Below are positions 1 through 64,000 of a DNA stretch of 64,000 nucleotides, piece by piece. Both the position numbers and the translations under genes were made by a program. A model generated the notes under the pieces. That model had not been told where the DNA came from. It saw nothing but the letters and a program-made list of their open reading frames with translations, and did not search any database. Source of the DNA: Limisphaerales bacterium (lineage in GTDB: Bacteria > Verrucomicrobiota > Verrucomicrobiia > Limisphaerales > AAA164-E04); the NCBI GenBank assembly GCA_024761205.1, contig JAMASS010000006.1:62001-126000 (forward strand). Direction: 5' to 3'. Numbering within the stretch: the first letter of the stretch is position 1; each line of letters begins with the position of its first letter.

Positions 1-39
1 CCATCTCCTTTCGGGACACAGTTACTTACAAAATTAAGA

Positions 40-240
40 ATGAATCCCGATCTAGCCCTTCGGCCTCGTCGCGAATTGACGGCGACTCGCCTTTACCCTC
101 ATCAAACTCCTGGTGGTGATTGCGATCATCGCGATTCTTGCCGGGAATGCTGCTTCCCGCCTTGTCCAAAGCGAAAAACAAGGCGCAGGGCGCCATCGAC
201 TTGAACAACAAGCAGAGACCATGCTCGCCATGACCATGTT
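40..240 (+). pseudogene. broken type IV pseudopilin-like gene (leader remnant)
   Basis: The prepilin leader reads [19 protein letters not shown] from position 89, then shifts frame into MLLPALSKAKNKAQGA. Together these match the verrucomicrobial pseudopilin N-terminus. The only nearby ATG (40) is in yet another frame, so at least two frame breaks are needed to read it. The glycine before the cleavage site is alanine, and the usual Glu at mature position 5 is lysine, which would be expected to impair processing or assembly. No convincing C-terminal half follows. This is a decayed copy of the family seen intact in motif at 5422 and 45731. Confidence 0.7.
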
Positions 241-864
241 GTCATAGACAGCGAGACTTTCCTGCCCTTGCCCGGCTCTGGGGCGGGAGTGGGAATCCGT
301 ATTCATGCTGACTCCATGGAAACGGACGCGCCTCGGCGCGCATGATTTCGAATCAGCTAGTGAACGTGGAACGCGACTAACTCTGGTCTTACCCGAGGCC
401 CACAAGGTCTATGTCTGTTCCACCGGCGCCATCAAGTCGAGAGGCAGCAAAGCGGGCCTCTTCAAGCAGTGCCAAGTTTGCGTCAGCAGCTACGTCTAGA
501 ACAGATCCGTTCACAGCTACAATCGACTGCTCGGGGGCCAAACGCACCAGCTTTTCTCCTTCCGAGCCATCGGTATATTGCAATGGGAAACGGATGGGAA
601 TAGGCTATCCTTCTTCAACGGCATATCGAGCTATCCCGAGGAGGGGAATCTCGCAGCGTCATGGCGGCGAGTGCTCCAAGACCACAACCCTGGACGTTGG
701 CGGGGGTGTCTATGTCGGCGCGTTCGGGGGGGCTGCGGAGCGAATCACCTATCGCCAATTCTACGAATTGACCGGCCCAGTAGATGCGCGGAACAAGGAT
801 TGGAACTACCCCAAGTTCCCAATGAACTTTGGAATCAACCCGACCCCTCGAAAGGCGGCATTCC
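241..864. other. unresolved stretch, possible coding remnants
   Basis: No intact gene is recognised. Short open stretches exist on both strands. One on the plus strand around 680-860 has protein-like composition (VGGGVYVGAFGGAAER, then RQFYELTGPVDARNKDWNYP). One on the minus strand at 389-583 also does (LALLEEARFAASRLDGAGG). I cannot assign either to a family. It may be the degraded tail of the pseudopilin or of another lost gene. Confidence 0.35.
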
Positions 865-2214
865 CTAAGCATTCGCTCGCGATGCTTCGCGACGATAGGC
901 CTCGGCCAAGAGCGAGACGGGATGCGCAAGACGGAGATTCTTTCCCTGCTGACGCACCCCATTTTGTATATGGAGCAAACACCCGGGGTTCCCCGTGGCG
1001 ACCGTCGAGGCGCCGATAGCATTGATATGACCCAGCTTACGATCCAGCAATTCGTTCGCCATCTCCGGTTGAACGATGTTGTAGATACCGGCACTCCCGC
1101 AACACCAATTACTCTCCGGCAATTCTGCAAGTTCTAGCCCGGGAATGGCTTTCAGGATTTCTCGCGGTTGGGCAGTGATCTTCTGTCCGTGACACAAATG
1201 ACAGGCCTCGTGATAGGTCACACGTTGCGATAGATTTGCGGCGTCTCCGGGCGGACGAAATTCGATCGCCACCAACCACTCATGGATGTCTTTTACCTTC
1301 CGTTCCCACTCCTCAGCCCGTTCGTAGTAAACAGGATCCTCTTTTAACAACGAGGCATAATGCTTCAGATGAGAACCACATCCCGCCGCATTGGTGATGA
1401 TGGCATCAAAGGATTCCGGTGGCAGCAAATCGATCTGCCGGCGCGCCAAATCCTTGGCGGCTTCCCTCTCACCGTTGTGGGCATGCAACGATCCACAGCA
1501 AGGTTGATTCGGCGGCGTGACGACCTCGCAGCCATTTTGCTTCAAGACTTCGAGGGTATCCAGATTAACGTCACTGAAGATCAAATCCTGAGCGCAACCA
1601 GTGAGCAGGGCGACCCGATAACGCGCGGGCGATTCGTCGGGTAAGGTCCGTGGCGCGATCAACTCATCTGAAAACCTTGGTTGGATCGTGGGCGTCATTG
1701 CTTCCAATTCCCGTAATCGCTCTGGCATCAACGCCATGACCCCGGAGTTTCGAACGAGCCACTGAAAACCCAATTGCTGGTACAAGCGCATCACGAGCCC
1801 GAGCACTTGGAGACGCGAATGATCCATAAAGAGCCATTTGAGCGTGATGAAGCGAATGAAACGCCGCCGGAGACTAGTCAGCACTTCCGCAGACTCGGCT
1901 TCCGCCCGTGCCTGCTCGAAAAGCTCAGCGTAGTTGACCCCCGCCGGACAAGCAGTCATACAGGCGAGACATCCCAAACAAAAATACATTTCATCGGCGA
2001 ACTCCTCTGTTGCAGTCAACTCCCCGTCAGCGATGGAACGCATCAAGGCAATGCGGCCCCTAGGGCTATTGCGCTCCAGTTTCGTCGCATCGTAAGTTGG
2101 ACAATTCGGCAGGCACAGCCCACAGTGCATGCATTGCTGCACAATCGAATAATCCAGATCTTCGAGATAGGAGCGACGACTAGAGGCCACCGACTGAGCT
2201 AGTTCCACCAACAT
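865..2214 (-). CDS. glcF: glycolate oxidase iron-sulfur subunit (GlcF/LutA type)
   Basis: This 449-residue (Fe-S)-binding subunit passes electrons from the flavin subunit GlcD to the quinone pool during glycolate or related 2-hydroxyacid oxidation. Two 4Fe-4S clusters are visible: C28xxC31xxC34xxxC38 and C79xxC82xxC85xxxC89, each closing with CP. They are followed by two cysteine-rich CCG domains (NQPCCGSLHAHNG and NWCCGSAGIYN), as expected for the family. It is the last gene of a minus-strand set glcD, membrane protein, glcF, with a gap of about 70 bp upstream. Length is slightly above the roughly 400-430 usual. Lactate or another 2-hydroxyacid cannot be excluded as the substrate from sequence alone. 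Confidence 0.9.
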   Translation of the reverse strand: MLVELAQSVASSRRSYLEDLDYSIVQQCMHCGLCLPNCPTYDATKLERNSPRGRIALMRSIADGELTATEEFADEMYFCLGCLACMTACPAGVNYAELFEQARAEAESAEVLTSLRRRFIRFITLKWLFMDHSRLQVLGLVMRLYQQLGFQWLVRNSGVMALMPERLRELEAMTPTIQPRFSDELIAPRTLPDESPARYRVALLTGCAQDLIFSDVNLDTLEVLKQNGCEVVTPPNQPCCGSLHAHNGEREAAKDLARRQIDLLPPESFDAIITNAAGCGSHLKHYASLLKEDPVYYERAEEWERKVKDIHEWLVAIEFRPPGDAANLSQRVTYHEACHLCHGQKITAQPREILKAIPGLELAELPESNWCCGSAGIYNIVQPEMANELLDRKLGHINAIGASTVATGNPGCLLHIQNGVRQQGKNLRLAHPVSLLAEAYRREASRANA

Positions 2215-2286
2215 GATTCAATCGGGAAGCGTGGCACGCACTCGGTTCGAGACAACAAGCTCAGACTCAAGCATCAACACGGCAAC

Positions 2287-2736
2287 TCATCCGGTGAAAG
2301 CGCATTCCGCTCCTCGTCCGCACGTAAGAAATGAATCGTCTGCAAAAAGAGAAGCGTGACGGCCGATAACGAAAAACCCCGCGAAGCCCACGTCCGACAA
2401 CTTCTCCTGGGAGATGCCCCTAAGCGAATACGCCATCGCCGCAAAGGTTCCGCCAAGCCCCAGCACCGTTAATCCATAAAACCAGCGACGGCGTGAGGGC
2501 TGACCGGCACCCGAGTTGGTCAACAAGTTCGTAGAGAAAAACGCCCGGCAGCCCCAAAAGCTCAACCAGGCAATGATCAGAAAACTCGCCCAAGCCTTCC
2601 AACTCAAGGCAAACTGAACCGCCGGATTGGCGAACGCAATCGAAAACACAAAGGCCACCACCACGCCCCTCCCAAAGGATGAGGACAAGGTGATCAACCA
2701 CTCAAGACTGAATCGCCGATGATATTCTTCAATCAT
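2287..2736 (-). CDS. small membrane protein between glcD and glcF, C-terminus probably frameshifted
   Basis: The 149-residue product has three clear hydrophobic segments: VVVAFVFSIAF, ASFLIIAWLSFW and GLTVLGLGGTFAAMAYS. No family is recognised. Its place between glcD and glcF suggests a quinone-side or membrane-anchor role for the glycolate oxidase complex, which is inference. The tail after LSDVGFAGF is polar and odd. A neighbouring frame (ending at 2274) instead gives a fourth hydrophobic helix, SLSAVTLLFLQTIHFL, then RADEERNALSPDELPC. A single-base shift near 2380 would join the two, so the ancestral protein probably ended in that frame. Confidence 0.6.
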   Translation of the reverse strand: MIEEYHRRFSLEWLITLSSSFGRGVVVAFVFSIAFANPAVQFALSWKAWASFLIIAWLSFWGCRAFFSTNLLTNSGAGQPSRRRWFYGLTVLGLGGTFAAMAYSLRGISQEKLSDVGFAGFFVIGRHASLFADDSFLTCGRGAECAFTG

Positions 2737-2771
2737 TAATCATATCCAAACTAAACTATCGAACTTTCCTC

Positions 2772-4154
2772 TCAATCAAATATCTTTCCGGGATTTAGGA
2801 TTCCCTTCGGATCCAAGGATCTCCGCACGTCACGTAAGACATTCATCTGCGTTTTGCCCACAAAAGCGGGCAAGAACGATTTTTTAGCCAGCCCCACCCC
2901 ATGTTCACCCGTGATAGTTCCGCCCAGTCGAATCGCCTCATCAAAGATCTCTTTAAACGCTTTCTCAACCCGGTGAATTTCCCCTTTCTTCCGCTCATCA
3001 GTCAGAAAAGTCGGGTGGAGATTGCCGTCTCCCATGTGCCCGAAGGTCCCTATTTTTAACTTATAGCGCTTCGCGACCTGATTCACAAACCGAATCATGG
3101 TCGCCAACTCACTGCGCGGCACTGTAGCATCCTCAAGAATCGTGGTCGGCGCCATTCTTGCCAGGGCTGAAAAGGCAGTCCGGCGAGCGCTGGCCAACTT
3201 GACCCCCTCGGCTGCCGTTTTCGCGACCCACAGTTCCCGACAACCCAGTTCCTTACAAATACGCTCCATTTCACTAGCCTCTTCCGCCACGACCGCAGGA
3301 TGACCGTCCGTCTCCATCAGCAGCAATGCCTCACACTCAAGAGGAAGCCCGATCTTAGCGAAATCCTCGACGCAATGAATAGTGGTACGATCCAAGAACT
3401 CCAAAGTGCAGGGAATGATCTTCGCCGCGATGATCGCCGAAACGGCCTCCGCAGCGCGGTCCATCTCATCGAACGTGGCTACCATGGTCTTCTTGGCCGC
3501 AGGCTTTGGAATCAAGCGCAGGAGAATCTTGGTAATCACACCCAACGTCCCTTCCGAGCCGACGAAGAGGTCCTTTAACGAATAACCAGCCACATCCTTG
3601 ACACACTTATTCCCCATCCACATCACCTCTCCCTGCGGCAAGACCACCTCCATCCCCATAACGTAGTTCCGGGTCACGCCATACTTTAGCCCGCGCAACC
3701 CGCCTGAGTTCTCCGCCACGTTTCCCCCAATGGTAGAGACCTTCATCGATCCCGGATCCGGCGGATAAAACAAGCCCACTTTCTCGGCGGCATTGAAAAT
3801 ATTGAGCGTCGTCACCCCCGGCTCCGCCAAGAGCGTGAGGTTTTTCTCATCGACCTCTAAAATGGAATCCATCTTCACGGTACAGAGGACGATACAATCA
3901 CGGCTGGGAAGACTCCCCCCGCTGAGACCGGTACCGGAGCCACGCGTCACCACCGCGATCTTGGACTGATTGGCCAACTTGAGAATGGCTGCAATTTCGT
4001 CGGTCGAACTCGCGAAGACGACGCATCCGGGCAATTGCTTTAGAGCGGCCGTTCCATCAAACGAATAGGGAATCAGGTCTTCCCGGCGGGTGAGGACATT
4101 AGCTTTGCCAACGATCGTGGTGAGTTCTGGTAGAACCTGATTCTTCAGCCCCAT
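2772..4154 (-). CDS. glcD: glycolate oxidase FAD-binding subunit
   Basis: This 460-residue FAD-dependent 2-hydroxyacid dehydrogenase has an N-terminal FAD_binding_4 domain, with the typical PGVTTLNIF, YPPDPGSMKVSTIGGNVAEN and VGSEGTLGVIT blocks. A C-terminal FAD-oxidase domain carries FGHMGDGNLHPTF and GEHGVGLAKK. It oxidises glycolate (or D-lactate) and hands electrons to GlcF. It is first in the minus-strand operon, with 35 bp to the membrane-protein gene. Length matches the family and the gene is intact. The glycolate/lactate assignment rests on pairing with GlcF. Confidence 0.92.
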   Translation of the reverse strand: MGLKNQVLPELTTIVGKANVLTRREDLIPYSFDGTAALKQLPGCVVFASSTDEIAAILKLANQSKIAVVTRGSGTGLSGGSLPSRDCIVLCTVKMDSILEVDEKNLTLLAEPGVTTLNIFNAAEKVGLFYPPDPGSMKVSTIGGNVAENSGGLRGLKYGVTRNYVMGMEVVLPQGEVMWMGNKCVKDVAGYSLKDLFVGSEGTLGVITKILLRLIPKPAAKKTMVATFDEMDRAAEAVSAIIAAKIIPCTLEFLDRTTIHCVEDFAKIGLPLECEALLLMETDGHPAVVAEEASEMERICKELGCRELWVAKTAAEGVKLASARRTAFSALARMAPTTILEDATVPRSELATMIRFVNQVAKRYKLKIGTFGHMGDGNLHPTFLTDERKKGEIHRVEKAFKEIFDEAIRLGGTITGEHGVGLAKKSFLPAFVGKTQMNVLRDVRRSLDPKGILNPGKIFD

Positions 4155-4252
4155 AAACTAGGCGACTGAGAATGCGTCATGCCCCGATGCGGGTCAATCA
4201 AAGTTTAGGAAAAGCGGGAAAGAAGCGCGGACAGGAGCGCCCTGCTCCGTGT

Positions 4253-5287
4253 TCATTTACCGGCGCCCCTGACTCCGAGAATGAACAGTTGCCTCGCCTT
4301 CCCATCTACCGCCAAACCCGGAACCAATTCTTGTTGCCCTTTCGATTCCAGCACGGCGAAGGATCTTGTCGTAGGTCCCCGACAACCACTTGCCGATGGA
4401 AAAAGCCCTCCGATATGCCGCCGCCTGCGAGTTAAATTACCGCCGTCAACATCCATGACGAACGAAGCATTGATCCAGATTGCCCGTTTATCAAAGTCGC
4501 CGCGCGAACGAAAAAGAAAATGCGATCTCCTTCCCGACTCCACAACGTGTGATTGATAAACAAAGGCGCCTGCGCAACATGAGCAATCTCACCCATGAGC
4601 CGCTCCGCCAGAGTCTTGAAAAAAAAACAGCAGCCGAAAACTTGCCAAAAGCAACATCCACACGAAAAATCCTGTCATCCTCGGGATGCTTGACACCCTG
4701 CGTCCAATCGTAGTCCCCTGTGTAGCCGGTCACTCGGCGGAACCGACCGAGTCGGCCATAGTTAATTCCCAAAAACGCGCCACCGCCCTGGGCCACGCCG
4801 CGATTGCCAAAGGGAGTGTCGTCATAGCAAAACTCACGGAACTTGGTGCTCGCCCTTTGGCTCCGATAAATCGAACCATACACAAAACGCCTTTCCAGTA
4901 GTCGGATCTCGGTCATTGAAGAAAAACTGAGTGCCCGGAAACTCCGGATTCCAATAGAACATCATGCCTTATTGCGGATTCCACACTCGGGTCTCCGCCA
5001 CTACCTCAACCGCAAATTCGCGTTCAGTATCTATCAGGACGATCTCAGCAGGCCCATTGCCGTCCGGGAGATGATCCTGAAAAGAAGTCCGCATTGCCAG
5101 GATGCAGCTACTCATCGCCATTCCAGGGAATGTTTTGCACATGCCCAATGTAGCCAAAGAAATGATCCTGCAACCCAAAGGTAATCTGCTGGGAACGCAA
5201 CTGAAACGGTGCTTCGCCCCGCAACAGATTCGCTGTGAAAAGCAGCACACGGCATACTGCCAAGGCAAATCTGAGGATACGATTCAT
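4253..5287 (-). pseudogene. broken secreted TolB/WD40-like beta-propeller gene
   Basis: Pieces of one protein appear in order in changing minus-strand frames. A signal peptide starts at 5287 ([17 protein letters not shown]). Next come FGLQDHFFGYIGHVQNIPWNGDE, then HLPDGNGPAEIVLIDTERE with AETRVWNPQ, then FFFNDRDPTTGKAF, then GGGAFLGINYGRLGRFR and KHPEDDRIFRVD, and finally pieces to 4253. The order and motifs (NDR, LNFGRL-like, PEDDGI-like) resemble verrucomicrobial and planctomycete secreted propellers related to TolB or oligogalacturonide-lyase repeats. At least three frame breaks make it non-functional. The family name is from memory of related sequences. Confidence 0.6.
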
Positions 5288-5421
5288 CGCTAAGGCTTTC
5301 GCAGGAGGCAACATCCCGCCAAACTGTTCACAACGCAGACAATTTTCCAGCCATCTTCTTTGCTTCCCAATCATGGCCCATCTCCTCTATGGTACATCAC
5401 AACTTTCGGACTATTCTCCTC

Positions 5422-6232
5422 ATGCGTTTTCAATTTTATTTTCGCCCAAGGCACGTTCTCGGTTTCACCCTCATCGAATTGCTAATCGTCATCGCCATCA
5501 TTGCCATCCTCTCCGGCATGTTGCTGCCAGCTCTTGGCAAGGCGAAGGCCAAGGCCAAGGGGATCAAATGCCTGAGCAACCTGCGCCAGATGGGAATCGC
5601 AATGATCGCCTACATCGACGACAACCAGCGCTATCCGGTCGGCATCAATCGAGAACGAGGCAACGCGTGGATCTGGCCCGCACTCCTCCGTCAATACATG
5701 GGACTCGGCGGCAATGTCGGAGTTATTCAATTGCCCCATCGCGCCGCCCGATGCGCAATGGAAGGTTGAGTTCGGCAGCGGCCTGCCAGCCGAAGACGGC
5801 TACCTGGCAGATGAAGTCCGCTTGCGGCCCGGTGGCAACAGCTTCATGAGCTATGGCTACAATGTTTGGGGAGCCTGGGCGGGGCAAAACCCCAACACCG
5901 GATTGGGCGTTTACAAGGGCGATCCGGTCTATGGCGGCGCACGGGAGACATCCGTGAGAGTGCCAACTGATATGATCGCCATTGGCGACAGCAATTGGGA
6001 CCTCGACAAGAAAGGAGATCGCGATTGGAGCGGGTTCATCGGAATGTATGAGGAACGCCAATGGCCCCTGGAACTCCATAGCAGTCGCGCCAATATCCTG
6101 TTCGCCGACAGACATATTCAACCCCTTGCACGACGGGAAATGATTGCGCAACTCGTGGAAGGCCGGGCCGAGAAGGAACGCGTCGCACGTCGCTGGAATC
6201 GCGATCATAAACCCCACCTCACCCCGAACTGA
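5422..6232 (+). pseudogene. frameshifted pseudopilin-like protein (prepilin leader plus H-X9-DG type tail)
   Basis: The first part (5422-5720) has a classic leader, [16 protein letters not shown], then [24 protein letters not shown] and a DNQRYP segment. The second part (from about 5714, other frame) continues with [23 protein letters not shown] and IAIGDSNWD. It ends in LHSSRANILFADRHIQPL, the H-X9-DG-like tail with DR in place of DG. A one-base shift near 5718 joins the two into about 270 residues. This is a Verrucomicrobiota pseudopilin paralogue that would be cleaved and exported by the type II/IV pilus peptidase if intact. Only one break is needed, so it may be a recent loss or a local sequence error. 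Confidence 0.8.
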
Positions 6233-6242
6233 GCTCCCGCGT

Positions 6243-6273
6243 GATGAAGGTGGGGCGAGACTCCCTCGAGCCG
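6243..6273 (+). repeat. dispersed repeat family B, copy 1
   Basis: GGGGCGAGACTCCCTCGAGC followed by CG lies just after the pseudopilin stop. It closely matches 11569-11593 (GGCGAGACTCCTTCGAGCCG), and more loosely the reverse strand at 58508-58531. All copies are intergenic. The role is unknown. Confidence 0.6.
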
Positions 6274-6835
6274 CTATCGCCAGCGCTCGGTCAATCTTTC
6301 CCAAGAACAACAGACAACCGCCGCACCACTCCTCTGATTGCTCAAAGGCCATGCAGCCCAGCCGATTGGCATATGGGTTGGGAATCCGCCCACAAAGCCT
6401 CCGGCGAGGAATGGCAGGCCCCATTTCAAGCGTAACTGCTCAACGTCCACCGGTGTCATCCGCTACATGGCAGCAGACCGGTTAAAGCACTTACCCCTGT
6501 CTTGGAGATTTTGAACTTCCTCGCCCCGGCGGCACAGCAAAAAGCTTGGCGTGACACAGCTGTCCAGCATTGGAAAAAATTTTTCGCAAAACCCGACAAT
6601 CACAATCCGGACAGCGGCCAGAGCAATCAAGCGTGGCCTCCTAGCGAAATTTCTGTCAGAGCGCGATAATCGTCCAGTAACGATAAAAAATGCGGGATTT
6701 TCTAGGTTAAGGCGTTGGCTTTCTTTTGGCGGCGCGGGATTCGTTTCAGCGCCCAGGGAATAAGCGCAAAGGACTGCATCCGGTTTGAGCCATCCAAAGG
6801 CCGCTCGCCGGTTTCCTTGATTTTCGGACGGGCCC
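6274..6835. other. no recognisable gene
   Basis: Short overlapping open frames exist on both strands, but none has a recognisable motif or ribosome binding site. One minus-strand piece (LPFLAGGFVGGFPTHMPIGW, about 6340-6440) looks protein-like and could be a remnant. The stretch separates the pseudopilin from the IS1595 remnant. Confidence 0.4.
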
Positions 6836-6839
6836 GCCA

Positions 6840-7350
6840 CTGCCGCCATCATGGGCCCGGCCTTTCTTCGCGGATTGTGGCGATGGCAGGATTCATCGGC
6901 ATGTTTTCGCGGTTGCCGGCAGCTCACGCCGTGGAACTAGCCCAACCTGCCACGCTCCGGCAGAGCCCAGAGGCCTTCCATCGAATTGGCGTGGATGCTC
7001 CCGCCCCCAGGCCCCTTCTCCTAGCGAACAAGGTCGTGCGGCGACAGCTTCTCCATGCCGCAGAGGCCCTTGTCCGCGCCGGTCATCAAGCGCACGGCTT
7101 TCGCATCCGCCCGTTCCCGCACAAAGGCTCTGGGAGGGCTTGCCTTTCATCTTATCCTTGGCGGCAGCTTTCCCGCCCTGCTGATGCCGCCGTCAATAAC
7201 GGGCGCTTTCTGGGCCCCCCCCCGCTCCGGTTTGGTCCATTGCCCGCCGCCTCCGCTTGGCTATCCGCCCGCCCGCTTGCTTCCAGACCGAGGGAAGGCT
7301 GAACAATCTCTTTTTCGCATTGAGAACAAGGAGGATTGCCGGAAACCATT
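6840..7350 (-). mobile_element. decayed IS1595-family transposase (C-terminal half)
   Basis: The minus strand, read with frame changes, gives a KAPVIDGGISRAGK segment, then DADAKAV-like and LMTGADKGLCGMEKLSPHDL, then SIHANSMEGLWALPERGRL, GQFHGVSCRQL and a DESCHRHN terminus. These correspond to the IS1595 DDE core: TPV, the DE motif region, VHTNxIEGFWSLLKRG, and YHHVSxKHLxRYLDEFxFRYN. Several stops and shifts are present, so the element is dead. It contains a 9-C run at 7215-7223. No terminal repeats could be defined. Confidence 0.6.
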
Positions 7351-7429
7351 CAAAAATCACGGCGATGTCCATGACCCAAGCAGCCCATCACAAGCCAAAA
7401 GAAAGCCGCCACCTTAAACCAGGAAATCC

Positions 7430-7735
7430 CGTTGCCTTTTCTCCATGCCTTCATAGACGAGCTTCATCACATCTTTCCCTTCAAAATGCGCCTCCATCAA
7501 TCCACTGGAATTGCCGTAGCCCGGTTTTGCCCACCATTCTTAAAGATCACGGCCAGAAAATTGGCCTGCATGTGATTAAAGTATGCTTCGCTTTCAGAGA
7601 TGCTTGAGCAAGGCATTGTGTTTCGTTCCACCACCCTGTTCACAGAGCGGCATCTAGCTTTTGAGGCCTTTTCCGACCGAGGCGTTGAGGCCCGCCAAGG
7701 ACTCGCGTTCAAAGTCATCTGCTGATTTTGCCATC
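7430..7735 (-). pseudogene. remnant of a small unrecognised protein next to the SRPBCC pseudogene
   Basis: Reading the minus strand in alternating frames gives MAKSADDFERESLAGLNASV, then MPLCEQGGGTKHNALLKHL, SESEAYFNHMQANFLAVIF and SSGLMEAHFEGKDVMKLVYE. These are clearly coding-like, but I do not recognise the family. The piece lies directly downstream of the arsR-SRPBCC remnant on the same strand, so it was probably the third gene of that operon. At least three breaks are present. Confidence 0.4.
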
Positions 7736-7794
7736 GCTGTTCTCGCCTATCGATTCACTACCAATTCCTCCAACGGCCATCGCTCACTTGAGCT

Positions 7795-8279
7795 CACCTT
7801 GGGCGTGAAGGGTTTCATCAAGCGACACATCAACAAGATGAATCGCGACTGCAACGGCGGCTTACCATTTTCAATCATGCTTTTAAGCATGTTGGCAATG
7901 ATCGTTCCGCCCCGGAGCTCATGTCACTTTCCGTCGGTGTGCCTTCGTGAAGGTCTTCGGAGAGCAGGGTAAATTCAGTCCCGCCGCCGAATCCCTTCAA
8001 TTCATAGGTCACCTTACACGGCGGATCGTTTCGCTGTGTAAACTTGAAGTTATGAGAAAACTTGAGGGGGTGGATCCACTTCGAGGATTTCGCCGACCAC
8101 ACCGGTGTAATTGCCGCAATCCGTCCGCATTCGTATCTGCACCCCAAGACTTAGTCCGGCCGTGTACATGACTGCCCAAAAAAGAACGGCAATGGCTCGT
8201 CCCATTCCGTCAATGCCTCCCAACCCTTTTCTATCGGTCCATTAATTTGGACGCGAGTCACGTTCTTCTTGCTGTTCAT
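7795..8279 (-). pseudogene. broken SRPBCC/AHSA1-type protein
   Basis: The reading starts at 8279 with MNSKKNVTRVQINGPIEKGW, continues TEWDEPLPFFFGQSC, then in other frames GNYTGVV, LKFSHNFKFTQRNDPPCKVT and FGGGTEFTLLSEDL, and ends in LPTCLKA. The order matches START/SRPBCC proteins of the AHSA1 type: an N-terminal strand with a P-x-E-KVW-like motif, an RxTYEL strand, and GTxxTLxxE. Such proteins often pair with an ArsR regulator, as here. Frame changes near 8160 and 7880 disrupt it. Confidence 0.6.
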
Positions 8280-8282
8280 GGT

Positions 8283-8616
8283 TTCACTCTTCCTATCTGA
8301 TACTTCAAAATCCATCGCCTTACCGGTCCAAAAATGAGGAGTATTCCGTGGTCCAGCGATCATAAACCATCTGACCTTGGCCCTGCGTTGAAGTAGAGTT
8401 CACGAACGCATCCGGACTTCCGCAAGGCCACTAGCACGCGGCGGCTTCCAACATGCCAAGATGTTTCATCACCTCGATCCGGCTCATCTCAAAATACTTC
8501 GCAACATCATTCACTCTGCATCCTGGCATCCGCTTGATAATATCCAACATCTTCCGCCGCCCCCACATGTGCAGCACCAGAAACATCTGATCCAACCGAC
8601 CCTCTTCCGGTTTCAA
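8283..8616 (-). pseudogene. broken ArsR-family transcriptional regulator
   Basis: The first 60 residues carry an ArsR winged helix-turn-helix: LHMWGRRKMLDIIKRM, then CRVNDVAKYFEMSRIEVMKH and LGMLEAA. After a premature stop at 8431, the expected continuation is in other frames (ALRKSGCVRELYFNAGP, MVYDRWTTEYSSF, WTGKAMDFE), reaching the start of the SRPBCC gene. ArsR-SRPBCC pairs usually form one autoregulated operon. Both members are decayed here. Confidence 0.6.
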
Positions 8617-8721
8617 TAGGCAATTTATTGGTTACTTATTTTCAGGGATGTCAGCCTCTGTTTACGGAAGACCTTTAGCCCGGGGGATGGTTCAAGTCAG
8701 AAAGTCTATCGCGAGAAATCC

Positions 8722-8757
8722 AAAGCGGTGAAGCATCGCCGCACTCCAAAACCTGAC
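8722..8757 (+). repeat. dispersed repeat family A, copy 1
   Basis: AAAGCGGTGAAGCATCGCCG followed by CACTCCAAAACCTGACG. It shares both arms with copies at 42196-42235 (minus) and, over the first arm, 45815-45842 (plus) and 54282-54307 (minus). It sits in the gene-free stretch 8617-8938, where I see nothing else. Confidence 0.65.
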
Positions 8758-8938
8758 GGTAGCTCGCAAGATGCCCTTTAACGAGACAGCTTCCTGTGCG
8801 TCATCCGAAGCCTTGGCGGAGGATGAAATTGCGGTGATCCTCCATCGCTTTCACCCGGATATTCCCGGCATTCAATAAAAACGAGCCGATTCACATCGAC
8901 TGCTATAACTATTAGAGAGCTTTAGATCACGCAAGCCG

Positions 8939-9439
8939 TCACTCCACCACTCGCTTGGGATAATCAAAGTCGACAAAGACTTGCTTCGGATCGTCGCCAA
9001 AGTTCGCCCAATAATCCCCGTCATACTCGCATGCCAATATCCCGCAGGTGGGCACGTTCGAAATATCGGATCGCCCCAGCGCATGCGCCAGCTCAGTGAT
9101 CGTCGGGTTGTGCCCCACCATCATGGCCGTCGTCCATGATTCATCAAGCTGTTGAATCAACCGCAACCATTGATCAACTGACGCCCCATAAAGCGCTTCC
9201 TCCACCCGGACCTTGCTTTTCGAAACACCCAAGCCGTCGATAAAAAATCGCAGCGTTTCCTGGGCACGCTTCACCGGACTCGTAATCATTTGATCGAAAC
9301 GCACGCCCTTGGCCCGCAAGCGCTCGGCCATCATGGGGCCGTTGCGCATGCCCCGCCGATTCAGCGGACGATCACGATCTGCCAAACCAGGATCCGCCCA
9401 GCTAGACTTTGCATGCCGCACCAGATAAAGGGTCTTCAT
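8939..9439 (-). CDS. sixA: phosphohistidine phosphatase SixA
   Basis: This 166-residue histidine-phosphatase-superfamily protein starts MKTLYLVRHAKSSW with the catalytic RHG-type motif (RHA, His9). The second arm is ITSPVKRAQETL and the late catalytic histidine is in MMVGHNPTITELA. Length and motif order match SixA, which dephosphorylates phosphohistidine on phosphotransfer proteins. It lies about 40 bp downstream of the GH32 gene on the same strand, so co-transcription is possible but functionally unclear. The gene is intact. Confidence 0.88.
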   Translation of the reverse strand: MKTLYLVRHAKSSWADPGLADRDRPLNRRGMRNGPMMAERLRAKGVRFDQMITSPVKRAQETLRFFIDGLGVSKSKVRVEEALYGASVDQWLRLIQQLDESWTTAMMVGHNPTITELAHALGRSDISNVPTCGILACEYDGDYWANFGDDPKQVFVDFDYPKRVVE

Positions 9440-9476
9440 AAACGATCTACCGAGTCAGATATCGGACTGCCAACGA

Positions 9477-11495
9477 CTAATGATTTTCATGCCAAATCGA
9501 TTTCAGCGGCCAGAACTCCAGCAAACGCAACAAGGTCGATCCTCCCTTCGAATACAACTCGATAATCTGACTCGCTGGGTCAGGAAAGATGCGATCCGTG
9601 ATGACAGTATAGCCGTGATTCCCAAAAACCTCAACCGACGAGACATCCACGAAAATGTGGAGCCGAACGAGGCCATCGTCCGGTGGTAATGGTCCGGCAT
9701 GACGGCCTGCGAAGGCCGGATGAAAATCCACCTCGCCGGAATGAGTCCGATCGACAAACATCATTTCATCCGCAACGTCATAGCCAACCACCGTTTGCTC
9801 CCCATCGCCTTTGCTGATTCTCAACCCGAACTCGGTACCGGCCATGATTTCAAACTCAGCAACCATCTCAACCTGATTGCCAGAAATCCCCAGCGCAGCC
9901 AGCGACATCGTGCCCGAGCTCAACAAAGTTCGGTCCAGTCTGATCTGGCCACCACGCAACGATTCCAATTCCTTCACCGGGTGCTGAACCATCCGCAACC
10001 CATCCGGAGTTCGGCGCAAGGCCAGCGAGCGTGGTAAGGACATCGCACCCCTCCATGGATGCGTTGGCAAAATCGCCGTCTGCCAATTGTTCATCCAAGC
10101 GAGCCACAAACGGCGGCCATCCGACTCAGGAACATCCGACCACGACACCGATGCGTAAAAATCTCGCCCATAGTCGATCCATCTCACCATATCCAGAGAA
10201 TGTTCCGCCTTGAACTCCCTACCATCAAAGTGCCCGATAAAATACTCCCCTCCCGAGCCACCGGCAATCGCCTGACTACCCATATCCACCTCCAGTACCC
10301 ATCGGGTCTCTCCTTGCTCGCCTTCGATCGGTAATTCAAAGAGATCCGGACACTCCCAATTCGGTTTGCCCTTCGCGCCTGCCGGACCAAATTTGCTCAG
10401 CAAGGTCCAATCTCTCAAATTCGTCGAGCCATAGAATTGGATGTACAAGTCATTGGCCATGGCAACCACCATCACCCATTGATCCGATGGCTCGTGCCAC
10501 ATCACCTTGGGATCCCGAAAGTCCTTCTCATTCAGATCGATTACCGGATTTCCCGCATACTTGGTCCACGTCCTCCCCCGATCGTTACTATAAGCAATGT
10601 CTTGCGTCTGTTTCCCGTGACCATGCCCCGTATAAATCGCGATTAGCGGTGGTTCACTCCCGTTCCCGAAACCACTGGTATTTCGCCAATCCACCACGGC
10701 GCTCCCAGAAAAAATCATCACCCCATACTCTTCATGAACCCCCATCGGCAGATGCTTCCAATGCACCATATCCGAACTCACAGCGTGGCCCCAACTCATG
10801 TGACCCCAAGTGTTTCCATGGGGATTGTGTTGGTAAAACAAATGATACTCCCCACGGAAATAGACCATCCCATTGGGATCATTCATCCAGTGCATCTCCG
10901 GGGTAAAATGAAACTGCGGCCGGTAACGTTCCCTATAGTACTGTTCCGTTTTGCGGTAGTCCGACAACCGGCCAATGTCCCAGTGGCCGCGAGGACGAGG
11001 CATCAAAACAATGTGGTCAATATTGATGTGCCCATACCCCTCAGTCTCGCGATCAAAAATCCGGAGAACGCCCTCCTTACCCACAAACTCCGAAACCTCC
11101 CACGAAGCCCACTCCAATCGTTCGTCATCACGGCCCGTTTCCGTCCGCACGACCTCGCCGGCGACCAACAACTCAATGCCCGTCTTGCCCGGATGCTTAC
11201 CGCCGCCGATCAAAAACGCCAGGAACTTGTCAGTGATCTGAAATTCGGGCGATGTCAACACACCCGTGCTCACATCACCATTGTAAAACGTATTGACCAG
11301 CCCGCGGCCCTGAAACCCGGACACCTCCTGCTGGCCATCAATCTTTCCCCGTGCAGGCGCAGAACCAAAAGCATTCCCCTCACTCGTCCAGCGCCCGTAG
11401 TCGTCCCCTTCAAAGTCTGCAATGACGACCTCTTGAGCCAATCCAACTTGCACAGCCAACAAACCAACTGAAAAAAATCCAATCAGACTCTTCAT
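9477..11495 (-). CDS. secreted GH32 fructosidase (levanase/inulinase/invertase type)
   Basis: The start at 11495 (MKSLIGFFSVGLLAVQVGLA) gives a signal peptide and a 672-residue protein; the ORF extends 23 codons further upstream without signal-like sequence. An N-terminal beta-sandwich of about 170 residues (VVIADFEGDDYGRW to INIDHIVLM) precedes the GH32 five-bladed propeller. The nucleophile motif WMNDPNG is near residue 203, RDPKV near 327 and the acid/base WECPDLF near 380. A C-terminal GH32 sandwich carries the DVSSVEVFGNHG block. The enzyme would release fructose from sucrose, levan or inulin outside the cytoplasm. No sugar transporter is adjacent, so the exact substrate is open. Confidence 0.92.
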   Translation of the reverse strand: MKSLIGFFSVGLLAVQVGLAQEVVIADFEGDDYGRWTSEGNAFGSAPARGKIDGQQEVSGFQGRGLVNTFYNGDVSTGVLTSPEFQITDKFLAFLIGGGKHPGKTGIELLVAGEVVRTETGRDDERLEWASWEVSEFVGKEGVLRIFDRETEGYGHINIDHIVLMPRPRGHWDIGRLSDYRKTEQYYRERYRPQFHFTPEMHWMNDPNGMVYFRGEYHLFYQHNPHGNTWGHMSWGHAVSSDMVHWKHLPMGVHEEYGVMIFSGSAVVDWRNTSGFGNGSEPPLIAIYTGHGHGKQTQDIAYSNDRGRTWTKYAGNPVIDLNEKDFRDPKVMWHEPSDQWVMVVAMANDLYIQFYGSTNLRDWTLLSKFGPAGAKGKPNWECPDLFELPIEGEQGETRWVLEVDMGSQAIAGGSGGEYFIGHFDGREFKAEHSLDMVRWIDYGRDFYASVSWSDVPESDGRRLWLAWMNNWQTAILPTHPWRGAMSLPRSLALRRTPDGLRMVQHPVKELESLRGGQIRLDRTLLSSGTMSLAALGISGNQVEMVAEFEIMAGTEFGLRISKGDGEQTVVGYDVADEMMFVDRTHSGEVDFHPAFAGRHAGPLPPDDGLVRLHIFVDVSSVEVFGNHGYTVITDRIFPDPASQIIELYSKGGSTLLRLLEFWPLKSIWHENH

Positions 11496-11568
11496 AAAAC
11501 AACTCTCGGGAGAAAACCCAGCATGAAACGCCAAGCCAAAACTAGCGACCGCAAAATTGGTCAAAATA

Positions 11569-11593
11569 GATGAGGCGAGACTCCTTCGAGCCG
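11569..11593 (+). repeat. dispersed repeat family B, copy 2
   Basis: GATGAGGCGAGACTCCTTCG followed by AGCCG, just upstream of the GH32 gene. It differs from copy 1 mainly by a C-to-T change and a short deletion in the left arm. Confidence 0.6.
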
Positions 11594-11955
11594 CCGTCCA
11601 CCCCGCAGCAAAGCAAAGGAAGACGATATCCCCGTCTCACAACTTGGAACCTGAAACTGATCTCCCACCAGCATCCGACACCCATGAATCAACTCAACCA
11701 TCCCCACAAATTTTGCCGTTAGTTTTCCCCATCGAAACATTCGAAGCTAGCCTCTCAACCTTCCAACAGGGGATTAACAGATACCAAAAAACTGTCGACA
11801 CACAAACCCGAGGCACCTCACCCGAGCGAAACGACGGCAAGCGTACGCAACTCAATCCGTACGAATCAGACAGTGGCTGACCGCTGGTGCGTCCTGATCC
11901 GGTTCGAGGACATCTTTAGCGACAAGCCTGGCCAAATATCTTAAGGTCAGACCAT
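11594..11955. other. no recognisable gene
   Basis: An open plus-strand frame covers much of this stretch, but its translation is low in recognisable motifs and has no ribosome binding site. I see no terminator or RNA gene. Confidence 0.4.
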
Positions 11956-11959
11956 CCTC

Positions 11960-13790
11960 CAAATCACTTTGACGCTCGAAATCACGGGACCGGGTAGCGA
12001 TCAAATTCTTCATGAAATGGTGGTTCCATGGGAGACTCGACCGTTTGGAACGATTTCGATACGGAAGTCGGAATCCTCTTCGACAGCACCCACGCCAAGG
12101 AGAACGGCATCGGCCTGTTGGAAGCGTCCGTCAGAACCCGCAACATTGAACTAAAGACCTCAACGCTGCAAAACTGGCTCGACGGCAGCTCGGAAAACTG
12201 GGACTAGTTCTTTGAACCAACGGGTAACAACAGTATGGACATGTGGTCGTCCGAAACACCAGTCGCCGAAAAATCGTCCGAAGCTCACCATCATCTGGGG
12301 TAAAGCGGGTCAACCTTTCGTTCGCGAAGTCAACCCTCATCCCAACGGTTCTTCCATCACGATCGGCGATGGACTCGGCACCAGCGCCCAAACCACCGAC
12401 TCTGACTCAATCACCATCACCTTTAACGGCAGCCCGGTTGAAGTTGAAAAAACACCAACGGCGAGCTCACGATCTCCAGCTACTCAACTTCCAAGATTCT
12501 GCCCGCCGGATCGTCCCAGTCCATCGACGCCAGCAGCGACGCTAGTCCGACGAAGTACTCGGAGGACATTAGAGCATCTGCCCAAATAAGTTTCCGCAAA
12601 TTTAGGCTGTGCCAGTCTCCGTCTTTCTGCTTTGGTGGCTGGCCTGCGCCGCCGGTCTCCCGTGGCTCCTGGACGAACTAGATAGCAGGCGGGGGCCGAT
12701 TCGAGCCCCCCCCCCGCTGCTGCCTTCCCCGCAGGAGGTGACGGACCGCCTCGGCCCTTCATGAACGCCCTCTCAACAAACCGCTTCCATCCGCGCTTTT
12801 CAAAAATGATTTTTCGGCAGACAGTATATCTTCAGCATTCCCTCGTTCACCACAGTGCCAACCGATTTTGCCTTCACGGACGAGGACATCGATCAAGATT
12901 CCTCCGGCTTCAACGTGTTCGTTTCCTTAGATCACCTTCGACCTTGTCAGTCGTCGATCTGGCCCGGAAGCCCAGTTGGCCGGCAAATGGAGCGGCTTCG
13001 TCTTCCGCGAAGAAGGGACGCCCAACTACGCCGGGACTGCACGCGAAGATCGCGATTCGGCGATTTCACTAGCGACCCCGATCTCGCCGCACTGTTCAAT
13101 CGCGCGGATAAACCCCTTCCTGGAATGCCCGGTTTGCATGACGCTCCGCTAAACAACATCGCCATGCAGACGACCGGTTTCGTACAACTCGAAAAAGGCG
13201 GTCACCTTCTAGGCGTCAATAGCTCGGACGGTTTTATCGCCACGGCGAACAAGTTTCCCAACAGCGCCGAAGAGTGGAACTCTCTGCATTCTCAGGCAGC
13301 CGTGGTTCTACAGACACGCTCTTCTAAGTTATCACTGAAGAACCGGGCTTCTACACATGACCGTTTCATTCTGGCAAGACGATGATCCATCTGGGGTTGA
13401 ATTCTTTATTCAACAGCCAGCCGTCACGCGAATCCTGATCAACAAGCGTGAAGCTGATGGTCACGCCAAATCGTTCCGCTCCTTCGCCGGTAACCAGCTG
13501 CCATTCGTCACCACCGAGCCCCGTCCGTCGGTGCCACCGGGATTGCGCAGGACACCGACATCGTTCTCGACTTCAGCGATCCCAATTCTCATTTAGACAC
13601 CGTATCCCTGAAGATCGCCATGAATGGAACCGAAGTGACCCATACGATGAATAGCAGCACTGCTACCGTTTCCAGCTTTGGGCCCCTCCCCCGGATCCAG
13701 TCACATGATCAATGTGAGCTACAATTTCCAAGGAGGACAAAGCATTCGCTGCCACCATTCCTTCACTGTCTTTGACTACGCCACCCTTTT
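11960..13790 (+). pseudogene. broken large secreted protein, verrucomicrobial PA14-like family
   Basis: Ordered coding fragments occur in alternating plus frames: FDSTHAKENGIGLLEASVRT; SSITIGDGLGTSAQTTDSDS; TVPTDFAFTDEDIDQDSSG; LPGMPGLHDAPLNNIAMQTT; GGHLLGVNSSDGFIATA; EEPGFYPMTVSFWQDDDPSG; and later DTDIVLDFSDPNSHLD with SLKIAMNGTEVTHTM. The MPGxPG, GVNSxDGF and GFYxMxVxFWQ blocks belong to large extracellular proteins common in Verrucomicrobiota, usually of well over 1000 residues. At least six breaks and a 10-C run (12706-12715) are present. It is thoroughly inactivated. Confidence 0.6.
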
Positions 13791-14430
13791 ACTGGCGGAT
13801 TATACACTTGATTTGGCGGCAAAAGTCTTTGCGGGATAGCGGACATTGTCCACTCGGTTTCTCGCCGTCGCTTCGGGGGTGAGGGTAATCATCCAACTGC
13901 AGCAAGACCGTTCCATTAGAGCTCCGGCAAGGCCCGATCAAGCCGGCGGCGGAAAGGTCCCCAATCGGATCTGCTCGCATCAATGCCGCCGGCGGAACAC
14001 CAAAATGCCCCTTCAATCTCGGGCGACCATGCTTCGGTGTGACCCATTGGTGACAGCCGATAGCCGCCCGGCATCACTAGGATTGCGGTGGCGCAGTTCT
14101 TCCGGCACGCCCGGGTTTAAGTGCGCACACACGGCATGATTGATGCAAGGTCCCATCAAGGATGGCCGCTTTGTCTCACGCACTCCAAACCAAGCCCCGA
14201 GCCGGCTGCCGATGAAACCCGAAGGGCAACGTCCAAGGCTGAAGCTCGGCGGCGAAGAATTTCTCAAGGATAACCGCTCTCGGGGCGTTTCTCTGAGGAT
14301 GCGTTGGTAACCGCTCGCCTCACCAACGAGCGCGATGACGCTCAGAAACTTGATCGCTCGAAGCCAGGCTCGGGCCAATGACCTCGGGCGTCGCGCCCCT
14401 GAAGCGTGGACTCCGCTCATGCCTCCGCTT
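13791..14430. other. unrecognised, probably degenerate coding DNA
   Basis: GC-rich with long overlapping open frames on both strands, for example minus 14013-14420. No family motif, ribosome binding site or secondary-structure signal convinces me. Some minus-strand text (VPPAALMRADPIGDLSAAGL) looks protein-like. It lies between two decayed elements. Confidence 0.35.
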
Positions 14431-14439
14431 CCCGAGGCA

Positions 14440-14760
14440 GTCCGTTATCAGCGATGAAAGGGCCGTGCCGACGCCCAACAAGGCCGACGGTTAGCACAGT
14501 CATTTGCGCCAGCGTGTCCGCTTGGCGAAGACCCGAGCTTGCCGACGAAAATTCTTGAATGCACTGATTCAGGTCCCTAGGGGAGATTTTGTGAAACGTG
14601 CCCCTATATGCCCGTTTCAGCATGGGCCAGAAGGATTCCACACCGTTCGGGTGCATCGTGCCGCACACATATTCGGAGTGATTGATCTCCTCATGGGCGA
14701 ATCCCTCATAAGTCGCTGCCTCAGTGAGGACATATTCATCAACTCGATGACCGTGACACT
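14440..14760 (-). mobile_element. IS1595-family transposase remnant, C-terminal part
   Basis: The minus strand reads DEYVLTEAATYEGFAHEEIN, then YVCGTMHPNGVESFWPMLKR, AYRGTFHKISPRDLNQCIQE, then a degenerate tail. This is the IS1595 C-terminal core (HTNGVESFWALLKRGYxGTFHxxSxKHLxRYxxEF). N-terminal sequences of the same family lie about 500 bp away at 15258-15538, also on the minus strand. The two could be ends of one element whose middle was lost and replaced by AT-rich sequence. Confidence 0.65.
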
Positions 14761-14764
14761 CTCG

Positions 14765-15255
14765 GCGGCATCTTTTTTCCCCGGTGCTCTACGCCTATAG
14801 ACTTTCCTCATTCCATGTCCGAAATAGTAGCAATTCAAGATGGCACGCCAAACTATGTATATAATTTCCTTTTTAATGAGTCAATGAGGATAGATGACAT
14901 CATTTAAAAATAATTAACAAACAAAAGCAATAACTATTTATGAAGTCTCTGTCTACACTCGTTTCCATCCGGCCGTCGTACAGCCATAAAATTTTCGATT
15001 CAACATTAAAAGCCCTTCCTTTTTCGGGAAATCTTTGACCATCGGAACCATGATTACCAGTTTATTGCTCGCAGTACCGGCGTACACGAAACCAACCGTC
15101 TGAACGGTAGATTATCTCATTAAATACAAGCTCACGACAAATCAAATCAGGAACAACAATAAAACCAACCGCAACAGAATCATTGATTGGGAATATAAAT
15201 ACATCCAACCGCACGCCTAAGAAATCGCAGAAACGGAACGCAATTAGGATTTAGA
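14765..15255. other. AT-rich intergenic stretch
   Basis: Markedly more AT-rich than the flanks (for example 14850-14950), with no coding signal. It separates the C-terminal and N-terminal IS1595 fragments. No RNA gene or terminator is recognised. Confidence 0.4.
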
Positions 15256-15257
15256 GG

Positions 15258-15538
15258 CTTAAGAAGTTTGACTAGCTGTTCTCGGCGTTGAGCAGCAGGG
15301 CGGTGGTGGTAAACTATTTTTGCAATGGGGTTTTTGTCTTTTGAAATATCGTCCTCGAAAGCGCGTTGCTGCTGCGTCCGGCACGGCAATTCCACCGCCC
15401 AATCTTTTGCAACTCCCGCTTACGTGCCACACGCTTGTTTTGGCAAAGCGGACATTGGGGAGGCATCCCTCACTGAATGCTCTCCAAGTGGCTAATGCAG
15501 CGCGCTTGATCAGGAAATTTTTCCATGACCTCAATCAA
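15258..15538 (-). mobile_element. IS1595-family transposase remnant, N-terminal part
   Basis: Closely similar to 29630-29898. Both read, on the minus strand, a QARCI(N/S)HLES start, a zinc-ribbon-like CPLC segment and an SKDKNPIAK segment. The copy ends abruptly after the LNAENS codons near 15265, where the 29-kb copy continues with SLSSCQLAHDLALEQKSAW. The outer boundary (CTCAATCAA) is shared by both copies, suggesting it lies near the original gene start. Confidence 0.6.
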
Positions 15539-16790
15539 GAGATCAGAAACATTAAAAAGCAGATTGGCGCCCTTGAAGCAAAGATACTGGCATTGCAAAA
15601 CAGGGGCAGGGAGGTAAACCAAGAAATCAGACATGCCAGAGATCGAGCGGTGAGACTGGACAAAAACAACCCGAGATCGAAGGAGCAATGAAGCCCATCA
15701 AAAGCTGATGCAATGCTACGGCTATTATTCAGATTACGGTTACTAAACCGGAATTCATTTTCTGAAAGGACAACGACGAGCGCATGAAACGACGACGACA
15801 CTACATTTTGGTTATTGTCGGCTTCGGCTTGGTTGCGCTGCTAGGGATTCTCTGGCTGGGAAACCGGACACCACGTCTGGTAACCGGGCGAAAAGAGAGG
15901 TCGATTCTCCGGAAAACCTTGCCGAAACGTCAAAGACAACAACTGACAAAAGCGCTTTCTGGCAGCTAATGGAATGGGAATCGCCGGCGGGAGCATCGGA
16001 GGAAATTTTTCACAGTGCAACAGCGAAGCTTACCCGCATTCGAGCGGAAGACTCCAAAAGAGAGCTGATCACATCAAGGAAGAGCTGGATAAGTTGTTAT
16101 CAACAGATCCAATTGAATCGCAAAAAAGCACAAGGAGTTTAAAGAGTGAGCGCGAAAACATGAAGCCTACCTGAATAATCCCCGGGGCATTTATCGGGAA
16201 CGTCTGCTTAACGATTTGGGACGCTTCAAGAAGAACGGCGACGATTGAAGGGTGGCGGAACTACTACGTGAAGAACTTGCGGACTACAACACAATGAGTC
16301 CACGCGAGCCAACACTGGAAAATCTGTTGGATCTGCTCTTAAGGAAGAACTCGAAGCGAATGGGTGAGGCACCAGACCACGCACCGGACGTCATGGAGCA
16401 ACCCGTTAGCTACGCCACTCGGTAGGAAAGCGGACTGGGGTCGCCTTGAGGGAAATCAAGTTTGCCAATATCGACACCACCACCCCGCAACACTGACGCA
16501 CGGCGACGAATTACTTGCGCGGCTTCAGTGGATTGAAGGAATCGCCACCGCGGTGAGAGCTCCTCTGGATGCCAAGAACGAAGGCTGGATTGAGACACAC
16601 ATGGCGGATATCCAAGCCAAGCACGCCGCCGACTTCGCGGAAGTCGCTGAAATGGAGGCCGAGATTCAAGAACTTGACCAGAGACACGCTGCATCGCTAT
16701 TCACTGAACTGTCGCTTGAAGAAATTCAGGAAGCGGTACGGGAACTTGGAATCCCACTCCCCGGCCCCTCCATTCGGTCAGTCCGCCACT
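15539..16790 (+). pseudogene. remnant of plus-strand small membrane and coiled-coil genes
   Basis: Coding-like pieces run in changing frames. A coiled coil (IKKQIGALEAKILALQNRG, 15548-15604) comes first. A short protein starts at 15784 with one membrane helix (YILVIVGFGLVALLGILWL), followed in another frame by DKSAFWQLMEWESPAGASEE. Later come NNPRGIYRERLLNDLGRF, PTLENLLDLLL and a helical piece near 16505-16750 (EAEIQELDQRHAASLFTEL). I recognise no family. The last piece runs across the convergent selB stop, so decay here appears to have intruded on the selB 3' end. Confidence 0.4.
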
Positions 16791-18735
16791 CCTTGAGTCG
16801 GCGCAAATCCCCGTCGCGGACCGTCACCGCCTTGGCGTCGAGATATTCCAATAGAGGCAACATGATGCGTCGGCTTACACCGGTATGCCGACGCAGCTCA
16901 CTGACACTTGCCCCACCGCATTGCTGCAAAAATCCGCGAATCGCTTGGTAAAGCTTCTCGTAACCAGACCGCAGCAACACAAGCTCTCCGCTGATCTCAA
17001 TCGCCTCACCGGAGTCCGTCAGGAATCGCATTGCCTTCTCATCGTCTGCAGATACAATCATCTGTTTTCGCGGCGGCGGCTCTTCCGCCTTTTCTCCCAA
17101 CGCCTTTCGTATCCGATCAACTGATCCCCGCAACTTTGGCGGCAACGAAATGGTGTGACCGGACCGACGGATCACCGCGGATTCCACGATAAATCCGGAC
17201 TCTGCCAACGCAGCCACGATGATCCCCTTCGCCCCACACGTTTCCAAACGCCTATCCAATCGAGACCGCAGCTGCGCGAGAGGCATCCCAAAGAGCTCGG
17301 GATGCTCGCAGTGGAAATCTTGAACCGTCTGTGACGCAAGATCCAACTGCGCCTCCCAATAGACCCTATCGAAAACCATGCCACGCCGACGGATGATTGT
17401 CCCGTCGCGTTCCAGCGAGCTCACCAGATCTGTAATCGCCGACGCCCCAAAGCGACTCCCGCGCAGCAAAGCAGCCTCCGCTACCACTTTATCACGATCT
17501 ACTTGCGCCTTCATCAGTATTGCCAAATCAGTCGGCCCCTCACGGCTAGCCTTCAAATAGCGCCGCTGAGCGTCACTGCGAAAACGACTGGCATCTGCCA
17601 GGGCTTCCAACACAACACCGCCCGCCAAGGTGTGCATCTCAGGCCAGTCCCGAATGACAAAACGGTCCCCGGTCAAGACCATGACATCCCGCTCAATCCT
17701 GAGTTCGCCCACAGCAGAAGCACCTGCCTCCAATTTACTTCGATCGAGGAAAAAGACTCGCCCGGGAGCATTGGCACTCCCATGATGCAATCTTACTCGA
17801 GCACCATGCTTCAAGGGTTTCGACGCCGGTGTGCTCCCTCCGATCAACCGCTTCGACTTCGTGAAAACGCAGTCAATCACTCGGGTCGCCAAACCAAACC
17901 CTTCCGAGGTGATCACATCACCACGCCCCACACCTTCCTGCCCAGAGCCCGATTCTGATCTGACAGCAACGCTCGCCAGATTGATGGCGACCCGCGTTCC
18001 AGGACTCGCCGCCTCGACCGCCTGCCCAAAGCACTGCAGTGTTCGAACACGGGACGAGAGTCCCTGAGGCTGAACGATCACCATCTGATTTACTTCCAAG
18101 CGACCGTCCATCAAACTTCCCGTAACGACCGTCCCATGGCCCTTCACAGAAAAGACTCGATCCACTGATAAACGAGGTTTATCGATATCGGCCGGATCCG
18201 AAAGTTGATCCAAAACCGAAGCCAACACCTGCTTCAATTCCGAAATTCCTCGCCCAGCGGTCGTCGACGTCGCAACGATTGGTCCTTCCGCAAAGGCAGT
18301 TTCCGAGAGTTCATCCTTGATGACCTCACGGAGAAAGTCTTCATCACCCTCCGCCAAGTCGATCTTGTTCAATGCAATAACCAACTGCTTGACCCCCAAG
18401 TACTCCAAAATTTGAAAATGCTCCTCCGTCTGAGGCATCCAACCGTCGTCAGCAGCTACAACAATCAACCCCACATCGACGCACCCCACACCCGCCACCA
18501 TATTCTTGACAAAGTCTTCATGCCCAGGAACGTCAATGATGCCGACCCGCAACTCTGTCGAAGGTTCAGCCACTGACTCCAGCCGCAGCTCGGCAAAACC
18601 CAGATCAATGGTAATGCCCCGTTCTTTTTCTTCGGGCAAACGGTCTGGATCAGCCTTGGTCAGCGCAGTGACCAAAGCACTCTTCCCGTGATCCACATGT
18701 CCGGCAGTCGCCAGAATGAAATGTCGCCTAGCCAT
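16726..18735 (-). CDS. selB: selenocysteine-specific elongation factor SelB
   Basis: This 669-residue translational GTPase delivers Sec-tRNA to UGA codons followed by a SECIS element. An EF-Tu-like G domain shows GHVDHGKSALVTAL (P-loop), ERGITIDLGFA, DVPGHEDFVKNM and NKIDLAEG. Domains II/III follow, then C-terminal winged helices that bind SECIS RNA (TGVSRRIMLPLLEYLD near the end). Its ATG follows the selA TAG with no gap, so translation is probably coupled. The last 20 or so residues (EWRTDRMEGPGSGIPSSRTA) are unlike a normal SelB end and are antisense to the neighbouring remnant, so the native stop was probably lost. Confidence 0.95.
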   Translation of the reverse strand: MARRHFILATAGHVDHGKSALVTALTKADPDRLPEEKERGITIDLGFAELRLESVAEPSTELRVGIIDVPGHEDFVKNMVAGVGCVDVGLIVVAADDGWMPQTEEHFQILEYLGVKQLVIALNKIDLAEGDEDFLREVIKDELSETAFAEGPIVATSTTAGRGISELKQVLASVLDQLSDPADIDKPRLSVDRVFSVKGHGTVVTGSLMDGRLEVNQMVIVQPQGLSSRVRTLQCFGQAVEAASPGTRVAINLASVAVRSESGSGQEGVGRGDVITSEGFGLATRVIDCVFTKSKRLIGGSTPASKPLKHGARVRLHHGSANAPGRVFFLDRSKLEAGASAVGELRIERDVMVLTGDRFVIRDWPEMHTLAGGVVLEALADASRFRSDAQRRYLKASREGPTDLAILMKAQVDRDKVVAEAALLRGSRFGASAITDLVSSLERDGTIIRRRGMVFDRVYWEAQLDLASQTVQDFHCEHPELFGMPLAQLRSRLDRRLETCGAKGIIVAALAESGFIVESAVIRRSGHTISLPPKLRGSVDRIRKALGEKAEEPPPRKQMIVSADDEKAMRFLTDSGEAIEISGELVLLRSGYEKLYQAIRGFLQQCGGASVSELRRHTGVSRRIMLPLLEYLDAKAVTVRDGDLRRLKEWRTDRMEGPGSGIPSSRTAS

Positions 18736-20163
18736 CTATGTACTCGCCGATGCTGACACTCCACCTTGATTCTCAAGGGCAACCAGATGATTCACCAAAA
18801 CAGCGTCTTGATCGGAAAACACCGCCCGCAGATCCAGCCAAAATCGATCATCCGCCACGTAACCGATCACCACCGGCACCATCTGGCGCATCCGAGCAGC
18901 CACATCTTGCGGTCGATATTTCTTCACCCGAATCCTTAACCCGATAGACGGCACTTGGCTTCGCGGCAAGGTCCCGCCACCCACCTCTACGACAGTCTCT
19001 TGCAATTCAACCTCCAAGGCCGTCCTCTGAAGTTGCCTAGCGATTGCTTGACCGCGCTTCCTCAGAGACTCTAGGTCGACTGACAGACACTGCAACACCG
19101 GGACCGATACCGCTTTGACATTAGACTGTTCGGTGCCGTTCTCCAAGTAAGCCTCGGCCGTGGCTTGAAGCGCGCTCAACGCAAGCTTGTCCGAACGGAG
19201 CACCCGGTAAAGCGGATTTTTCTTGAGCACTCCAACTTGATCTTTGTCACCGCAGATCACCCCCGCTTGTGGTCCGCCAAACAATTTGTCAGCACTGAAA
19301 CACACAAGATCCACCCCCGCCGCCAAAGCATCGTGAGGCGTCAACTCCTTAGCCGCTCCTTGGACCGTCGAAGTATCTACCATCGCGCCGCTTCCCTGAT
19401 CGTAGACAACCAACACATTCGCCCTTTTTCCCAGATCAGCGACTTCTGCGACCGTTGGCCTCTCCACAAACCCTTCCATGTAAAAATTGCTCCGGTGAAC
19501 ACGCAGGATCAATCCCGTTTGGTCGGTAATTGCCTCCTCAAAATCATCGATTGTTGTCCGATTGGTCGTCCCCACTTCACGCATGATGGCCCCGCTGGAT
19601 GAAAGGATTTCGGGGATGCGAAATCCGCCTCCGATCTGTACCAACTCACCCCGTGAAATAATCACCTCAGGTTTCGAATCCCGAGCAAACTGATTCAGGA
19701 TTAAGAAAAGTGCCGCAGCGCAGTTGTTGACGATCGCCACCCCGGAACTTCCTGTCAGCAAGCCCAGACAGCGCTCCACATAGCTCCCCCGACACCCCCG
19801 AACCCCCTCAGCCACGTCAAACTCCAGGTTACTATAACCGGCCGCGACCTCAGACATCAAATGCACCGCCCGGGCAGAGAGCGGAGCCCGCCCTAGATTA
19901 GTGTGCAAACAAATGCCCGTCGCGTTGACAACAGGTTGGAGGCGAGACAAACTCAACAAATTCACCCGTTGCTGAAACTTCCGCACAATCGCCTCATACG
20001 CCGGCACCCTGCCAGCTCGGCGCATCTCATTCACCAAGTCTCGAGCAACGTCAACCACCACTGGTCGAGACAAGGCGACCGAGCCCAGATCAGTCAACAG
20101 CCGGTCCACGGAAGGAATCCCCCTGAGATCATTGTTGTCGTGCCCCATTCGCAGCATTGTCAT
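18736..20163 (-). CDS. selA: L-seryl-tRNA(Sec) selenium transferase
   Basis: This PLP enzyme converts Ser-tRNA(Sec) to Sec-tRNA(Sec) using selenophosphate. The N-terminal block is IPSVDRLLTDLG. The PLP-binding region is LVCFSADKLFGGPQAGVICG, with the Schiff-base lysine in SADK. NATGICLHTNLGRAPLS is also conserved. I place the start at 20163 because GGAGG lies ten bases upstream; an ORF extension to 20211 lacks this. That gives 475 residues, normal for SelA. It is the first gene of selA-selB and is divergent from selD across about 90 bp. Confidence 0.94.
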   Translation of the reverse strand: MTMLRMGHDNNDLRGIPSVDRLLTDLGSVALSRPVVVDVARDLVNEMRRAGRVPAYEAIVRKFQQRVNLLSLSRLQPVVNATGICLHTNLGRAPLSARAVHLMSEVAAGYSNLEFDVAEGVRGCRGSYVERCLGLLTGSSGVAIVNNCAAALFLILNQFARDSKPEVIISRGELVQIGGGFRIPEILSSSGAIMREVGTTNRTTIDDFEEAITDQTGLILRVHRSNFYMEGFVERPTVAEVADLGKRANVLVVYDQGSGAMVDTSTVQGAAKELTPHDALAAGVDLVCFSADKLFGGPQAGVICGDKDQVGVLKKNPLYRVLRSDKLALSALQATAEAYLENGTEQSNVKAVSVPVLQCLSVDLESLRKRGQAIARQLQRTALEVELQETVVEVGGGTLPRSQVPSIGLRIRVKKYRPQDVAARMRQMVPVVIGYVADDRFWLDLRAVFSDQDAVLVNHLVALENQGGVSASAST

Positions 20164-20254
20164 ACCGATCCAACCTCCATCGCAATTCAATTTCGTGACT
20201 TGGCAAAACAATAGAGGTTGAATCTCTTAAGAAGACATTGAGAATCTGGCCGCA

Positions 20255-22516
20255 ATGCAGGGAGCCATCCCCATCAAAAAAGAAATCGTTCTGATCGGCG
20301 GGGGACACGCCCACCTAGCCGTCTTAAAGCAATTCGGAATGCGGCCCCTACCCGGCGTCCGGCTCACGCTCATTTCTCCCAACTACGACACACCGTACTC
20401 GGGGATGCTCCCCGGCTACCTCGCCGGTCACTACAGCTTTGCCGAAAGCCACATTAATCTGCTCCCCCTCTGTCAATTCGCCAGAGCCCAGTTTTATCGG
20501 GACACGGTAGTGGGGCTCGATCTCGATCAGCGCAAAATCGAGTGTCAACAACATCCCCCGGTCGCTTTCGACATCGTCTCCATCAACACCGGGTCTACGC
20601 CTGCCGTCAATCCTGTGCCTGGGGCCGCCAATCACGTTATCCCGATCAAGCCCGTCGAAAAATTCCTCCAGCGATGGGCCGAAATTGAAGCTGAACTAGA
20701 ACACACAGGCGGTCGCACCCTTCACTTCGTCGTCGCTGGTGCTGGGGCGGGCGGTGTGGAACTGGCCCTAAGTCTCCAACATCGCCTGGAAAAACGGCGA
20801 TCCCAACAAACATCTGCTAACCGAAAGCACCGATTCTCCCTGGTGACCGCCTCTTCCACCATCCTCCCTACCCACAATCGGCAAGTTCAGAAGAGCTATC
20901 GGCAAATTCTTGCCGAGCGAAATATCGACCTCCACACGAACCAACGAATCACCGAAGTGTTGGCAAACCGAATCTATACTCACCAGAAAAAGGAGTACTA
21001 TTATGACTATTTGCTCTGGGTCACCAACGCTTCAACTCCCCCCTGGCCCAAAACCGCCGGTCTCGCCGTCGATGAGCTTGGCTTCATCTCCGTCAATGAC
21101 TGTCTCCAGTCGACCTCTCACCCCTGCGTTTTTGCCGCCGGCGACATTGCTTCGATGATTGCGCACCAGCGTCCCAAGTCTGGCGTTTTCGCAGTCCGCC
21201 AAGGCCGGACGCTGGCTCGCAATCTCCGAGCGATCGCGCTCGGCCAATCCCTAATTCCCTATGCCCCGCAAAGACACTTCCTCAGTCTCATCAGTACCGG
21301 TGACCAGTTCGCCGTGGCGTCTCGAGGCCGCTGGTCCATGAAAGGCAAATGGGTGTGGAAGTGGAAAGATTGGATTGATCGCCGCTGGCTGCAAGGCTAC
21401 CAAGTGCTTCCGAAAATGGACCCAGGCAACCCCGCAAACAGAAGCCAACCCCCGCATCCCAAACCGGGTGATGCAGCACAACCCGAAGCTCGCTGCACTG
21501 GCTGTGGCTCCAAGGTCGGCCACAAGACGCTCAATCGAGTGCTGCAGCGCATTGACATCACACAGAATCCATTGATTCGCATTGGCCTTGAGCCACCGGA
21601 TGACGCAGCCGTGTTCTCCACCCCGGAAAGCTCTCCCGTAGTCCAGACCGTTGACTTTTTTCCCTCATTGATCAACGACCCTTTCCTATCCGGTCAAATC
21701 ACCACCATCCACTGCCTTAGTGACATCGTCGCCATGGGCGCAACCCCCCTTAGCGCACAGATCATCGCCATGGTTCCTTACGGGAACGAACGGACGACCG
21801 AAGAATCCTTGTTTCAGCTGATGTCCGGCGCAGTAAAAGCTCTGAACGCGCACCAGACACCGCTAATCGGCGGTCACACTCTAGAAGGAGAACAATTTGC
21901 CATGGGGATGACCGTCAATGGATACATGAACAGTTCATCTCCACTGATGAAACAAGGACTTAAACCCGGTGATCAACTCATCCTGACCAAACCCATAGGC
22001 ACGGGAATGATCTTCGCGGCCCTGATGAAACAAAAGTGCGTCAGCCAATGGATCGCCGAAACGGTGGAGGAAATGCTTCGATCCAATGCGGCCATTATCC
22101 CGCTGCTGCGGCAATACGACGTCGCCAGCGCCACAGACCTTACAGGATTCGGATTGATTGGACACCTTGCAGAGATAATGGAGGCCTCAAGAGTCGATGC
22201 CATCCTAGACATCAACGCGATCCCGCTGCTCAACGGCGCCGTCGAATGTGCCAGAGAAGGAATTCTAAGTTCGCTGCATCCCCAAAACCACCAGCGTCAC
22301 GCCCTTATCATCAATGACTCAGCCTTCCGATCCGACAGGCGCTACCCGGCACTCTTTGATCCTCAAACCTCGGGAGGACTCCTCTTCGGCATTCACGCCG
22401 ATCATGCCGCCAAATGCCTAGAGCAAATCCACCAGACCGGCTCACCGCGCGCCCGCATCATTGGTAGAGTCACTGCCATGAATGCGCAACGCCCCCAACT
22501 AACGCTGACCCGGTAG
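20255..22516 (+). CDS. selD: fused pyridine-nucleotide-disulfide oxidoreductase / selenide, water dikinase
   Basis: A 753-residue fusion. The N-terminal ~385 residues are an NADH-dehydrogenase-like FAD protein (VLIGGGHAHLAVLKQF, VVAGAGAGGVELALSL, CVFAAGDIASM). The C-terminal ~345 residues are SelD, which makes selenophosphate from selenide and ATP. Its glycine-rich start is ARCTGCGSKVG, with cysteine (not Sec) at the catalytic position and the following lysine conserved. DDAAVF, QTVDFFP and IGGHTLEGEQ follow. Such fusions are known in several bacteria and eukaryotes, and the oxidoreductase may supply or handle reduced selenium. The gene is divergent from selA-selB and intact. Confidence 0.93.
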   Translation: MQGAIPIKKEIVLIGGGHAHLAVLKQFGMRPLPGVRLTLISPNYDTPYSGMLPGYLAGHYSFAESHINLLPLCQFARAQFYRDTVVGLDLDQRKIECQQHPPVAFDIVSINTGSTPAVNPVPGAANHVIPIKPVEKFLQRWAEIEAELEHTGGRTLHFVVAGAGAGGVELALSLQHRLEKRRSQQTSANRKHRFSLVTASSTILPTHNRQVQKSYRQILAERNIDLHTNQRITEVLANRIYTHQKKEYYYDYLLWVTNASTPPWPKTAGLAVDELGFISVNDCLQSTSHPCVFAAGDIASMIAHQRPKSGVFAVRQGRTLARNLRAIALGQSLIPYAPQRHFLSLISTGDQFAVASRGRWSMKGKWVWKWKDWIDRRWLQGYQVLPKMDPGNPANRSQPPHPKPGDAAQPEARCTGCGSKVGHKTLNRVLQRIDITQNPLIRIGLEPPDDAAVFSTPESSPVVQTVDFFPSLINDPFLSGQITTIHCLSDIVAMGATPLSAQIIAMVPYGNERTTEESLFQLMSGAVKALNAHQTPLIGGHTLEGEQFAMGMTVNGYMNSSSPLMKQGLKPGDQLILTKPIGTGMIFAALMKQKCVSQWIAETVEEMLRSNAAIIPLLRQYDVASATDLTGFGLIGHLAEIMEASRVDAILDINAIPLLNGAVECAREGILSSLHPQNHQRHALIINDSAFRSDRRYPALFDPQTSGGLLFGIHADHAAKCLEQIHQTGSPRARIIGRVTAMNAQRPQLTLTR

Positions 22517-22559
22517 AAAGACACCTCAACAGCCAGACCCAGGGCGGGGCAGACCTCCG

Positions 22560-23819
22560 CTACCCGTTGAACCGGGTAACCAACAGACTCGCGTTGTGCC
22601 CTCCAAAGCCAAACGAATTACTCACAGCTGCTTCTACACGTTTCTCACGCGCTTCGTTAGGGACATAATCCAAATCACAGTCAGGATCCGGATACTCATA
22701 GTTAATTGTAGGCGGCAGCACCCCCGTCTCAATGGACTTGGCACAAATCGCCATCTCAATGGCACCCGCAGCACCCAACATATGGCCAGTTGCTCCCTTG
22801 GTCGAACTCACGGCAAGTCCTTTGACATGTTCACCAAACACCTCCTTAAGAGCAACCGTCTCACAGATATCCCCCTGAGGCGTGGACGTCCCATGGGCGT
22901 TAACATAACCCACTTCTTCCGGATTCATACGCACCGACCGCAGCGCCATTTTCATACAACGTCCTGCACCCGCACCGTTCGGGTCCGGCGTCGTCATATG
23001 ATGCGCATCCGCCGTGTTTCCATAACCTCGAAGCTCACAATAAATCCTGGCACCCCGAGCCTTGGCGTGTTCCATCTCCTCCAACACCACGACCGCCGCC
23101 CCCTCTCCCATGACAAATCCGTCTCTCTCAATATCAAAAGGACGGGATGAGTGCTGTGGATCATCATTACGCGTGCTCATCGCTTTCATCGCCGCGAATC
23201 CGCCGATCCCCACCGGAGTGATCGCGGCCTCAGCTCCCCCAGCCAACATGACCTTCGCATCACCCATTTTGATGGTTCGCCAAGCTTCACCAATCGAGTG
23301 ACCGGACGTGGCACATGCGGAACAAGTGGCAAGATTGGGACCTCGCAAACCATGGTACATTGAGAGAAGCCCCGAAGCCATGTTCAAGATTTGCATTGGA
23401 ATCAAAAAGGGCGAAACCCGTTTCGGACCTTTCTTCAAAAGCACCTGATGCTGCCGCTCAATGGTTCGAAGTCCTCCAATTCCCGAACCGATAAAGACCC
23501 CAAATTCATCCAAATCCGTTCCCGCCAGATCCATTCCCGAATCCTGAATCGCTTGATGTCCGGCAAAGACGCCGAACTGCGCGTACCGATCAGTCCTCCG
23601 AATCTCCTTGGGATTCGGAAAGGCCGGTGTCACATCGACCTCATCAATCTGGGCAGCAATCCGGCAATCATACTGTTCCGCATCAAAGGCCGTGATGGGA
23701 ACGATCCCACAGTCACCGGAGACAATTCGATTCCAAAACTCCTCTATCGAGGCACCCAAGGGACTGACCACCCCCAACCCGGTGATCACTACTCGACGAC
23801 TGTCTAACATTGTGTCCAT
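22560..23819 (-). CDS. fabF: 3-oxoacyl-ACP synthase II (KAS II)
   Basis: This 419-residue condensing enzyme elongates acyl-ACP with malonyl-ACP. It starts [13 protein letters not shown] after a short leader. The nucleophile is in [17 protein letters not shown], the catalytic histidines are in [11 protein letters not shown] and [12 protein letters not shown], and the C-terminus has [12 protein letters not shown]. It lies downstream of acpP with about 70 bp between, in which a terminator-like hairpin sits. Length and motifs are fully typical. Confidence 0.95.
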
Positions 23820-23824
23820 AGATT

Positions 23825-23866
23825 AAAAAAGGGCAGCGCCGTGCTGCAAGCAGCACGACCCTACCC
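23825..23866 (-). terminator. hairpin with T-tract between acpP and fabF
   Basis: On the minus strand, AGGG-TC-GTGCTGC-TT-GCAGCAC and then GGCGCTGCCC lead into TTTTTT (23825-23830). The inner 7-bp stem is perfect (23841-23847 with 23850-23856). An outer AGGG/CCCT pairing is possible. This would act as an intrinsic terminator or attenuator after acpP, letting the short ACP message accumulate separately from fabF. Confidence 0.6.
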
Positions 23867-23888
23867 TGGCAAGACTTGACCGGAGAGA

Positions 23889-24137
23889 TTATTCGCCTCT
23901 GGTGTCCTCGATATACTTGATCACATCACCGACACTCTGAAGTTTCTCGGCTTCTTCATCAGGAATTTCCTGTCCAAATTCCTCTTCCAATGCCATCACC
24001 AATTCCACCGTATCCAGAGAATCAGCCCCCAAATCTTCAATGAATTTGGACTCGGGAGTTACTTGGCCAGCATTAACACCCAATTGCTCCACAATGATGT
24101 CCTTAACACGTTGTTCGATCGATTTTTCGTCAGCCAT
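23889..24137 (-). CDS. acpP: acyl carrier protein
   Basis: An 82-residue acidic protein with the 4'-phosphopantetheine site in [20 protein letters not shown] (Ser of DSL). Length and flanking helices match bacterial AcpP. It carries the growing acyl chain for FabG, FabF and LpxD, all present in this window. A sigma-70-like promoter and a palindrome lie immediately upstream. It is the middle gene of fabG-acpP-fabF on the minus strand. Confidence 0.96.
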
Positions 24138-24167
24138 GAGTTTCTAAATTTGGATTTATCGTGTGTG

Positions 24168-24195
24168 TAATTATCAAGCTTGATAAGGTCGTCAA
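24168..24195 (-). promoter_or_regulatory. acpP promoter containing a perfect 16-bp palindrome
   Basis: Reading the minus strand, TTGACG (24195-24190) and TAATTA (24173-24168) are separated by 16 bases, a good sigma-70-like match, with the ATG about 30 bases further. The spacer holds TTATCAAGCTTGATAA (24171-24186), a perfect inverted repeat that overlaps the -10 hexamer. A repressor bound there would block transcription. The regulator is unknown. Confidence 0.55.
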
Positions 24196-24304
24196 GCATT
24201 GATTATTCGCTTGAGAAAATGATCGCCTGAAAAACAACTCAAAAAGGCTAGTCGTTTCCTCAAAATTTCTCATTGCTCAACCCATCAATCCGAGTATATC
24301 AAGG

Positions 24305-25048
24305 TCACATCACCATGCCCCCGTCCACGGTCAACACCTGACCAGTAATGTATCGCGCGCCTGGCCCCGCAAGAAACAACGCAGCCTGAGCAATATCCTC
24401 AGGCTCGCCCATATGCCCCAAAGGAATACCATCCAAAATCGCCCTCTTCTGCTCCTCTTTGAGTTCCGCCGTCATCTCCGTTTGAACGAAACCAGGGGCG
24501 ATCACATTGGCCGTCACTCCTCGAGACGCCAACTCCCGGGCGACGGACTTCGTCATTCCAATCAACCCCGCCTTGCTGGCAGCGTAATTCACCTGGCCCG
24601 CATTCCCGATCAAGCCAATCACCGAACCGATATTGATGATGCGACCCTTCCGTTGCTTCATGAAGGGACGGGAAAAAGCCTTGGTCAGCAAAAATGCACC
24701 CTTAAGGTTGGTGTTCAGTACCAGATCCCAGTCGGCTTCGCTCATCCGCATCAAAAGTCCGTCCCGAGTGACTCCCGCATTATTCACCAAAACATCGATT
24801 CGTCCAATCTCACCAAAAATCACCTTCACTCCGGCATCGATCGCACTCGCATCCGAGACGTCAATCGCAAACGCCCAGCCATTTCTTCCCAAATCCTTAA
24901 CCCCTTGCGCCGCCCGTTCGGCATTCTCCAAACGCCGCGATACACAAACAACATCGGCGCCCTCAGCAGCAAACCCCATCGCAATCGCGTTGCCCAAACC
25001 CCGTCCTGCTCCAGTCACTACGGCTATTTGGCCATCCAATATTCCCAT
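24305..25048 (-). CDS. fabG: 3-oxoacyl-ACP reductase
   Basis: This short-chain dehydrogenase reduces beta-ketoacyl-ACP with NADPH. I start it at 25048 (MGILDGQIAVVTGAGRG), giving 247 residues, the normal FabG length; a longer frame to 25084 adds 12 atypical residues. The cofactor motif is TGAGRGLGNA. NNAGVTRDGLLMRM, the catalytic serine in INIGSVIG, and YAASKAG complete the active site, and the end is TGQVLTVDGGMVM. It is the first gene of the fatty-acid set. Confidence 0.93.
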   Translation of the reverse strand: MGILDGQIAVVTGAGRGLGNAIAMGFAAEGADVVCVSRRLENAERAAQGVKDLGRNGWAFAIDVSDASAIDAGVKVIFGEIGRIDVLVNNAGVTRDGLLMRMSEADWDLVLNTNLKGAFLLTKAFSRPFMKQRKGRIINIGSVIGLIGNAGQVNYAASKAGLIGMTKSVARELASRGVTANVIAPGFVQTEMTAELKEEQKRAILDGIPLGHMGEPEDIAQAALFLAGPGARYITGQVLTVDGGMVM

Positions 25049-25084
25049 CCCCCGATCTTCCGCCCGAACCCAGGACCTTGTCAA

Positions 25085-25645
25085 TCAGCGATCCTGTCAT
25101 CGCAAACAAGGCCGAGCAATTCGTCGATTCCAAATAATTCGGTCACTGAATTCCGCTTACAGTCAACTCTTGCAGTCACAAGACGACTCAGACTCAAAGT
25201 CCTTTTCCCCAATCCAAAATATCCCAACGTTTCTTCTTTACTTCATGATAGCAACTCTTCTTATATCCCCTCAGTTCACGTTGATCTAAAGTGAACCTTA
25301 TAGAGTCGCCTGCTATTTGACGGGGAAGTCGGATACGCAGAAGAAAGTCTCACAACATAAAGCGGATGTCACACCAAGATGATCCATACCAACTTCCGGC
25401 AGGGCCAGAACTCCATCCGATAATCCATCTGGAGGTCCTCAAAAGGGATGAAGCAAAACACTACCTTCCCTACTCCACGGACGATGCTGAGGCCAAGAAA
25501 GTGCTCAAATACTTCAAGGCAAATTACACCCGCTCTCTGACAACCGGTTCCACTATCATACGAGGTAAAGACGGCTTTGTTGGATGATTAAACCTGTAAT
25601 CCTCTTGGGCCCGGCCTCCCCTGTCGAACAAAAGCATCACGGATT
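25085..25645. other. intergenic stretch with one doubtful small ORF
   Basis: Nothing is recognised upstream of fabG to 25365. A 73-codon plus-strand frame at 25366-25587 (MSHQDDPYQLPAGPELHPII) has mixed charged composition and no clear ribosome binding site. It may be a gene fragment. I assign no function. Confidence 0.3.
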
Positions 25646-25935
25646 TTACTTTTCATGGCGGCTCCGGCAATTTGATGCCGAAGGTCTCTTTGCCCTGAGT
25701 TCTGCACCGAAGGTCTTCTTGATGTGGAACATCGCCGTTCCCACCAAGCTCTGCGCCGATAGCACCCGCTTCGCTCTTTCCAGGACTCTCCCCCCCTGTT
25801 CCGGAATGTGTTTCACCGCCTCATCCCGTTCGCGTGCCTCGTCAATCTGGCAGGCACTAGCGCCACGGACCTTGGGACGCCCCCGCCGTTTCTCGGGCTC
25901 AGGTTGCTTCCAGCCGTTCAAGACCTGGGCATTGA
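25646..25935 (-). mobile_element. IS5-like transposase remnant (C-terminal end)
   Basis: The minus strand reads ERDEAVKHIPEQGGRVLERA, then SLVGTAMFHIKKTFGAELRA. This matches the last section of IS5-type transposases (RDxAIKxI, SLVETAMFRxKxxFGxxLxx), in which the E of ETAMF is a catalytic residue. Here it is glycine, and the following NQ-rich tail is scrambled. The rest of the element is not visible. The fragment is non-functional. Confidence 0.5.
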
Positions 25936-26985
25936 GTCAGGGGATGGTGTTGCCTCCGTTGAATCAGACTCCGATGAATGCTACTGAGCCCCATGCTTCA
26001 CCTGATAGCGGCACGCCGACTTGCCACTGAGCAGACGCCTCGCAAAGGCGGAGCAAAGGTGCAAGCGATAAGTGTGTCACGGATCCGCTTTGAATCATGC
26101 CTCAACGCTGTAGATGAACACACGGAAACGAAGTCCATTGAAAAAACAAATTCAGGGCTTGAGCGGAAATCTTAGTTTAAGCCCAGACTACGCATCTGAG
26201 CAAGCAAAACGTTTACCAGAGATGAGTACGTTTGTGTCGGCTGATACACGGCGATAGACAGACTGGCTCGCTATTCTAACGGATGATTCAATTACACGTG
26301 TACATTTCCCTATTACCATTGATCTTCGGGAAAAGCACTGTTGTACCGTTCAGTTCATCCTCAATAAAATTACTGCTTCGAGAAAATTCCATAATTATCG
26401 GAGTAATTGAATTACACCAAGCTGCATGCAAATCCCCCCTCATACAACAGGCACGTTAAAAATTTACTGAGCATCAACCCTGAAACATTCTTATCGCTGT
26501 GACACAGCTTAGTATGTACCACCTTGATCGTTCAGCTGTTGAGACACGTAAGTACTTCAAGTCGAATGATTTTGAGCTTGGTTCGCTCGCAGTTGGTCCC
26601 GTTGTTCTAACCCACTTTAGTCGGCTAACTCGCCAAAAAGAGTTAGACATGAATTGTGTCGGTGACGGAATTGACAATTCAGAGCCCAAAGCTTGCTTGG
26701 ACCATACCACATGTTTCTTCTTCAAGGAGTGGCAAGGCAAAGCTTGGCTTACATTGGCATAAGTGTGAATATAATGTAGTAACGGCATTCGTTCGACAGA
26801 ATTCCTCCATGTACATATTCTCAGTGAATGTTGTGCGTGAAGGATATTTTATGAGTGGATATTCTGGCTTATTTCTTAAGTTATGCTTTGATTGCCACAA
26901 GCATATTGTGCTGGCAATAGGGAATAATCTTCGCATCTGAGCAAAGCACAATATACTTACCAATATTCTCACATATAACATTTTG
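25936..26985. other. AT-rich stretch without a supported gene
   Basis: Several short frames on both strands (for example plus 26499-26762, minus 26679-27065) have no recognisable motif. Base composition becomes clearly AT-richer from about 26200. I see no RNA gene, repeat array or terminator. Confidence 0.4.
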
Positions 26986-26986
26986 A

Positions 26987-27290
26987 TCACACATATTTTA
27001 AAGCGATTGCCCGATAAGGAATCTTTGGATGAGAGACTCGAGGCACCCAGTGGCGACATGGCCAAGTATTTTCTTCAACATCACATTCGTCACTAAACCG
27101 GCCCCCCACTTCCGAATCCACCGCTAATTCCTGGATTTTCTGAACAAACGCCTGACTTTGTCCCTGATCTTGACGTTCGAGCCAGGCCACGAGACTCTCA
27201 GATTCACATCCAACTCATGCAACCACCGAATGGCCGTTCGATAGCCAAGTTCAAAAGCCAGTTTCTCTTTCAGGAATCCATATAGAGTGC
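26987..27290 (-). mobile_element. IS630-family transposase remnant
   Basis: The minus strand reads FLKEKLAFELGYRTAIRWLH ELDVNLRV, then in the next frame WLERQDQGQSQAFVQKIQEL and GGRFSDECDVEENTWPCRHW. The IS630 pattern is GYRTxVRWLHELxFxLRVPxPW, then FSDECGVEGDPRPRRRW. The first catalytic Asp sits in SDE. A frame break and degraded flanks make it a relic. A further decayed piece may extend toward 27560. Confidence 0.6.
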
Positions 27291-27299
27291 CCCCAGGTC

Positions 27300-29360
27300 C
27301 AATGAATCCGACCAGCTAATGTGAAATCTTTCAAGACAGGGATCAGCAAATCGCCCACTCGCTTGAGCGTAAGCGATCCGAGATCGCCCGCAACGCGCAG
27401 CACGAGAGAAGAGCTATCAATGCCCACTTCATTGAACTGATGAATCCAAAGGGAGGCATCCGATCAATCCGGTCATAGAGGCAACCACCTACTCTCGCAG
27501 CAAGCCAAGTAATAACGCTCTGATAGCGCCAAGCGAATTTAACTCCGATTATTGGGCGCAACATCGATGACTACGGCCAAGTTCCTTCGGCGGAGCGTTC
27601 TCAACATTCGGCATCAGCTTCCAAGCTGATGCAGGACCTACTATAAAGCACAAAAACAAAAATTATTACAGCTTAAGTTTTATTTTTCGGAATTTCTTTT
27701 GGCAGTTATTTTAGACGCGCGTTGTGGACGCTAGCTCGTTTCCGGAACGCTGGTTTTCAGATTTTGCCACCATTTCCATTTTTGATCCATGTCAAGTGAA
27801 TAGATAAGCACAGCTAGCAAAAGGATCTCATCCTTGTGGAAATAAGGTTTGACTTGCAACCCATTTCAAGGGCCAGGTCATACGCGCAAGTGTGGTGTAC
27901 TGGAACATCGGCTGCAACACTCTTTAGCGCTAGGCCAGCGGTGTTGAATTGGTGCTCTTAAGCATTATAAATTTATCTGCAGTGGTAGGATAATCAATTC
28001 CTTCTCGTCAAGCAAATCCTGGAGTTTATAGTTGACTGCGTTCAAATTCCTCAAGAAACTGCTACCATTGGTGAACGACGACATGGCGATCTTTTGGTGC
28101 CGTTTCATCCGGCCCGTCTAGCATAACCACTTCGTCCTCACTAGGTGGCTGTTTGCTTACCCTTACGAATTAATAGATTAAAGACTATAACGACATTCGT
28201 CTCGCAGCGCACTTGACTACGGCACTCTCAAGGATCGCCTCAATGAACAGCTAACAGCTAGGAAAAACACTTGACAACCATTAATGGCAAACTTACTTGC
28301 TGAACTGGTACAAATATATGATAGCCTGTTAAATTAGATCGATGTCATAGGGTCTGGGAAGATGATTCCCCTAAAATCATCTTCCGCTGGTGAATCTGTT
28401 TTATTTTCCCTATGATTCCGGAGATAGTCAATCCGTTTCCAAGACCAAGAGCCACGCTCGGATTACATAAATTTTCGCCAGCAATAGCTAGACGATGATC
28501 GGATGATTTGCACAATACGCTAGAAATTCGTTTGCAACTAGCAGTAATTTTGCGAGTCCCGCCTCATCGGCTGAAACTATTACCTATCCACAAAGTCAGC
28601 TAGGTATTTGGCCTGCTTACCTTTGTCACTAAACTAAGAGGACAACCGCAGCAAACACTTGTAATGTACATCTCTGGAATATATTGACTCAAATAGTTTT
28701 CTAGCTAATCATAAATCTGCTTATCACTACTTCGGAAATATAGTTCTCCAAGAATGAAGACATCGCTTAGCCGAACAACTTGGCTTGGCTGATTTCCAAA
28801 CACCTAGTGCGTGTTGGACAACACAGATTCCTCAATTATCATGAAGGTTCGGCGGTTCTTCTTTTTTGATCCAAGGCAGTCTTAGATCATCTTTTTAAGG
28901 TTTCATTCGTCCAGTGAAAGTACAAGTGGAAAATATTCAGAGAATCCATTATTACCGAAGTGTTTGTTTTTCCGGGCTTGTTCATTTTTTAAGTATAATC
29001 GTGTAAGTGTGAACAAACGTTGGGCGATGAGTTCGTCCGGGACATTTTGTAAAGCCCGTTTAGATAAAGATTGCAAATCATGAAAAGATGCCTCGGATTT
29101 TCATTGGGGCACGGAATGATCCTGTAGCGGGTTTCTCAATGCTTTTGGATAGAGCACTTTTCATTCGTGTTTGTACCGAGACTCTTGCAAACATGGTTTA
29201 CAATTCAGGAAGCTCGTTTTTATCCATAAGAATCGTCTGGGTGAGGCTACAAAGATACGGGCTTGCCAAACTAACTTATTGAAATCCTAAAGGGATGTGG
29301 AGTTCACTCGATTATTTCGAATGAGTCGTCTTTGAAAAACTCCGAGTCTCTCTCGGAACT
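27300..29360. other. gene-free, low-GC 'desert'
   Basis: About 2 kb without a convincing coding frame on either strand. The longest, minus 27343-27564 and plus 29088-29282, carry no recognised motif. The DNA is AT-rich and lacks obvious repeats. It lies between IS630 and IS1595 remnants and is best explained as decayed or foreign DNA. I see no tRNA or rRNA in it. Confidence 0.45.
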
Positions 29361-29898
29361 TTAGAGTTGATGACCCGATGCGCCAAGCCTCCCCTGCGTG
29401 CCGCCGTGCGATAAGCATTGTATTCGTCTGGCATCAAGGTCATGCCGCCTCCCCGGCGAGTTCTCTTTCGCTGGTTTGCTGCCTATATAAGTTTCGTCTG
29501 CCTCGATGATATGCCCCGCAATAAGGACTTTTGCTTGCCCCTCATGGCCAAGCGAATCCGCACGGCCATGTACCACGCCGACTTCTGCTCCAGAGCCAAA
29601 TCATGAGCTAGTTGGCAGCTTGACAGGCTTTTCTCGGCGTTGAGCATCAGGTCAGGGCGATGGCGGCAAACCATTTTGGCAATGGGATTTTTGTCTTTTG
29701 AAAGATGATCCCCGAAAGCACGTTGAAGTTGCTGCGGACGGTATGGCAATTCCACCGCTCAATCTTTTACAACACCCGCTTGCAGGTTTCCTGTTTGCCT
29801 TGGCAAAGCGGACATTGGGGAGGCATCGCCTCACCGAATGCTCTCCAAGTGGTTAATGCAGCGCGCTTGATTGTGGAAATTTTTCCATAAGCTCAATC
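29361..29898 (-). mobile_element. IS1595-family transposase remnant, N-terminal half
   Basis: The minus strand gives, with frame changes, CPLC-type zinc-ribbon text, then AFGDHLSKDKNPIAKM, NAEKSLSSCQLAHDLALEQK, SAWYMAVRIRLAM, and IIEADETYIGSKPAKENSPG. The last is the IS1595 (V)EVDETYIGGKxKxxH motif with the first catalytic Asp. It shares about 250 bp of similar sequence with 15258-15538. The C-terminal catalytic part is missing. Confidence 0.7.
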
Positions 29899-30077
29899 AA
29901 ATTCATCCCCACAACAGCAATTTCATTCCAACCCATTAAAGCTTCTAATCCTAATTGCGCTTACAATTGTTGGCTGGTTTTGCAGTGGGATGAATGCTTT
30001 TCGGGTGTATCCTTTGAAGGTGTCCGCCATTGGTCTGAGGGACGGAGGAGGTGGCGAACGGATAAGGAAGGAAACTT

Positions 30078-30563
30078 ATGAATCAATATGTGCTAAAACA
30101 GAGGGTCTTCTCTTTGGGGGATAACTACATCATTCAGGATGAAAGCGGTCAGGAGAGGTTTAGGTTTGATAGCGCTTTCTTTAGTTTGGGGAAGAAACTG
30201 ACGCTGCAAGATATGGCGGGGCGTGATTTGGTGCTAATCCGGCAGCGCTTGCTCTCGTTTGGGCCGACTTATGAAATCACCGAAGGCGGACGTATGATGG
30301 CGATCGTCAAGAAGAGTCTGTTTACCTTCTTCAATTGCCGATTTACGGTCGACATGCCGGGGCCAGATGATTTGGAGGCGAGTGGGAGTTTTTTGGAATA
30401 TGAGTATGCGTTTATTCGAGGGGGCCATGAGGTTGCCGTCGTGTCGAAAAAGTGGTTTTCCTGGGGGGATACTTATGGGGTGCGGATTGCCGATGGCCAG
30501 GATGATGTCTTGATCCTCGCAAGTACGATCGTCATTGATCTCGCTTGTCACGATGACGATTGA
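30078..30563 (+). CDS. LURP-one-related (Tubby C-terminal-like) protein
   Basis: A 161-residue protein built of short beta strands, starting MNQYVLKQRVFSLGDNYIIQ after a good AAGGAAGG site. Repeated YxxxD/xxGxxxFRF and LFxFFxCRFTV-type strands match the LOR/YxjI family, which shares the Tubby and scramblase barrel fold. The role in bacteria is unclear; membrane or lipid association is suggested for relatives. It converges with ftsK, with 13 bp between stops. It is intact and complete in length. Confidence 0.75.
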   Translation: MNQYVLKQRVFSLGDNYIIQDESGQERFRFDSAFFSLGKKLTLQDMAGRDLVLIRQRLLSFGPTYEITEGGRMMAIVKKSLFTFFNCRFTVDMPGPDDLEASGSFLEYEYAFIRGGHEVAVVSKKWFSWGDTYGVRIADGQDDVLILASTIVIDLACHDDD

Positions 30564-30576
30564 GTTCGACCGCAGT

Positions 30577-33219
30577 TCAATTCGGTAGGCCGTGGCCGTC
30601 CGCGCCGGTGCCGTCCAGGTCGATTAAAATCTCGCGCGGTTCGGCGCCTCGGCTGGGGCCGACGATGCCGCGGTCCTCAATTTCATCCATGATTCGCGCT
30701 GCCCGGGTGTAGCCAATCCGCAATCGGCGTTGCATCAGAGACACGCTGGCTTTTTGTTCGCAGCGAATGATGTCGATGCATTTCTCGATCAGTTCTTCGT
30801 CTTCGGCGGAATCGCCGTCGTTCGCGCTAGGAGAGGATTTGGAGAGTTGTTCGTGGATTTCGGTTTCGTAGCTGGGGGTTCCTTGATGTCCGATGTGGTC
30901 GACAATCTTTTGGATTTCCTCGTCCGTGATCAGCACGCCTTGGGCGCGAATGAGCTTTGCGGAACCGGGTGGGAGGTAGAGCATGTCTCCTTTGCCCAGG
31001 AGCTTGTCGGCACCCATGCTATCGAGGATCGTCCGGGAGTCGGTTTTGGAGGCCACTTGAAAGGCGATTCGGGCGGGAATGTTCGCTTTAATCACTCCGG
31101 TGATGACATCGACGCTCGGGCGTTGGGTAGCCACAATGCAGTGGATGCCGGCAGCACGGGCCATTTGGGTGATTCGGGCAATGGCCATTTCTACATCCGA
31201 CGGGGCGACGAGCATGAGATCCGCGAGCTCGTCAATCACGACGACGATGTAGCTCAGTTTTTCCGGGATCACGACTTCCTCCTCGCGAGGAATAATGATT
31301 TCCTCGTCAATTTCGACGGCGAAACCCTCCCCTTCTTCGCCTTCGGCGGAGCTGTTACAGGGATCGAGTTCGGTTTGTTTTATCACTAGCAGCGACTCGT
31401 TGGGGCGCTCGTTGAAGGACTTGATGTTGCGGACGCCTACTTTGGCGAAGATTTGATAGCGCTTTTCCATTTCATTAACGACCCAGCGGAGGGCGAGGAC
31501 GACCTTTTTGGGGTCGGTGACTACGGGGACGACGAGGTGGGGCAGGGAGTTGTATTGCTGGAGTTCGACCACTTTGGGATCAATCATGACGAAGCGAAGA
31601 TCTTCCGGGGAATAGCGATAGAGCAGGGAGGCGATGATGGCGTTGATGCAGACCGATTTGCCGGAACCGGTGCTGCCAGCGATCAAGAGGTGGGGCATTT
31701 CCGCAAGATCGACGACGATGGGTTTGCCGTAGACGTCCTTTCCGAGTACGAGTGGCAGGCGGGCTTTGGTTCGCGCCCATTCCTCGGACTCGAGCAGATC
31801 GCGGATGATAACTTTGGTTTTATAGACGTTGGGGATTTCGATGCCGACGGAACCCTTACCGGGAACCGGGGCGAGGATGTTGATGTGCTCGGCCTTTAGG
31901 GCGGCGGTGATGTTGTTGCTTAAGTTGCTGATCCGTTCCAGTTTGATGCCGGGAGCCGGATGCAATTCGTAACGGGTAATCGTAGGCCCTTTGGTGATAT
32001 CGCCGAGCGCAACGTCGATCCCGAATTGGGCCAGGGTGGATTGCATGAGCTTGGCATTGGCCATGAGAGAATCCCGCGAATCGGTGCGGATAATATTCGG
32101 GTCTGGCTGGTCGAGAGCGTCGATGGTGGGAAGCGAGTAGTTGCCAATGACCGGGGGGATGGCCACGGCTAAGGCGCGTTTCTGCTTTGATTTTGAGGCT
32201 TTCTTGGATGGTGGAGGCAGGATCATCACGGGTTCCGGAACGTCGGGTGCGCCTGTATCCGAGGCTGAATTGTTTGTCTCGGCGGCGGGCGATCGCCCGA
32301 GAATGTCTTCGGTGATCGTTGCCGTCACCTCCTCGGCGGGAATCGTTTCCCCGAGACCGACATCATCGGAAAGCTCGATGGGAATCTCGTCTTCCTGATT
32401 GGCCTGTGAATCCTTTTGGGAGTGTTGTTTTGGGGGTGATGAGGTAATGCTGTGATCACGGACGGTAGGTTCTGGAAGGGGTTGGATTTTGGGTTCAGTT
32501 GCGTTGGGTTCTTCCTCCTCGGCGCCGGGCTTTTCAACTTTCGTTTGGAGTTGCCTGGCTTCTTTGGCAAGTTTCCGTTCCTGACGCCTCAGTTTTCGCT
32601 CTTCAATGCTGGCGTCTTTGTCGATTCGCTCACGGCGGTCTTGATAGCGTTCCCACAGCTCGGTGAGAAAGGCGACGACATCGAAGTTTGTGAAGGCGAC
32701 GAGACTGGCGGCATAGACCGTCAGGTAGAGTGTTATGGCGCCCATTTCGTTGAAGAAGTAAACGAAAAAGTAATCGTTGAGTATGTGGCCGATGAATCCA
32801 CCCGCTCCCTTTGATGAGATAGCGGATTGCAGCCAGATGAGGGAATCCGAATACAAATCCAACATGCCCATGCAGGAGAGAACAAGGCCTAGGGAGGCTA
32901 GTCGAGCGCGCCAGGATTTGAGTAAATAGTTGAGAATCGGAACATAGTGTGCGAGGCCGAATCCCAGGAGGAGGACTGGCAGGACAAACGCGGCACCACC
33001 AAAGATAAAGAAGCAGACAGAGCCTGCCCACGCACCGAAGCGTCCCATGAGGTTCTGAATGACTTCGTTTGGGGGCTGGCGATTGCTGGCTAAATCGCCC
33101 GCGTCATAGGAGACGAGGGCTCCGAAAAGGAGCACTGCGAAACTGATATAGAGTATCCCGAGGATGTCACCCCACCCGCGTTCCTCCACCTTTGCCTGGG
33201 TGGCTTTCTTTCGTGCCAT
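30577..33219 (-). CDS. ftsK: DNA translocase FtsK/SpoIIIE
   Basis: This 880-residue motor pumps DNA at the septum for chromosome segregation. The N-terminal ~190 residues hold four membrane segments (ILYISFAVLLFGALVSY onward). A charged, proline-rich linker follows. The alpha-beta motor has Walker A IAGSTGSGKSVCINAIIASL near residue 516 and Walker B IVVVIDELADLM. The C-terminal gamma winged helix reads SVSLMQRRLRIGYTRAARIM. An acidic insertion (EGEEGEGFAVEIDEEIIIP) before Walker B is a lineage-type feature. The protein is intact. Confidence 0.95.
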   Translation of the reverse strand: MARKKATQAKVEERGWGDILGILYISFAVLLFGALVSYDAGDLASNRQPPNEVIQNLMGRFGAWAGSVCFFIFGGAAFVLPVLLLGFGLAHYVPILNYLLKSWRARLASLGLVLSCMGMLDLYSDSLIWLQSAISSKGAGGFIGHILNDYFFVYFFNEMGAITLYLTVYAASLVAFTNFDVVAFLTELWERYQDRRERIDKDASIEERKLRRQERKLAKEARQLQTKVEKPGAEEEEPNATEPKIQPLPEPTVRDHSITSSPPKQHSQKDSQANQEDEIPIELSDDVGLGETIPAEEVTATITEDILGRSPAAETNNSASDTGAPDVPEPVMILPPPSKKASKSKQKRALAVAIPPVIGNYSLPTIDALDQPDPNIIRTDSRDSLMANAKLMQSTLAQFGIDVALGDITKGPTITRYELHPAPGIKLERISNLSNNITAALKAEHINILAPVPGKGSVGIEIPNVYKTKVIIRDLLESEEWARTKARLPLVLGKDVYGKPIVVDLAEMPHLLIAGSTGSGKSVCINAIIASLLYRYSPEDLRFVMIDPKVVELQQYNSLPHLVVPVVTDPKKVVLALRWVVNEMEKRYQIFAKVGVRNIKSFNERPNESLLVIKQTELDPCNSSAEGEEGEGFAVEIDEEIIIPREEEVVIPEKLSYIVVVIDELADLMLVAPSDVEMAIARITQMARAAGIHCIVATQRPSVDVITGVIKANIPARIAFQVASKTDSRTILDSMGADKLLGKGDMLYLPPGSAKLIRAQGVLITDEEIQKIVDHIGHQGTPSYETEIHEQLSKSSPSANDGDSAEDEELIEKCIDIIRCEQKASVSLMQRRLRIGYTRAARIMDEIEDRGIVGPSRGAEPREILIDLDGTGADGHGLPN

Positions 33220-33520
33220 GTGTGGCGCTTAATATAGCGCAGGTTTGGTTGAAAAGAAATGTTGGATTGTCAAATTGGTTATTGGACCGCGTCCGAATGT
33301 TGTCCCGGTGGCTTGGGAATCCTTCGAGGCGGTTTGTCTGGGAGGGATTTTCTTCGTTTCAAGTTTTGAGTTTCTCTCGTTGATGTTTGAATTCCAGCCG
33401 TGACAGACGTGTCTGTTCAGGAGATTGAGATGATTTCATATGAAAAGGATTCGCTAGGTCGAGTCATTTTTTTGTCGGTTTTCTTTGGGGCGGGATTGCT
33501 GCTCTTTCGGCGAAGGGGAA
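33220..33520. other. ftsK upstream region
   Basis: No gene is seen. A short imperfect inverted repeat, TGGCGCT-taat-ATAGCGCA (33223-33241), sits directly upstream of the ftsK start and could affect its expression. The rest is featureless. Confidence 0.35.
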
Positions 33521-33896
33521 ACGGGTGATGGTCGAGATGTCACTCGGTTCGATGATTTTCAAGATGTGGTCGGTGTGGCCTTGAAGACGGTCGCCAATTT
33601 CAAAAAGTTGACGCGCGAAGGATTTTATGATGAGAGGGCTTTTTATCGGGTGATCAAGGGTTTCGTCGTCTATGGTGGCGGTCCGTTGATGAAAGAGCGG
33701 TTTCGGGCGTCCCAATGGGGCACAAGACGGGCCAGGATATTCGATCACTGCGGAGTTAAATGCCCGAGAACATACCTTTAGGTTGATTTTAATGGTGCAC
33801 CAGGGCAATCCCAACAAGGCTGGCAGTCAATTCTTGCTCTGTCTGAATGCTGATCCAGCCCTGAATCGACGTTATGCAGTGTTTGGAAAACTGGTT
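33521..33896 (+). pseudogene. truncated, frameshifted peptidyl-prolyl cis-trans isomerase (cyclophilin type)
   Basis: The fragments run VMVEMSLGSMIFKMW, then TVANFKKLTREGFYDERAFY, RVIKGFVVYGGGPL, then SITAELNAREHTFRLILMVH, PNKAGSQFLLCLNADPALNR and YAVFGKLV. These are successive cyclophilin motifs (TVANFxxLxxxGFYDGxxFHRVIxGFxxQGGDP and AGSQFFICxxxxxxLDxxYxVFGxV). Two frame breaks occur (near 33575 and 33720). The protein is cut after FGKLV, where the frame runs directly into restriction-enzyme sequence. The remaining ~20-30 C-terminal residues are not found after the island. Confidence 0.8.
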
Positions 33897-34289
33897 TGGA
33901 TGGACCTAACCGATCAGGGAAGATTTGGATATGATGAAGGAAAAGTGTTTTGCACCAATACAGCTTTCATAATGACAGGTCAGTCAATTAAATATCTATG
34001 CCCTCTCCTCAATTCAAATCTGATTACCTGGTTTATGCGTCATACTAGCCTAAATTCCGGGATGGGAGTTACCCGCTGGATAGTATTCACCGTTGAAGCC
34101 ATCTCTATCCCCCAAATCCCCGCATCCGATCAAAAATCATTCATCCAACTGCTTGACCGCATCCTTGCCGCCAAAGAGAAAGACCCGAACGCCGATATCA
34201 CCGCCTTGGAAGCCGAAATAGACTCGCTGGTTTATCAACTTTACGGTCTGACCAGTAAAGAAATAGAAATTGTGGAAGGACTAGGCTAA
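33890..34289 (+). pseudogene. C-terminal fragment of a TaqI-like/type IIG specificity domain, fused to the isomerase frame
   Basis: From LVWMDLTDQGRFGYDEG on, this fragment matches the separate minus-strand fragment at 34291-35100 residue by residue: LVW, GRFxYDE, FxMTGxSxKYLCxLLN, SGMGxxxW, VExIxIPxI. These are features of the target-recognition domain of Eco57I/TaqI-like restriction-methylases. It ends ALEAEIDSLVYQLYGLTSKE IEIVEGLG, the usual C-terminal helix of this group. It has no own start; the open frame begins in the isomerase remnant. Without the methylase and nuclease parts it is unlikely to be functional. Confidence 0.75.
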
Positions 34290-34290
34290 T

Positions 34291-35100
34291 TCAGAACATT
34301 TCTTCAATTAACTGAGTTTCTCGTTTGGAGAGCATGTAATTATCATAAGTCAATCTGTTGATTTCTTTTTCCCATTTTCTGGTATCAGCTTCGGGGTCTG
34401 CTTTCTTAGTAATAAGGATTTTGTCTACCAAATCTATAAATGGCTGCTGCTTGGTTTTGGAGAGTTTCGGAATAGGAATGGTTTCGACATAGACTTTTTT
34501 CCACTGAAATGTCCCCATACCGGATGTTGGTGCCACTTGCTGAAGAAACCAGCGTATCAATTCCGCATTTAGCAGAGCGCATAAGTACTTCAAACTACTA
34601 CCGGTCATCATAAATGACGAGTCTAGGCAGTACATTCGGTTTTCATCATAAGCAAAGCGTCCGCTTTCAACCAGTGTAATCCAAACCAGTTTATCGCGCA
34701 TAAACTGCTTGTAGGCCCCAGAATTAAAATAATCCACCTGAAGTTCGTACCATTTGTATGGCACAAATAGGTTGCCGTTTCTGTCTCGCCTTGCCCCGCC
34801 AGTTCTCTTTTCGAGAGCCTCCCGATGAGGCAATAGGTGTCGTTTAATGGCTGGGTAGTTGTCTATTTCTATTCCCGAATAAGAATAGATTAGCCACAAC
34901 TCCGCCCACTGTGCCTGATACCGCTTGATGTCTCGCCCGCGCAGGATCGGTTTCAGCAATTCTTCAGACTTGGGGTCCTCGGCAACTAATGCGTCTTTAT
35001 CCGCTTTATCGACGATAAAGGCGGCATTGTAGCCGGTCTTTATTCCGTAGTTAATGGAAAAATCATGATTTGGCACGCACCGCCCACAGAAACCCGACTC
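34291..35100 (-). pseudogene. truncated restriction-methylase specificity domain
   Basis: An open frame of 291 codons reads from 35166, but the first ~25 residues are antisense to another fragment, so true homology begins near DFSINYGIKTGYNAAFIVDK. ELLKPILRGRDIKRYQAQWA, NLFVPYKWYELQVDYF, LVWITLVESGRFAYDENRMY and SGMGTFQWKKVYVETIPIPK follow. These are the TaqI-like C-terminal specificity domain of class I SAM-dependent restriction enzymes. The methylase (NPPY) part is absent. It ends one base from the convergent plus-strand fragment, so two related tails lie stop to stop. Confidence 0.75.
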
Positions 35101-35139
35101 ATCAACCCGCGAACGGTGATGAGGTAACAGCGTCCATTG

Positions 35140-35283
35140 GTGCAGCTGGCGGAGCACATCCTGCAAGCCAAAGCCGACAACCCGGAGGCTGACACCAGCG
35201 CGGATGAAGCAAAGATTGACCGACTGGTCTATGGGCTGTACAATCTCACAGAAAAAGAAATCTCAACAGTGGAGATAAGGTAA
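35140..35283 (+). pseudogene. third specificity-domain tail
   Basis: A plus-strand frame reads VQLAEHILQAKADNPEADTS, then DEAKIDRLVYGLYNLTEKEI STVEIR and stop. It equals the C-terminal helix of the two neighbouring fragments (AKxxDPxADxxxxExxIDxLVYxLYxLTxxEIxxVE). It ends seven bases before the methyltransferase ATG, so a complete restriction-methylase gene once preceded the methyltransferase in this operon. Confidence 0.7.
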
Positions 35284-35289
35284 GAAGAT

Positions 35290-36405
35290 ATGAAAACGGC
35301 GATGTTAAAACCGACCTTTCATAAACTGCGGCAAGACGCAACGATCAGGTTGGAAACATCCGAACTTAGAGCCGTTGACTTTTTTTGCGGCGGCGGAGGA
35401 ATGACTTATGGCATGAAGCAAGCAAGCATTAATGTAATTGCCGGTTTGGATAGTGACAAAAACTGTAAAGAAACCTATGTTAAAAACAACCCTGACGCTC
35501 AATTTATCCTAGCTGATATTACCCAAGCAGAAATAACAATTCTCTCCGATATAGGAATTAAGACTAATGATGACAACCTTGTTTTTATCGGTTGTAGCCC
35601 ATGTCAATATTGGAGCATTATCAATACCGATCGTCGAAAATCTGAAAAAGACGTAAATCTTCTTGCTTGTTTTCAGAAGTTCGTAAAACACTACAATCCC
35701 GGCTATGTTGTTATAGAAAATGTCCCCGGAATAAAACGTAATGGTGATAAAAGCAAATTGCACACTTTTATTAATTTTTTGAAGAAGCACGGATATGGTT
35801 TTGATGAAAGTATCATCAATGCCAATCTCTACGGTGTTCCTCAGAGTAGAAAACGGTTTGTTCTTATTGCTTCTCGTGTAAGGAAGCACATAAAGTTACC
35901 GGCACCTGATGATTCCGGTCCTGTCGTGAGAAACTTTATAGGACATAAGAACGGTTTTAAAAAAATTACCGCCGGACATAAAGATAAGACAGACTTTAAA
36001 CACAGTTGTGCCGGGTTATCGGAGGTTATGCTCAAAAGGCTTGCCTTAACTCCCAAAAACGGGGGCACAAGAAAATCCTGGAGTGTACGCGAGAACTTGC
36101 AGATCAATGCCTATAAAGGGCGGGATGGCTGTTTTAGAGACGTGTACGGCAGGATGTTTTGGGGTAAGCCGGCTCCTACAATAACTACGCGTTTTACCAG
36201 CATATCTAACGGCAGATTCGGACATCCTGACGAAGATAGAGCGATCTCGTTGAGAGAAGGGGCTACTTTGCAAACGTTCCCACGAAGTTACGTGTTCCGT
36301 TCAAACAGCATGACAACCATGGCCAAACTGATCGGCAACGCCGTGCCGCCTGAGTTGGCAAGGAGAATAGGACTTGCTTTACAAGACAAAAGCGATAGGA
36401 GGTAA
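35290..36405 (+). CDS. DNA (cytosine-5) methyltransferase of the R-M operon
   Basis: The 371-residue protein shows C5-methyltransferase motifs in order: motif I AVDFFCGGGGMTYGM, motif IV GCSPCQYWS with the catalytic cysteine near residue 105, motif VI VVIENVPGI, motif VIII PQSRKRFVLIASR, motif IX with REGATLQTFP, and motif X LIGNAVPPELARRIG. It would protect the host sites from the partner nuclease. It is the first intact gene of an AT-rich operon (methyltransferase, GHKL-nuclease, Vsr). The 3-bp gap and strong AGGAGGT site before the next gene indicate tight coupling. Recognition sequence unknown. Confidence 0.92.
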   Translation: MKTAMLKPTFHKLRQDATIRLETSELRAVDFFCGGGGMTYGMKQASINVIAGLDSDKNCKETYVKNNPDAQFILADITQAEITILSDIGIKTNDDNLVFIGCSPCQYWSIINTDRRKSEKDVNLLACFQKFVKHYNPGYVVIENVPGIKRNGDKSKLHTFINFLKKHGYGFDESIINANLYGVPQSRKRFVLIASRVRKHIKLPAPDDSGPVVRNFIGHKNGFKKITAGHKDKTDFKHSCAGLSEVMLKRLALTPKNGGTRKSWSVRENLQINAYKGRDGCFRDVYGRMFWGKPAPTITTRFTSISNGRFGHPDEDRAISLREGATLQTFPRSYVFRSNSMTTMAKLIGNAVPPELARRIGLALQDKSDRR

Positions 36406-36408
36406 ACC

Positions 36409-38277
36409 ATGACCGAACAAAAAACAGTAAAAATGAGCTTTGACCCCAACACCATTGAGCATTTGGGGGTCCAAATGTATAGCACGCTACCACCGGTTAT
36501 AGCAGAGTTGGTAGCTAATGCCTACGATGCCGATGCGTCAAGTGTGAAGATATCCCTGGAGGATAAGGGAAAGAAGAGAATTATTATCGAAGACAACGGA
36601 CACGGGATGTCTTTTGAAGACTTGGAGGCAAAATTTCTGAAGATTGGCCGCAATAGAAGAGAGAAAAATAATAACCAATATTCGGAATCCGGGGAAAGAA
36701 AGGTTATCGGGAAAAAGGGCATCGGCAAACTGTCGTTTTTCGGCATTGCCGGTCATGTGGAGATAGCTACTTGTAGAGACAGCAAAGAAAACATCTTTGA
36801 AATGGACTGGGGCGGTATAAAACAATCTGACAAGGAATATCATGCCCCGGTTACGAAGCATGATGCCTCTTGTACTAAGGAACAGTCCGGAACTAAGGTC
36901 ACATTGACTGACATCAGAAGGAAAACCCCTTTTGAACCCGACAAATTAGCCGTTGGTTTGGCCAGGAAATTTTCAGTCTTTAATGAAGCAGGTTTCAAAG
37001 CGGAGATTATCCACAATCAAGAGCAGTTCATAAAAGTAACTGATAAAATGAAATACGAGGGCATTGATAGCGAATATCCTTGTGACTTTCCTTATTCGGA
37101 AGTTGATCCTCAATATGAATATGCCGGGCAAATTACCGGTAAAATTATATCGGCAAAAACCCCGGTTGTGTCATCAATGAAAGGAATAGCCCTGTTTTCA
37201 AGAGGGAAGCTCGTAAACGATCATGAATTTTATGGAGAAAAAGCATCCAGTCATGGTTATGCATATTTAACAGGGTGGCTGGATGTGGATTTTATAGATG
37301 AATGGAAACAGGATGTTATCGGAACAAATAGACAATCTTTAAATTGGGAAAATGAGAAGACTACCGAACTAAGAAATTATTTACAGAAGGTTGTGAAAAA
37401 GATTTATTTGGAACGACGTAAGAAAACTGAGGAAAAGAAAAAAGCAGATATCAAGAAGAAAAAGGGGACGGATATCGATCAGTGGTTAGAAGGTCTGCCG
37501 AAATGTGAAAGAGCATTGGCTGACAAAATAGTCAAACAAATTATTACGAGTGAGGGTATTGATACGGAAAAAGCCGGCGAATTGGTTAGTTACGTGCAAG
37601 ACGCCTTCCAGTTTAAGGCATTTAAAGATTTTGCAAAAGAAATTGCTGAGACGGAAGTGATAGAAAGTACTAAGTTCGTCGAATTACTCAAAGAATGGCA
37701 GCTTGTCGAAGCGAAAGAACTGTATCGACTTTCCATAGGTAGAATATCCACGATTAAAGAACTTTCCAAACATATAGAAGAAAATTCCAAAGAAGTGCCT
37801 ACAATGCATCAATTTTTCAAAGAGTTTCCTTGGTTGCTCGACCCCAGAATAATTGAATTCAAACACGAGTTTTCCTTCTCAAAATTTCTCAAGGAAAAGT
37901 TTCCTGATAAAAAATTGGAAGAGGCCGACAGAAGAATAGATTTTGTATGTACGAGTGTTTCCAACAGTTTGTTCATTATTGAATTGAAAAGGCCCGGGCA
38001 TAAAATAACGACCAAGGACTTGGACCAGGCCGCACGCTATAGGTCCTTCTTACAGAATTATATTGGCAATACACCTGAGTCCGCTGGCCAAATAGATGCT
38101 TATGTGGTCGGCGGTAAATATGCTATTGACCATTTTACGAAATCAGAAATTGACTATCGTAAGAAATCCGGGATATTCGTGAAGACTTACTCTGAACTTT
38201 TGCGGAACGCAAAAACATACCATCAAGAATTCATTGACAAATACAAAGAACTGCAAAAGATCAGGCAGAAATTATGA
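36409..38277 (+). CDS. MORC/MutL-like GHKL ATPase fused to a PD-(D/E)xK-type nuclease domain
   Basis: A 622-residue protein. The N-terminal GHKL ATPase shows the N-box ELVANAYDADA, G1 EDNGHGMS and G2 GKKGIGKLSFFG, followed by an S5-like transducer. A charged linker with coiled-coil character (RRKKTEEKKKADIKKKKG) comes next. The C-terminal domain ends with DRRIDFVCTSVSNSLFIIEL KRPG near residues 507-530, the D...ExK arrangement of the DUF4263/Shedu-like nuclease group. Proteins of this design occur as BbrUII/HgiDII-type restriction components, described as MutL/MORC homologues in R-M systems, next to C5 methyltransferases and Vsr. ATP-driven clamping could gate cleavage. No defect is visible. 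Confidence 0.82.
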   Translation: MTEQKTVKMSFDPNTIEHLGVQMYSTLPPVIAELVANAYDADASSVKISLEDKGKKRIIIEDNGHGMSFEDLEAKFLKIGRNRREKNNNQYSESGERKVIGKKGIGKLSFFGIAGHVEIATCRDSKENIFEMDWGGIKQSDKEYHAPVTKHDASCTKEQSGTKVTLTDIRRKTPFEPDKLAVGLARKFSVFNEAGFKAEIIHNQEQFIKVTDKMKYEGIDSEYPCDFPYSEVDPQYEYAGQITGKIISAKTPVVSSMKGIALFSRGKLVNDHEFYGEKASSHGYAYLTGWLDVDFIDEWKQDVIGTNRQSLNWENEKTTELRNYLQKVVKKIYLERRKKTEEKKKADIKKKKGTDIDQWLEGLPKCERALADKIVKQIITSEGIDTEKAGELVSYVQDAFQFKAFKDFAKEIAETEVIESTKFVELLKEWQLVEAKELYRLSIGRISTIKELSKHIEENSKEVPTMHQFFKEFPWLLDPRIIEFKHEFSFSKFLKEKFPDKKLEEADRRIDFVCTSVSNSLFIIELKRPGHKITTKDLDQAARYRSFLQNYIGNTPESAGQIDAYVVGGKYAIDHFTKSEIDYRKKSGIFVKTYSELLRNAKTYHQEFIDKYKELQKIRQKL

Positions 38278-38720
38278 ATGATATTTACTCTATTCGGAAA
38301 CGTAGCGAGATCATGTCGCATATATCCGGTAAAGATACAAAACCTGAAGCTATAGTCCGCAAGTACCTGTTCTCTCAAGGATTTAGATATAAAAAACACG
38401 TCAGTAATTTGCCCGGGAACCCTGACTTGGTTTTACCTAAATACAAAACGGTTATTTTTGTCCACGGATGTTTTTGGCACGGACATACTTGTCTCCGAGG
38501 AAAATCACCGGAAACAAACAGAGATTTTTGGACCAAAAAAATAAATCGGAATAAACAGAGAGATTTGGAAAATATTGATAAATTGAAAACTGTCGGTTGG
38601 CATCCGATAACGATTTGGCAGTGCGAAATCAGTGGCAAGCGGAAAGAGCGTCAGAAAATGAGCGAAGTATGTCAAAAGATAAGATCATACAATGTGTCTT
38701 TAATTAAAGTGACTTCTTGA
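38274..38720 (+). CDS. vsr: very short patch repair endonuclease (Vsr)
   Basis: A 148-residue protein. RSEIMSHISGKDTKPEAIVR, the catalytic-core NPDLVLPKYKTVIFVHGCFWH and WHGHTC match Vsr, and the zinc-binding cysteines and histidines are present. Vsr nicks T:G mismatches arising when 5-methylcytosine deaminates. It overlaps the preceding gene by four bases (ATGA), so it is co-translated and probably repairs mutations at sites of the operon's own methyltransferase. It may also supply the nicking activity of the R-M system, as suggested for related operons. Confidence 0.92.
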   Translation: MNDIYSIRKRSEIMSHISGKDTKPEAIVRKYLFSQGFRYKKHVSNLPGNPDLVLPKYKTVIFVHGCFWHGHTCLRGKSPETNRDFWTKKINRNKQRDLENIDKLKTVGWHPITIWQCEISGKRKERQKMSEVCQKIRSYNVSLIKVTS

Positions 38721-38780
38721 ATGGCATATACACCGCTACCGCTTGGACAAGCTGATAACCCAAATTGCAACTTATCTTAA
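38721..38780 (+). pseudogene. 19-codon truncated ORF abutting vsr
   Basis: An ATG follows the vsr TGA with no gap and reads MAYTPLPLGQADNPNCNLS, then stop. The base composition changes from AT-rich to GC-rich right after 38780. This looks like the first codons of a fourth operon gene cut off at the island border. I cannot name the gene. Confidence 0.4.
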
Positions 38781-38896
38781 GCACCCTTTGGGACACGGAC
38801 ATTTTTTGTCCACGCCGGCAGCCGCGGTTTCGAGCCACTGTTGCGGACAGAAGAGGCCCGCGCTCCTATCAGATACCCCGGCGCGAACAGCGTCGG

Positions 38897-40339
38897 CTAC
38901 TTCGCACTGTAAAGCCTTTTGATCGGTCCCTTGAACGCCACCAAAAGAACACCAAAAATCCCGCCCGCTAACGCCACACTCCAGAAAAGTTGATGGAGCG
39001 GCAGGGACTCGAACAGTCCACCGGATAAGCCCGCAATGAGATTGCCCAGAGCGCCCCCCGCAAACCACATGCCCATCATCTGTCCCACTAATGCCTTGGG
39101 AGCCAGTCTCGTGACGTTACTCAAGCCCACCGGGCTTAGACATAGCTCTCCGCAAGTAAGCAGAAAGTAGGTGATGATCAACCAAGCTGAGGAGACCTTG
39201 GTGGCATCGCTCGCATATGTCGCACCCCACCCTAACACCAGGAAAGCCGCCGCCAGCAACAAAAGTGCAAGCCCAAGCTTGACCGGAATCGACGGCTCCC
39301 GGTGTTTTAACCAAACCCACAGCCACGCAAACACTGGCGCCAGGATAATGATGAAGAACGGATTAACGGACTGAAACCAAGATGACGGAAATTCCAATCC
39401 CATGACGGAAAGATTGGTCAAACGTTCGGCAAAGAAGGTCATTGAAGTTCCAGCCTGCTCAAACCCCGCCCAAAACATGGCTGACGCCAGAACCAAGATA
39501 AAAATCCCGCCGATCCGCCTCTTCTCCTCCCCGCTCCGTCGCTCTGCCCCCAAAAGAAACAGGAAATAGAAAATCACGACTACCGCAATGAATATCACTA
39601 ACCCCTGAGCGATACCAGGAATAGTCAATCTGATGACGCCGGTTAGATGCAGGCAGCCAAAGACAGCCGCAATCAAAGCGACTCCTCCCACGCTAAACAA
39701 CAGCTGCCGGATGGCCCTGGACCGTTCGGCAGCGTCCGCCTTAATCGTCTCGCCCGCAGCACCGAGATTCCCGTAACCCATTCGATATTGAATCAATCCA
39801 ATGATCATCCCAATGCCCGCTACGCTGAAGGCCAAATGCCAGTTGACTTCCTGCCCGAGAAATCCGCAAATGATCGGTCCTATCAAGGCGCCCAGATTGA
39901 TGCCCATATAATAGATCGAGAACCCTGTGTCCCGCCGCTTGTCGCCCTCTGGATACATCTCCCCCACCAGCGCACTAACGTTAGGTTTCAGGAGGCCGGT
40001 CCCAATGACGATCAAACCCAACCCCAAATAGAACGTCGGCTGCGTGGGTACAGCCATCGAAAAGTGCCCACAAGCAATGATGATGCCGCCAAGGAAGACG
40101 GATTTCCGCAGCCCCAAAATCCGATCAGCCACCCATCCACCGGGCAAGCCGAGCAAATACACCATCGCACCATATAACCCATAAATGGAGGAGGCCGTCT
40201 TGTACGTCATACCAAATCCACCTGTCTCCATCTCAGCTATCAAAAAAAGAACCAAGATGGACCGCATCCCGTAGAAGCTCAACCGCTCCCAAAGCTCTGT
40301 AAAAAACAGCGTCCTTAAACCTTTTGGATGTCCAAACAT
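38897..40339 (-). CDS. POT-family proton-dependent oligopeptide transporter
   Basis: A 480-residue inner-membrane protein of the PTR2/POT family, which imports di- and tripeptides with protons. The N-terminal signature is ELWERLSFYGMRS (ExxER motif). GYxxGDRxxG-like and GTGLLKPNVSALVGEMYPEG blocks, typical of POT, follow. The C-terminal half carries ITYFLLTCGELCLSPVGLSN. About 12-14 hydrophobic segments are evident. It starts MFGHPKGLRTLFFTELWERL. The gene is intact and transcribed toward the R-M island. Confidence 0.92.
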   Translation of the reverse strand: MFGHPKGLRTLFFTELWERLSFYGMRSILVLFLIAEMETGGFGMTYKTASSIYGLYGAMVYLLGLPGGWVADRILGLRKSVFLGGIIIACGHFSMAVPTQPTFYLGLGLIVIGTGLLKPNVSALVGEMYPEGDKRRDTGFSIYYMGINLGALIGPIICGFLGQEVNWHLAFSVAGIGMIIGLIQYRMGYGNLGAAGETIKADAAERSRAIRQLLFSVGGVALIAAVFGCLHLTGVIRLTIPGIAQGLVIFIAVVVIFYFLFLLGAERRSGEEKRRIGGIFILVLASAMFWAGFEQAGTSMTFFAERLTNLSVMGLEFPSSWFQSVNPFFIIILAPVFAWLWVWLKHREPSIPVKLGLALLLLAAAFLVLGWGATYASDATKVSSAWLIITYFLLTCGELCLSPVGLSNVTRLAPKALVGQMMGMWFAGGALGNLIAGLSGGLFESLPLHQLFWSVALAGGIFGVLLVAFKGPIKRLYSAK

Positions 40340-40972
40340 AATTACTCGTTCCTATCTGTGGCGTTTGAGCTGATGATTCGACTCCGACAGGCACGCCCCG
40401 AAGCCCGTCCGAATCTCTGGAAACCCCGCCAAATTAAACCCTTTCATTCCCAGCGGCAACTAAAGAAGACACGCTCGAAAACTGAAGAGCGCTCCCAAGG
40501 TGGGAGAGCTCTCTCAAGCTAGACAACCGCAGGCTGCCATTCCTCCGATTCTCATTGCTCCGGGCAGTAAAAGAACACTGTTAACCTACAAATACCAAGC
40601 GGCTCAAGAGGGCTAGGCTATGTGAAAAGGTGAAAGTGTGAAGGCGCACCGCTTTCAGCCGCCGGGCGCACTTGTTGGCGTTGCAATGTCGTCAGACGAG
40701 GCGTTTTTACATCGTCCGGGATTCTCGCCAAAACAGAGATGGCTGTCATGAGGTGGCTGAGATTTTGAGAGCTTCTCAAGGATGGGGCGCGGATTAGTTC
40801 TGGAAAGAGACGGGGCGGCGGCTTACCGTCCAGAGGCACAGCAGCGGAAGGGCCGGGGTGCCCATGAAGACAATCCCCATGCTTTGCCAATCTCCCTGCC
40901 GTTGGACAATCTTTATTGGCTAGAAAATCACCTACATCGATACGGCCCTCTGAGCCAAGCTTGATTTAACCA
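40340..40972. other. intergenic region between POT and SET genes
   Basis: I recognise no gene. A short hairpin, CTCCC-AAGGT-GGGAG with flanking GAGC/GCTC (about 40486-40510), lies near the left end. A minus-strand open frame at 40618-40890 has repetitive basic composition and no motif, and is probably not a gene. Confidence 0.35.
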
Positions 40973-41434
40973 ATGCCAAAGAAGAAATTTAAAAACGACC
41001 ATCCACTCGCCATTTTCAAAAAATCCCCCATCCACGGGTGGGGAGGGTTCGCCCGCACTGATATTCGCAAGGGTAAGCGCATCATCGAATATGTGGGTGA
41101 GAAACTAACAAAAGAGGAAGCCGAAAAGGCCCTTGAAGATCAGAATTGCTACGTCTTTACCCTCAACGACGAGTTCGACCTAGACGGTAGCGTGAGTTGG
41201 AACCCTGCCCGTTACATTAATCACAGTTGCGCTCCCAATTGCAAATCCGATGTCAAAAGAGATCGCGTTTGGATCTACGCCATCAAAAATATTAAAAAAG
41301 GCGAGGAACTTACCTATAATTACGGCCATGATTTGGATGAGTATCTCGATCGCCTCTGTCACTGTGGTTCTGAGAATTGTGTCGGCTACATGGTTGCAGA
41401 AGAACACTTTGACACCTTAAAGAAGCTTCACTAA
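40973..41434 (+). CDS. SET-domain protein (protein-lysine methyltransferase family)
   Basis: A 153-residue protein made almost entirely of a SET domain. GWGGFARTDIRKGKRIIEYV starts it, the catalytic core is NPARYINHSCAPNCKS, then KKGEELTYNYGHD, and a cysteine-rich post-SET CHCGSENCVGYM binds zinc. These are the residues that bind S-adenosylmethionine and the target lysine in SET enzymes. Bacterial SET proteins are scattered and often acquired from eukaryotes. The target is unknown. It lies 15 bp upstream of rdgB on the same strand, suggesting one operon. Confidence 0.88.
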   Translation: MPKKKFKNDHPLAIFKKSPIHGWGGFARTDIRKGKRIIEYVGEKLTKEEAEKALEDQNCYVFTLNDEFDLDGSVSWNPARYINHSCAPNCKSDVKRDRVWIYAIKNIKKGEELTYNYGHDLDEYLDRLCHCGSENCVGYMVAEEHFDTLKKLH

Positions 41435-41449
41435 CCGGAATATCCCTCC

Positions 41450-42115
41450 ATGTCCTCCCTTCTGATTGTGGCCACGAGCAACGCGCACAAGATTAAGGAG
41501 ATCAGCCAAATTATCGGCTCGGAGTTCAGATGCATCGGGATGCGAGAGCTAGGCCAAATTCCGGAGCTCATCGAATGCGGCGATACCTTTGAAGCCAACG
41601 CAACGTCGAAGGTCGAACAGCTCAACCGATGGCTGGAACAGAATTCAGAGCCCCGCGCAATACTGAAATCTCACTCGGAAATTCTTCTACTGGCCGATGA
41701 TTCAGGGCTGGAGGTTGACGCGTTGAGCGGCGCGCCCGGTGTTCGTTCTGCGCGATTCGCCGCGACAGAGGAATCTACAGGCAACGCCTCCGATCAAGCC
41801 AACAACGAAAAATTGCTAACATTGCTAGAAGACACCCCCGACGAAAAACGAACCGCCCGATTCCGATGCGTCCTTGCCCTGCTCGCATACCCCACCGAAT
41901 CCGCTGCCCAACTGTTTTCAGGAAGCTGCGAAGGTCGAATTGCCAGCGATTGCCAGGGTTCGGGAGGATTCGGCTACGACCCGCTTTTCTATCCCGTGGG
42001 CCATTCGTTGTCCTTCGCCCAGATCGGTTCGGAAACGAAAAACAAAATTTCACACCGCGCACAGGCTTTGACCCAGCTCAAGAACTATCTCGCAACCGAA
42101 GGGGGAGCATCTTAG
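41450..42115 (+). CDS. rdgB: XTP/dITP diphosphatase (RdgB/HAM1)
   Basis: This 221-residue house-cleaning enzyme hydrolyses non-canonical purine triphosphates (XTP, dITP) to keep them out of DNA. The motifs are VATSNAHKIKEI, LADDSGLEVDALSGAPGVRS, GSGGFGYDPLFYP and KNKISHRAQAL. The length is at the upper end of the family because of a short insertion (SEPRAILKSHSEI). It starts 15 bp after the SET gene. Confidence 0.93.
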   Translation: MSSLLIVATSNAHKIKEISQIIGSEFRCIGMRELGQIPELIECGDTFEANATSKVEQLNRWLEQNSEPRAILKSHSEILLLADDSGLEVDALSGAPGVRSARFAATEESTGNASDQANNEKLLTLLEDTPDEKRTARFRCVLALLAYPTESAAQLFSGSCEGRIASDCQGSGGFGYDPLFYPVGHSLSFAQIGSETKNKISHRAQALTQLKNYLATEGGAS

Positions 42116-42195
42116 CATCTGACCGAACGTCTCACAAAATCCGGGTGATCCGAACAAAGCGGCAGCTACGCTCCCGCGCCCAAAAACTCGAGCGG

Positions 42196-42235
42196 TCGTC
42201 AGGTTTTGGAGCGCAGTGGTCCTTCACCGCTTTCA
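42196..42235 (-). repeat. dispersed repeat family A, copy 2 (forms the lpxD 3' end)
   Basis: On the minus strand: TGAAAGCGGTGAAGGACCAC, then TGCGCTCCAAAACCTGACG. It contains the last codons and stop of lpxD ([11 protein letters not shown] then TGA). Both arms match copy 1 at 8722. Confidence 0.7.
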
Positions 42236-43260
42236 CCCGCACCGACTTGAACTCCAAGTTTTTTCTCCAGCTGGCGAAACCTTTTCATCAAATCCGGCAA
42301 CTGCTGAATCGCCAAGAGCTGCCGCTTCATCTCCCGGTCTCCCTGTGACGGTGATCCAAAAACCTTTTGCCCATCAGGAATATCCCGCATGACGCCGGAC
42401 TGCGCGGCAATAGCGACCTTGCTCCCAATCTTCAAATGTCCAGCGATTCCCACCTGCCCCGCAATGACCGTGGAGTCCCCAATCGTCGTACTCCCGGCGA
42501 TTCCGGTCTGCGCCACCACAATGCAATGCTTTCCAATTACCACGTTGTGAGCGATCTGTACCAGATTGTCGATCTTGGTGCCTTCTCCGATAACGGTCTG
42601 TCCTAGCGCCCCCCGATCAATCGTGACGTTGGCACCCAGCTCAACATCGTCCTCAAGAACCACGCTCCCCACTTGCGGAATCTTCCGATGCTTGGCACCA
42701 TCAAAAACATACCCATAACCATCAGCGCCGACCACCGTACCCGCCTGAATGCGCACCCGCTGTCCAAGGACTGTACCGGCATACAAAACCACGTTAGGAA
42801 ACAGCTTACTCTCTGCGCCAATCTGACACCCAGCCCCAACATGATTTCCCCCACAAAGCACAGCACCCGCACTGACGACGACATCCCGTTCGATGATACA
42901 GCCAGGGCCGATCAACGCGGTGGCGTCCACTCGTGCGCTCGAATCCACGACGGCGGAGGGATGAATTCCTGGAGGAGCGGATTCCTCGGGATGAAATAGC
43001 TCCAACAAATAGGCGAAGCCAACTCGTACATTGGCAACGTGGATCAGCGCTTTTGGAGAGGAGACATCAGGGCGGACAACCAAAACGGCTGAAGCATTGC
43101 CACCTAGTGCAGCCTTCAGGTGCTCATCATTTTCCGCAAAGGTGATCTGACCGTTTTGAGCTTCAGTTGCCGCAGCGACGCCGGTAATCACAAGTTCGGA
43201 ATCCCCTACCAAGGATCCGCCCAGGCGCGAAGCGATATCGCCAGTCGTCAAACGCATCAA
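42199..43260 (-). CDS. lpxD: UDP-3-O-(3-hydroxyacyl)glucosamine N-acyltransferase
   Basis: This 353-residue enzyme adds the second acyl chain in lipid A synthesis, using 3-hydroxyacyl-ACP. The N-terminal domain ([20 protein letters not shown]) is followed by the left-handed beta-helix of hexapeptide repeats, with [20 protein letters not shown] and the catalytic histidine in [15 protein letters not shown]. The C-terminal helix [10 protein letters not shown] is normal. The last 12 residues are encoded by a dispersed repeat, so the native terminus was altered without breaking the enzyme core. It follows panD with 8 bp between. Confidence 0.93.
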
Positions 43261-43268
43261 TGATCCGG

Positions 43269-43697
43269 TTATCCGGTAATCGCCGACTCCATCGGCGCTG
43301 TATACGACTCCGGAGTTTCGGCAACCGGCGCATGGAGTGAGACCTCCCGATTCCCATTTGACAGGGTCGCCACCGAAGGTTTCCAGCCTCTCGCCACCTC
43401 CAGCGTCATCCTGGCGAAAGATAAAATGGTCAGTAGATCGCCCACCTCACCCAAACGGGCAGTCGCACCATTCAAAATAATTTGCCCCCCGCTCGCCGGC
43501 GCCGGAATCGCGTAGGTTTCAAATCGCGCCCCATTGGATTGATTGCCACATAGAATCTTCTCGAAAGGCACGATGCCAACGGCTTCCATTAAGTCCTCTG
43601 AAATGGAAAGACTCCCCTCATAGTCCACGTTTGCTCCGGTCACTTCCGCTCGATGAAGCTTCGACTTCAGGACCTCAATCAAACAATCATATTCCAT
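43269..43697 (-). CDS. panD: aspartate 1-decarboxylase
   Basis: This 142-residue pyruvoyl enzyme makes beta-alanine for pantothenate and coenzyme [21 protein letters not shown] carries the self-cleavage site Gly28-Ser29. [20 protein letters not shown] and [20 protein letters not shown] complete the fold. It is upstream of and close to lpxD on the same strand. It supplies the 4'-phosphopantetheine pathway used by AcpP, although that link is general. Confidence 0.9.
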
Positions 43698-43879
43698 AAT
43701 CTGACGCCGCTACTTGCTGGATTTCTCTGCAAAAAACCCACTTTCCGGACAATTCAAAACCAAGACACTGCCGACTTGGCGTTTCGGGATCACTATATAA
43801 GGGGGGACTACGGCGAATCAATAAATTCTGACGAATCCAGACCTTGCAATTTTTTGACCGAGATGTTTTTTTGGCGGGC

Positions 43880-45049
43880 ATGGCGAACAAGAAGATTCTC
43901 CGAGTGGGCATGATTGGGTATCGTTTCATGGGGAAGGCCCACTCCAATGGTTGGAGACAAGCCCCTCACTTCTTCCCTCTGGATGCTGATCTCGAACTGC
44001 GCACCATCTGCGGCCGCAATCCCGAGGGCGTCGAGGCCGCTGCCCAGGAGCTTGGCTGGAAAAACGCCTCCACTGACTGGAAAGGCGTCGTCAACAGTCC
44101 CGAGATCGACATTGTCGACATCAACACACCGAACGACTCGCATGCGGAGATTACTATCGCAGCCGCCAACGCCGGCAAACACGTTCTCTGTGAGAAACCA
44201 CTCGCAATGACGGTTGACCAATGCAAAGAAATGCTCGACGCAGCAGAGAAAAACAACGTCGTCCATATGGTCTGTCACAACTACCGCCGCATTCCAGCGA
44301 TTGCCCACGCCAAAAAGATGATCGAAGAAGGCGCGATCGGAGACATCTTCCACTACCGGGCTCGCTACGCCCAAGATTGGATCGTCGATCCAAACTTCCC
44401 CCTCGTTTGGCGACTCCAGAAAGGAGTCAGCGGAAGCGGGGCTCACGGCGATATCAACGCCCACATTATTGATCTGGGCCGCTACTTAGTTGGAGAATTC
44501 ACTGAAATATGCGGTCTCATGAATACCTTTATCAAACAGCGTCCTCTCGAAGATGCCTCCGGCAAGGGAGACGGTCTCAGCAGTGCCGGTGGCACTGAAA
44601 TGGGCGAAGTGACGGTTGACGATGCCGCAATGTTCATCGGACGCTTCGAAAACGGCGCCCTCGCCAATCTGGAAGCCACTCGGTTTGCTCTTGGCCGTAA
44701 AAACAACATCGTAATCGAGATCAACGGCAGCAAAGGTTCTCTTTACTTCGACTTTGAGGATATGAATCGCCTCAAATACTTTGACAACAGTCAACCTGAC
44801 GATCGGCAAGGCTTTAGTGACATTTTGGTTACCCAGCCGGGCGGATCACATCCCTACGTTGCCCAGTGGTGGCCACCCGGACACATCATCGGCTACGAAC
44901 ACACGTTCGTCCACACCCTCGCAGACTTCATCAATGCGGTCACAACCGGCAAAGCCGTCCAACCAACATTTGAAGACGGCATGAAGAATCAGCGAGTATT
45001 GGAAGCGGTGGAAGAATCCGCCAATTCGAGGCAATGGGTGACAATCTAG
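43880..45049 (+). CDS. Gfo/Idh/MocA-family oxidoreductase
   Basis: I start it at 43880 (MANKKILRVGMIGYRFMGKA), 389 residues; the ORF begins 12 codons earlier without a better site. The N-terminal Rossmann fold has VGMIGYRFMGKAHSNGW, then DIVDINTPNDSHAEI and the KHVLCEKPLAM motif with the EKP catalytic lysine. The C-terminal alpha/beta domain carries GSGAHGDINAHIIDLGRYLV, typical of sugar and inositol dehydrogenases. The substrate is not predictable; verrucomicrobia have many paralogues. The gene stands alone between panD and a broken pseudopilin. Confidence 0.88.
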   Translation: MANKKILRVGMIGYRFMGKAHSNGWRQAPHFFPLDADLELRTICGRNPEGVEAAAQELGWKNASTDWKGVVNSPEIDIVDINTPNDSHAEITIAAANAGKHVLCEKPLAMTVDQCKEMLDAAEKNNVVHMVCHNYRRIPAIAHAKKMIEEGAIGDIFHYRARYAQDWIVDPNFPLVWRLQKGVSGSGAHGDINAHIIDLGRYLVGEFTEICGLMNTFIKQRPLEDASGKGDGLSSAGGTEMGEVTVDDAAMFIGRFENGALANLEATRFALGRKNNIVIEINGSKGSLYFDFEDMNRLKYFDNSQPDDRQGFSDILVTQPGGSHPYVAQWWPPGHIIGYEHTFVHTLADFINAVTTGKAVQPTFEDGMKNQRVLEAVEESANSRQWVTI

Positions 45050-45731
45050 CTAGCGTCATTTTGATACTATCTTCTCGTCCATCCAAAAGCACAAACGTCT
45101 GCGACGATCCGGGATCGCTATAACCATTCAGTGTCTGATAAATCTTCCATCCAAGACCGGAAGCAGACTATGCGGACCCACCAGACCAAAAATTCATAGA
45201 CATACCTCGAACCCTCGACAGACGCTTACCCTTTTGGGGGACCCGATCGAACAACACCGGAGCTCTTGTCTGACGGACATTTCCATGCCTTGGCAACGGA
45301 AATCGGACTCGTCATAATGCTGAGCTCAGGAAGCAACTCTCCATCATCGTTTACCGGCAAATCTAACCATCCAAGAGCAGCGGATCCTCTGGGAGGGGCC
45401 AAGTCCGGTGCCATCTTTCCACGATCGGTATTCCCTTGACTGCGAGCCGCAAGCACGATGTCGCCATTGTCTTCCGCATATAATCGCCACGCCAACGTCA
45501 ACTGCTTGGATTGCTCATAGAGGCAATGCCTTGCGCCTTGGCCTTGGCTTTGCCGAGTGCTGGAAGCAACATCCCGGCAAAAATGGCGCTGATGGCAATC
45601 ACCACCAGGAGTTCGATCAACGTGAACTCAAGGATGCTCCGAATCTTAAAAGCGGTGTCCGCTTTCAGGAGTGATTCTTGTTTCAGCCTCATCCAACATT
45701 CGACCAATCGATATAATATCTGACAAATCAT
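45050..45731 (-). pseudogene. broken pseudopilin-like gene, 3' truncated
   Basis: The 5' part (45731-45498) has the leader EFTLIELLVVIAISAI, then [19 protein letters not shown]. After a frame change, LTLAWRLYAEDNGDIVLAAR, LGWLDLPVNDDGELLPE and AWKCPSDKS follow, then after another shift and a stop RVRGMSMNFWSGGSA, GLGWKIYQTLNGYSDPGSSQ and TFVLLDGREDS. The order is that of verrucomicrobial pseudopilins with a KCPSDxS block and a DEREDS-like end. The sequence ceases at the stop of the Gfo/Idh gene, so the last residues are lost. Confidence 0.75.
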
Positions 45732-46116
45732 TTCTGATTACCCAAAAATGTGATTGAATAGGGCGTTAGCCCCCCCAGAAGTTTTGAGCGGGGTAAGCAA
45801 GCAAGGACATAGGGGAAAGCGGTGAAGGATTGCCGCACTCCACCAGGAACGCGACTGTGTTATCCAGAAGCTATGAGGATGCAGTCAGGTCTTGGAAACT
45901 GCACCGTGCTTGCTGTCGATACTTGGAGGCGAACACTCTCGTCCGCGCTCCTTCCGGATCCCTATGCAAAAACGCGATCAAGGATTTATTCTGTAGCCTT
46001 CTCCACCCCGATCTCGTCATTTACTCAAACAGAACAAAGAAAAAATTTGATTGTCAAAGAAAGAGAGCACGGGATTTGCTCGAATTTAGCGCGACGAGTA
46101 ACAACGAGCCGCATCC
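45732..46116. other. region between pseudopilin and subtilase
   Basis: No gene is recognised. It contains repeat A copy 3. Open frames at 45822-46175 have no motif. Confidence 0.35.
45815..45842 (+). repeat. dispersed repeat family A, copy 3
   Basis: GAAAGCGGTGAAGGATTGCC followed by GCACTCCA. It matches the left arm and the centre of copies 1 and 2, but diverges after CTCCA. Confidence 0.6.
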
Positions 46117-48819
46117 ATGCGATTGCAGGGGAATATAACCGATCCAGGGCTGAGAGAGCAGCAAGGGCTCAATAGCATTTGTACGTTCCTGCTTGTTACC
46201 TTTCTCTTTCTGTCACCTTGCCTTCCGTCGCGCGCCAAGGAACCCATTGCTGAGAATGAACAGTACCGCCGAGTAGAATTCCTGGAACCTCACCCCCAAA
46301 TCTACTACGTCGATTCAATTTGGTGGGAAACCGCTTTACCCGAGGAGCTTGAAGGATGGCTGCCGGCACGTCTGGGGAATCCCTCAGGCCCGGAGGTTCA
46401 GATTAGTCATGAGCTAGTGCTAAAAACCGAAACCCCGATAGACGAGACAGATCTGTTCCAAAACCACTACGTTGAGACTGCTCGACGGATTGATGACCAT
46501 TTTGTTATCCTCAATGCCATCACACCGACCCACGCCTTGGAAACCGCTCAAGAGCTTGGCAAAGCGCCCGGCACCATCGCTAGTTACCCAATCATGCGGC
46601 GTGCCTATCGGCGTTGCGGAAAATTCGCCCCCATACCAAACGACACCTACTTCTCTCAGATCTGGCACGTAGACAACCGCAATAGCCGCGGCGAACGCCA
46701 TGGTATCGATCTCAATTTAAGAGCCGCGTGGAATCTCACTCGCGGAGAAGACATCACCATAGCCGTCGTTGACAACGGTATCGATCTGGAACATCCAGAA
46801 CTCGTCGAGCGAGCCTCCCACGGACCACATTTCAATTTCGGCGAAGACCGCGCATCCGGAGCCTTTATTAATGCCGATGCTCACGGAACCGCCGTTGCCG
46901 GTCTCATCGCCGCTGAGGGCCAAAACGAAACCGGCGTGATCGGCGTTGCCCCGCAAGCCACTCTCTCAAGCCTCGTGATTTTCGATATCAATCGGCGCGG
47001 AGAAGAAGTTACCGTCCCCGTCACTGACTTAATGGATATGTTCCAGTTTCAGATCGACAAAATCGCGGTCCAAAACCACAGCTGGGGTCTCTTCGCCCCG
47101 GTGCAATCGAGCATTGATGCACTGTCAGACAGGGGAATCGAGAACGCCGTCAAGAACGGACGCGGCGGCAAAGGAGTCATCATCGTTCGCGCGGGAGGCA
47201 ACGGAAGGGAGTTTCTTAACAATGTGAACGACGAGGGGTGGGCGCAGGACCCACGGGCCATCGCCGTCGGCGCGGTCCGAAGCGATGGGGCGCCAACCAG
47301 CTACTCAACGAGAGGCGCCTGTCTCTTGGTATCGGCACCCAGTGGCGATACCGCATTTCTCGGTTTGGCGACCACAGATCACCAAGGCGAATCCGGCTAC
47401 GTCAGCCGCGGCAGAAACGATCTGGCCGATTACCTGTTGGGCGCCGCCGGTTTCTCCGGCACCTCTGCTTCGGCCCCCCTCATCACCGGCGTCGTTGCCT
47501 TAATCTTGAGCGTCAACTCGGACCTCACCTACCGTGACGTACAACAGATCCTCATTCACTCGGCATTCCACCCCAGGGTCAATGATCCAGATATTGAAGC
47601 CAATGGCGCCGGATTCGTGTTCAGCCACAATACCGGCTACGGGGTCCCCGACGCCGGATTCGCAGTTGAACTGGCGCAAGTCTGGAAAAACCGGCCCGAA
47701 GCAACCGAAACCTCCCAAACCAAGAGACCCAACCGACTGATTCCCGACGCCGGGTTTCAACTCAAAATTCGAGGCCGGGATATCCCGACAGCCTTGCGGT
47801 CGATTGCCGCGAAACCAGCGCTGGGAACCTTCGCCGACGAAGGGACCAAAGATGTTCCCCTCGTATTTGTTGGAGAGGCGCTCTCCCCGATCGACATTCC
47901 GCTTGAAGGGCGGGGTGCACTGATCAAACGAGGCACCAACACGTTCGCTGAAAAACTCCGCCATGCCAAGGAAGCCGGTGCCGAATTCGCTGTCATCTAC
48001 AACAATCGCGATGCAGATGAAATTGTCTTGCTAGGCGGCACAGATTTTTCCGGCATCCCCGCCGTCAGCATCAATCAAAATGATGGCGAGGATCTCGTTG
48101 ACCTGCTCGGCAACCAATCCGACGTCACATCTGAGATCTCCCTGAACTCCGCGACAGTGGAATTCGATATTTCCAGCACCTTGATCTGTGAACACGTCGG
48201 CGTCGAGCTCGATACGACCCACACCTATCGGGGCGATCTCAGAATCACCCTGCTCTCGCCCAGCGGAACGCGCAGCGTCCTGCAAACGATTAATAAGGAC
48301 TCTTCCCCTGGTCCGCGCGGCTGGACCTACTGGTCCACGAAACACTTCTATGAGTCAAGCGCCGGCATGTGGAAGGTCTTCGTCACCGATCAGGAAGAAA
48401 ACGATATCGGTTTCATTACGGCCGCATCCCTAATTATCAAAGGTGTTCCCATCTTGGATATTGACCACGACGGACTTGACGACCAGTGGGAACGCCGCGC
48501 CTTCGGGTCCCTCAATTTTGGAATCAAAGCGGATCCCGACAACGACGGATTTAACAACGCACGCGAGCAAATCCTCCAAACACCACCCACCACCCCCAAT
48601 CGACCGTTCCTCATCGACTTCTCCCTCTGGGACCCCCAGACCATCCGACTCAGTTGGCCCTCCCTCCCGGAAAGTCACTACGAGGTGCTGAAACGATCGC
48701 TGATCGACGGCTCCTCACAAGTCGTTGCCACTCTCCCCGGCCAATTTCCCGGAAATGAACTCATTCTGCCGCTGAATCGATCCGGGAATGCGTTCTACTC
48801 CGTTCGAACACGCCAATGA
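46117..48819 (+). CDS. secreted subtilisin-like serine protease (S8) with PA insert and P domain
   Basis: A 900-residue protein. After a signal region (ICTFLLVTFLFLSPCLPSRA) and a ~170-residue propeptide, the S8 domain shows the catalytic Asp in VVDNGIDLEHPEL (~218), His in DAHGTAVAGLIAA (~254) and Ser in GFSGTSASAPLI (~449). A PA domain (DIPLEGRGALIKRGTNTF, then AEFAVIYNNR) follows. A proprotein-convertase P/Homo-B domain (DTTHTYRGDLRITLLSPSGT) comes next, then a calcium-binding-like DIDHDGLDD segment and a C-terminal tail. This is the kexin/furin-like bacterial design, and the protein is exported. The exact start is uncertain because the ATG lies 20 codons before the hydrophobic core. Confidence 0.88.
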   Translation: MRLQGNITDPGLREQQGLNSICTFLLVTFLFLSPCLPSRAKEPIAENEQYRRVEFLEPHPQIYYVDSIWWETALPEELEGWLPARLGNPSGPEVQISHELVLKTETPIDETDLFQNHYVETARRIDDHFVILNAITPTHALETAQELGKAPGTIASYPIMRRAYRRCGKFAPIPNDTYFSQIWHVDNRNSRGERHGIDLNLRAAWNLTRGEDITIAVVDNGIDLEHPELVERASHGPHFNFGEDRASGAFINADAHGTAVAGLIAAEGQNETGVIGVAPQATLSSLVIFDINRRGEEVTVPVTDLMDMFQFQIDKIAVQNHSWGLFAPVQSSIDALSDRGIENAVKNGRGGKGVIIVRAGGNGREFLNNVNDEGWAQDPRAIAVGAVRSDGAPTSYSTRGACLLVSAPSGDTAFLGLATTDHQGESGYVSRGRNDLADYLLGAAGFSGTSASAPLITGVVALILSVNSDLTYRDVQQILIHSAFHPRVNDPDIEANGAGFVFSHNTGYGVPDAGFAVELAQVWKNRPEATETSQTKRPNRLIPDAGFQLKIRGRDIPTALRSIAAKPALGTFADEGTKDVPLVFVGEALSPIDIPLEGRGALIKRGTNTFAEKLRHAKEAGAEFAVIYNNRDADEIVLLGGTDFSGIPAVSINQNDGEDLVDLLGNQSDVTSEISLNSATVEFDISSTLICEHVGVELDTTHTYRGDLRITLLSPSGTRSVLQTINKDSSPGPRGWTYWSTKHFYESSAGMWKVFVTDQEENDIGFITAASLIIKGVPILDIDHDGLDDQWERRAFGSLNFGIKADPDNDGFNNAREQILQTPPTTPNRPFLIDFSLWDPQTIRLSWPSLPESHYEVLKRSLIDGSSQVVATLPGQFPGNELILPLNRSGNAFYSVRTRQ

Positions 48820-48846
48820 CCAGCACCCACGGACCAGAGGTCTCTA

Positions 48847-49812
48847 TCACCGAGCCCTTGAGCCGAAGAGCAGTTGACTGATGTGGAGCGGTAGCGCATC
48901 TACCGTCAACTTGGCAATGATTTTAGCACCCGGCACCGAAAGATGGTAGCCATCGAAAATGCTCCAAAGAGCGAGTTCACCCGGTGTGGCATCAAGATAC
49001 AGCTCGGAAACCCGTTGATGGAGATCGAGAACATAAACCCCCATTTCATCGCCAATCCGCCGCATCACACGGCTCCTCTCACCGAGGTAGGGAATCAAGT
49101 TGCCATCTGGCGCAAACTCGCTCGAGGGCAGCGGAGTCACTAAAATCGGCGTCCCGTCCCATTGGCGAACCAAGGAAACAATCCCTCTCAGATTGTTATC
49201 ATACTCCTCCAGGCTCGTGCCTTTCACCTCGGGAAAACGCGTAAACTCATCAATCTGCCCCAGCTGTATCAGCACGACGAGCGGCTCCGCCCGTTTCAAG
49301 ATGCTCCGTCGATTCGAACCAAAAAATGTCTTCGAACTTAGGCCTGGCTCGGCGGCCATGATGAATCGAGCATCCTCCCCAACCAACGGGATGAGCGCCT
49401 CCGCCCAACCCGACACGTTCGGGTTAGTGAGAATACCGGCAGCCGTCGAATCGCCAATCACTGCGAGTGTATAGGGCGGCTCAGGTTTCCGTATTTGGAT
49501 CGACCGATAGAAAGCAAACTCGACACCCGGTCGACAAATCACGACCTCCGACGGCCAGGCGAAGGTATCTCTTGCGATCTCCCAATTTCGAAAATCGAGA
49601 CTCCACTCAAGTCGATACCAACGCCCCGAAACATCAGACGCTCGAGCGACAACACTCCCCTCCCCTGTTCGTTGTAAGGAAACCCCTCGAGCAAAAACCT
49701 CAAAGGAACACATCGCGAAAAATGGTTCGACGAAAGCAAAAAGCGACAGACAGCACCAACCCTTAAACGAATTGCCAAACGAACACATGAGTAAAACAAT
49801 GGTGACTGACAA
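48847..49812 (-). CDS. secreted SGNH/GDSL hydrolase
   Basis: A 321-residue protein, probably starting at one of the first methionines before a hydrophobic signal (WCCLSLFAFVEPFFA). About 70 residues of beta-rich sequence (SGRWYRLEWSLDFRNWEIAR) precede the SGNH domain. Block I is TLAVIGDSTAAG with the nucleophile Ser, LIQLGQIDEF stands where block III GxND would be, and FDGYHLSVPGAKIIA is block V with the Asp-His pair. The asparagine of block III is replaced (GQID), as in rhamnogalacturonan-acetylesterase-like members. It is likely a carbohydrate or lipid esterase. It converges with the subtilase gene. Confidence 0.8.
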   Translation of the reverse strand: MSVTIVLLMCSFGNSFKGWCCLSLFAFVEPFFAMCSFEVFARGVSLQRTGEGSVVARASDVSGRWYRLEWSLDFRNWEIARDTFAWPSEVVICRPGVEFAFYRSIQIRKPEPPYTLAVIGDSTAAGILTNPNVSGWAEALIPLVGEDARFIMAAEPGLSSKTFFGSNRRSILKRAEPLVVLIQLGQIDEFTRFPEVKGTSLEEYDNNLRGIVSLVRQWDGTPILVTPLPSSEFAPDGNLIPYLGERSRVMRRIGDEMGVYVLDLHQRVSELYLDATPGELALWSIFDGYHLSVPGAKIIAKLTVDALPLHISQLLFGSRAR

Positions 49813-49859
49813 TAATACGTATCACGATGACCTGTCTGTGCCAATTCTGAAAATAAACG

Positions 49860-50600
49860 GCGCGTTACACTTCTCCTCAACCGGTCAGCCGAACCTCGCT
49901 CAAAATACTCGGAGAGAACGGTGTACAAAGCCGGGTGGCAGCGCTACATCTCGACCGGTTTTTAAAAAACACTCGACTGTGACTGCAAAAAACTCAGGGA
50001 GATTCATCGCTCCGTACTCATCCAATAGTGTCGCCTGCCTTTGTCTCGATTGGGTGACGAGCATATTGCATTCCCTCTGCATGACCTCAAATCAACGGCG
50101 ATAATGGGCCCGGCCTTGCGAGCACCGACTTCGCCATTAGCGAAGCCGTCGAGAGAATCCAACTTGTGAGCAAACTCATGCAACACCACACTTAAACCCT
50201 CCCGGGCATTCCTTCCGCCCTCGCGGGGGCTGAATCCAAGACAGAACCACCAGACCGCAGCTCGCGGTCTGCTCCAACACACCTGCTGCATCTCGCGAAC
50301 CGCACTCGAATCATCGACTTGTCTTAGCCAGGGGATATAATCAGGATATTCCAAAATGATGCTGACATTCGCGAAATAGTCATGCGCTTACCCCAGCAAA
50401 AGTAAGCAGGACTGCCTCGCAATAGTCACTTTGACTTCACCAGTGATCTCCATTCCTTGGCATCCTTCCCATTCCCTTTCAGCAACAAAGACCTGAACGA
50501 GCCGCATTAATTCCGTACGTTCAAGGGCTTGCAACACGTTCCAGTAAAGAACGCAGGCTTCCATCCATCCCCGCCAAGCATCCTGAAATGGTTGCGAGAG
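49860..50600 (-). pseudogene. mtfA: broken MtfA-type zinc peptidase (M90)
   Basis: In shifting minus frames: RLVQVFVAEREWEGCQGMEI, GEVKVTIARQSCLLLLG, then YPDYIPWLRQVDDSS, EGLSVVLHEFAHKLDSLDGF (the HExxH-like zinc site VLHEFAHKLD), then RQRQATLLDEYGAMNLPEFF with AVTVECF, and a final YTVLSEYFE. This is the MtfA order, which regulates Mlc and sugar transport in enterobacteria. Three or more frame breaks are present, so it is dead here. The Glu in DEYGAMNxPEFF is preserved, suggesting recent loss. Confidence 0.75.
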
Positions 50601-50993
50601 AATCCGCTGTTGTCGCCAGTGTTAAACCACCGTCTAATCACCGCATCCTCAGCCAATTCGAGAAGCGCTTGTTGCGCCACCAAGTGGCGATCCTCCAACC
50701 GGAGCAAATTAATCACGCTAAAAGAGCCGTTGACTGCCCAATACTGGCACTTCATCACCCGATGTCACCGTTCCTCAATTTTGACAATCTCCTTCTGAAA
50801 ACGCCGTTTCTCGACCTTATTATCAGCAACATCTCGTTTCAACTCGTTCAACGCAATGTGCCTCGAAAAACCTCCATCAAACTCCCATGACCCTCGTCAC
50901 AGAGTCGCTAGAGATTCTCGGCGATCTACCCCAACAAAACGATACGTTTCTCTTGAATCTCCTTTAACGTCATCGCCCGCACTCCGCCAACTC
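50601..50993 (-). pseudogene. possible remnant of an unrecognised small protein
   Basis: A minus-strand frame with RLEDRHLVAQQALLELAEDA (about 50640-50700) appears protein-like and lies just upstream of the mtfA remnant. No family is identified, no intact start is seen, and stops interrupt it toward 50990. Confidence 0.3.
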
Positions 50994-51380
50994 TCAACAG
51001 GACCAGAGAAACCAATATTCGAATTTGCATAACGACTTTCTTTTCTCATTTATCTTGAGCTTGATCAATGAAAACGCGGCAACGGCCTCTTCCACGGCGT
51101 TCTCTGGCGGCAGGCGCTCCAGTATTTCGGGCGAGGCTTCCGCAAGATTTTGCCAGGCCGCTTCAAACGCCTGTTTGATTCGCGTGCGCGCTTCCTCAGA
51201 CAAATCGCCGCAACACGGCGCTTTCTCAACGGCTCCTTCCTCGACGGGTGGCGGCTCTACTTCAACCGGTTTCTCCGCTTTCTCCGGCGCCCTAGAAGGT
51301 CGGGAAAGCCGCAAGTCGAACTTGTCTTCGATATAGTTGAAGAAGAACATCGCTGCTACTATGGCGAAGAGTTGGACCAA
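50994..51380 (-). CDS. small anchored protein, hydrophobic N-terminus and Pro/Glu-rich linker
   Basis: A 128-residue protein. A short membrane helix (LFAIVAAMFFFNYIE) is followed by a basic patch, then EKPVEVEPPPVEEGAVEKAP and a helical region (EARTRIKQAFEAAWQNLAEA). The C-terminus (FEYWFLWSC) looks out of frame. No family is recognised. It resembles the anchor-plus-acidic-linker architecture of the proteins at 53382 and 62051, and may belong to the same mobile segment. It is uncertain whether it is expressed. Confidence 0.4.
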   Translation of the reverse strand: MVQLFAIVAAMFFFNYIEDKFDLRLSRPSRAPEKAEKPVEVEPPPVEEGAVEKAPCCGDLSEEARTRIKQAFEAAWQNLAEASPEILERLPPENAVEEAVAAFSLIKLKINEKRKSLCKFEYWFLWSC

Positions 51381-51530
51381 GCTAAGGTTCTCCTTGGGAA
51401 TGCAAAGTAAACCCGGGTAATTCTCGTTCTTGCAACCATCCTTGGCGGCGTTTTTTTAATAGGGAGTCATTCGAAAAAGCCAACCGTTGATGAACACAAC
51501 TCCCTCCACAAAAAGAGCTAAGCAAAGAAC

Positions 51531-51620
51531 CTAGATGAGGCCTTCCGGGAATATTATCCATGACAAGTCAGGAATAAATCCCAGGAACGGCGCGAAATGT
51601 AACCACGTTAGATTTTCCAT
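51531..51620 (-). CDS. 29-codon hydrophobic ORF with strong Shine-Dalgarno
   Basis: AAAGGAG lies seven bases upstream of the ATG at 51620. The peptide, MENLTWLHFAPFLGFIPDLS then WIIFPEGLI, is hydrophobic and ends in TAG. It could be a real small membrane peptide or the start of a frameshifted gene. There is no family. Confidence 0.35.
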   Translation of the reverse strand: MENLTWLHFAPFLGFIPDLSWIIFPEGLI

Positions 51621-52418
51621 AACGATCTCCTTTATTAATGCCCCACCTAACGATCAGCGAGGTCTTCACAGGCATCGCATTTGCCATTCTCGTCATTATC
51701 TGTCTGCTTAAATTCCGCTATGCCCCACAACCTTTTTCGAATACTAGCACTAACGCTGCGTTGCGTGCCTTGATAGGCCAATCGACACTCCGATGCTATG
51801 ATTCTTACAATTTCACCAAACCTCTTACACCATACTCCTTTACCCATATAAATAACACCGACTCTAAGAAGACCTTTCAAGAGGGTCCGCTTACTACTCC
51901 AAGCAATGCAGCAAGAAAACTTTTGTGTCCGATCTTCAAAGCGACGATACAATCTTATACTGTATCGTATCGACACTTCAGATATGCAGCATGAGCATAG
52001 CAAAGATAAACTCAATGGATCTCATAACAACTTTGTTCGCAAAGTCGCACTCTCGTCATATCAGACCAACCGCCTCCGCTTGGACAGCTATGCGGGGCTG
52101 TCACCGGCATGGATTACAGGAATCCACCCAGTGTTCTATAGCGCCTTGCGCAGATCCACTTGTCTGCGGACAGAGTGCAAAGGCCGTGACGACGGTAATG
52201 AGACCAAATCCCGGTGGCAGTATTTTGGGATAATTCCCAATGGTTTTGACAAGCTTGAAGGTCCGCGCTGACAGCAGAGAGCAGTCCCGGCGATTTTCCG
52301 AATTAAGCTATTGCTCATCATAAATTATCCCGCCAAACATCCGATCATCATAAAGAAAACCCAAGCGACCAGAGAAAAAGTTGCCGAGGCAATGAACCTC
52401 TTCTTCCATTTCTCCTTC
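51621..52418. other. no supported gene
   Basis: Plus-strand frames at 51638-51994 (starting with one hydrophobic helix, VFTGIAFAILVIICLLKF) and 51906-52271 lack ribosome binding sites and motifs. The minus strand near 52330-52410 has another helix (KKRFIASATFSLVAWVFFMM), probably frameshifted from the small ORF upstream at 52544. Confidence 0.35.
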
Positions 52419-52544
52419 TTATTGGCTTATCTCTTGCTGTTCAATCGCTTGGATGCGGCGAATGAGTTCGATTCTTTCCTCCGGTTTCATCGGTTTGGTT
52501 TCGACTTCATAGGCTAAAGCCGAAAGAACTTGGTCGGTTTTCAT
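52419..52544 (-). CDS. 41-residue ORF, probably frameshifted before a membrane helix
   Basis: It reads MKTDQVLSALAYEVETKPMK, then PEERIELIRRIQAIEQQEI, with composition typical of a soluble helix. A one-base shift would continue it into KKEKWKKRFIASATFSLVAW, giving a short tail-anchored protein of about 65 residues. It lies just downstream of the SNase-like gene on the same strand. No family is known. Confidence 0.4.
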   Translation of the reverse strand: MKTDQVLSALAYEVETKPMKPEERIELIRRIQAIEQQEISQ

Positions 52545-52626
52545 TATAGTTTAGATCGTTCGGTTAGTTGAGCCGTATCTTCTCTCCTTTGCGCCAAGTG
52601 CTTGGCCAATATGCTGTCCGGTCTCC

Positions 52627-53382
52627 TCACATACCTAGGTTTCCTTTGCGGGCTAGATGTTCCTGGGCATCGTAACGATTGTCGTAGCTGGCAACGGCGT
52701 ATCCGTTTCGGACGAGCCACGCTCCGATGTCTTTGCTGTTGCAGGTAACTCTGCCTACCAATCTCCCGTATTTGTCCTCTTTCTCCACGGTGACAGTGAT
52801 CCAGCGATAACCTATCTTTTTGATGAGACATGCCTTGACAAGCTCGCCGGCATCAAACCATTGCCCATTCCTGCGTTGTGCCTGCTGAGCCAGTTCCGGT
52901 GCATCAATGCCAGCCAGCCGAATCCTCTGCCCATTGAGGCCAATGGTGTCACCGTCAATGACGTAAGCTCGGCCATTGATCTTCTGTTTTTCAGGTAACG
53001 GGACAATCCGTTTCTCCGGCTCGATAACCGGCGCAGGTTTGGGGACAATCCGTTTCTCCGGCAGAGATGGCGGCCAATGCAGGGGAGGGTTCTCCTTGCG
53101 TTGCGGCGGATACTTCTGCGTCGGCCAGATGCCCTGCCTGGGACGGGGAGTCCGTGGGTAAGTCTTCGGCTCCGGTTTCTGCTCTGGCTCAGGTTGGACA
53201 GTGTCCGGTGGCTCCGGTTGAACAATGTCCCATTGTAATGAAGTATGCGTCGTCCACGCATCGGACTTGGCGTCTCGAACAGTCTTCTTTGAGGGAGGTG
53301 CCGGTTCATCGGTCTGTTTCCATGCCTCGAAGATCACCCCCCACACTCCGATGGCGATTAGTGCAACGTAAAAATAAATCAT
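52627..53382 (-). CDS. membrane-anchored SNase-like (thermonuclease) protein
   Basis: A 251-residue protein. An N-terminal anchor (MIYFYVALIAIGVWGVIFEA) is followed by a ~100-residue proline/glutamate linker containing a repeated EKRIVP motif. The SNase domain then shows GRAYVIDGDTIGLNGQRIRL, AGIDAPELAQ (Arg and Glu catalytic positions) and EDKYGRLVGRVTC, then DIGAWLVRNGYAVASYDNRY. It ends KGNLGM where relatives continue GIWAGxFxxPxxWR. Another frame offers GQHIGQALG-like text, so the tail may be frameshifted. The gene starts two bases after the truncated PQQ gene. Confidence 0.75.
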   Translation of the reverse strand: MIYFYVALIAIGVWGVIFEAWKQTDEPAPPSKKTVRDAKSDAWTTHTSLQWDIVQPEPPDTVQPEPEQKPEPKTYPRTPRPRQGIWPTQKYPPQRKENPPLHWPPSLPEKRIVPKPAPVIEPEKRIVPLPEKQKINGRAYVIDGDTIGLNGQRIRLAGIDAPELAQQAQRRNGQWFDAGELVKACLIKKIGYRWITVTVEKEDKYGRLVGRVTCNSKDIGAWLVRNGYAVASYDNRYDAQEHLARKGNLGM

Positions 53383-53384
53383 GG

Positions 53385-54084
53385 TTACCGGGTAGTTGCG
53401 AGTTGTTTTCGTCCTTCGAACTCAAAAGCCACCGGTGTGGAGTAACTTCTCACTGCAGTCGGTCGATCAGTCTTCCAGATGATCGTGCCATCCCGGGGAT
53501 TTATCGTCGCCAAAAAGCTATCTGTGTCGTGGTCTTGTTTAACAATGATCTTCCCATCAATGATTACAGGCGAACTCCCAGCGCCGAATTCATCTTGAAA
53601 TGGGCCCATTGACCGCTTCCAAAACAGACTGCTCTCCAGATCGTAACAGAGCAACCCAATAGCTCCCGAAAAACGAGAATAGTCGCTCCCCATCCGAAGC
53701 AATGGTCGCAGCAGCCGGACTCTCGACTCGGTGAAAGGACTCAATCCTTTGGGCAGGTGCCTTGCGACGCCAGATCTCGTCACTGGTCTCCTTGTTCATC
53801 GCTAGCGTATAGAGCGACCGGGTATCGGGATCAAATCCGGTCACAAACAGGCGTTGACCGATGATAATCAGCGTCAAATGTCCCGGAAGCAGCTCCTTTC
53901 TCCAACGAAGATACTTCGAATCGGCCAAGTCAGCCGGAAGAGTCCTCACCGAGTTGCTGACAACCCCTTGATTGGACCGAAAAATTCGCCCGCGTGAACG
54001 GCGCCCGAGATAAAACAGAGAACCGCCGCAAACATTTACTAGGCGCTTAGGTGTGAACATCTGGAAAAACATCGTCCGGTTCAT
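53385..54084 (-). pseudogene. frameshifted and 3'-truncated PQQ-like beta-propeller protein
   Basis: The first frame (54084-53660) reads ADSKYLRWRKELLPGHLTLI, IGQRLFVTGFDPDTRSLYTL and KETSDEIWRRKAPAQRIESF. The second continues LLCYDLESSLFWKRSMGPFQ and GAGSSPVIIDGKIIVKQDHD TDSF, then DGTIIWKTDRPTA. The SPVIxxGxIxVxxxxDTDSFL and DGxxxWKTDR blocks are those of secreted PQQ-propeller proteins. It ends suddenly after FEGRKQL, two bases before the SNase-like ATG. About half the propeller is missing. Confidence 0.8.
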
Positions 54085-54432
54085 AAGTCCCGCTCCGTGA
54101 TGATGAGAGACTATTGGATTTGCTGACCGGCGCCAATCGCGAAACTGAATAGGCTCAATTTAGGAGCAGAAGCTGACTCAAGAAAATCACAGCAATTCAA
54201 AGCGACGCAGGATTACCGGGCTCTCTTTAGGACCTGACGGCATCTCACCGTGCCTTCTTGCCCCGCGAAGGCGCCCTTGAAGTGCGATGCTCCTTCACCG
54301 CTTTCCCCTTCCAACCAAGCAGCTCACGCCCCCAAACAACCCGGCCCTCGCTTCGATTATTGTCTTCGTTCGCCACCTGCTATAAAAAAGAAACATCACA
54401 GACAACTGACACAGGAGAGTCACCGTTGCGTT
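54085..54432. other. upstream region of the Ig-repeat gene
   Basis: It holds repeat A copy 4. The open frame that includes it (from 54250) continues into the Ig-repeat protein, but the true start is at 54433. No other feature is seen. Confidence 0.4.
54282..54307 (-). repeat. dispersed repeat family A, copy 4
   Basis: Minus strand: GGGGAAAGCGGTGAAGGAGC followed by ATCGCAC. It shares the left arm and CGCAC core with copy 1. It is intergenic. Confidence 0.6.
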
Positions 54433-57400
54433 ATGATCTATCAGGCACGCTCCCGAATTCGATTTCAAGTGGCGGTCACCTATGCGCTGATGACACTTTT
54501 TGCCACAGGCGCCGACCGACCAGCTGGCCCCGATCCATCTGTTCCCGATGGCGGACGATCCCCGGGCGACTACCCGAACTTCACTGTCACCGCAGCCAAT
54601 TGGGTCATGGATGCCAGCGCGGTTACCGACATCACCAGCGCCCTACGTGATGAAGTCAAAATGAATCTAGCCGGCCAGGGTCCCTTACCCTGGTCTTTAA
54701 CCGAATTCGGCCAAGGGCGCTACGCCCCACGCCTAAATGTGGCCGACCCACAAGCTGCCGCTTCCAATCTCGGCGTCCTCCCCTTTGACATCACCATTGA
54801 TGGCACGGCTTACGAATGGCAGAACGATCGAAATCCATGGGCACCCAACGCCGCCGCCTGGCGGCCTCATCCCGCCAAAGGCGTCCTCATGGTCAGTGTC
54901 CGGAAGAACGGACAGGAATGGAATGATGGAGAACCTTTTTTTCACGGCGTCGTATCGACGCCATTCGAGCTGTCTGGTGGTGAAGGGTATAGCCTGATCG
55001 ACGGCACCTTTGGTCCCGGCGACATCGAAGTCGCGGTCGGCAAAGCCGGGCAGGATTCCTTCGGCAGTCTCGACACTTCGGTCGCCTGGTTTCCCTACGA
55101 CCAAGGCTGGCTCGGCGGCTACGTGGCGAGCGCGGACTTCGAGGAGAGCGAATGGATTCGCGAGGGCTTTCATCACCCCAGCCTTCCTGCGGACCCCAAA
55201 GACATGATTGTCTGGACGCGGGAGTTTGGTGCAATTATTCCGCCGGTCACGCTTCGCCTTCCTGGTGTCAACTCACAAACCGATGGTATGTTGTTCACCC
55301 TCTCAATCGAATCTAGGAACACCAATACCCGAATCACCGCTGCCGATCCAAATGCCGATGGCTCCGGGTGGGAGGTGATGATTCGTCCCGACACCGAGAC
55401 TGACCACACCTTTGGGGAAGAATCATCCCTATCTTTTGCGTTTCTCTACGTGCCCTACGACTCGGGCAACCTGATCGGTGGCCACGTACGCGGGAATGAC
55501 GCGAGCAACATCAACGGTCGCGGGAACTACACCATCAAATGGATCGAAACGGGGCGTTACGAACTCGCGATTCCCAACAAAAAAGCCACCGACGGCATGC
55601 TTCTTCTCGGCGCCGCCGGACGCCTGCAAGGTCGACCAACAGTGATCGGGCGGAACTTCCTTTCCTATGAACCCGCCACCGACGACAAGTTCATAATCGA
55701 ATCGCGCTATTTCCGGGGAGAGAATGACCAACCCTTAGAAGACACCGACTTCTATTTCGCCTGGGTTGATTTCGCGAGCCCGCTTGCCCCGCCCGGATTC
55801 GAAATGACGCTGGACCCGCCGACAATTACCACGCATCCGGTATCAGCCAGTATTGAGATCGGTAGTGATGTGACATTCACCGTGGAGGCTGCCGGCGTCA
55901 AGCCCTTCATCTACCGGTGGTCCTTCAACGGAACAGCCATTCCCGAAGCAACCGAAGCGAGCTTTGCCGTAACCAACGCGAGCCTCTCCGACGCCGGCGA
56001 CTATCAAGTCTCGGTAACGAACGCGGGGGGACAAGCCACCAGCAATATCGCCACTTTAAAAGTGCTCGCGCCGCCCGAGATTACCCAACAACCCACCTCC
56101 GTGAATGCTGCCGTTGGGGATAGCGTCCAATTTAACATCGCGGCCACTGGCACGCCCCCGTTGGCCTTCCAGTGGCAGAAAAATGGCGTGGACATTCCCG
56201 GAGCCACCTCAACCACACTCAATCTCCAAAACATCACGATCGAGGACGCTGCCCAGTACCGCGCGCGCGTAAGCAACGAGGTCAAGGAAGTATTCAGCAC
56301 AACCGAACGCCTCACCCTCCAAGCCATCGCCAGCCCCCCACGAATCGACCAACAACCGGCAGACGTCATTATTGAAGCAGGACAGACCGCCACCTTCCAA
56401 GTGAGCGCCGCAGGTTCACCTCCACTGACCTACCAGTGGCAATTCAATAAAGAAAACATCACTGGCGCAACGACCCGCACACTCACGCTGAGCAACGTGC
56501 AAAGCAACAACATGGGCCGTTATCGTGTAATCGTCACTAATCCCGCCGGAACCTTGACCAGCAATCCAGCCACACTCACGGTGACAGCGCCGCCGCCTGT
56601 TGTTGATCCGCCCATTATTGCTCTCCAGCCCACATCGAACACGGTCGACGCAGGACAGGCCGTGCGTTTTCAAGTGATCGCCACGGGAGAACAGTTGAAC
56701 TTCCAATGGCAGAAGAACGGTACTGATATTCCCGGCGCAACTTCCTCAACCTTTCAGATTATCGCGACAACAGCTCTGGACGCGGGTCAATACCAAGTCA
56801 TTATCAGCAACCCGGGAGGATCAACCCGCAGCAACACAGTCAACCTTATAGTCACGCCCGCCTCGCCCCCAGCAACTCAACTTTCGCTCACGAGTCAGCC
56901 GCTGTCCCAGACTGCCACCCCGGGCGAGCCGGTAACATTTACGGTGGTGGCTCAGGGCCAAGCGCCTCTAAGCTATCAATGGCAGCTCGGTGCCTTCAAC
57001 ATCCCCGGCGCCCACTCCTCCTCGTTCACCATCGCCAGCGTACAAGAAACCGATCAGGGTTCTTATCGAGTGATCGTCACTGACGCGACAGCCTCCGTAA
57101 TCAGTGAAGCTGCAATCCTGACCATATCCATACCCCCGATTATCACCCTTCAGCCGCAGTCGCAAACCATTACCGAAGGCGACACCGTCACCTTTTCCGT
57201 AACGGCGCAAGGCACGCCTTCGTTATCCTTTCAATGGCAATTCAACGGTTTCAACATCCCCGGCGCACGCGCACAAACATTCAGTGTCAGCGGCGTACAG
57301 ACAGCCGATCAAGGGAATTACCAAGTTGTCGTGACCGACAGTCAGGGATCCACCACCAGTGAGGCTGCCACTTTGACCGTGATCGACCAACCCGATAATT

Positions 57401-57597
57401 CGCTCATGATCACCAACGTCTCATTGACCGGCAACACCCTAAATATCATCTGGAACAGTGGCCCCGGCATCGTCCTCCAAGTTAAGGCAAATATCGATGA
57501 TCCTTTCTGGCAAGATGTTCCCGGCACCAAAGGCCAAAGTAGCGCCCAGCAGCTTGCTCTAGGACTGTCAGCCTACTTCCGGCTCATCCAGCGTTAG
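54433..57597 (+). CDS. secreted protein with six Ig-like domains
   Basis: Starting at 54433 (MIYQARSRIRFQVAVTYALM) the protein has a signal peptide and 1054 residues. The N-terminal ~460 residues are unique beta-rich sequence (for example GTFGPGDIEVAVGKAG). From about residue 463 six Ig-like repeats of ~85 residues follow, each with a QP-T/S-x-x-x-x-x-G start, the FxWQxNGxxIPGA core and the DxGxYxVxVTN end. A 50-residue tail (WNSGPGIVLQVKANID) closes it. Such repeat proteins are typical of Verrucomicrobiota, probably surface or matrix-bound. It is intact, with no cleavage-site or PEP-CTERM anchor recognised. Confidence 0.85.
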   Translation: MIYQARSRIRFQVAVTYALMTLFATGADRPAGPDPSVPDGGRSPGDYPNFTVTAANWVMDASAVTDITSALRDEVKMNLAGQGPLPWSLTEFGQGRYAPRLNVADPQAAASNLGVLPFDITIDGTAYEWQNDRNPWAPNAAAWRPHPAKGVLMVSVRKNGQEWNDGEPFFHGVVSTPFELSGGEGYSLIDGTFGPGDIEVAVGKAGQDSFGSLDTSVAWFPYDQGWLGGYVASADFEESEWIREGFHHPSLPADPKDMIVWTREFGAIIPPVTLRLPGVNSQTDGMLFTLSIESRNTNTRITAADPNADGSGWEVMIRPDTETDHTFGEESSLSFAFLYVPYDSGNLIGGHVRGNDASNINGRGNYTIKWIETGRYELAIPNKKATDGMLLLGAAGRLQGRPTVIGRNFLSYEPATDDKFIIESRYFRGENDQPLEDTDFYFAWVDFASPLAPPGFEMTLDPPTITTHPVSASIEIGSDVTFTVEAAGVKPFIYRWSFNGTAIPEATEASFAVTNASLSDAGDYQVSVTNAGGQATSNIATLKVLAPPEITQQPTSVNAAVGDSVQFNIAATGTPPLAFQWQKNGVDIPGATSTTLNLQNITIEDAAQYRARVSNEVKEVFSTTERLTLQAIASPPRIDQQPADVIIEAGQTATFQVSAAGSPPLTYQWQFNKENITGATTRTLTLSNVQSNNMGRYRVIVTNPAGTLTSNPATLTVTAPPPVVDPPIIALQPTSNTVDAGQAVRFQVIATGEQLNFQWQKNGTDIPGATSSTFQIIATTALDAGQYQVIISNPGGSTRSNTVNLIVTPASPPATQLSLTSQPLSQTATPGEPVTFTVVAQGQAPLSYQWQLGAFNIPGAHSSSFTIASVQETDQGSYRVIVTDATASVISEAAILTISIPPIITLQPQSQTITEGDTVTFSVTAQGTPSLSFQWQFNGFNIPGARAQTFSVSGVQTADQGNYQVVVTDSQGSTTSEAATLTVIDQPDNSLMITNVSLTGNTLNIIWNSGPGIVLQVKANIDDPFWQDVPGTKGQSSAQQLALGLSAYFRLIQR

Positions 57598-58041
57598 CAT
57601 GATTTCAACTCCAGCCGGTTCAACCAGACAAGGCCCGTCTCCTAAACTAGGATAACGTCCAAACCATTGATTTCTTAGAGGCTTACAAATGCGTTATGGG
57701 AAGTTCTTGCCGCTTGAGCCAAACCGCCGTTTGACGGTCCAATCGTACCGAAAGTATCACTCTCAAAAGGATAAGCAGGTACTGGTTAAATTCGTAGCTG
57801 AAACATCAGCCATGAGCCCTATTTCAGATACTACTTGGACGGTTGTGGTAGGGCACGGTATGAGACCACTCCCCGGTGAACCAATACCCAATTCAGGAAG
57901 TCCCCTCGTTAAATAGTGAAGATCAAAAGGGGCATCCGTAATTCATGTCCACAGAACTACCTCTGCTCGCCAGTCCCAGTGGAGACAGAGGAGACGCACC
58001 TTAGAGCCTCATATGACGAGCTGTGTCAGACTAGACCCTTC
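57598..58041. other. no convincing gene
   Basis: A 75-codon plus-strand frame (57689-57916, MRYGKFLPLEPNRRLTVQSY) has no family match and no good ribosome binding site. I see no terminator hairpin. Confidence 0.35.
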
Positions 58042-58317
58042 TTAGTAACCTTGCTGCCGCTCCCGGTCGTCTTGCGCACTGCCAACCGCACCCCCACCGA
58101 GGGCGCCCACACCAGCCCCAATCGCAGCGCCCTCCAACGCGCGTCCTGATTGGTGGCCAATGATGCCGCCGACAATCGCACCCAGCGCTCCTCCCGTGAC
58201 AGCGCCGGTTTTGGTGCTAGGTCCCGGGTTGGAACAGCCCATCATCACGCAAACAAACAAGCCGGCGACTCCGATTTGCAAGGTGTGTAAAGTAAAGATC
58301 TTCATTCGTCGTTTCAT
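58042..58317 (-). CDS. glycine-zipper lipoprotein
   Basis: A 91-residue protein. An N-terminal signal ends in FVCVMMGCSNPG, a plausible lipobox (Cys28) for lipidation. The rest is glycine-zipper sequence, KTGAVTGGALGAIVGGIIGH and GRALEGAAIGAGVGALGGGA, as in OmpA-like/SlyB-type outer-membrane lipoproteins. The function in relatives is envelope related. It stands alone and divergent from ecsC. Confidence 0.8.
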   Translation of the reverse strand: MKRRMKIFTLHTLQIGVAGLFVCVMMGCSNPGPSTKTGAVTGGALGAIVGGIIGHQSGRALEGAAIGAGVGALGGGAVGSAQDDRERQQGY

Positions 58318-58507
58318 CGGTTTTCTCGTGATTCAAAAACACCAACGATGAAATTTCGCCTAACATTTAATTAGCGTCAAGTCTGGAGGAGGCACTGATT
58401 GACCAAGGACCTAAGTGATTAATCCCAAAGGAAGGACGAATTCCAAACCTTTAAGCCTTAAACTTTGAACTAACGACCTGCCCTTGGCACTGGCATTCAA
58501 ATCCTGA

Positions 58508-58531
58508 CGGCTCGAAAGGGCTCTCGTCCCA
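58508..58531 (-). repeat. dispersed repeat family B, degenerate copy 3
   Basis: Minus strand: TGGGACGAGAGCCCTTTCGA followed by GCCG. It keeps the GCGAGA-like core and the TCGAGCCG end of copies 1 and 2, with several changes. It ends two bases before the ecsC ATG. Confidence 0.4.
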
Positions 58532-58533
58532 CT

Positions 58534-59439
58534 GTGTTTGAAATCCGCTTTAACTCCCGAGATATTCGTGGCAGGCTTTCAAGCAGGATGGATGCTGTCG
58601 CTGAAAGCCTGACTTTGTCGCCCACAGAACTCAATGAACTGCGGCGGGCGAAGTGGGTTTTAGAGAACCCATCGTTTGCTATTCGACTTGCCAATGTCAT
58701 TGGGTTGCCCATTGAAACAGGATTCGCCATGCTGCCCAAAGGCTGGAGTCATATTGTGCACCGGTCCGTTCACCTAGCGCTGAACAAGACGCTAAGAGTT
58801 GCCATGAAGAGTCTCCGAAACCATGCGCCGCTCCCCTCTTCGGATTCGTTGCACCGTGTCATTGTCGGCACTTCGGGGGCCGTTGGCGGCGCATTTGGAC
58901 TGGCCTCCCTGCCATTCGAACTCCCCTTGTCCACTGCCGTGATGCTCCGTTCGATCGCCGATATTGCGCGAAGCGAAGGCTATGCACTCAACGATGTCGA
59001 AACCCATTTGGCTTGTCTCGCAGTGTTTGCTCTTGGCAGTCGGCGGACCAAAGAACGCGAATCTGAGAATCAATACTGGATTATTCGGGCCGGTCTGGCG
59101 CGGGCGGTCAGTGAGGCCACCACCTATTTGACCAATCGTGGCATTGTCTGTGAAACGGCACCCGTGATGATTCGCCTCGTGGCTGCGATCGCGGCGCGCT
59201 TCGGCGTGATCGTCTCGGAGCATGTCGCTGCCAAGGCCATTCCGCTTGTGGGTGCCGCTACGGGTTCGGCGTTCAATCTGGTGTTCATCAACCATTTCCA
59301 ACGCATGGCGCGGGGGCACTTCGTGGTGAAGCGCCTGGAAAAGCAGTACGGTGTTGATACTATCGAATCCGTCTATCGCTCGATTGCAATGCCCATGAGC
59401 AAGAAGGAGATTTCGCGCTTCACTGCCCAATCCATTTGA
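58534..59439 (+). CDS. EcsC-family protein
   Basis: A 301-residue protein. VGGAFGLASLPFELPLSTAV MLRSIADIARSEG and ALNDVETHLACLAVFALG match the EcsC family core, with further hydrophobic segments in the second half (AKAIPLVGAATGSAFNLVFI NHF). It is thought to be membrane associated; in Bacillus it is linked to the Ecs ABC transporter. The upstream ATG is used because no earlier start exists. It sits 12 bp before mgtE on the same strand, so they form an operon. Confidence 0.8.
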   Translation: MFEIRFNSRDIRGRLSSRMDAVAESLTLSPTELNELRRAKWVLENPSFAIRLANVIGLPIETGFAMLPKGWSHIVHRSVHLALNKTLRVAMKSLRNHAPLPSSDSLHRVIVGTSGAVGGAFGLASLPFELPLSTAVMLRSIADIARSEGYALNDVETHLACLAVFALGSRRTKERESENQYWIIRAGLARAVSEATTYLTNRGIVCETAPVMIRLVAAIAARFGVIVSEHVAAKAIPLVGAATGSAFNLVFINHFQRMARGHFVVKRLEKQYGVDTIESVYRSIAMPMSKKEISRFTAQSI

Positions 59440-59451
59440 TTGCAACTGCCG

Positions 59452-60753
59452 ATGCCCGATCTCACCCCAGATCGCCTTGCGGCGTATTCCCAGCTTCATC
59501 CCGCGGATCTGGCCGACGCCTTAGAACGCTTTGACGATCCTAAGGAAGCTATTCAGATCATTCGACACATCTCGGATGACTTGGCGGCAGCTTCATTCGC
59601 TGAGCTAGATACGGAGGTGATTCAGGAACTCTCTCCTTTGCTCACGGAGGAGGAATTGGCTGGCCTCCTTGAACGGCTCCCCCATAGCGAAACGACCGAT
59701 ATCGTTGGCGAGCTCCCCCTCGAACGACAACAGGAAGTCCTCGACGAGTTGCCGCTTCATGTTGCCTCTCCCGTTCGCACTCTCCTGCAGTATCCGGAGA
59801 ATACCGCCGGCGGGATCATGAGCGACCAATACACGGCTCTCAATGCCAGCGGCACCATTGCGGACGCCCTGAATCAATTACGACAAGATCAGCGCGCGGC
59901 GAAGGAGATCTCCTACCTCTACGTCACAGATGACCAGAGTCGTTTGGTCGGTGTGGCGTCATTCCGGGATTTGGTGCTCAGCCCGCAAAACGAACCGATT
60001 CGGAACATCACCAAACCCGATGTCATGCGTCTGAAAGTCACGGATGATCAGGAAGAGATTGCCCGACAGTTCGAACATTACCACTTTCTTGGCCTACCGG
60101 TGGTTGACGAAAGCGATCGATTGATCGGTGTGGTCGAGGCAAACGAGGCGATTCAAATTGCTCAGGAGGAAGCGACCGAAGACATGCAACTCATGGTGGG
60201 TGTCTCAGGCGAAGAACGGGCCTTGACCCCGTGGCACCGGGCCATTGGGAAGCGTCTTCCTTGGCTTTATGTGAATTTACTGACGGCTTTCGCTGCCGCA
60301 GCCGTGGTCTCTCTCTACGAAAGCACCATTGCGCAGTGGACCGTCCTGGCTGTGTTCCTTCCCATCGTGGCGGGACAAGGCGGCAATGCCGGAATGCAAA
60401 CCTTGACCGTGATCATCCGTGACCTCGCTTTGGGCGAGATTAATCCGGGCGACGGCCGCCGGGCGATCCTCAAGGAGATTTACTTGGGCTTAGTCAACGG
60501 GGTCGCGATTGGTCTGGTCGTCGGTCTCGTCGGTTTCCTTTGGAAAGGCAGTGCCGTGCTCGGTCTGATTGTGGGGATCGCCATGATTTTGAACCAGCTG
60601 ACCGCAGTGCTCGCCGGCGTGATGATTCCGTTGACGCTCAAGTGGCTGCGCATTGATCCAGCTTTGGCCTCGAGTATTTTTCTGACAACGCTGACGGATA
60701 TCGGCGGCTTCTTCTTTTTCCTTTGGCTGGCGACTTACGCCCTGCAACGGTAA
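59452..60753 (+). CDS. mgtE: magnesium transporter MgtE
   Basis: A 433-residue Mg2+ channel. The N-domain (LHPADLADALERFD, then LSPLLTEEELAGLLERLP) is followed by two CBS domains (TAGGIMSDQYTALNAS and LPVVDESDRLIGVVEANEA), which sense Mg2+. About five membrane helices follow, with the pore signature FLPIVAGQGGNAGMQTLTVI IR. I start at ATG 59452 rather than the TTG at 59440. Length and order are typical. It is co-directional with ecsC. Confidence 0.93.
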   Translation: MPDLTPDRLAAYSQLHPADLADALERFDDPKEAIQIIRHISDDLAAASFAELDTEVIQELSPLLTEEELAGLLERLPHSETTDIVGELPLERQQEVLDELPLHVASPVRTLLQYPENTAGGIMSDQYTALNASGTIADALNQLRQDQRAAKEISYLYVTDDQSRLVGVASFRDLVLSPQNEPIRNITKPDVMRLKVTDDQEEIARQFEHYHFLGLPVVDESDRLIGVVEANEAIQIAQEEATEDMQLMVGVSGEERALTPWHRAIGKRLPWLYVNLLTAFAAAAVVSLYESTIAQWTVLAVFLPIVAGQGGNAGMQTLTVIIRDLALGEINPGDGRRAILKEIYLGLVNGVAIGLVVGLVGFLWKGSAVLGLIVGIAMILNQLTAVLAGVMIPLTLKWLRIDPALASSIFLTTLTDIGGFFFFLWLATYALQR

Positions 60754-61014
60754 CCCCCTCGCTACGGAACCGCTCCCGAAAGGCCGGCATCCCCCCCGCA
60801 ACATAGAGCCAACAACACCGATACAACACCGGTGAATGACGTCTTTCGACCACTTCCCTGCCCTGCTTAACCCCGCCTCGGCGAGACAGAAAAAAAGGCA
60901 GAAAATAGCGATTTGCCGTTGACGCCTTGTTGCTCCTTAGGCAATCTCCCTCCTGACAACTTTGCTGCGGTGCCTCGAAGTCGGGTCGCTGCTGAATACA
61001 ACAGCCTGATTCAA
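60754..61014. other. mgtE downstream region
   Basis: No gene is recognised; some plus-strand text (EYNSLIQNIGEAVQLPRC, about 60990-61045) may be a coding remnant. Two structured elements follow at 61015 and 61093. Confidence 0.35.
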
Positions 61015-61048
61015 AACATCGGGGAAGCCGTACAACTTCCCCGATGTT
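61015..61048. terminator. 13-bp perfect hairpin
   Basis: AACATCGGGGAAG (61015-61027) pairs perfectly with CTTCCCCGATGTT (61036-61048) around an 8-base loop. On the plus strand no T-run follows. On the minus strand a short TTTT follows. It could be a factor-assisted terminator downstream of mgtE, or a processing site. Confidence 0.5.
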
Positions 61049-61092
61049 CAGGCAAATAGGCAAGACCTTCTACGCTTGAATCCGCAGAAAGT

Positions 61093-61153
61093 TGTCAACG
61101 GCCCGGCCTTGGGCGTTGAGTGACGCCCTGCTTCCCGGCCGAGCCGTTTGACA
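61093..61153 (+). ncRNA. candidate structured leader RNA upstream of the 61200 gene
   Basis: Three nested helices fit: TGTCAACGGC (61093-61102) with GCCGTTTGACA (61143-61153, one bulge), GGCC (61105-61108) with CGGCC (61136-61140), and GGGCGT (61111-61116) with ACGCCC (61123-61128). It ends 46 bases before the ATG. It may be a cis-regulatory leader or a nested terminator. No known riboswitch class is recognised. Confidence 0.4.
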
Positions 61154-61199
61154 GCAAAACGATTGTAGTTAAAGTTGAAACATAAGAGAAAGCATTGAC

Positions 61200-61991
61200 A
61201 TGAAACAATTCATCAAAAGAGTAACCTGCTTGGCCCTGCTCGCGACCCTGCCGCTAGGCATGGCTTCTCAAACACAGGCGGCGGATTCAAACCCCGTCGT
61301 TGACAAAGTCAAGGACGATCTTTTCAATTGGGCGTGGGACGCCACTTTGGGATTGGGGGCCAAAGCAATTCCTCACGGCTCCAACAAGGCAGAGCACGCC
61401 GGCATCTTTATGAATGCATACGATTACTCACACGCCACCTGGTATCGTGGCGAACAGAGGGAACACTTCACCACCGTGAAGCACAACTATGACGACGATT
61501 TGCGGTCTTACACCTTCAACCCCCAAGAGACCGGGACCAAGACCCGATTCTCTGAGAACCATATAGTAGTAGAGTGGGATTTCGCCTATTACAACCACCT
61601 CGTGTACGAGGAAACCGTGGACGAGTTCGGGGACCCCATATTGAGCGACTCGGAAACCCTCGTCGGCGAGAAGTACCTCGCGCCGGACCGCGAGAAATAC
61701 CCTATGTCGGCCCTCACCGTGTCCTGGGATACGACCCACCGCGTCTTTTCCCATTACAGCGAATCCGGACCCAACCCGCCCGGCGGCATGCCCGCCACCT
61801 ACAAAGTGACGGTGGTCTATAGATTGGAAGACCTGAGCTACGATGAAAACGGACTGCACCGGAAGAAAAGGGAAAAAGAGGATAAAGAGCCTGTTCGCAT
61901 GTCCGCCACGGCGAATAATTACAGAAACGTGGACATCCTGCCCTTCGGCACCGGTCTGTGGAGGGGGTACGCCTACACTCAGGGCCTGTGA
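61200..61991 (+). CDS. secreted protein of unknown function, first of a two-gene cassette
   Basis: A 263-residue protein with a clear signal peptide (CLALLATLPLGMASQTQA then A|D). The mature part is charged and aromatic-rich (NWAWDATLGLGAKAIPHG, HNYDDDLRSYTFNPQETG, KVTVVYRLEDLSYDENG) with no recognised family. The end, NNYRNVDILPFGTGLWRG, is echoed by a broken frame at 63520-63590 upstream of the second cassette copy, so the pair appears duplicated. The next gene starts 59 bp downstream on the same strand. No enzyme motif is visible. Confidence 0.7.
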   Translation: MKQFIKRVTCLALLATLPLGMASQTQAADSNPVVDKVKDDLFNWAWDATLGLGAKAIPHGSNKAEHAGIFMNAYDYSHATWYRGEQREHFTTVKHNYDDDLRSYTFNPQETGTKTRFSENHIVVEWDFAYYNHLVYEETVDEFGDPILSDSETLVGEKYLAPDREKYPMSALTVSWDTTHRVFSHYSESGPNPPGGMPATYKVTVVYRLEDLSYDENGLHRKKREKEDKEPVRMSATANNYRNVDILPFGTGLWRGYAYTQGL

Positions 61992-62050
61992 GAGCGGTAT
62001 TGGAGCATTTCCGGGAAAAAGGACAGAACGGAGCATCAGGAGGACGAAGA

Positions 62051-63061
62051 ATGAAGGACAAGCGCGTTTGGATGATTCCGGGCATTGCGGGCGTTTTGGC
62101 CATAGCCCTCTGGCTGTGGTCGCGCCCCTCCTCCGTTGAAACGGAGACCGCCGCCCAACCGCCCGAAGCGGAAACGATCACGCCTGAGCCGCCGGAAGCG
62201 GACGATGCCGCCTGGCAGCGGATGAAGGAGCAACTCAAGATGACGCCCGAAAAGCAGGAGGCCCAACGGCGGGCCAACTGGAAGGCCAACTTTCCCTACA
62301 AGGAGACCTATCATCCCACCCTCCGGTTTGATCCCTCTCTCTACGACCCGAAGGATTTCCGCACCTGGCACGGCCCGGAACGACGTTGGATTCACCCGGT
62401 CATTCGTATGCACGGCTACCTGGCAGCCTTTTTCGAGAACGAAAGCCGGTTCAGCAAGGGCTTCGAGGACCTGTATCACATCCTCGAGGAATACGACCGC
62501 CACGACAACCCGGAAGTGGTGGCTGGCATCTTTCAGAACCTGGCGGGTTATCACCGCTATGCGGCGCATCCGCCGGACGAGGTGATCACCGAGGAGCGGA
62601 ACACTGGCGAGTTTGATCCCTTCACGGGGCGTCCGCTCACTGAGAGAGTGCCCAAGCACTTCGGGATGGGGGACGCACCGCTGAAAACCATGACCTGGGG
62701 GGAAGAGGCCAACAGCTATTACGAAAGCATCGGCTATAAGCTGCACGCCCGGAGGAAGTGGCCGGACAAGGAGTATATGCCGGAGGCGGAAATGCTGGTC
62801 CTTCGGGACCGCATCATCGCCGAGATCGACCCGGCGGACATACCGAAGAATCCGGGTTTCGGCTATTCCTCTGACCACATGGAAGCACTGGAACCGGGCG
62901 ATTCGTTCCTGATTCCCAAGGAAGGCTGGGTGGAGGCGCACTGGAAGTGGCAGGGGGAAGCGGCGCCCATCATCGCCAAGCGATTACATGAGCGAATGCA
63001 AGCGACCGGCTCGTTTCGCCGTCCGCCGGCCAATCCCGCCCCGCCACCGTCGGCTCCTTGA
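62051..63061 (+). CDS. membrane-anchored protein of unknown function, second of the cassette
   Basis: The start at 62051 follows AGGAGG by seven bases (an upstream ORF extension is not used). The 336-residue protein has one N-terminal helix (WMIPGIAGVLAIALWLWSRP), an acidic/proline linker (PPEAETITPEPPEADDAA), then a conserved domain starting MKEQLKMTPEKQEAQRRANW. That domain includes YHPTLRFDPSLYDPKDF, ERRWIHPVIRMHGYLAAFFE, a His/Tyr-rich region and NPGFGYSSDHMEALEPGDSF. No family is recognised. The domain start is nearly identical at nucleotide level to that of the gene at 63625. It is followed by a strong terminator. Confidence 0.75.
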   Translation: MKDKRVWMIPGIAGVLAIALWLWSRPSSVETETAAQPPEAETITPEPPEADDAAWQRMKEQLKMTPEKQEAQRRANWKANFPYKETYHPTLRFDPSLYDPKDFRTWHGPERRWIHPVIRMHGYLAAFFENESRFSKGFEDLYHILEEYDRHDNPEVVAGIFQNLAGYHRYAAHPPDEVITEERNTGEFDPFTGRPLTERVPKHFGMGDAPLKTMTWGEEANSYYESIGYKLHARRKWPDKEYMPEAEMLVLRDRIIAEIDPADIPKNPGFGYSSDHMEALEPGDSFLIPKEGWVEAHWKWQGEAAPIIAKRLHERMQATGSFRRPPANPAPPPSAP

Positions 63062-63087
63062 TGCGGCGAGCGAAATCCTGAACGCAG

Positions 63088-63117
63088 GCCGACCTTTCCG
63101 GAGGTCGGCTTTTGTTT
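63088..63117 (+). terminator. Rho-independent terminator
   Basis: A perfect 8-bp stem GCCGACCT/AGGTCGGC (63088-63095 with 63102-63109), a 6-base loop TTCCGG, then TTTTGTTT. It ends the 61200-62051 transcript. Confidence 0.85.
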
Positions 63118-63269
63118 GGCGTTTATCTACTTGACTCAACCCGGTTTCCGCTGCATGTCGTTGGCGATGAAAGGCGAGGCCAACCTGTTCGAGTGCACCG
63201 GGAAGTTTCTCAGCGAGGCAGTTCATGCTCGGGCGCGTTTTTGGTTTTCATCGCGGCATTACTATGAGT

Positions 63270-63591
63270 GGAGACCTAGCGATTGAAACGGCGGGGCGAT
63301 TGGCACACGAAGCCAAGCGGACACAGATAACGGGAAAGGAAAAGCAGCGGTGGCCTTAGTTTTTAGCGCCGGTTCTGCCACGGCTAAGCACGGCGACTAT
63401 GAAGTGAGCGGTCATTCCCACTTTTCGACCACGTTTGGAGAGTCACGAGGAATGAAGAAGAAACGACATATTGTCAATTATCCGCCCGAGGAGATGATTA
63501 CCGGAACGTGGATATTCTCGACCACGGCGGAGATTTGAGCGGTCGGACCTGGAACAAATACAAACGCTATCGCTGGTTTATGCAGCGTTAA
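63270..63591 (+). pseudogene. broken paralogue of the 61200 secreted protein
   Basis: In one plus frame near the end it reads ARGDDYRNVDILDHGGDLSG and RTWNKYKRYRWFMQR then stop, matching the SATANNYRNVDILPFGTGLW tail of the 61200 product. Upstream text (MSGDLAIETAGRLAHEAKRT at 63274 and GDYEVSGHSHFSTTFGES) is in other frames and stops intervene. It holds the same place relative to the 63625 gene as 61200 does to 62051. Confidence 0.5.
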
Positions 63592-63624
63592 ACCCTACAT
63601 GAAAGAAGAAAAGGAGGGACAACA

Positions 63625-64000
63625 ATGAACGACACTCATACGAACGACATTCGCAAATGGCTGACCGATTGGAGTTTGCTCATCGCAGTGCTTTTGATGG
63701 CGGCAATCTTCTTTTATGTCCTTTGGTGGGGCTTCTTTAAGTCAAAACCCGTTTTGGAACCCGATGAAAAACAGCCGACAGTTGAGCTTCCTGCAGCACC
63801 GGTGCCCGAAACGAACGATTCGGCTTGGCAGGACATGAAGGAGCAACTCAAGATGACGCCCGAAAAGCAGGAGGCCCAACGGCGGGCCAACTGGAAGGCG
63901 AACTTTCCCTACAAGGAGACCTATCATCCCACCCTCCGGTTTGATCCCTTGCTCTACGACCCGAAGGATTCCAGCACCTGGCACGGCCCGGAACGACGTT
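63625..64000 (+). CDS. second membrane-anchored cassette protein (continues past the window end)
   Basis: The ATG follows AAGGAGGG by six bases. The N-terminus has an unrelated membrane helix (LLIAVLLMAAIFFYVLWWGF) and linker (LEPDEKQPTVELPAAPVPET). From MKEQLKMTPEKQEAQRRANW onward it copies the 62051 protein; about 165 bases differ at only a few positions up to the window edge. The frame is open at 64000. It is a recent duplicate or a gene-conversion product with a different anchor. Confidence 0.75.
   Translation, partial: MNDTHTNDIRKWLTDWSLLIAVLLMAAIFFYVLWWGFFKSKPVLEPDEKQPTVELPAAPVPETNDSAWQDMKEQLKMTPEKQEAQRRANWKANFPYKETYHPTLRFDPLLYDPKDSSTWHGPERR

Follow-up and report, generated by a model that had tools for sequence, protein, structure and literature searches.

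A paraMORC3-type restriction-modification operon in a Limisphaerales bacterium, with effector exchange and methyltransferase re-pairing among its relatives

When a GHKL ATPase is fused to a nuclease and encoded beside a cytosine methyltransferase, which part reads the DNA, the GHKL module by its methylation state or the nuclease by its sequence? This question is raised by a three-gene operon in the window, a stretch of 64,000 nucleotides from a Limisphaerales bacterium. We analyzed the genes of the operon, the neighborhoods of related proteins, and the trees of the GHKL modules and of their partner methyltransferases.

An intact three-gene operon and its surroundings

On the forward strand, the operon encodes a C5-cytosine DNA methyltransferase (371 aa; 35290..36405), a paraMORC3-type protein (622 aa; 36409..38277) and a Vsr mismatch endonuclease (148 aa; 38274..38720). 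The first and third were identified by ORF and Pfam searches, and the second by Pfam, NCBIfam, an AF2 model and Foldseek. The methyltransferase matched Pfam DNA_methylase (1.3e-53) and dcm TIGR00675 (1.7e-38) and carried the catalytic motifs FCGGGG, PCQ, ENV, QxRxR and GNAVPP, while Vsr matched its Pfam family (9.7e-33) and carried GNPDLV and VHGCFWHGHTC. All ORFs were intact and tightly coupled, as the sequence-only reading of this DNA had claimed: 3 bp separate the methyltransferase stop from the GHKL start, with a ribosome-binding site overlapping the stop (ATAGGAGGTAAACCATG), and an ATGA overlap joins the GHKL and Vsr genes. The same reading had described a restriction-modification (R-M) operon that is AT-richer than its flanks. 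Both points held: the ATPase-nuclease gene adjoins an intact C5 methyltransferase, one of the features of m5C R-M systems, and the GC content of the block was 40.4%, compared to 55.9% in the left flank and 52.5% in the right. No other restriction endonuclease gene was found among the ORFs of the operon, and this was the one full-length copy in its genome. A search for an empty site showed that the ftsK and transporter genes flanking the block are non-adjacent in same-genus genomes. The operon is a real, intact and typical example of an already described kind of R-M system.

Upstream of the operon, a reported restriction-methylase tail was real and proved to be the C-terminal ends of type IIG enzymes, three distinct tails that do not all lie on one strand. 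The first TaqI_C tail (33783-34289, forward strand) is preceded by or fused to a cyclophilin-type isomerase fragment and is 45% identical to the second (34291-35166, reverse strand); the third (about 35127-35283, forward strand) lies just upstream of the methyltransferase as a remnant outside the system. The suggestion that such a tail points to an originally larger system was not supported, since the three tails have two orientations and since, beside the closest relative (L041), which retains the methyltransferase, ATPase-nuclease and Vsr genes, we recovered no type IIG protein. The tails resemble what is left of other R-M genes at a hotspot and do not look like lost components of this operon, and the region 33783-35283 suggests repeated insertion and decay. 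Elsewhere in the window, a 153-aa ORF (40973-41434) by eye resembles a SET-domain protein whose cysteine end is post-SET-like, and adjoins a gene that by eye is Ham1/RdgB-like (41450-42115).

Domains and kin of the ATPase-nuclease

The 622-aa protein consists of a GHKL ATPase domain (residues about 1-175), an S5-like domain (about 176-312), a helical or coiled-coil linker of long helices (about 316-457) and a predicted PD-(D/E)xK nuclease domain (about 460-600; 37786..38274, forward strand). Pfam identified HATPase_c_3 (1.7e-24), and the GHKL motif residues E33, N37, D40, D62, G64, G101, K103, G104, G106 and T162 were invariant across 85 aligned relatives. The AF2 model reached a mean pLDDT of 85 from a 38-row alignment, compared to 36 from the single sequence. 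Foldseek of this model against the PDB returned Hsp90/TRAP1, MORC2, MORC3 and MutL at 1e-13 to 1e-15, in alignments spanning about 370-440 columns. These matches make the GHKL plus S5-like module secure, and with the Pfam result they confirm the GHKL ATPase that had been proposed. Against viral models, Foldseek also returned many phage RIIA proteins (1e-11 to 1e-13), which have the GHKL+S5 fold in common; as an open thought, phage RIIA could interfere with GHKL sensors of this type.

For the C-terminus, Pfam scans of 24 relatives matched HSDR_N_2 in 18, SduA_C in 16, NucS_C in 3 and PDDEXK_4 in 2. Of the 48 relatives that have a PD-(D/E)xK C-terminus, 46-47 retained the catalytic set E462, D511 and E525-x-K527. 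On the strength of these matches and residues, the assignment as a PD-(D/E)xK nuclease is well supported, in agreement with the D...ExK nuclease domain predicted before. A PDB profile search with the nuclease end returned only weak NucS/EndoMS matches and unrelated phycobilisome linkers, and neither this search nor Foldseek matched the domain alone to a solved PD-(D/E)xK structure.

A possible nearness to Shedu (DUF4263) had also been raised. SduA_C is among the closest curated families and matched the 16 relatives at E values up to 0.01 (best 2e-7), but on the window protein it scored 23.4-25.4 bits, below the gathering score of 27, and HSDR_N_2 is almost as close. Alignment with two single Shedu sequences by hhalign gave no usable probability. 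VcSduA of Vibrio cholerae (Shedu type I-D), a GHKL + DUF4263 protein, confers defense against T1-like phages that is lost on mutation of either the ATPase or the nuclease (PMC12137116), so the gating role of the ATPase is not as little explored as had been suggested. VcSduA shares with the window protein the GHKL ATPase N-terminus and a DUF4263-like PD-(D/E)xK nuclease, but it is a stand-alone gene without a methyltransferase or Vsr, and the SduA_C match of the window protein is sub-threshold.

The precedent for this architecture, also anticipated from sequence, is paraMORC3, which Iyer, Abhiman and Aravind described in 2008 beside cytosine methylases and Vsr, with a proposed role in DNA looping (PMC2292703). 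The window protein has all the features of that family, namely intact GHKL ATP motifs, the S5-like domain and a C-terminal restriction-endonuclease fold with E-D-ExK, in the same operon setting. Nothing essential differs; what is added here is the effector swap in the lineage and the re-pairing of methyltransferases. The earlier MORC/MutL-like label can be refined: the protein is paraMORC3, not MORC, since the S5 motif of MORC proper (GhXhhpXXRhl) reads GIALFSRGKLV here, with K267 in place of the signature R. A 'ParaMORC3' annotation beside Dcm was also found in a P2-like phage record.

Missed in the sequence-only reading were the BbrUII/HgiDII restriction enzymes, the nearest relatives that bear a name. 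NCBIfam NF050001 ('BbrUII/HgiDII family restriction enzyme') matched the window protein over its full length (residues 8-619; E=1.6e-99), but the score of 334 bits is under the equivalog cut-off of 550, which places the protein in a sister clade. Five relatives were true members (692-801 bits), and those with a recovered methyltransferase carried a single methyltransferase kind. M.HgiDII and M.BbrUII both methylate GTCGAC to give m5C (PMC5867850, PMC5005818). The window protein shares with these enzymes the order GHKL, S5, nuclease and the adjacent C5 methyltransferase, whereas it forms a separate clade and its methyltransferase is only about 37% identical to the HgiDII type. One same-genus genome had three NF050001 copies above the cut-off. 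In a same-genus genome, two genes of the family with near-identical N-terminal parts lie in tandem (L129; G289:C1:1837500-1848500), and no methyltransferase was found within the fetched stretch.

These kin give rise to the main rival to a methylation-reading GHKL module, a conventional Type IIP enzyme of the HgiDII kind. Here the GHKL protein would recognize and cut the palindrome protected by its methyltransferase, with the ATPase stimulatory or structural. The full-length NF050001 match, the single methyltransferase kind of the true members and the lack of another restriction endonuclease gene in the window operon all agree with it. HgiDII and BbrUII also bear the name of restriction enzymes and have a methyltransferase for GTCGAC, which points to recognition of the sequence itself. 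The window protein's score of 334 against 550 speaks the other way, as do several results below, and we regard this explanation as possible but doubtful.

Conserved neighbors, exchanged effectors and re-paired methyltransferases

We compared eighty genome loci together with plasmid, phage and phylum loci, and made the counts on 91 loci. A C5 methyltransferase was present in the fetched DNA of 81/91, mostly adjacent, either preceding the GHKL gene on the same strand or following it in convergent orientation, and Vsr was present in 24/91; these fractions are not genome-wide rates, because the loci were picked by similarity to the window GHKL protein and their flanks were short. About 10 of the 91, some of them truncated, had no C5 methyltransferase found nearby. 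The expectation that the same three genes would be conserved together therefore stood for the methyltransferase, a near-constant partner, but not for Vsr, which is optional. Within the window clade of seven (the window, L041-L045 and L052), the methyltransferase lay close upstream in all and Vsr was present in five.

The infrequency of Vsr bears on a repair module, in which a MutL-like ATPase-nuclease would act with Vsr on mismatches from m5C deamination. A MutL-Vsr interaction in E. coli, as cited in PMC12907096, and the MutL/Vsr parallel drawn by Iyer in 2008 (PMC2292703) are in keeping with such a module. We rejected it as highly improbable because Vsr is merely an occasional partner; the swaps to HEPN and TIR effectors described below would also be senseless for repair.

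Several loci showed further features. In Neisseria gonorrhoeae (L038, 4107-7072) the operon is broken, with the methyltransferase as two ORFs and the GHKL protein cut to 297 aa, and Vsr is intact (49% identity). On an Acinetobacter wuhouensis plasmid (L033, 1-7875), Mu-transposase, TniB and TniQ genes are followed by the methyltransferase and GHKL-nuclease genes, as if the operon were cargo of a Tn7/Tn5053-like element. A gene for an AAA_15/OLD-like ATPase of about 595 aa recurs beside operons (L045, 5121-6914; L087, 2744-4552; L003, L052, L084 and L098), and in L087 it sits between the methyltransferase and GHKL genes.

About 40 relatives aligned with the window protein to residue 400 only. 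In the members scanned, their C-terminus was Pfam Hypoth_Ymh, and 35/37 HEPN-ended proteins contained the Rx4H motif according to a regular-expression search; a structure profile search with these ends found no solved structure. The HEPN assignment is based on the Ymh match, the Rx4H motif and the published fusion of the Ymh HEPN family to paraMORCs in R-M loci (PMC3710099). Those fusions share with the window system the GHKL module, often the methyltransferase group (50-60% identity) and sometimes Vsr, but their C-terminus is a predicted RNase, whereas that of the window protein is a predicted DNase. A third C-terminal type, in L007 and L011-L013, matched the TIR protein SpbK at 6.5e-6; several TIR-ended relatives adjoin C5 methyltransferases, and the group fits paraMORC4 of Iyer 2008 (PMC2292703).

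We built trees of the GHKL+S5 module (residues 1-334; 36409..37410, forward strand), which is common to the HEPN-ended relatives, and of the partner methyltransferases, both by a quick search with SH-aLRT support only. In the module tree, the window clade (support 94) was sister to 35 HEPN-ended proteins (95) with a joint support of 91, and the HEPN label required two changes. In the methyltransferase tree, the partners of nuclease-type and HEPN-type proteins interleaved: the label changed at least 8 times, and starred branches forced at least 5 of these changes. These comparisons indicate that what varies is the C-terminus, a predicted PD-(D/E)xK nuclease, HEPN-Ymh RNase or TIR domain, on a GHKL+S5 module that keeps its association with the methyltransferase. 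Closely related methyltransferases serve both nuclease and HEPN ends, and methyltransferases and effector types have therefore been re-paired repeatedly. Each effector fusion is already published, and no report of the re-pairing was found in the literature searched, which covered few subscription papers; effector exchange together with re-pairing is the most useful result of this analysis.

If the fused nuclease reads sequence, its recognition part should follow that of the methyltransferase. With the rest of the protein controlled for, sliding windows revealed no segment of the GHKL protein that clearly tracks methyltransferase identity, nor does the methyltransferase target domain track the GHKL protein; being based on pairwise identity, this co-variation test could overlook a recognition surface of small size. 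L110 and L111 share 74% of the GHKL+S5 module with unrelated methyltransferases (27%), L051 and L058 share 66-83% with methyltransferases at 23%, and identity windows across these swapped pairs showed no region that diverges specifically. Both results count against the Type IIP enzyme, as does L043, a member of the window clade that follows a complete HpaII-type methyltransferase and restriction endonuclease (1e-141). As evidence on where the target is recognized, these findings are negative or indirect. HEPN and TIR ends, moreover, cannot be restriction enzymes.

The HpaII enzyme of L043 has counterparts beside several relatives (HpaII in L104, a BsaWI-like enzyme in L111 and the HaeIII family in L034). 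Such separate enzymes would suit a PrrC/RloC-like accessory guard that is silent as long as restriction works and fires when it meets DNA ends, failing restriction or interference from phage, and Ymh-paraMORC fusions have been proposed as PrrC/RloC analogues (PMC3710099). We judge this unlikely for the window operon: neither the window nor L041 has another intact restriction gene adjoining, and the methyltransferase directly adjoins the GHKL gene in most loci, with a separate restriction endonuclease recognized in few.

A predicted sensor licensed by unmethylated DNA

The mechanism we propose, to which we give about an even chance, is an ATP-driven sensor that is licensed by unmethylated DNA and fires a fused, exchangeable effector, here a DNA-cutting one. 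The partner C5 methyltransferase would mark self DNA, and the GHKL+S5 protein would act as an ATP-operated dimeric clamp that senses DNA without the mark. Sensing would switch on the C-terminal effector, in this case a PD-(D/E)xK DNase that would cut foreign DNA, and Vsr would repair the T:G mismatches arising from m5C deamination. Marking of self DNA would thus license the sensor, and do more than mask nuclease cut sites. The sequences themselves show the intact genes, the folds, the active-site residues, the linkage to C5 methyltransferases, the effector exchange and the re-pairing; from these we infer the dimer clamp, the ATP gating, methylation as the signal and DNA as the substrate. The support is comparative: the near-constant C5 methyltransferase, the invariant GHKL residues, the re-pairing, and the need of VcSduA for both ATPase and nuclease in phage defense. 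The exchanged ends add to it, because the substrate of a HEPN or TIR effector is not shielded by DNA methylation, which leaves the sensor as the place where methylation would have to act. With DNA cleavage as the predicted output in the window, the operon is expected to work in the way of m5C restriction. Counting against this mechanism, VcSduA and the roughly 10 of 91 loci without a nearby C5 methyltransferase imply that the module can have other triggers.

More tentatively, these operons may form one family of methylation-licensed immune receptors, in which a GHKL clamp without its own matching target-recognition domain would release a DNase, a HEPN RNase or a TIR NADase. If so, a single sensor would have both restriction and abortive infection among its outputs. 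Restriction enzymes, Shedu nucleases and eukaryotic MORC proteins are connected through this family, and its fixed methyltransferase-plus-GHKL base with exchanged effectors makes it testable whether the GHKL module reads methylation or the nuclease reads sequence. If the GHKL module does read methylation, these operons would offer a bacterial model of MORC ATPases responding to methylated DNA, as well as a sensor that could be given another output through exchange of its C-terminus.
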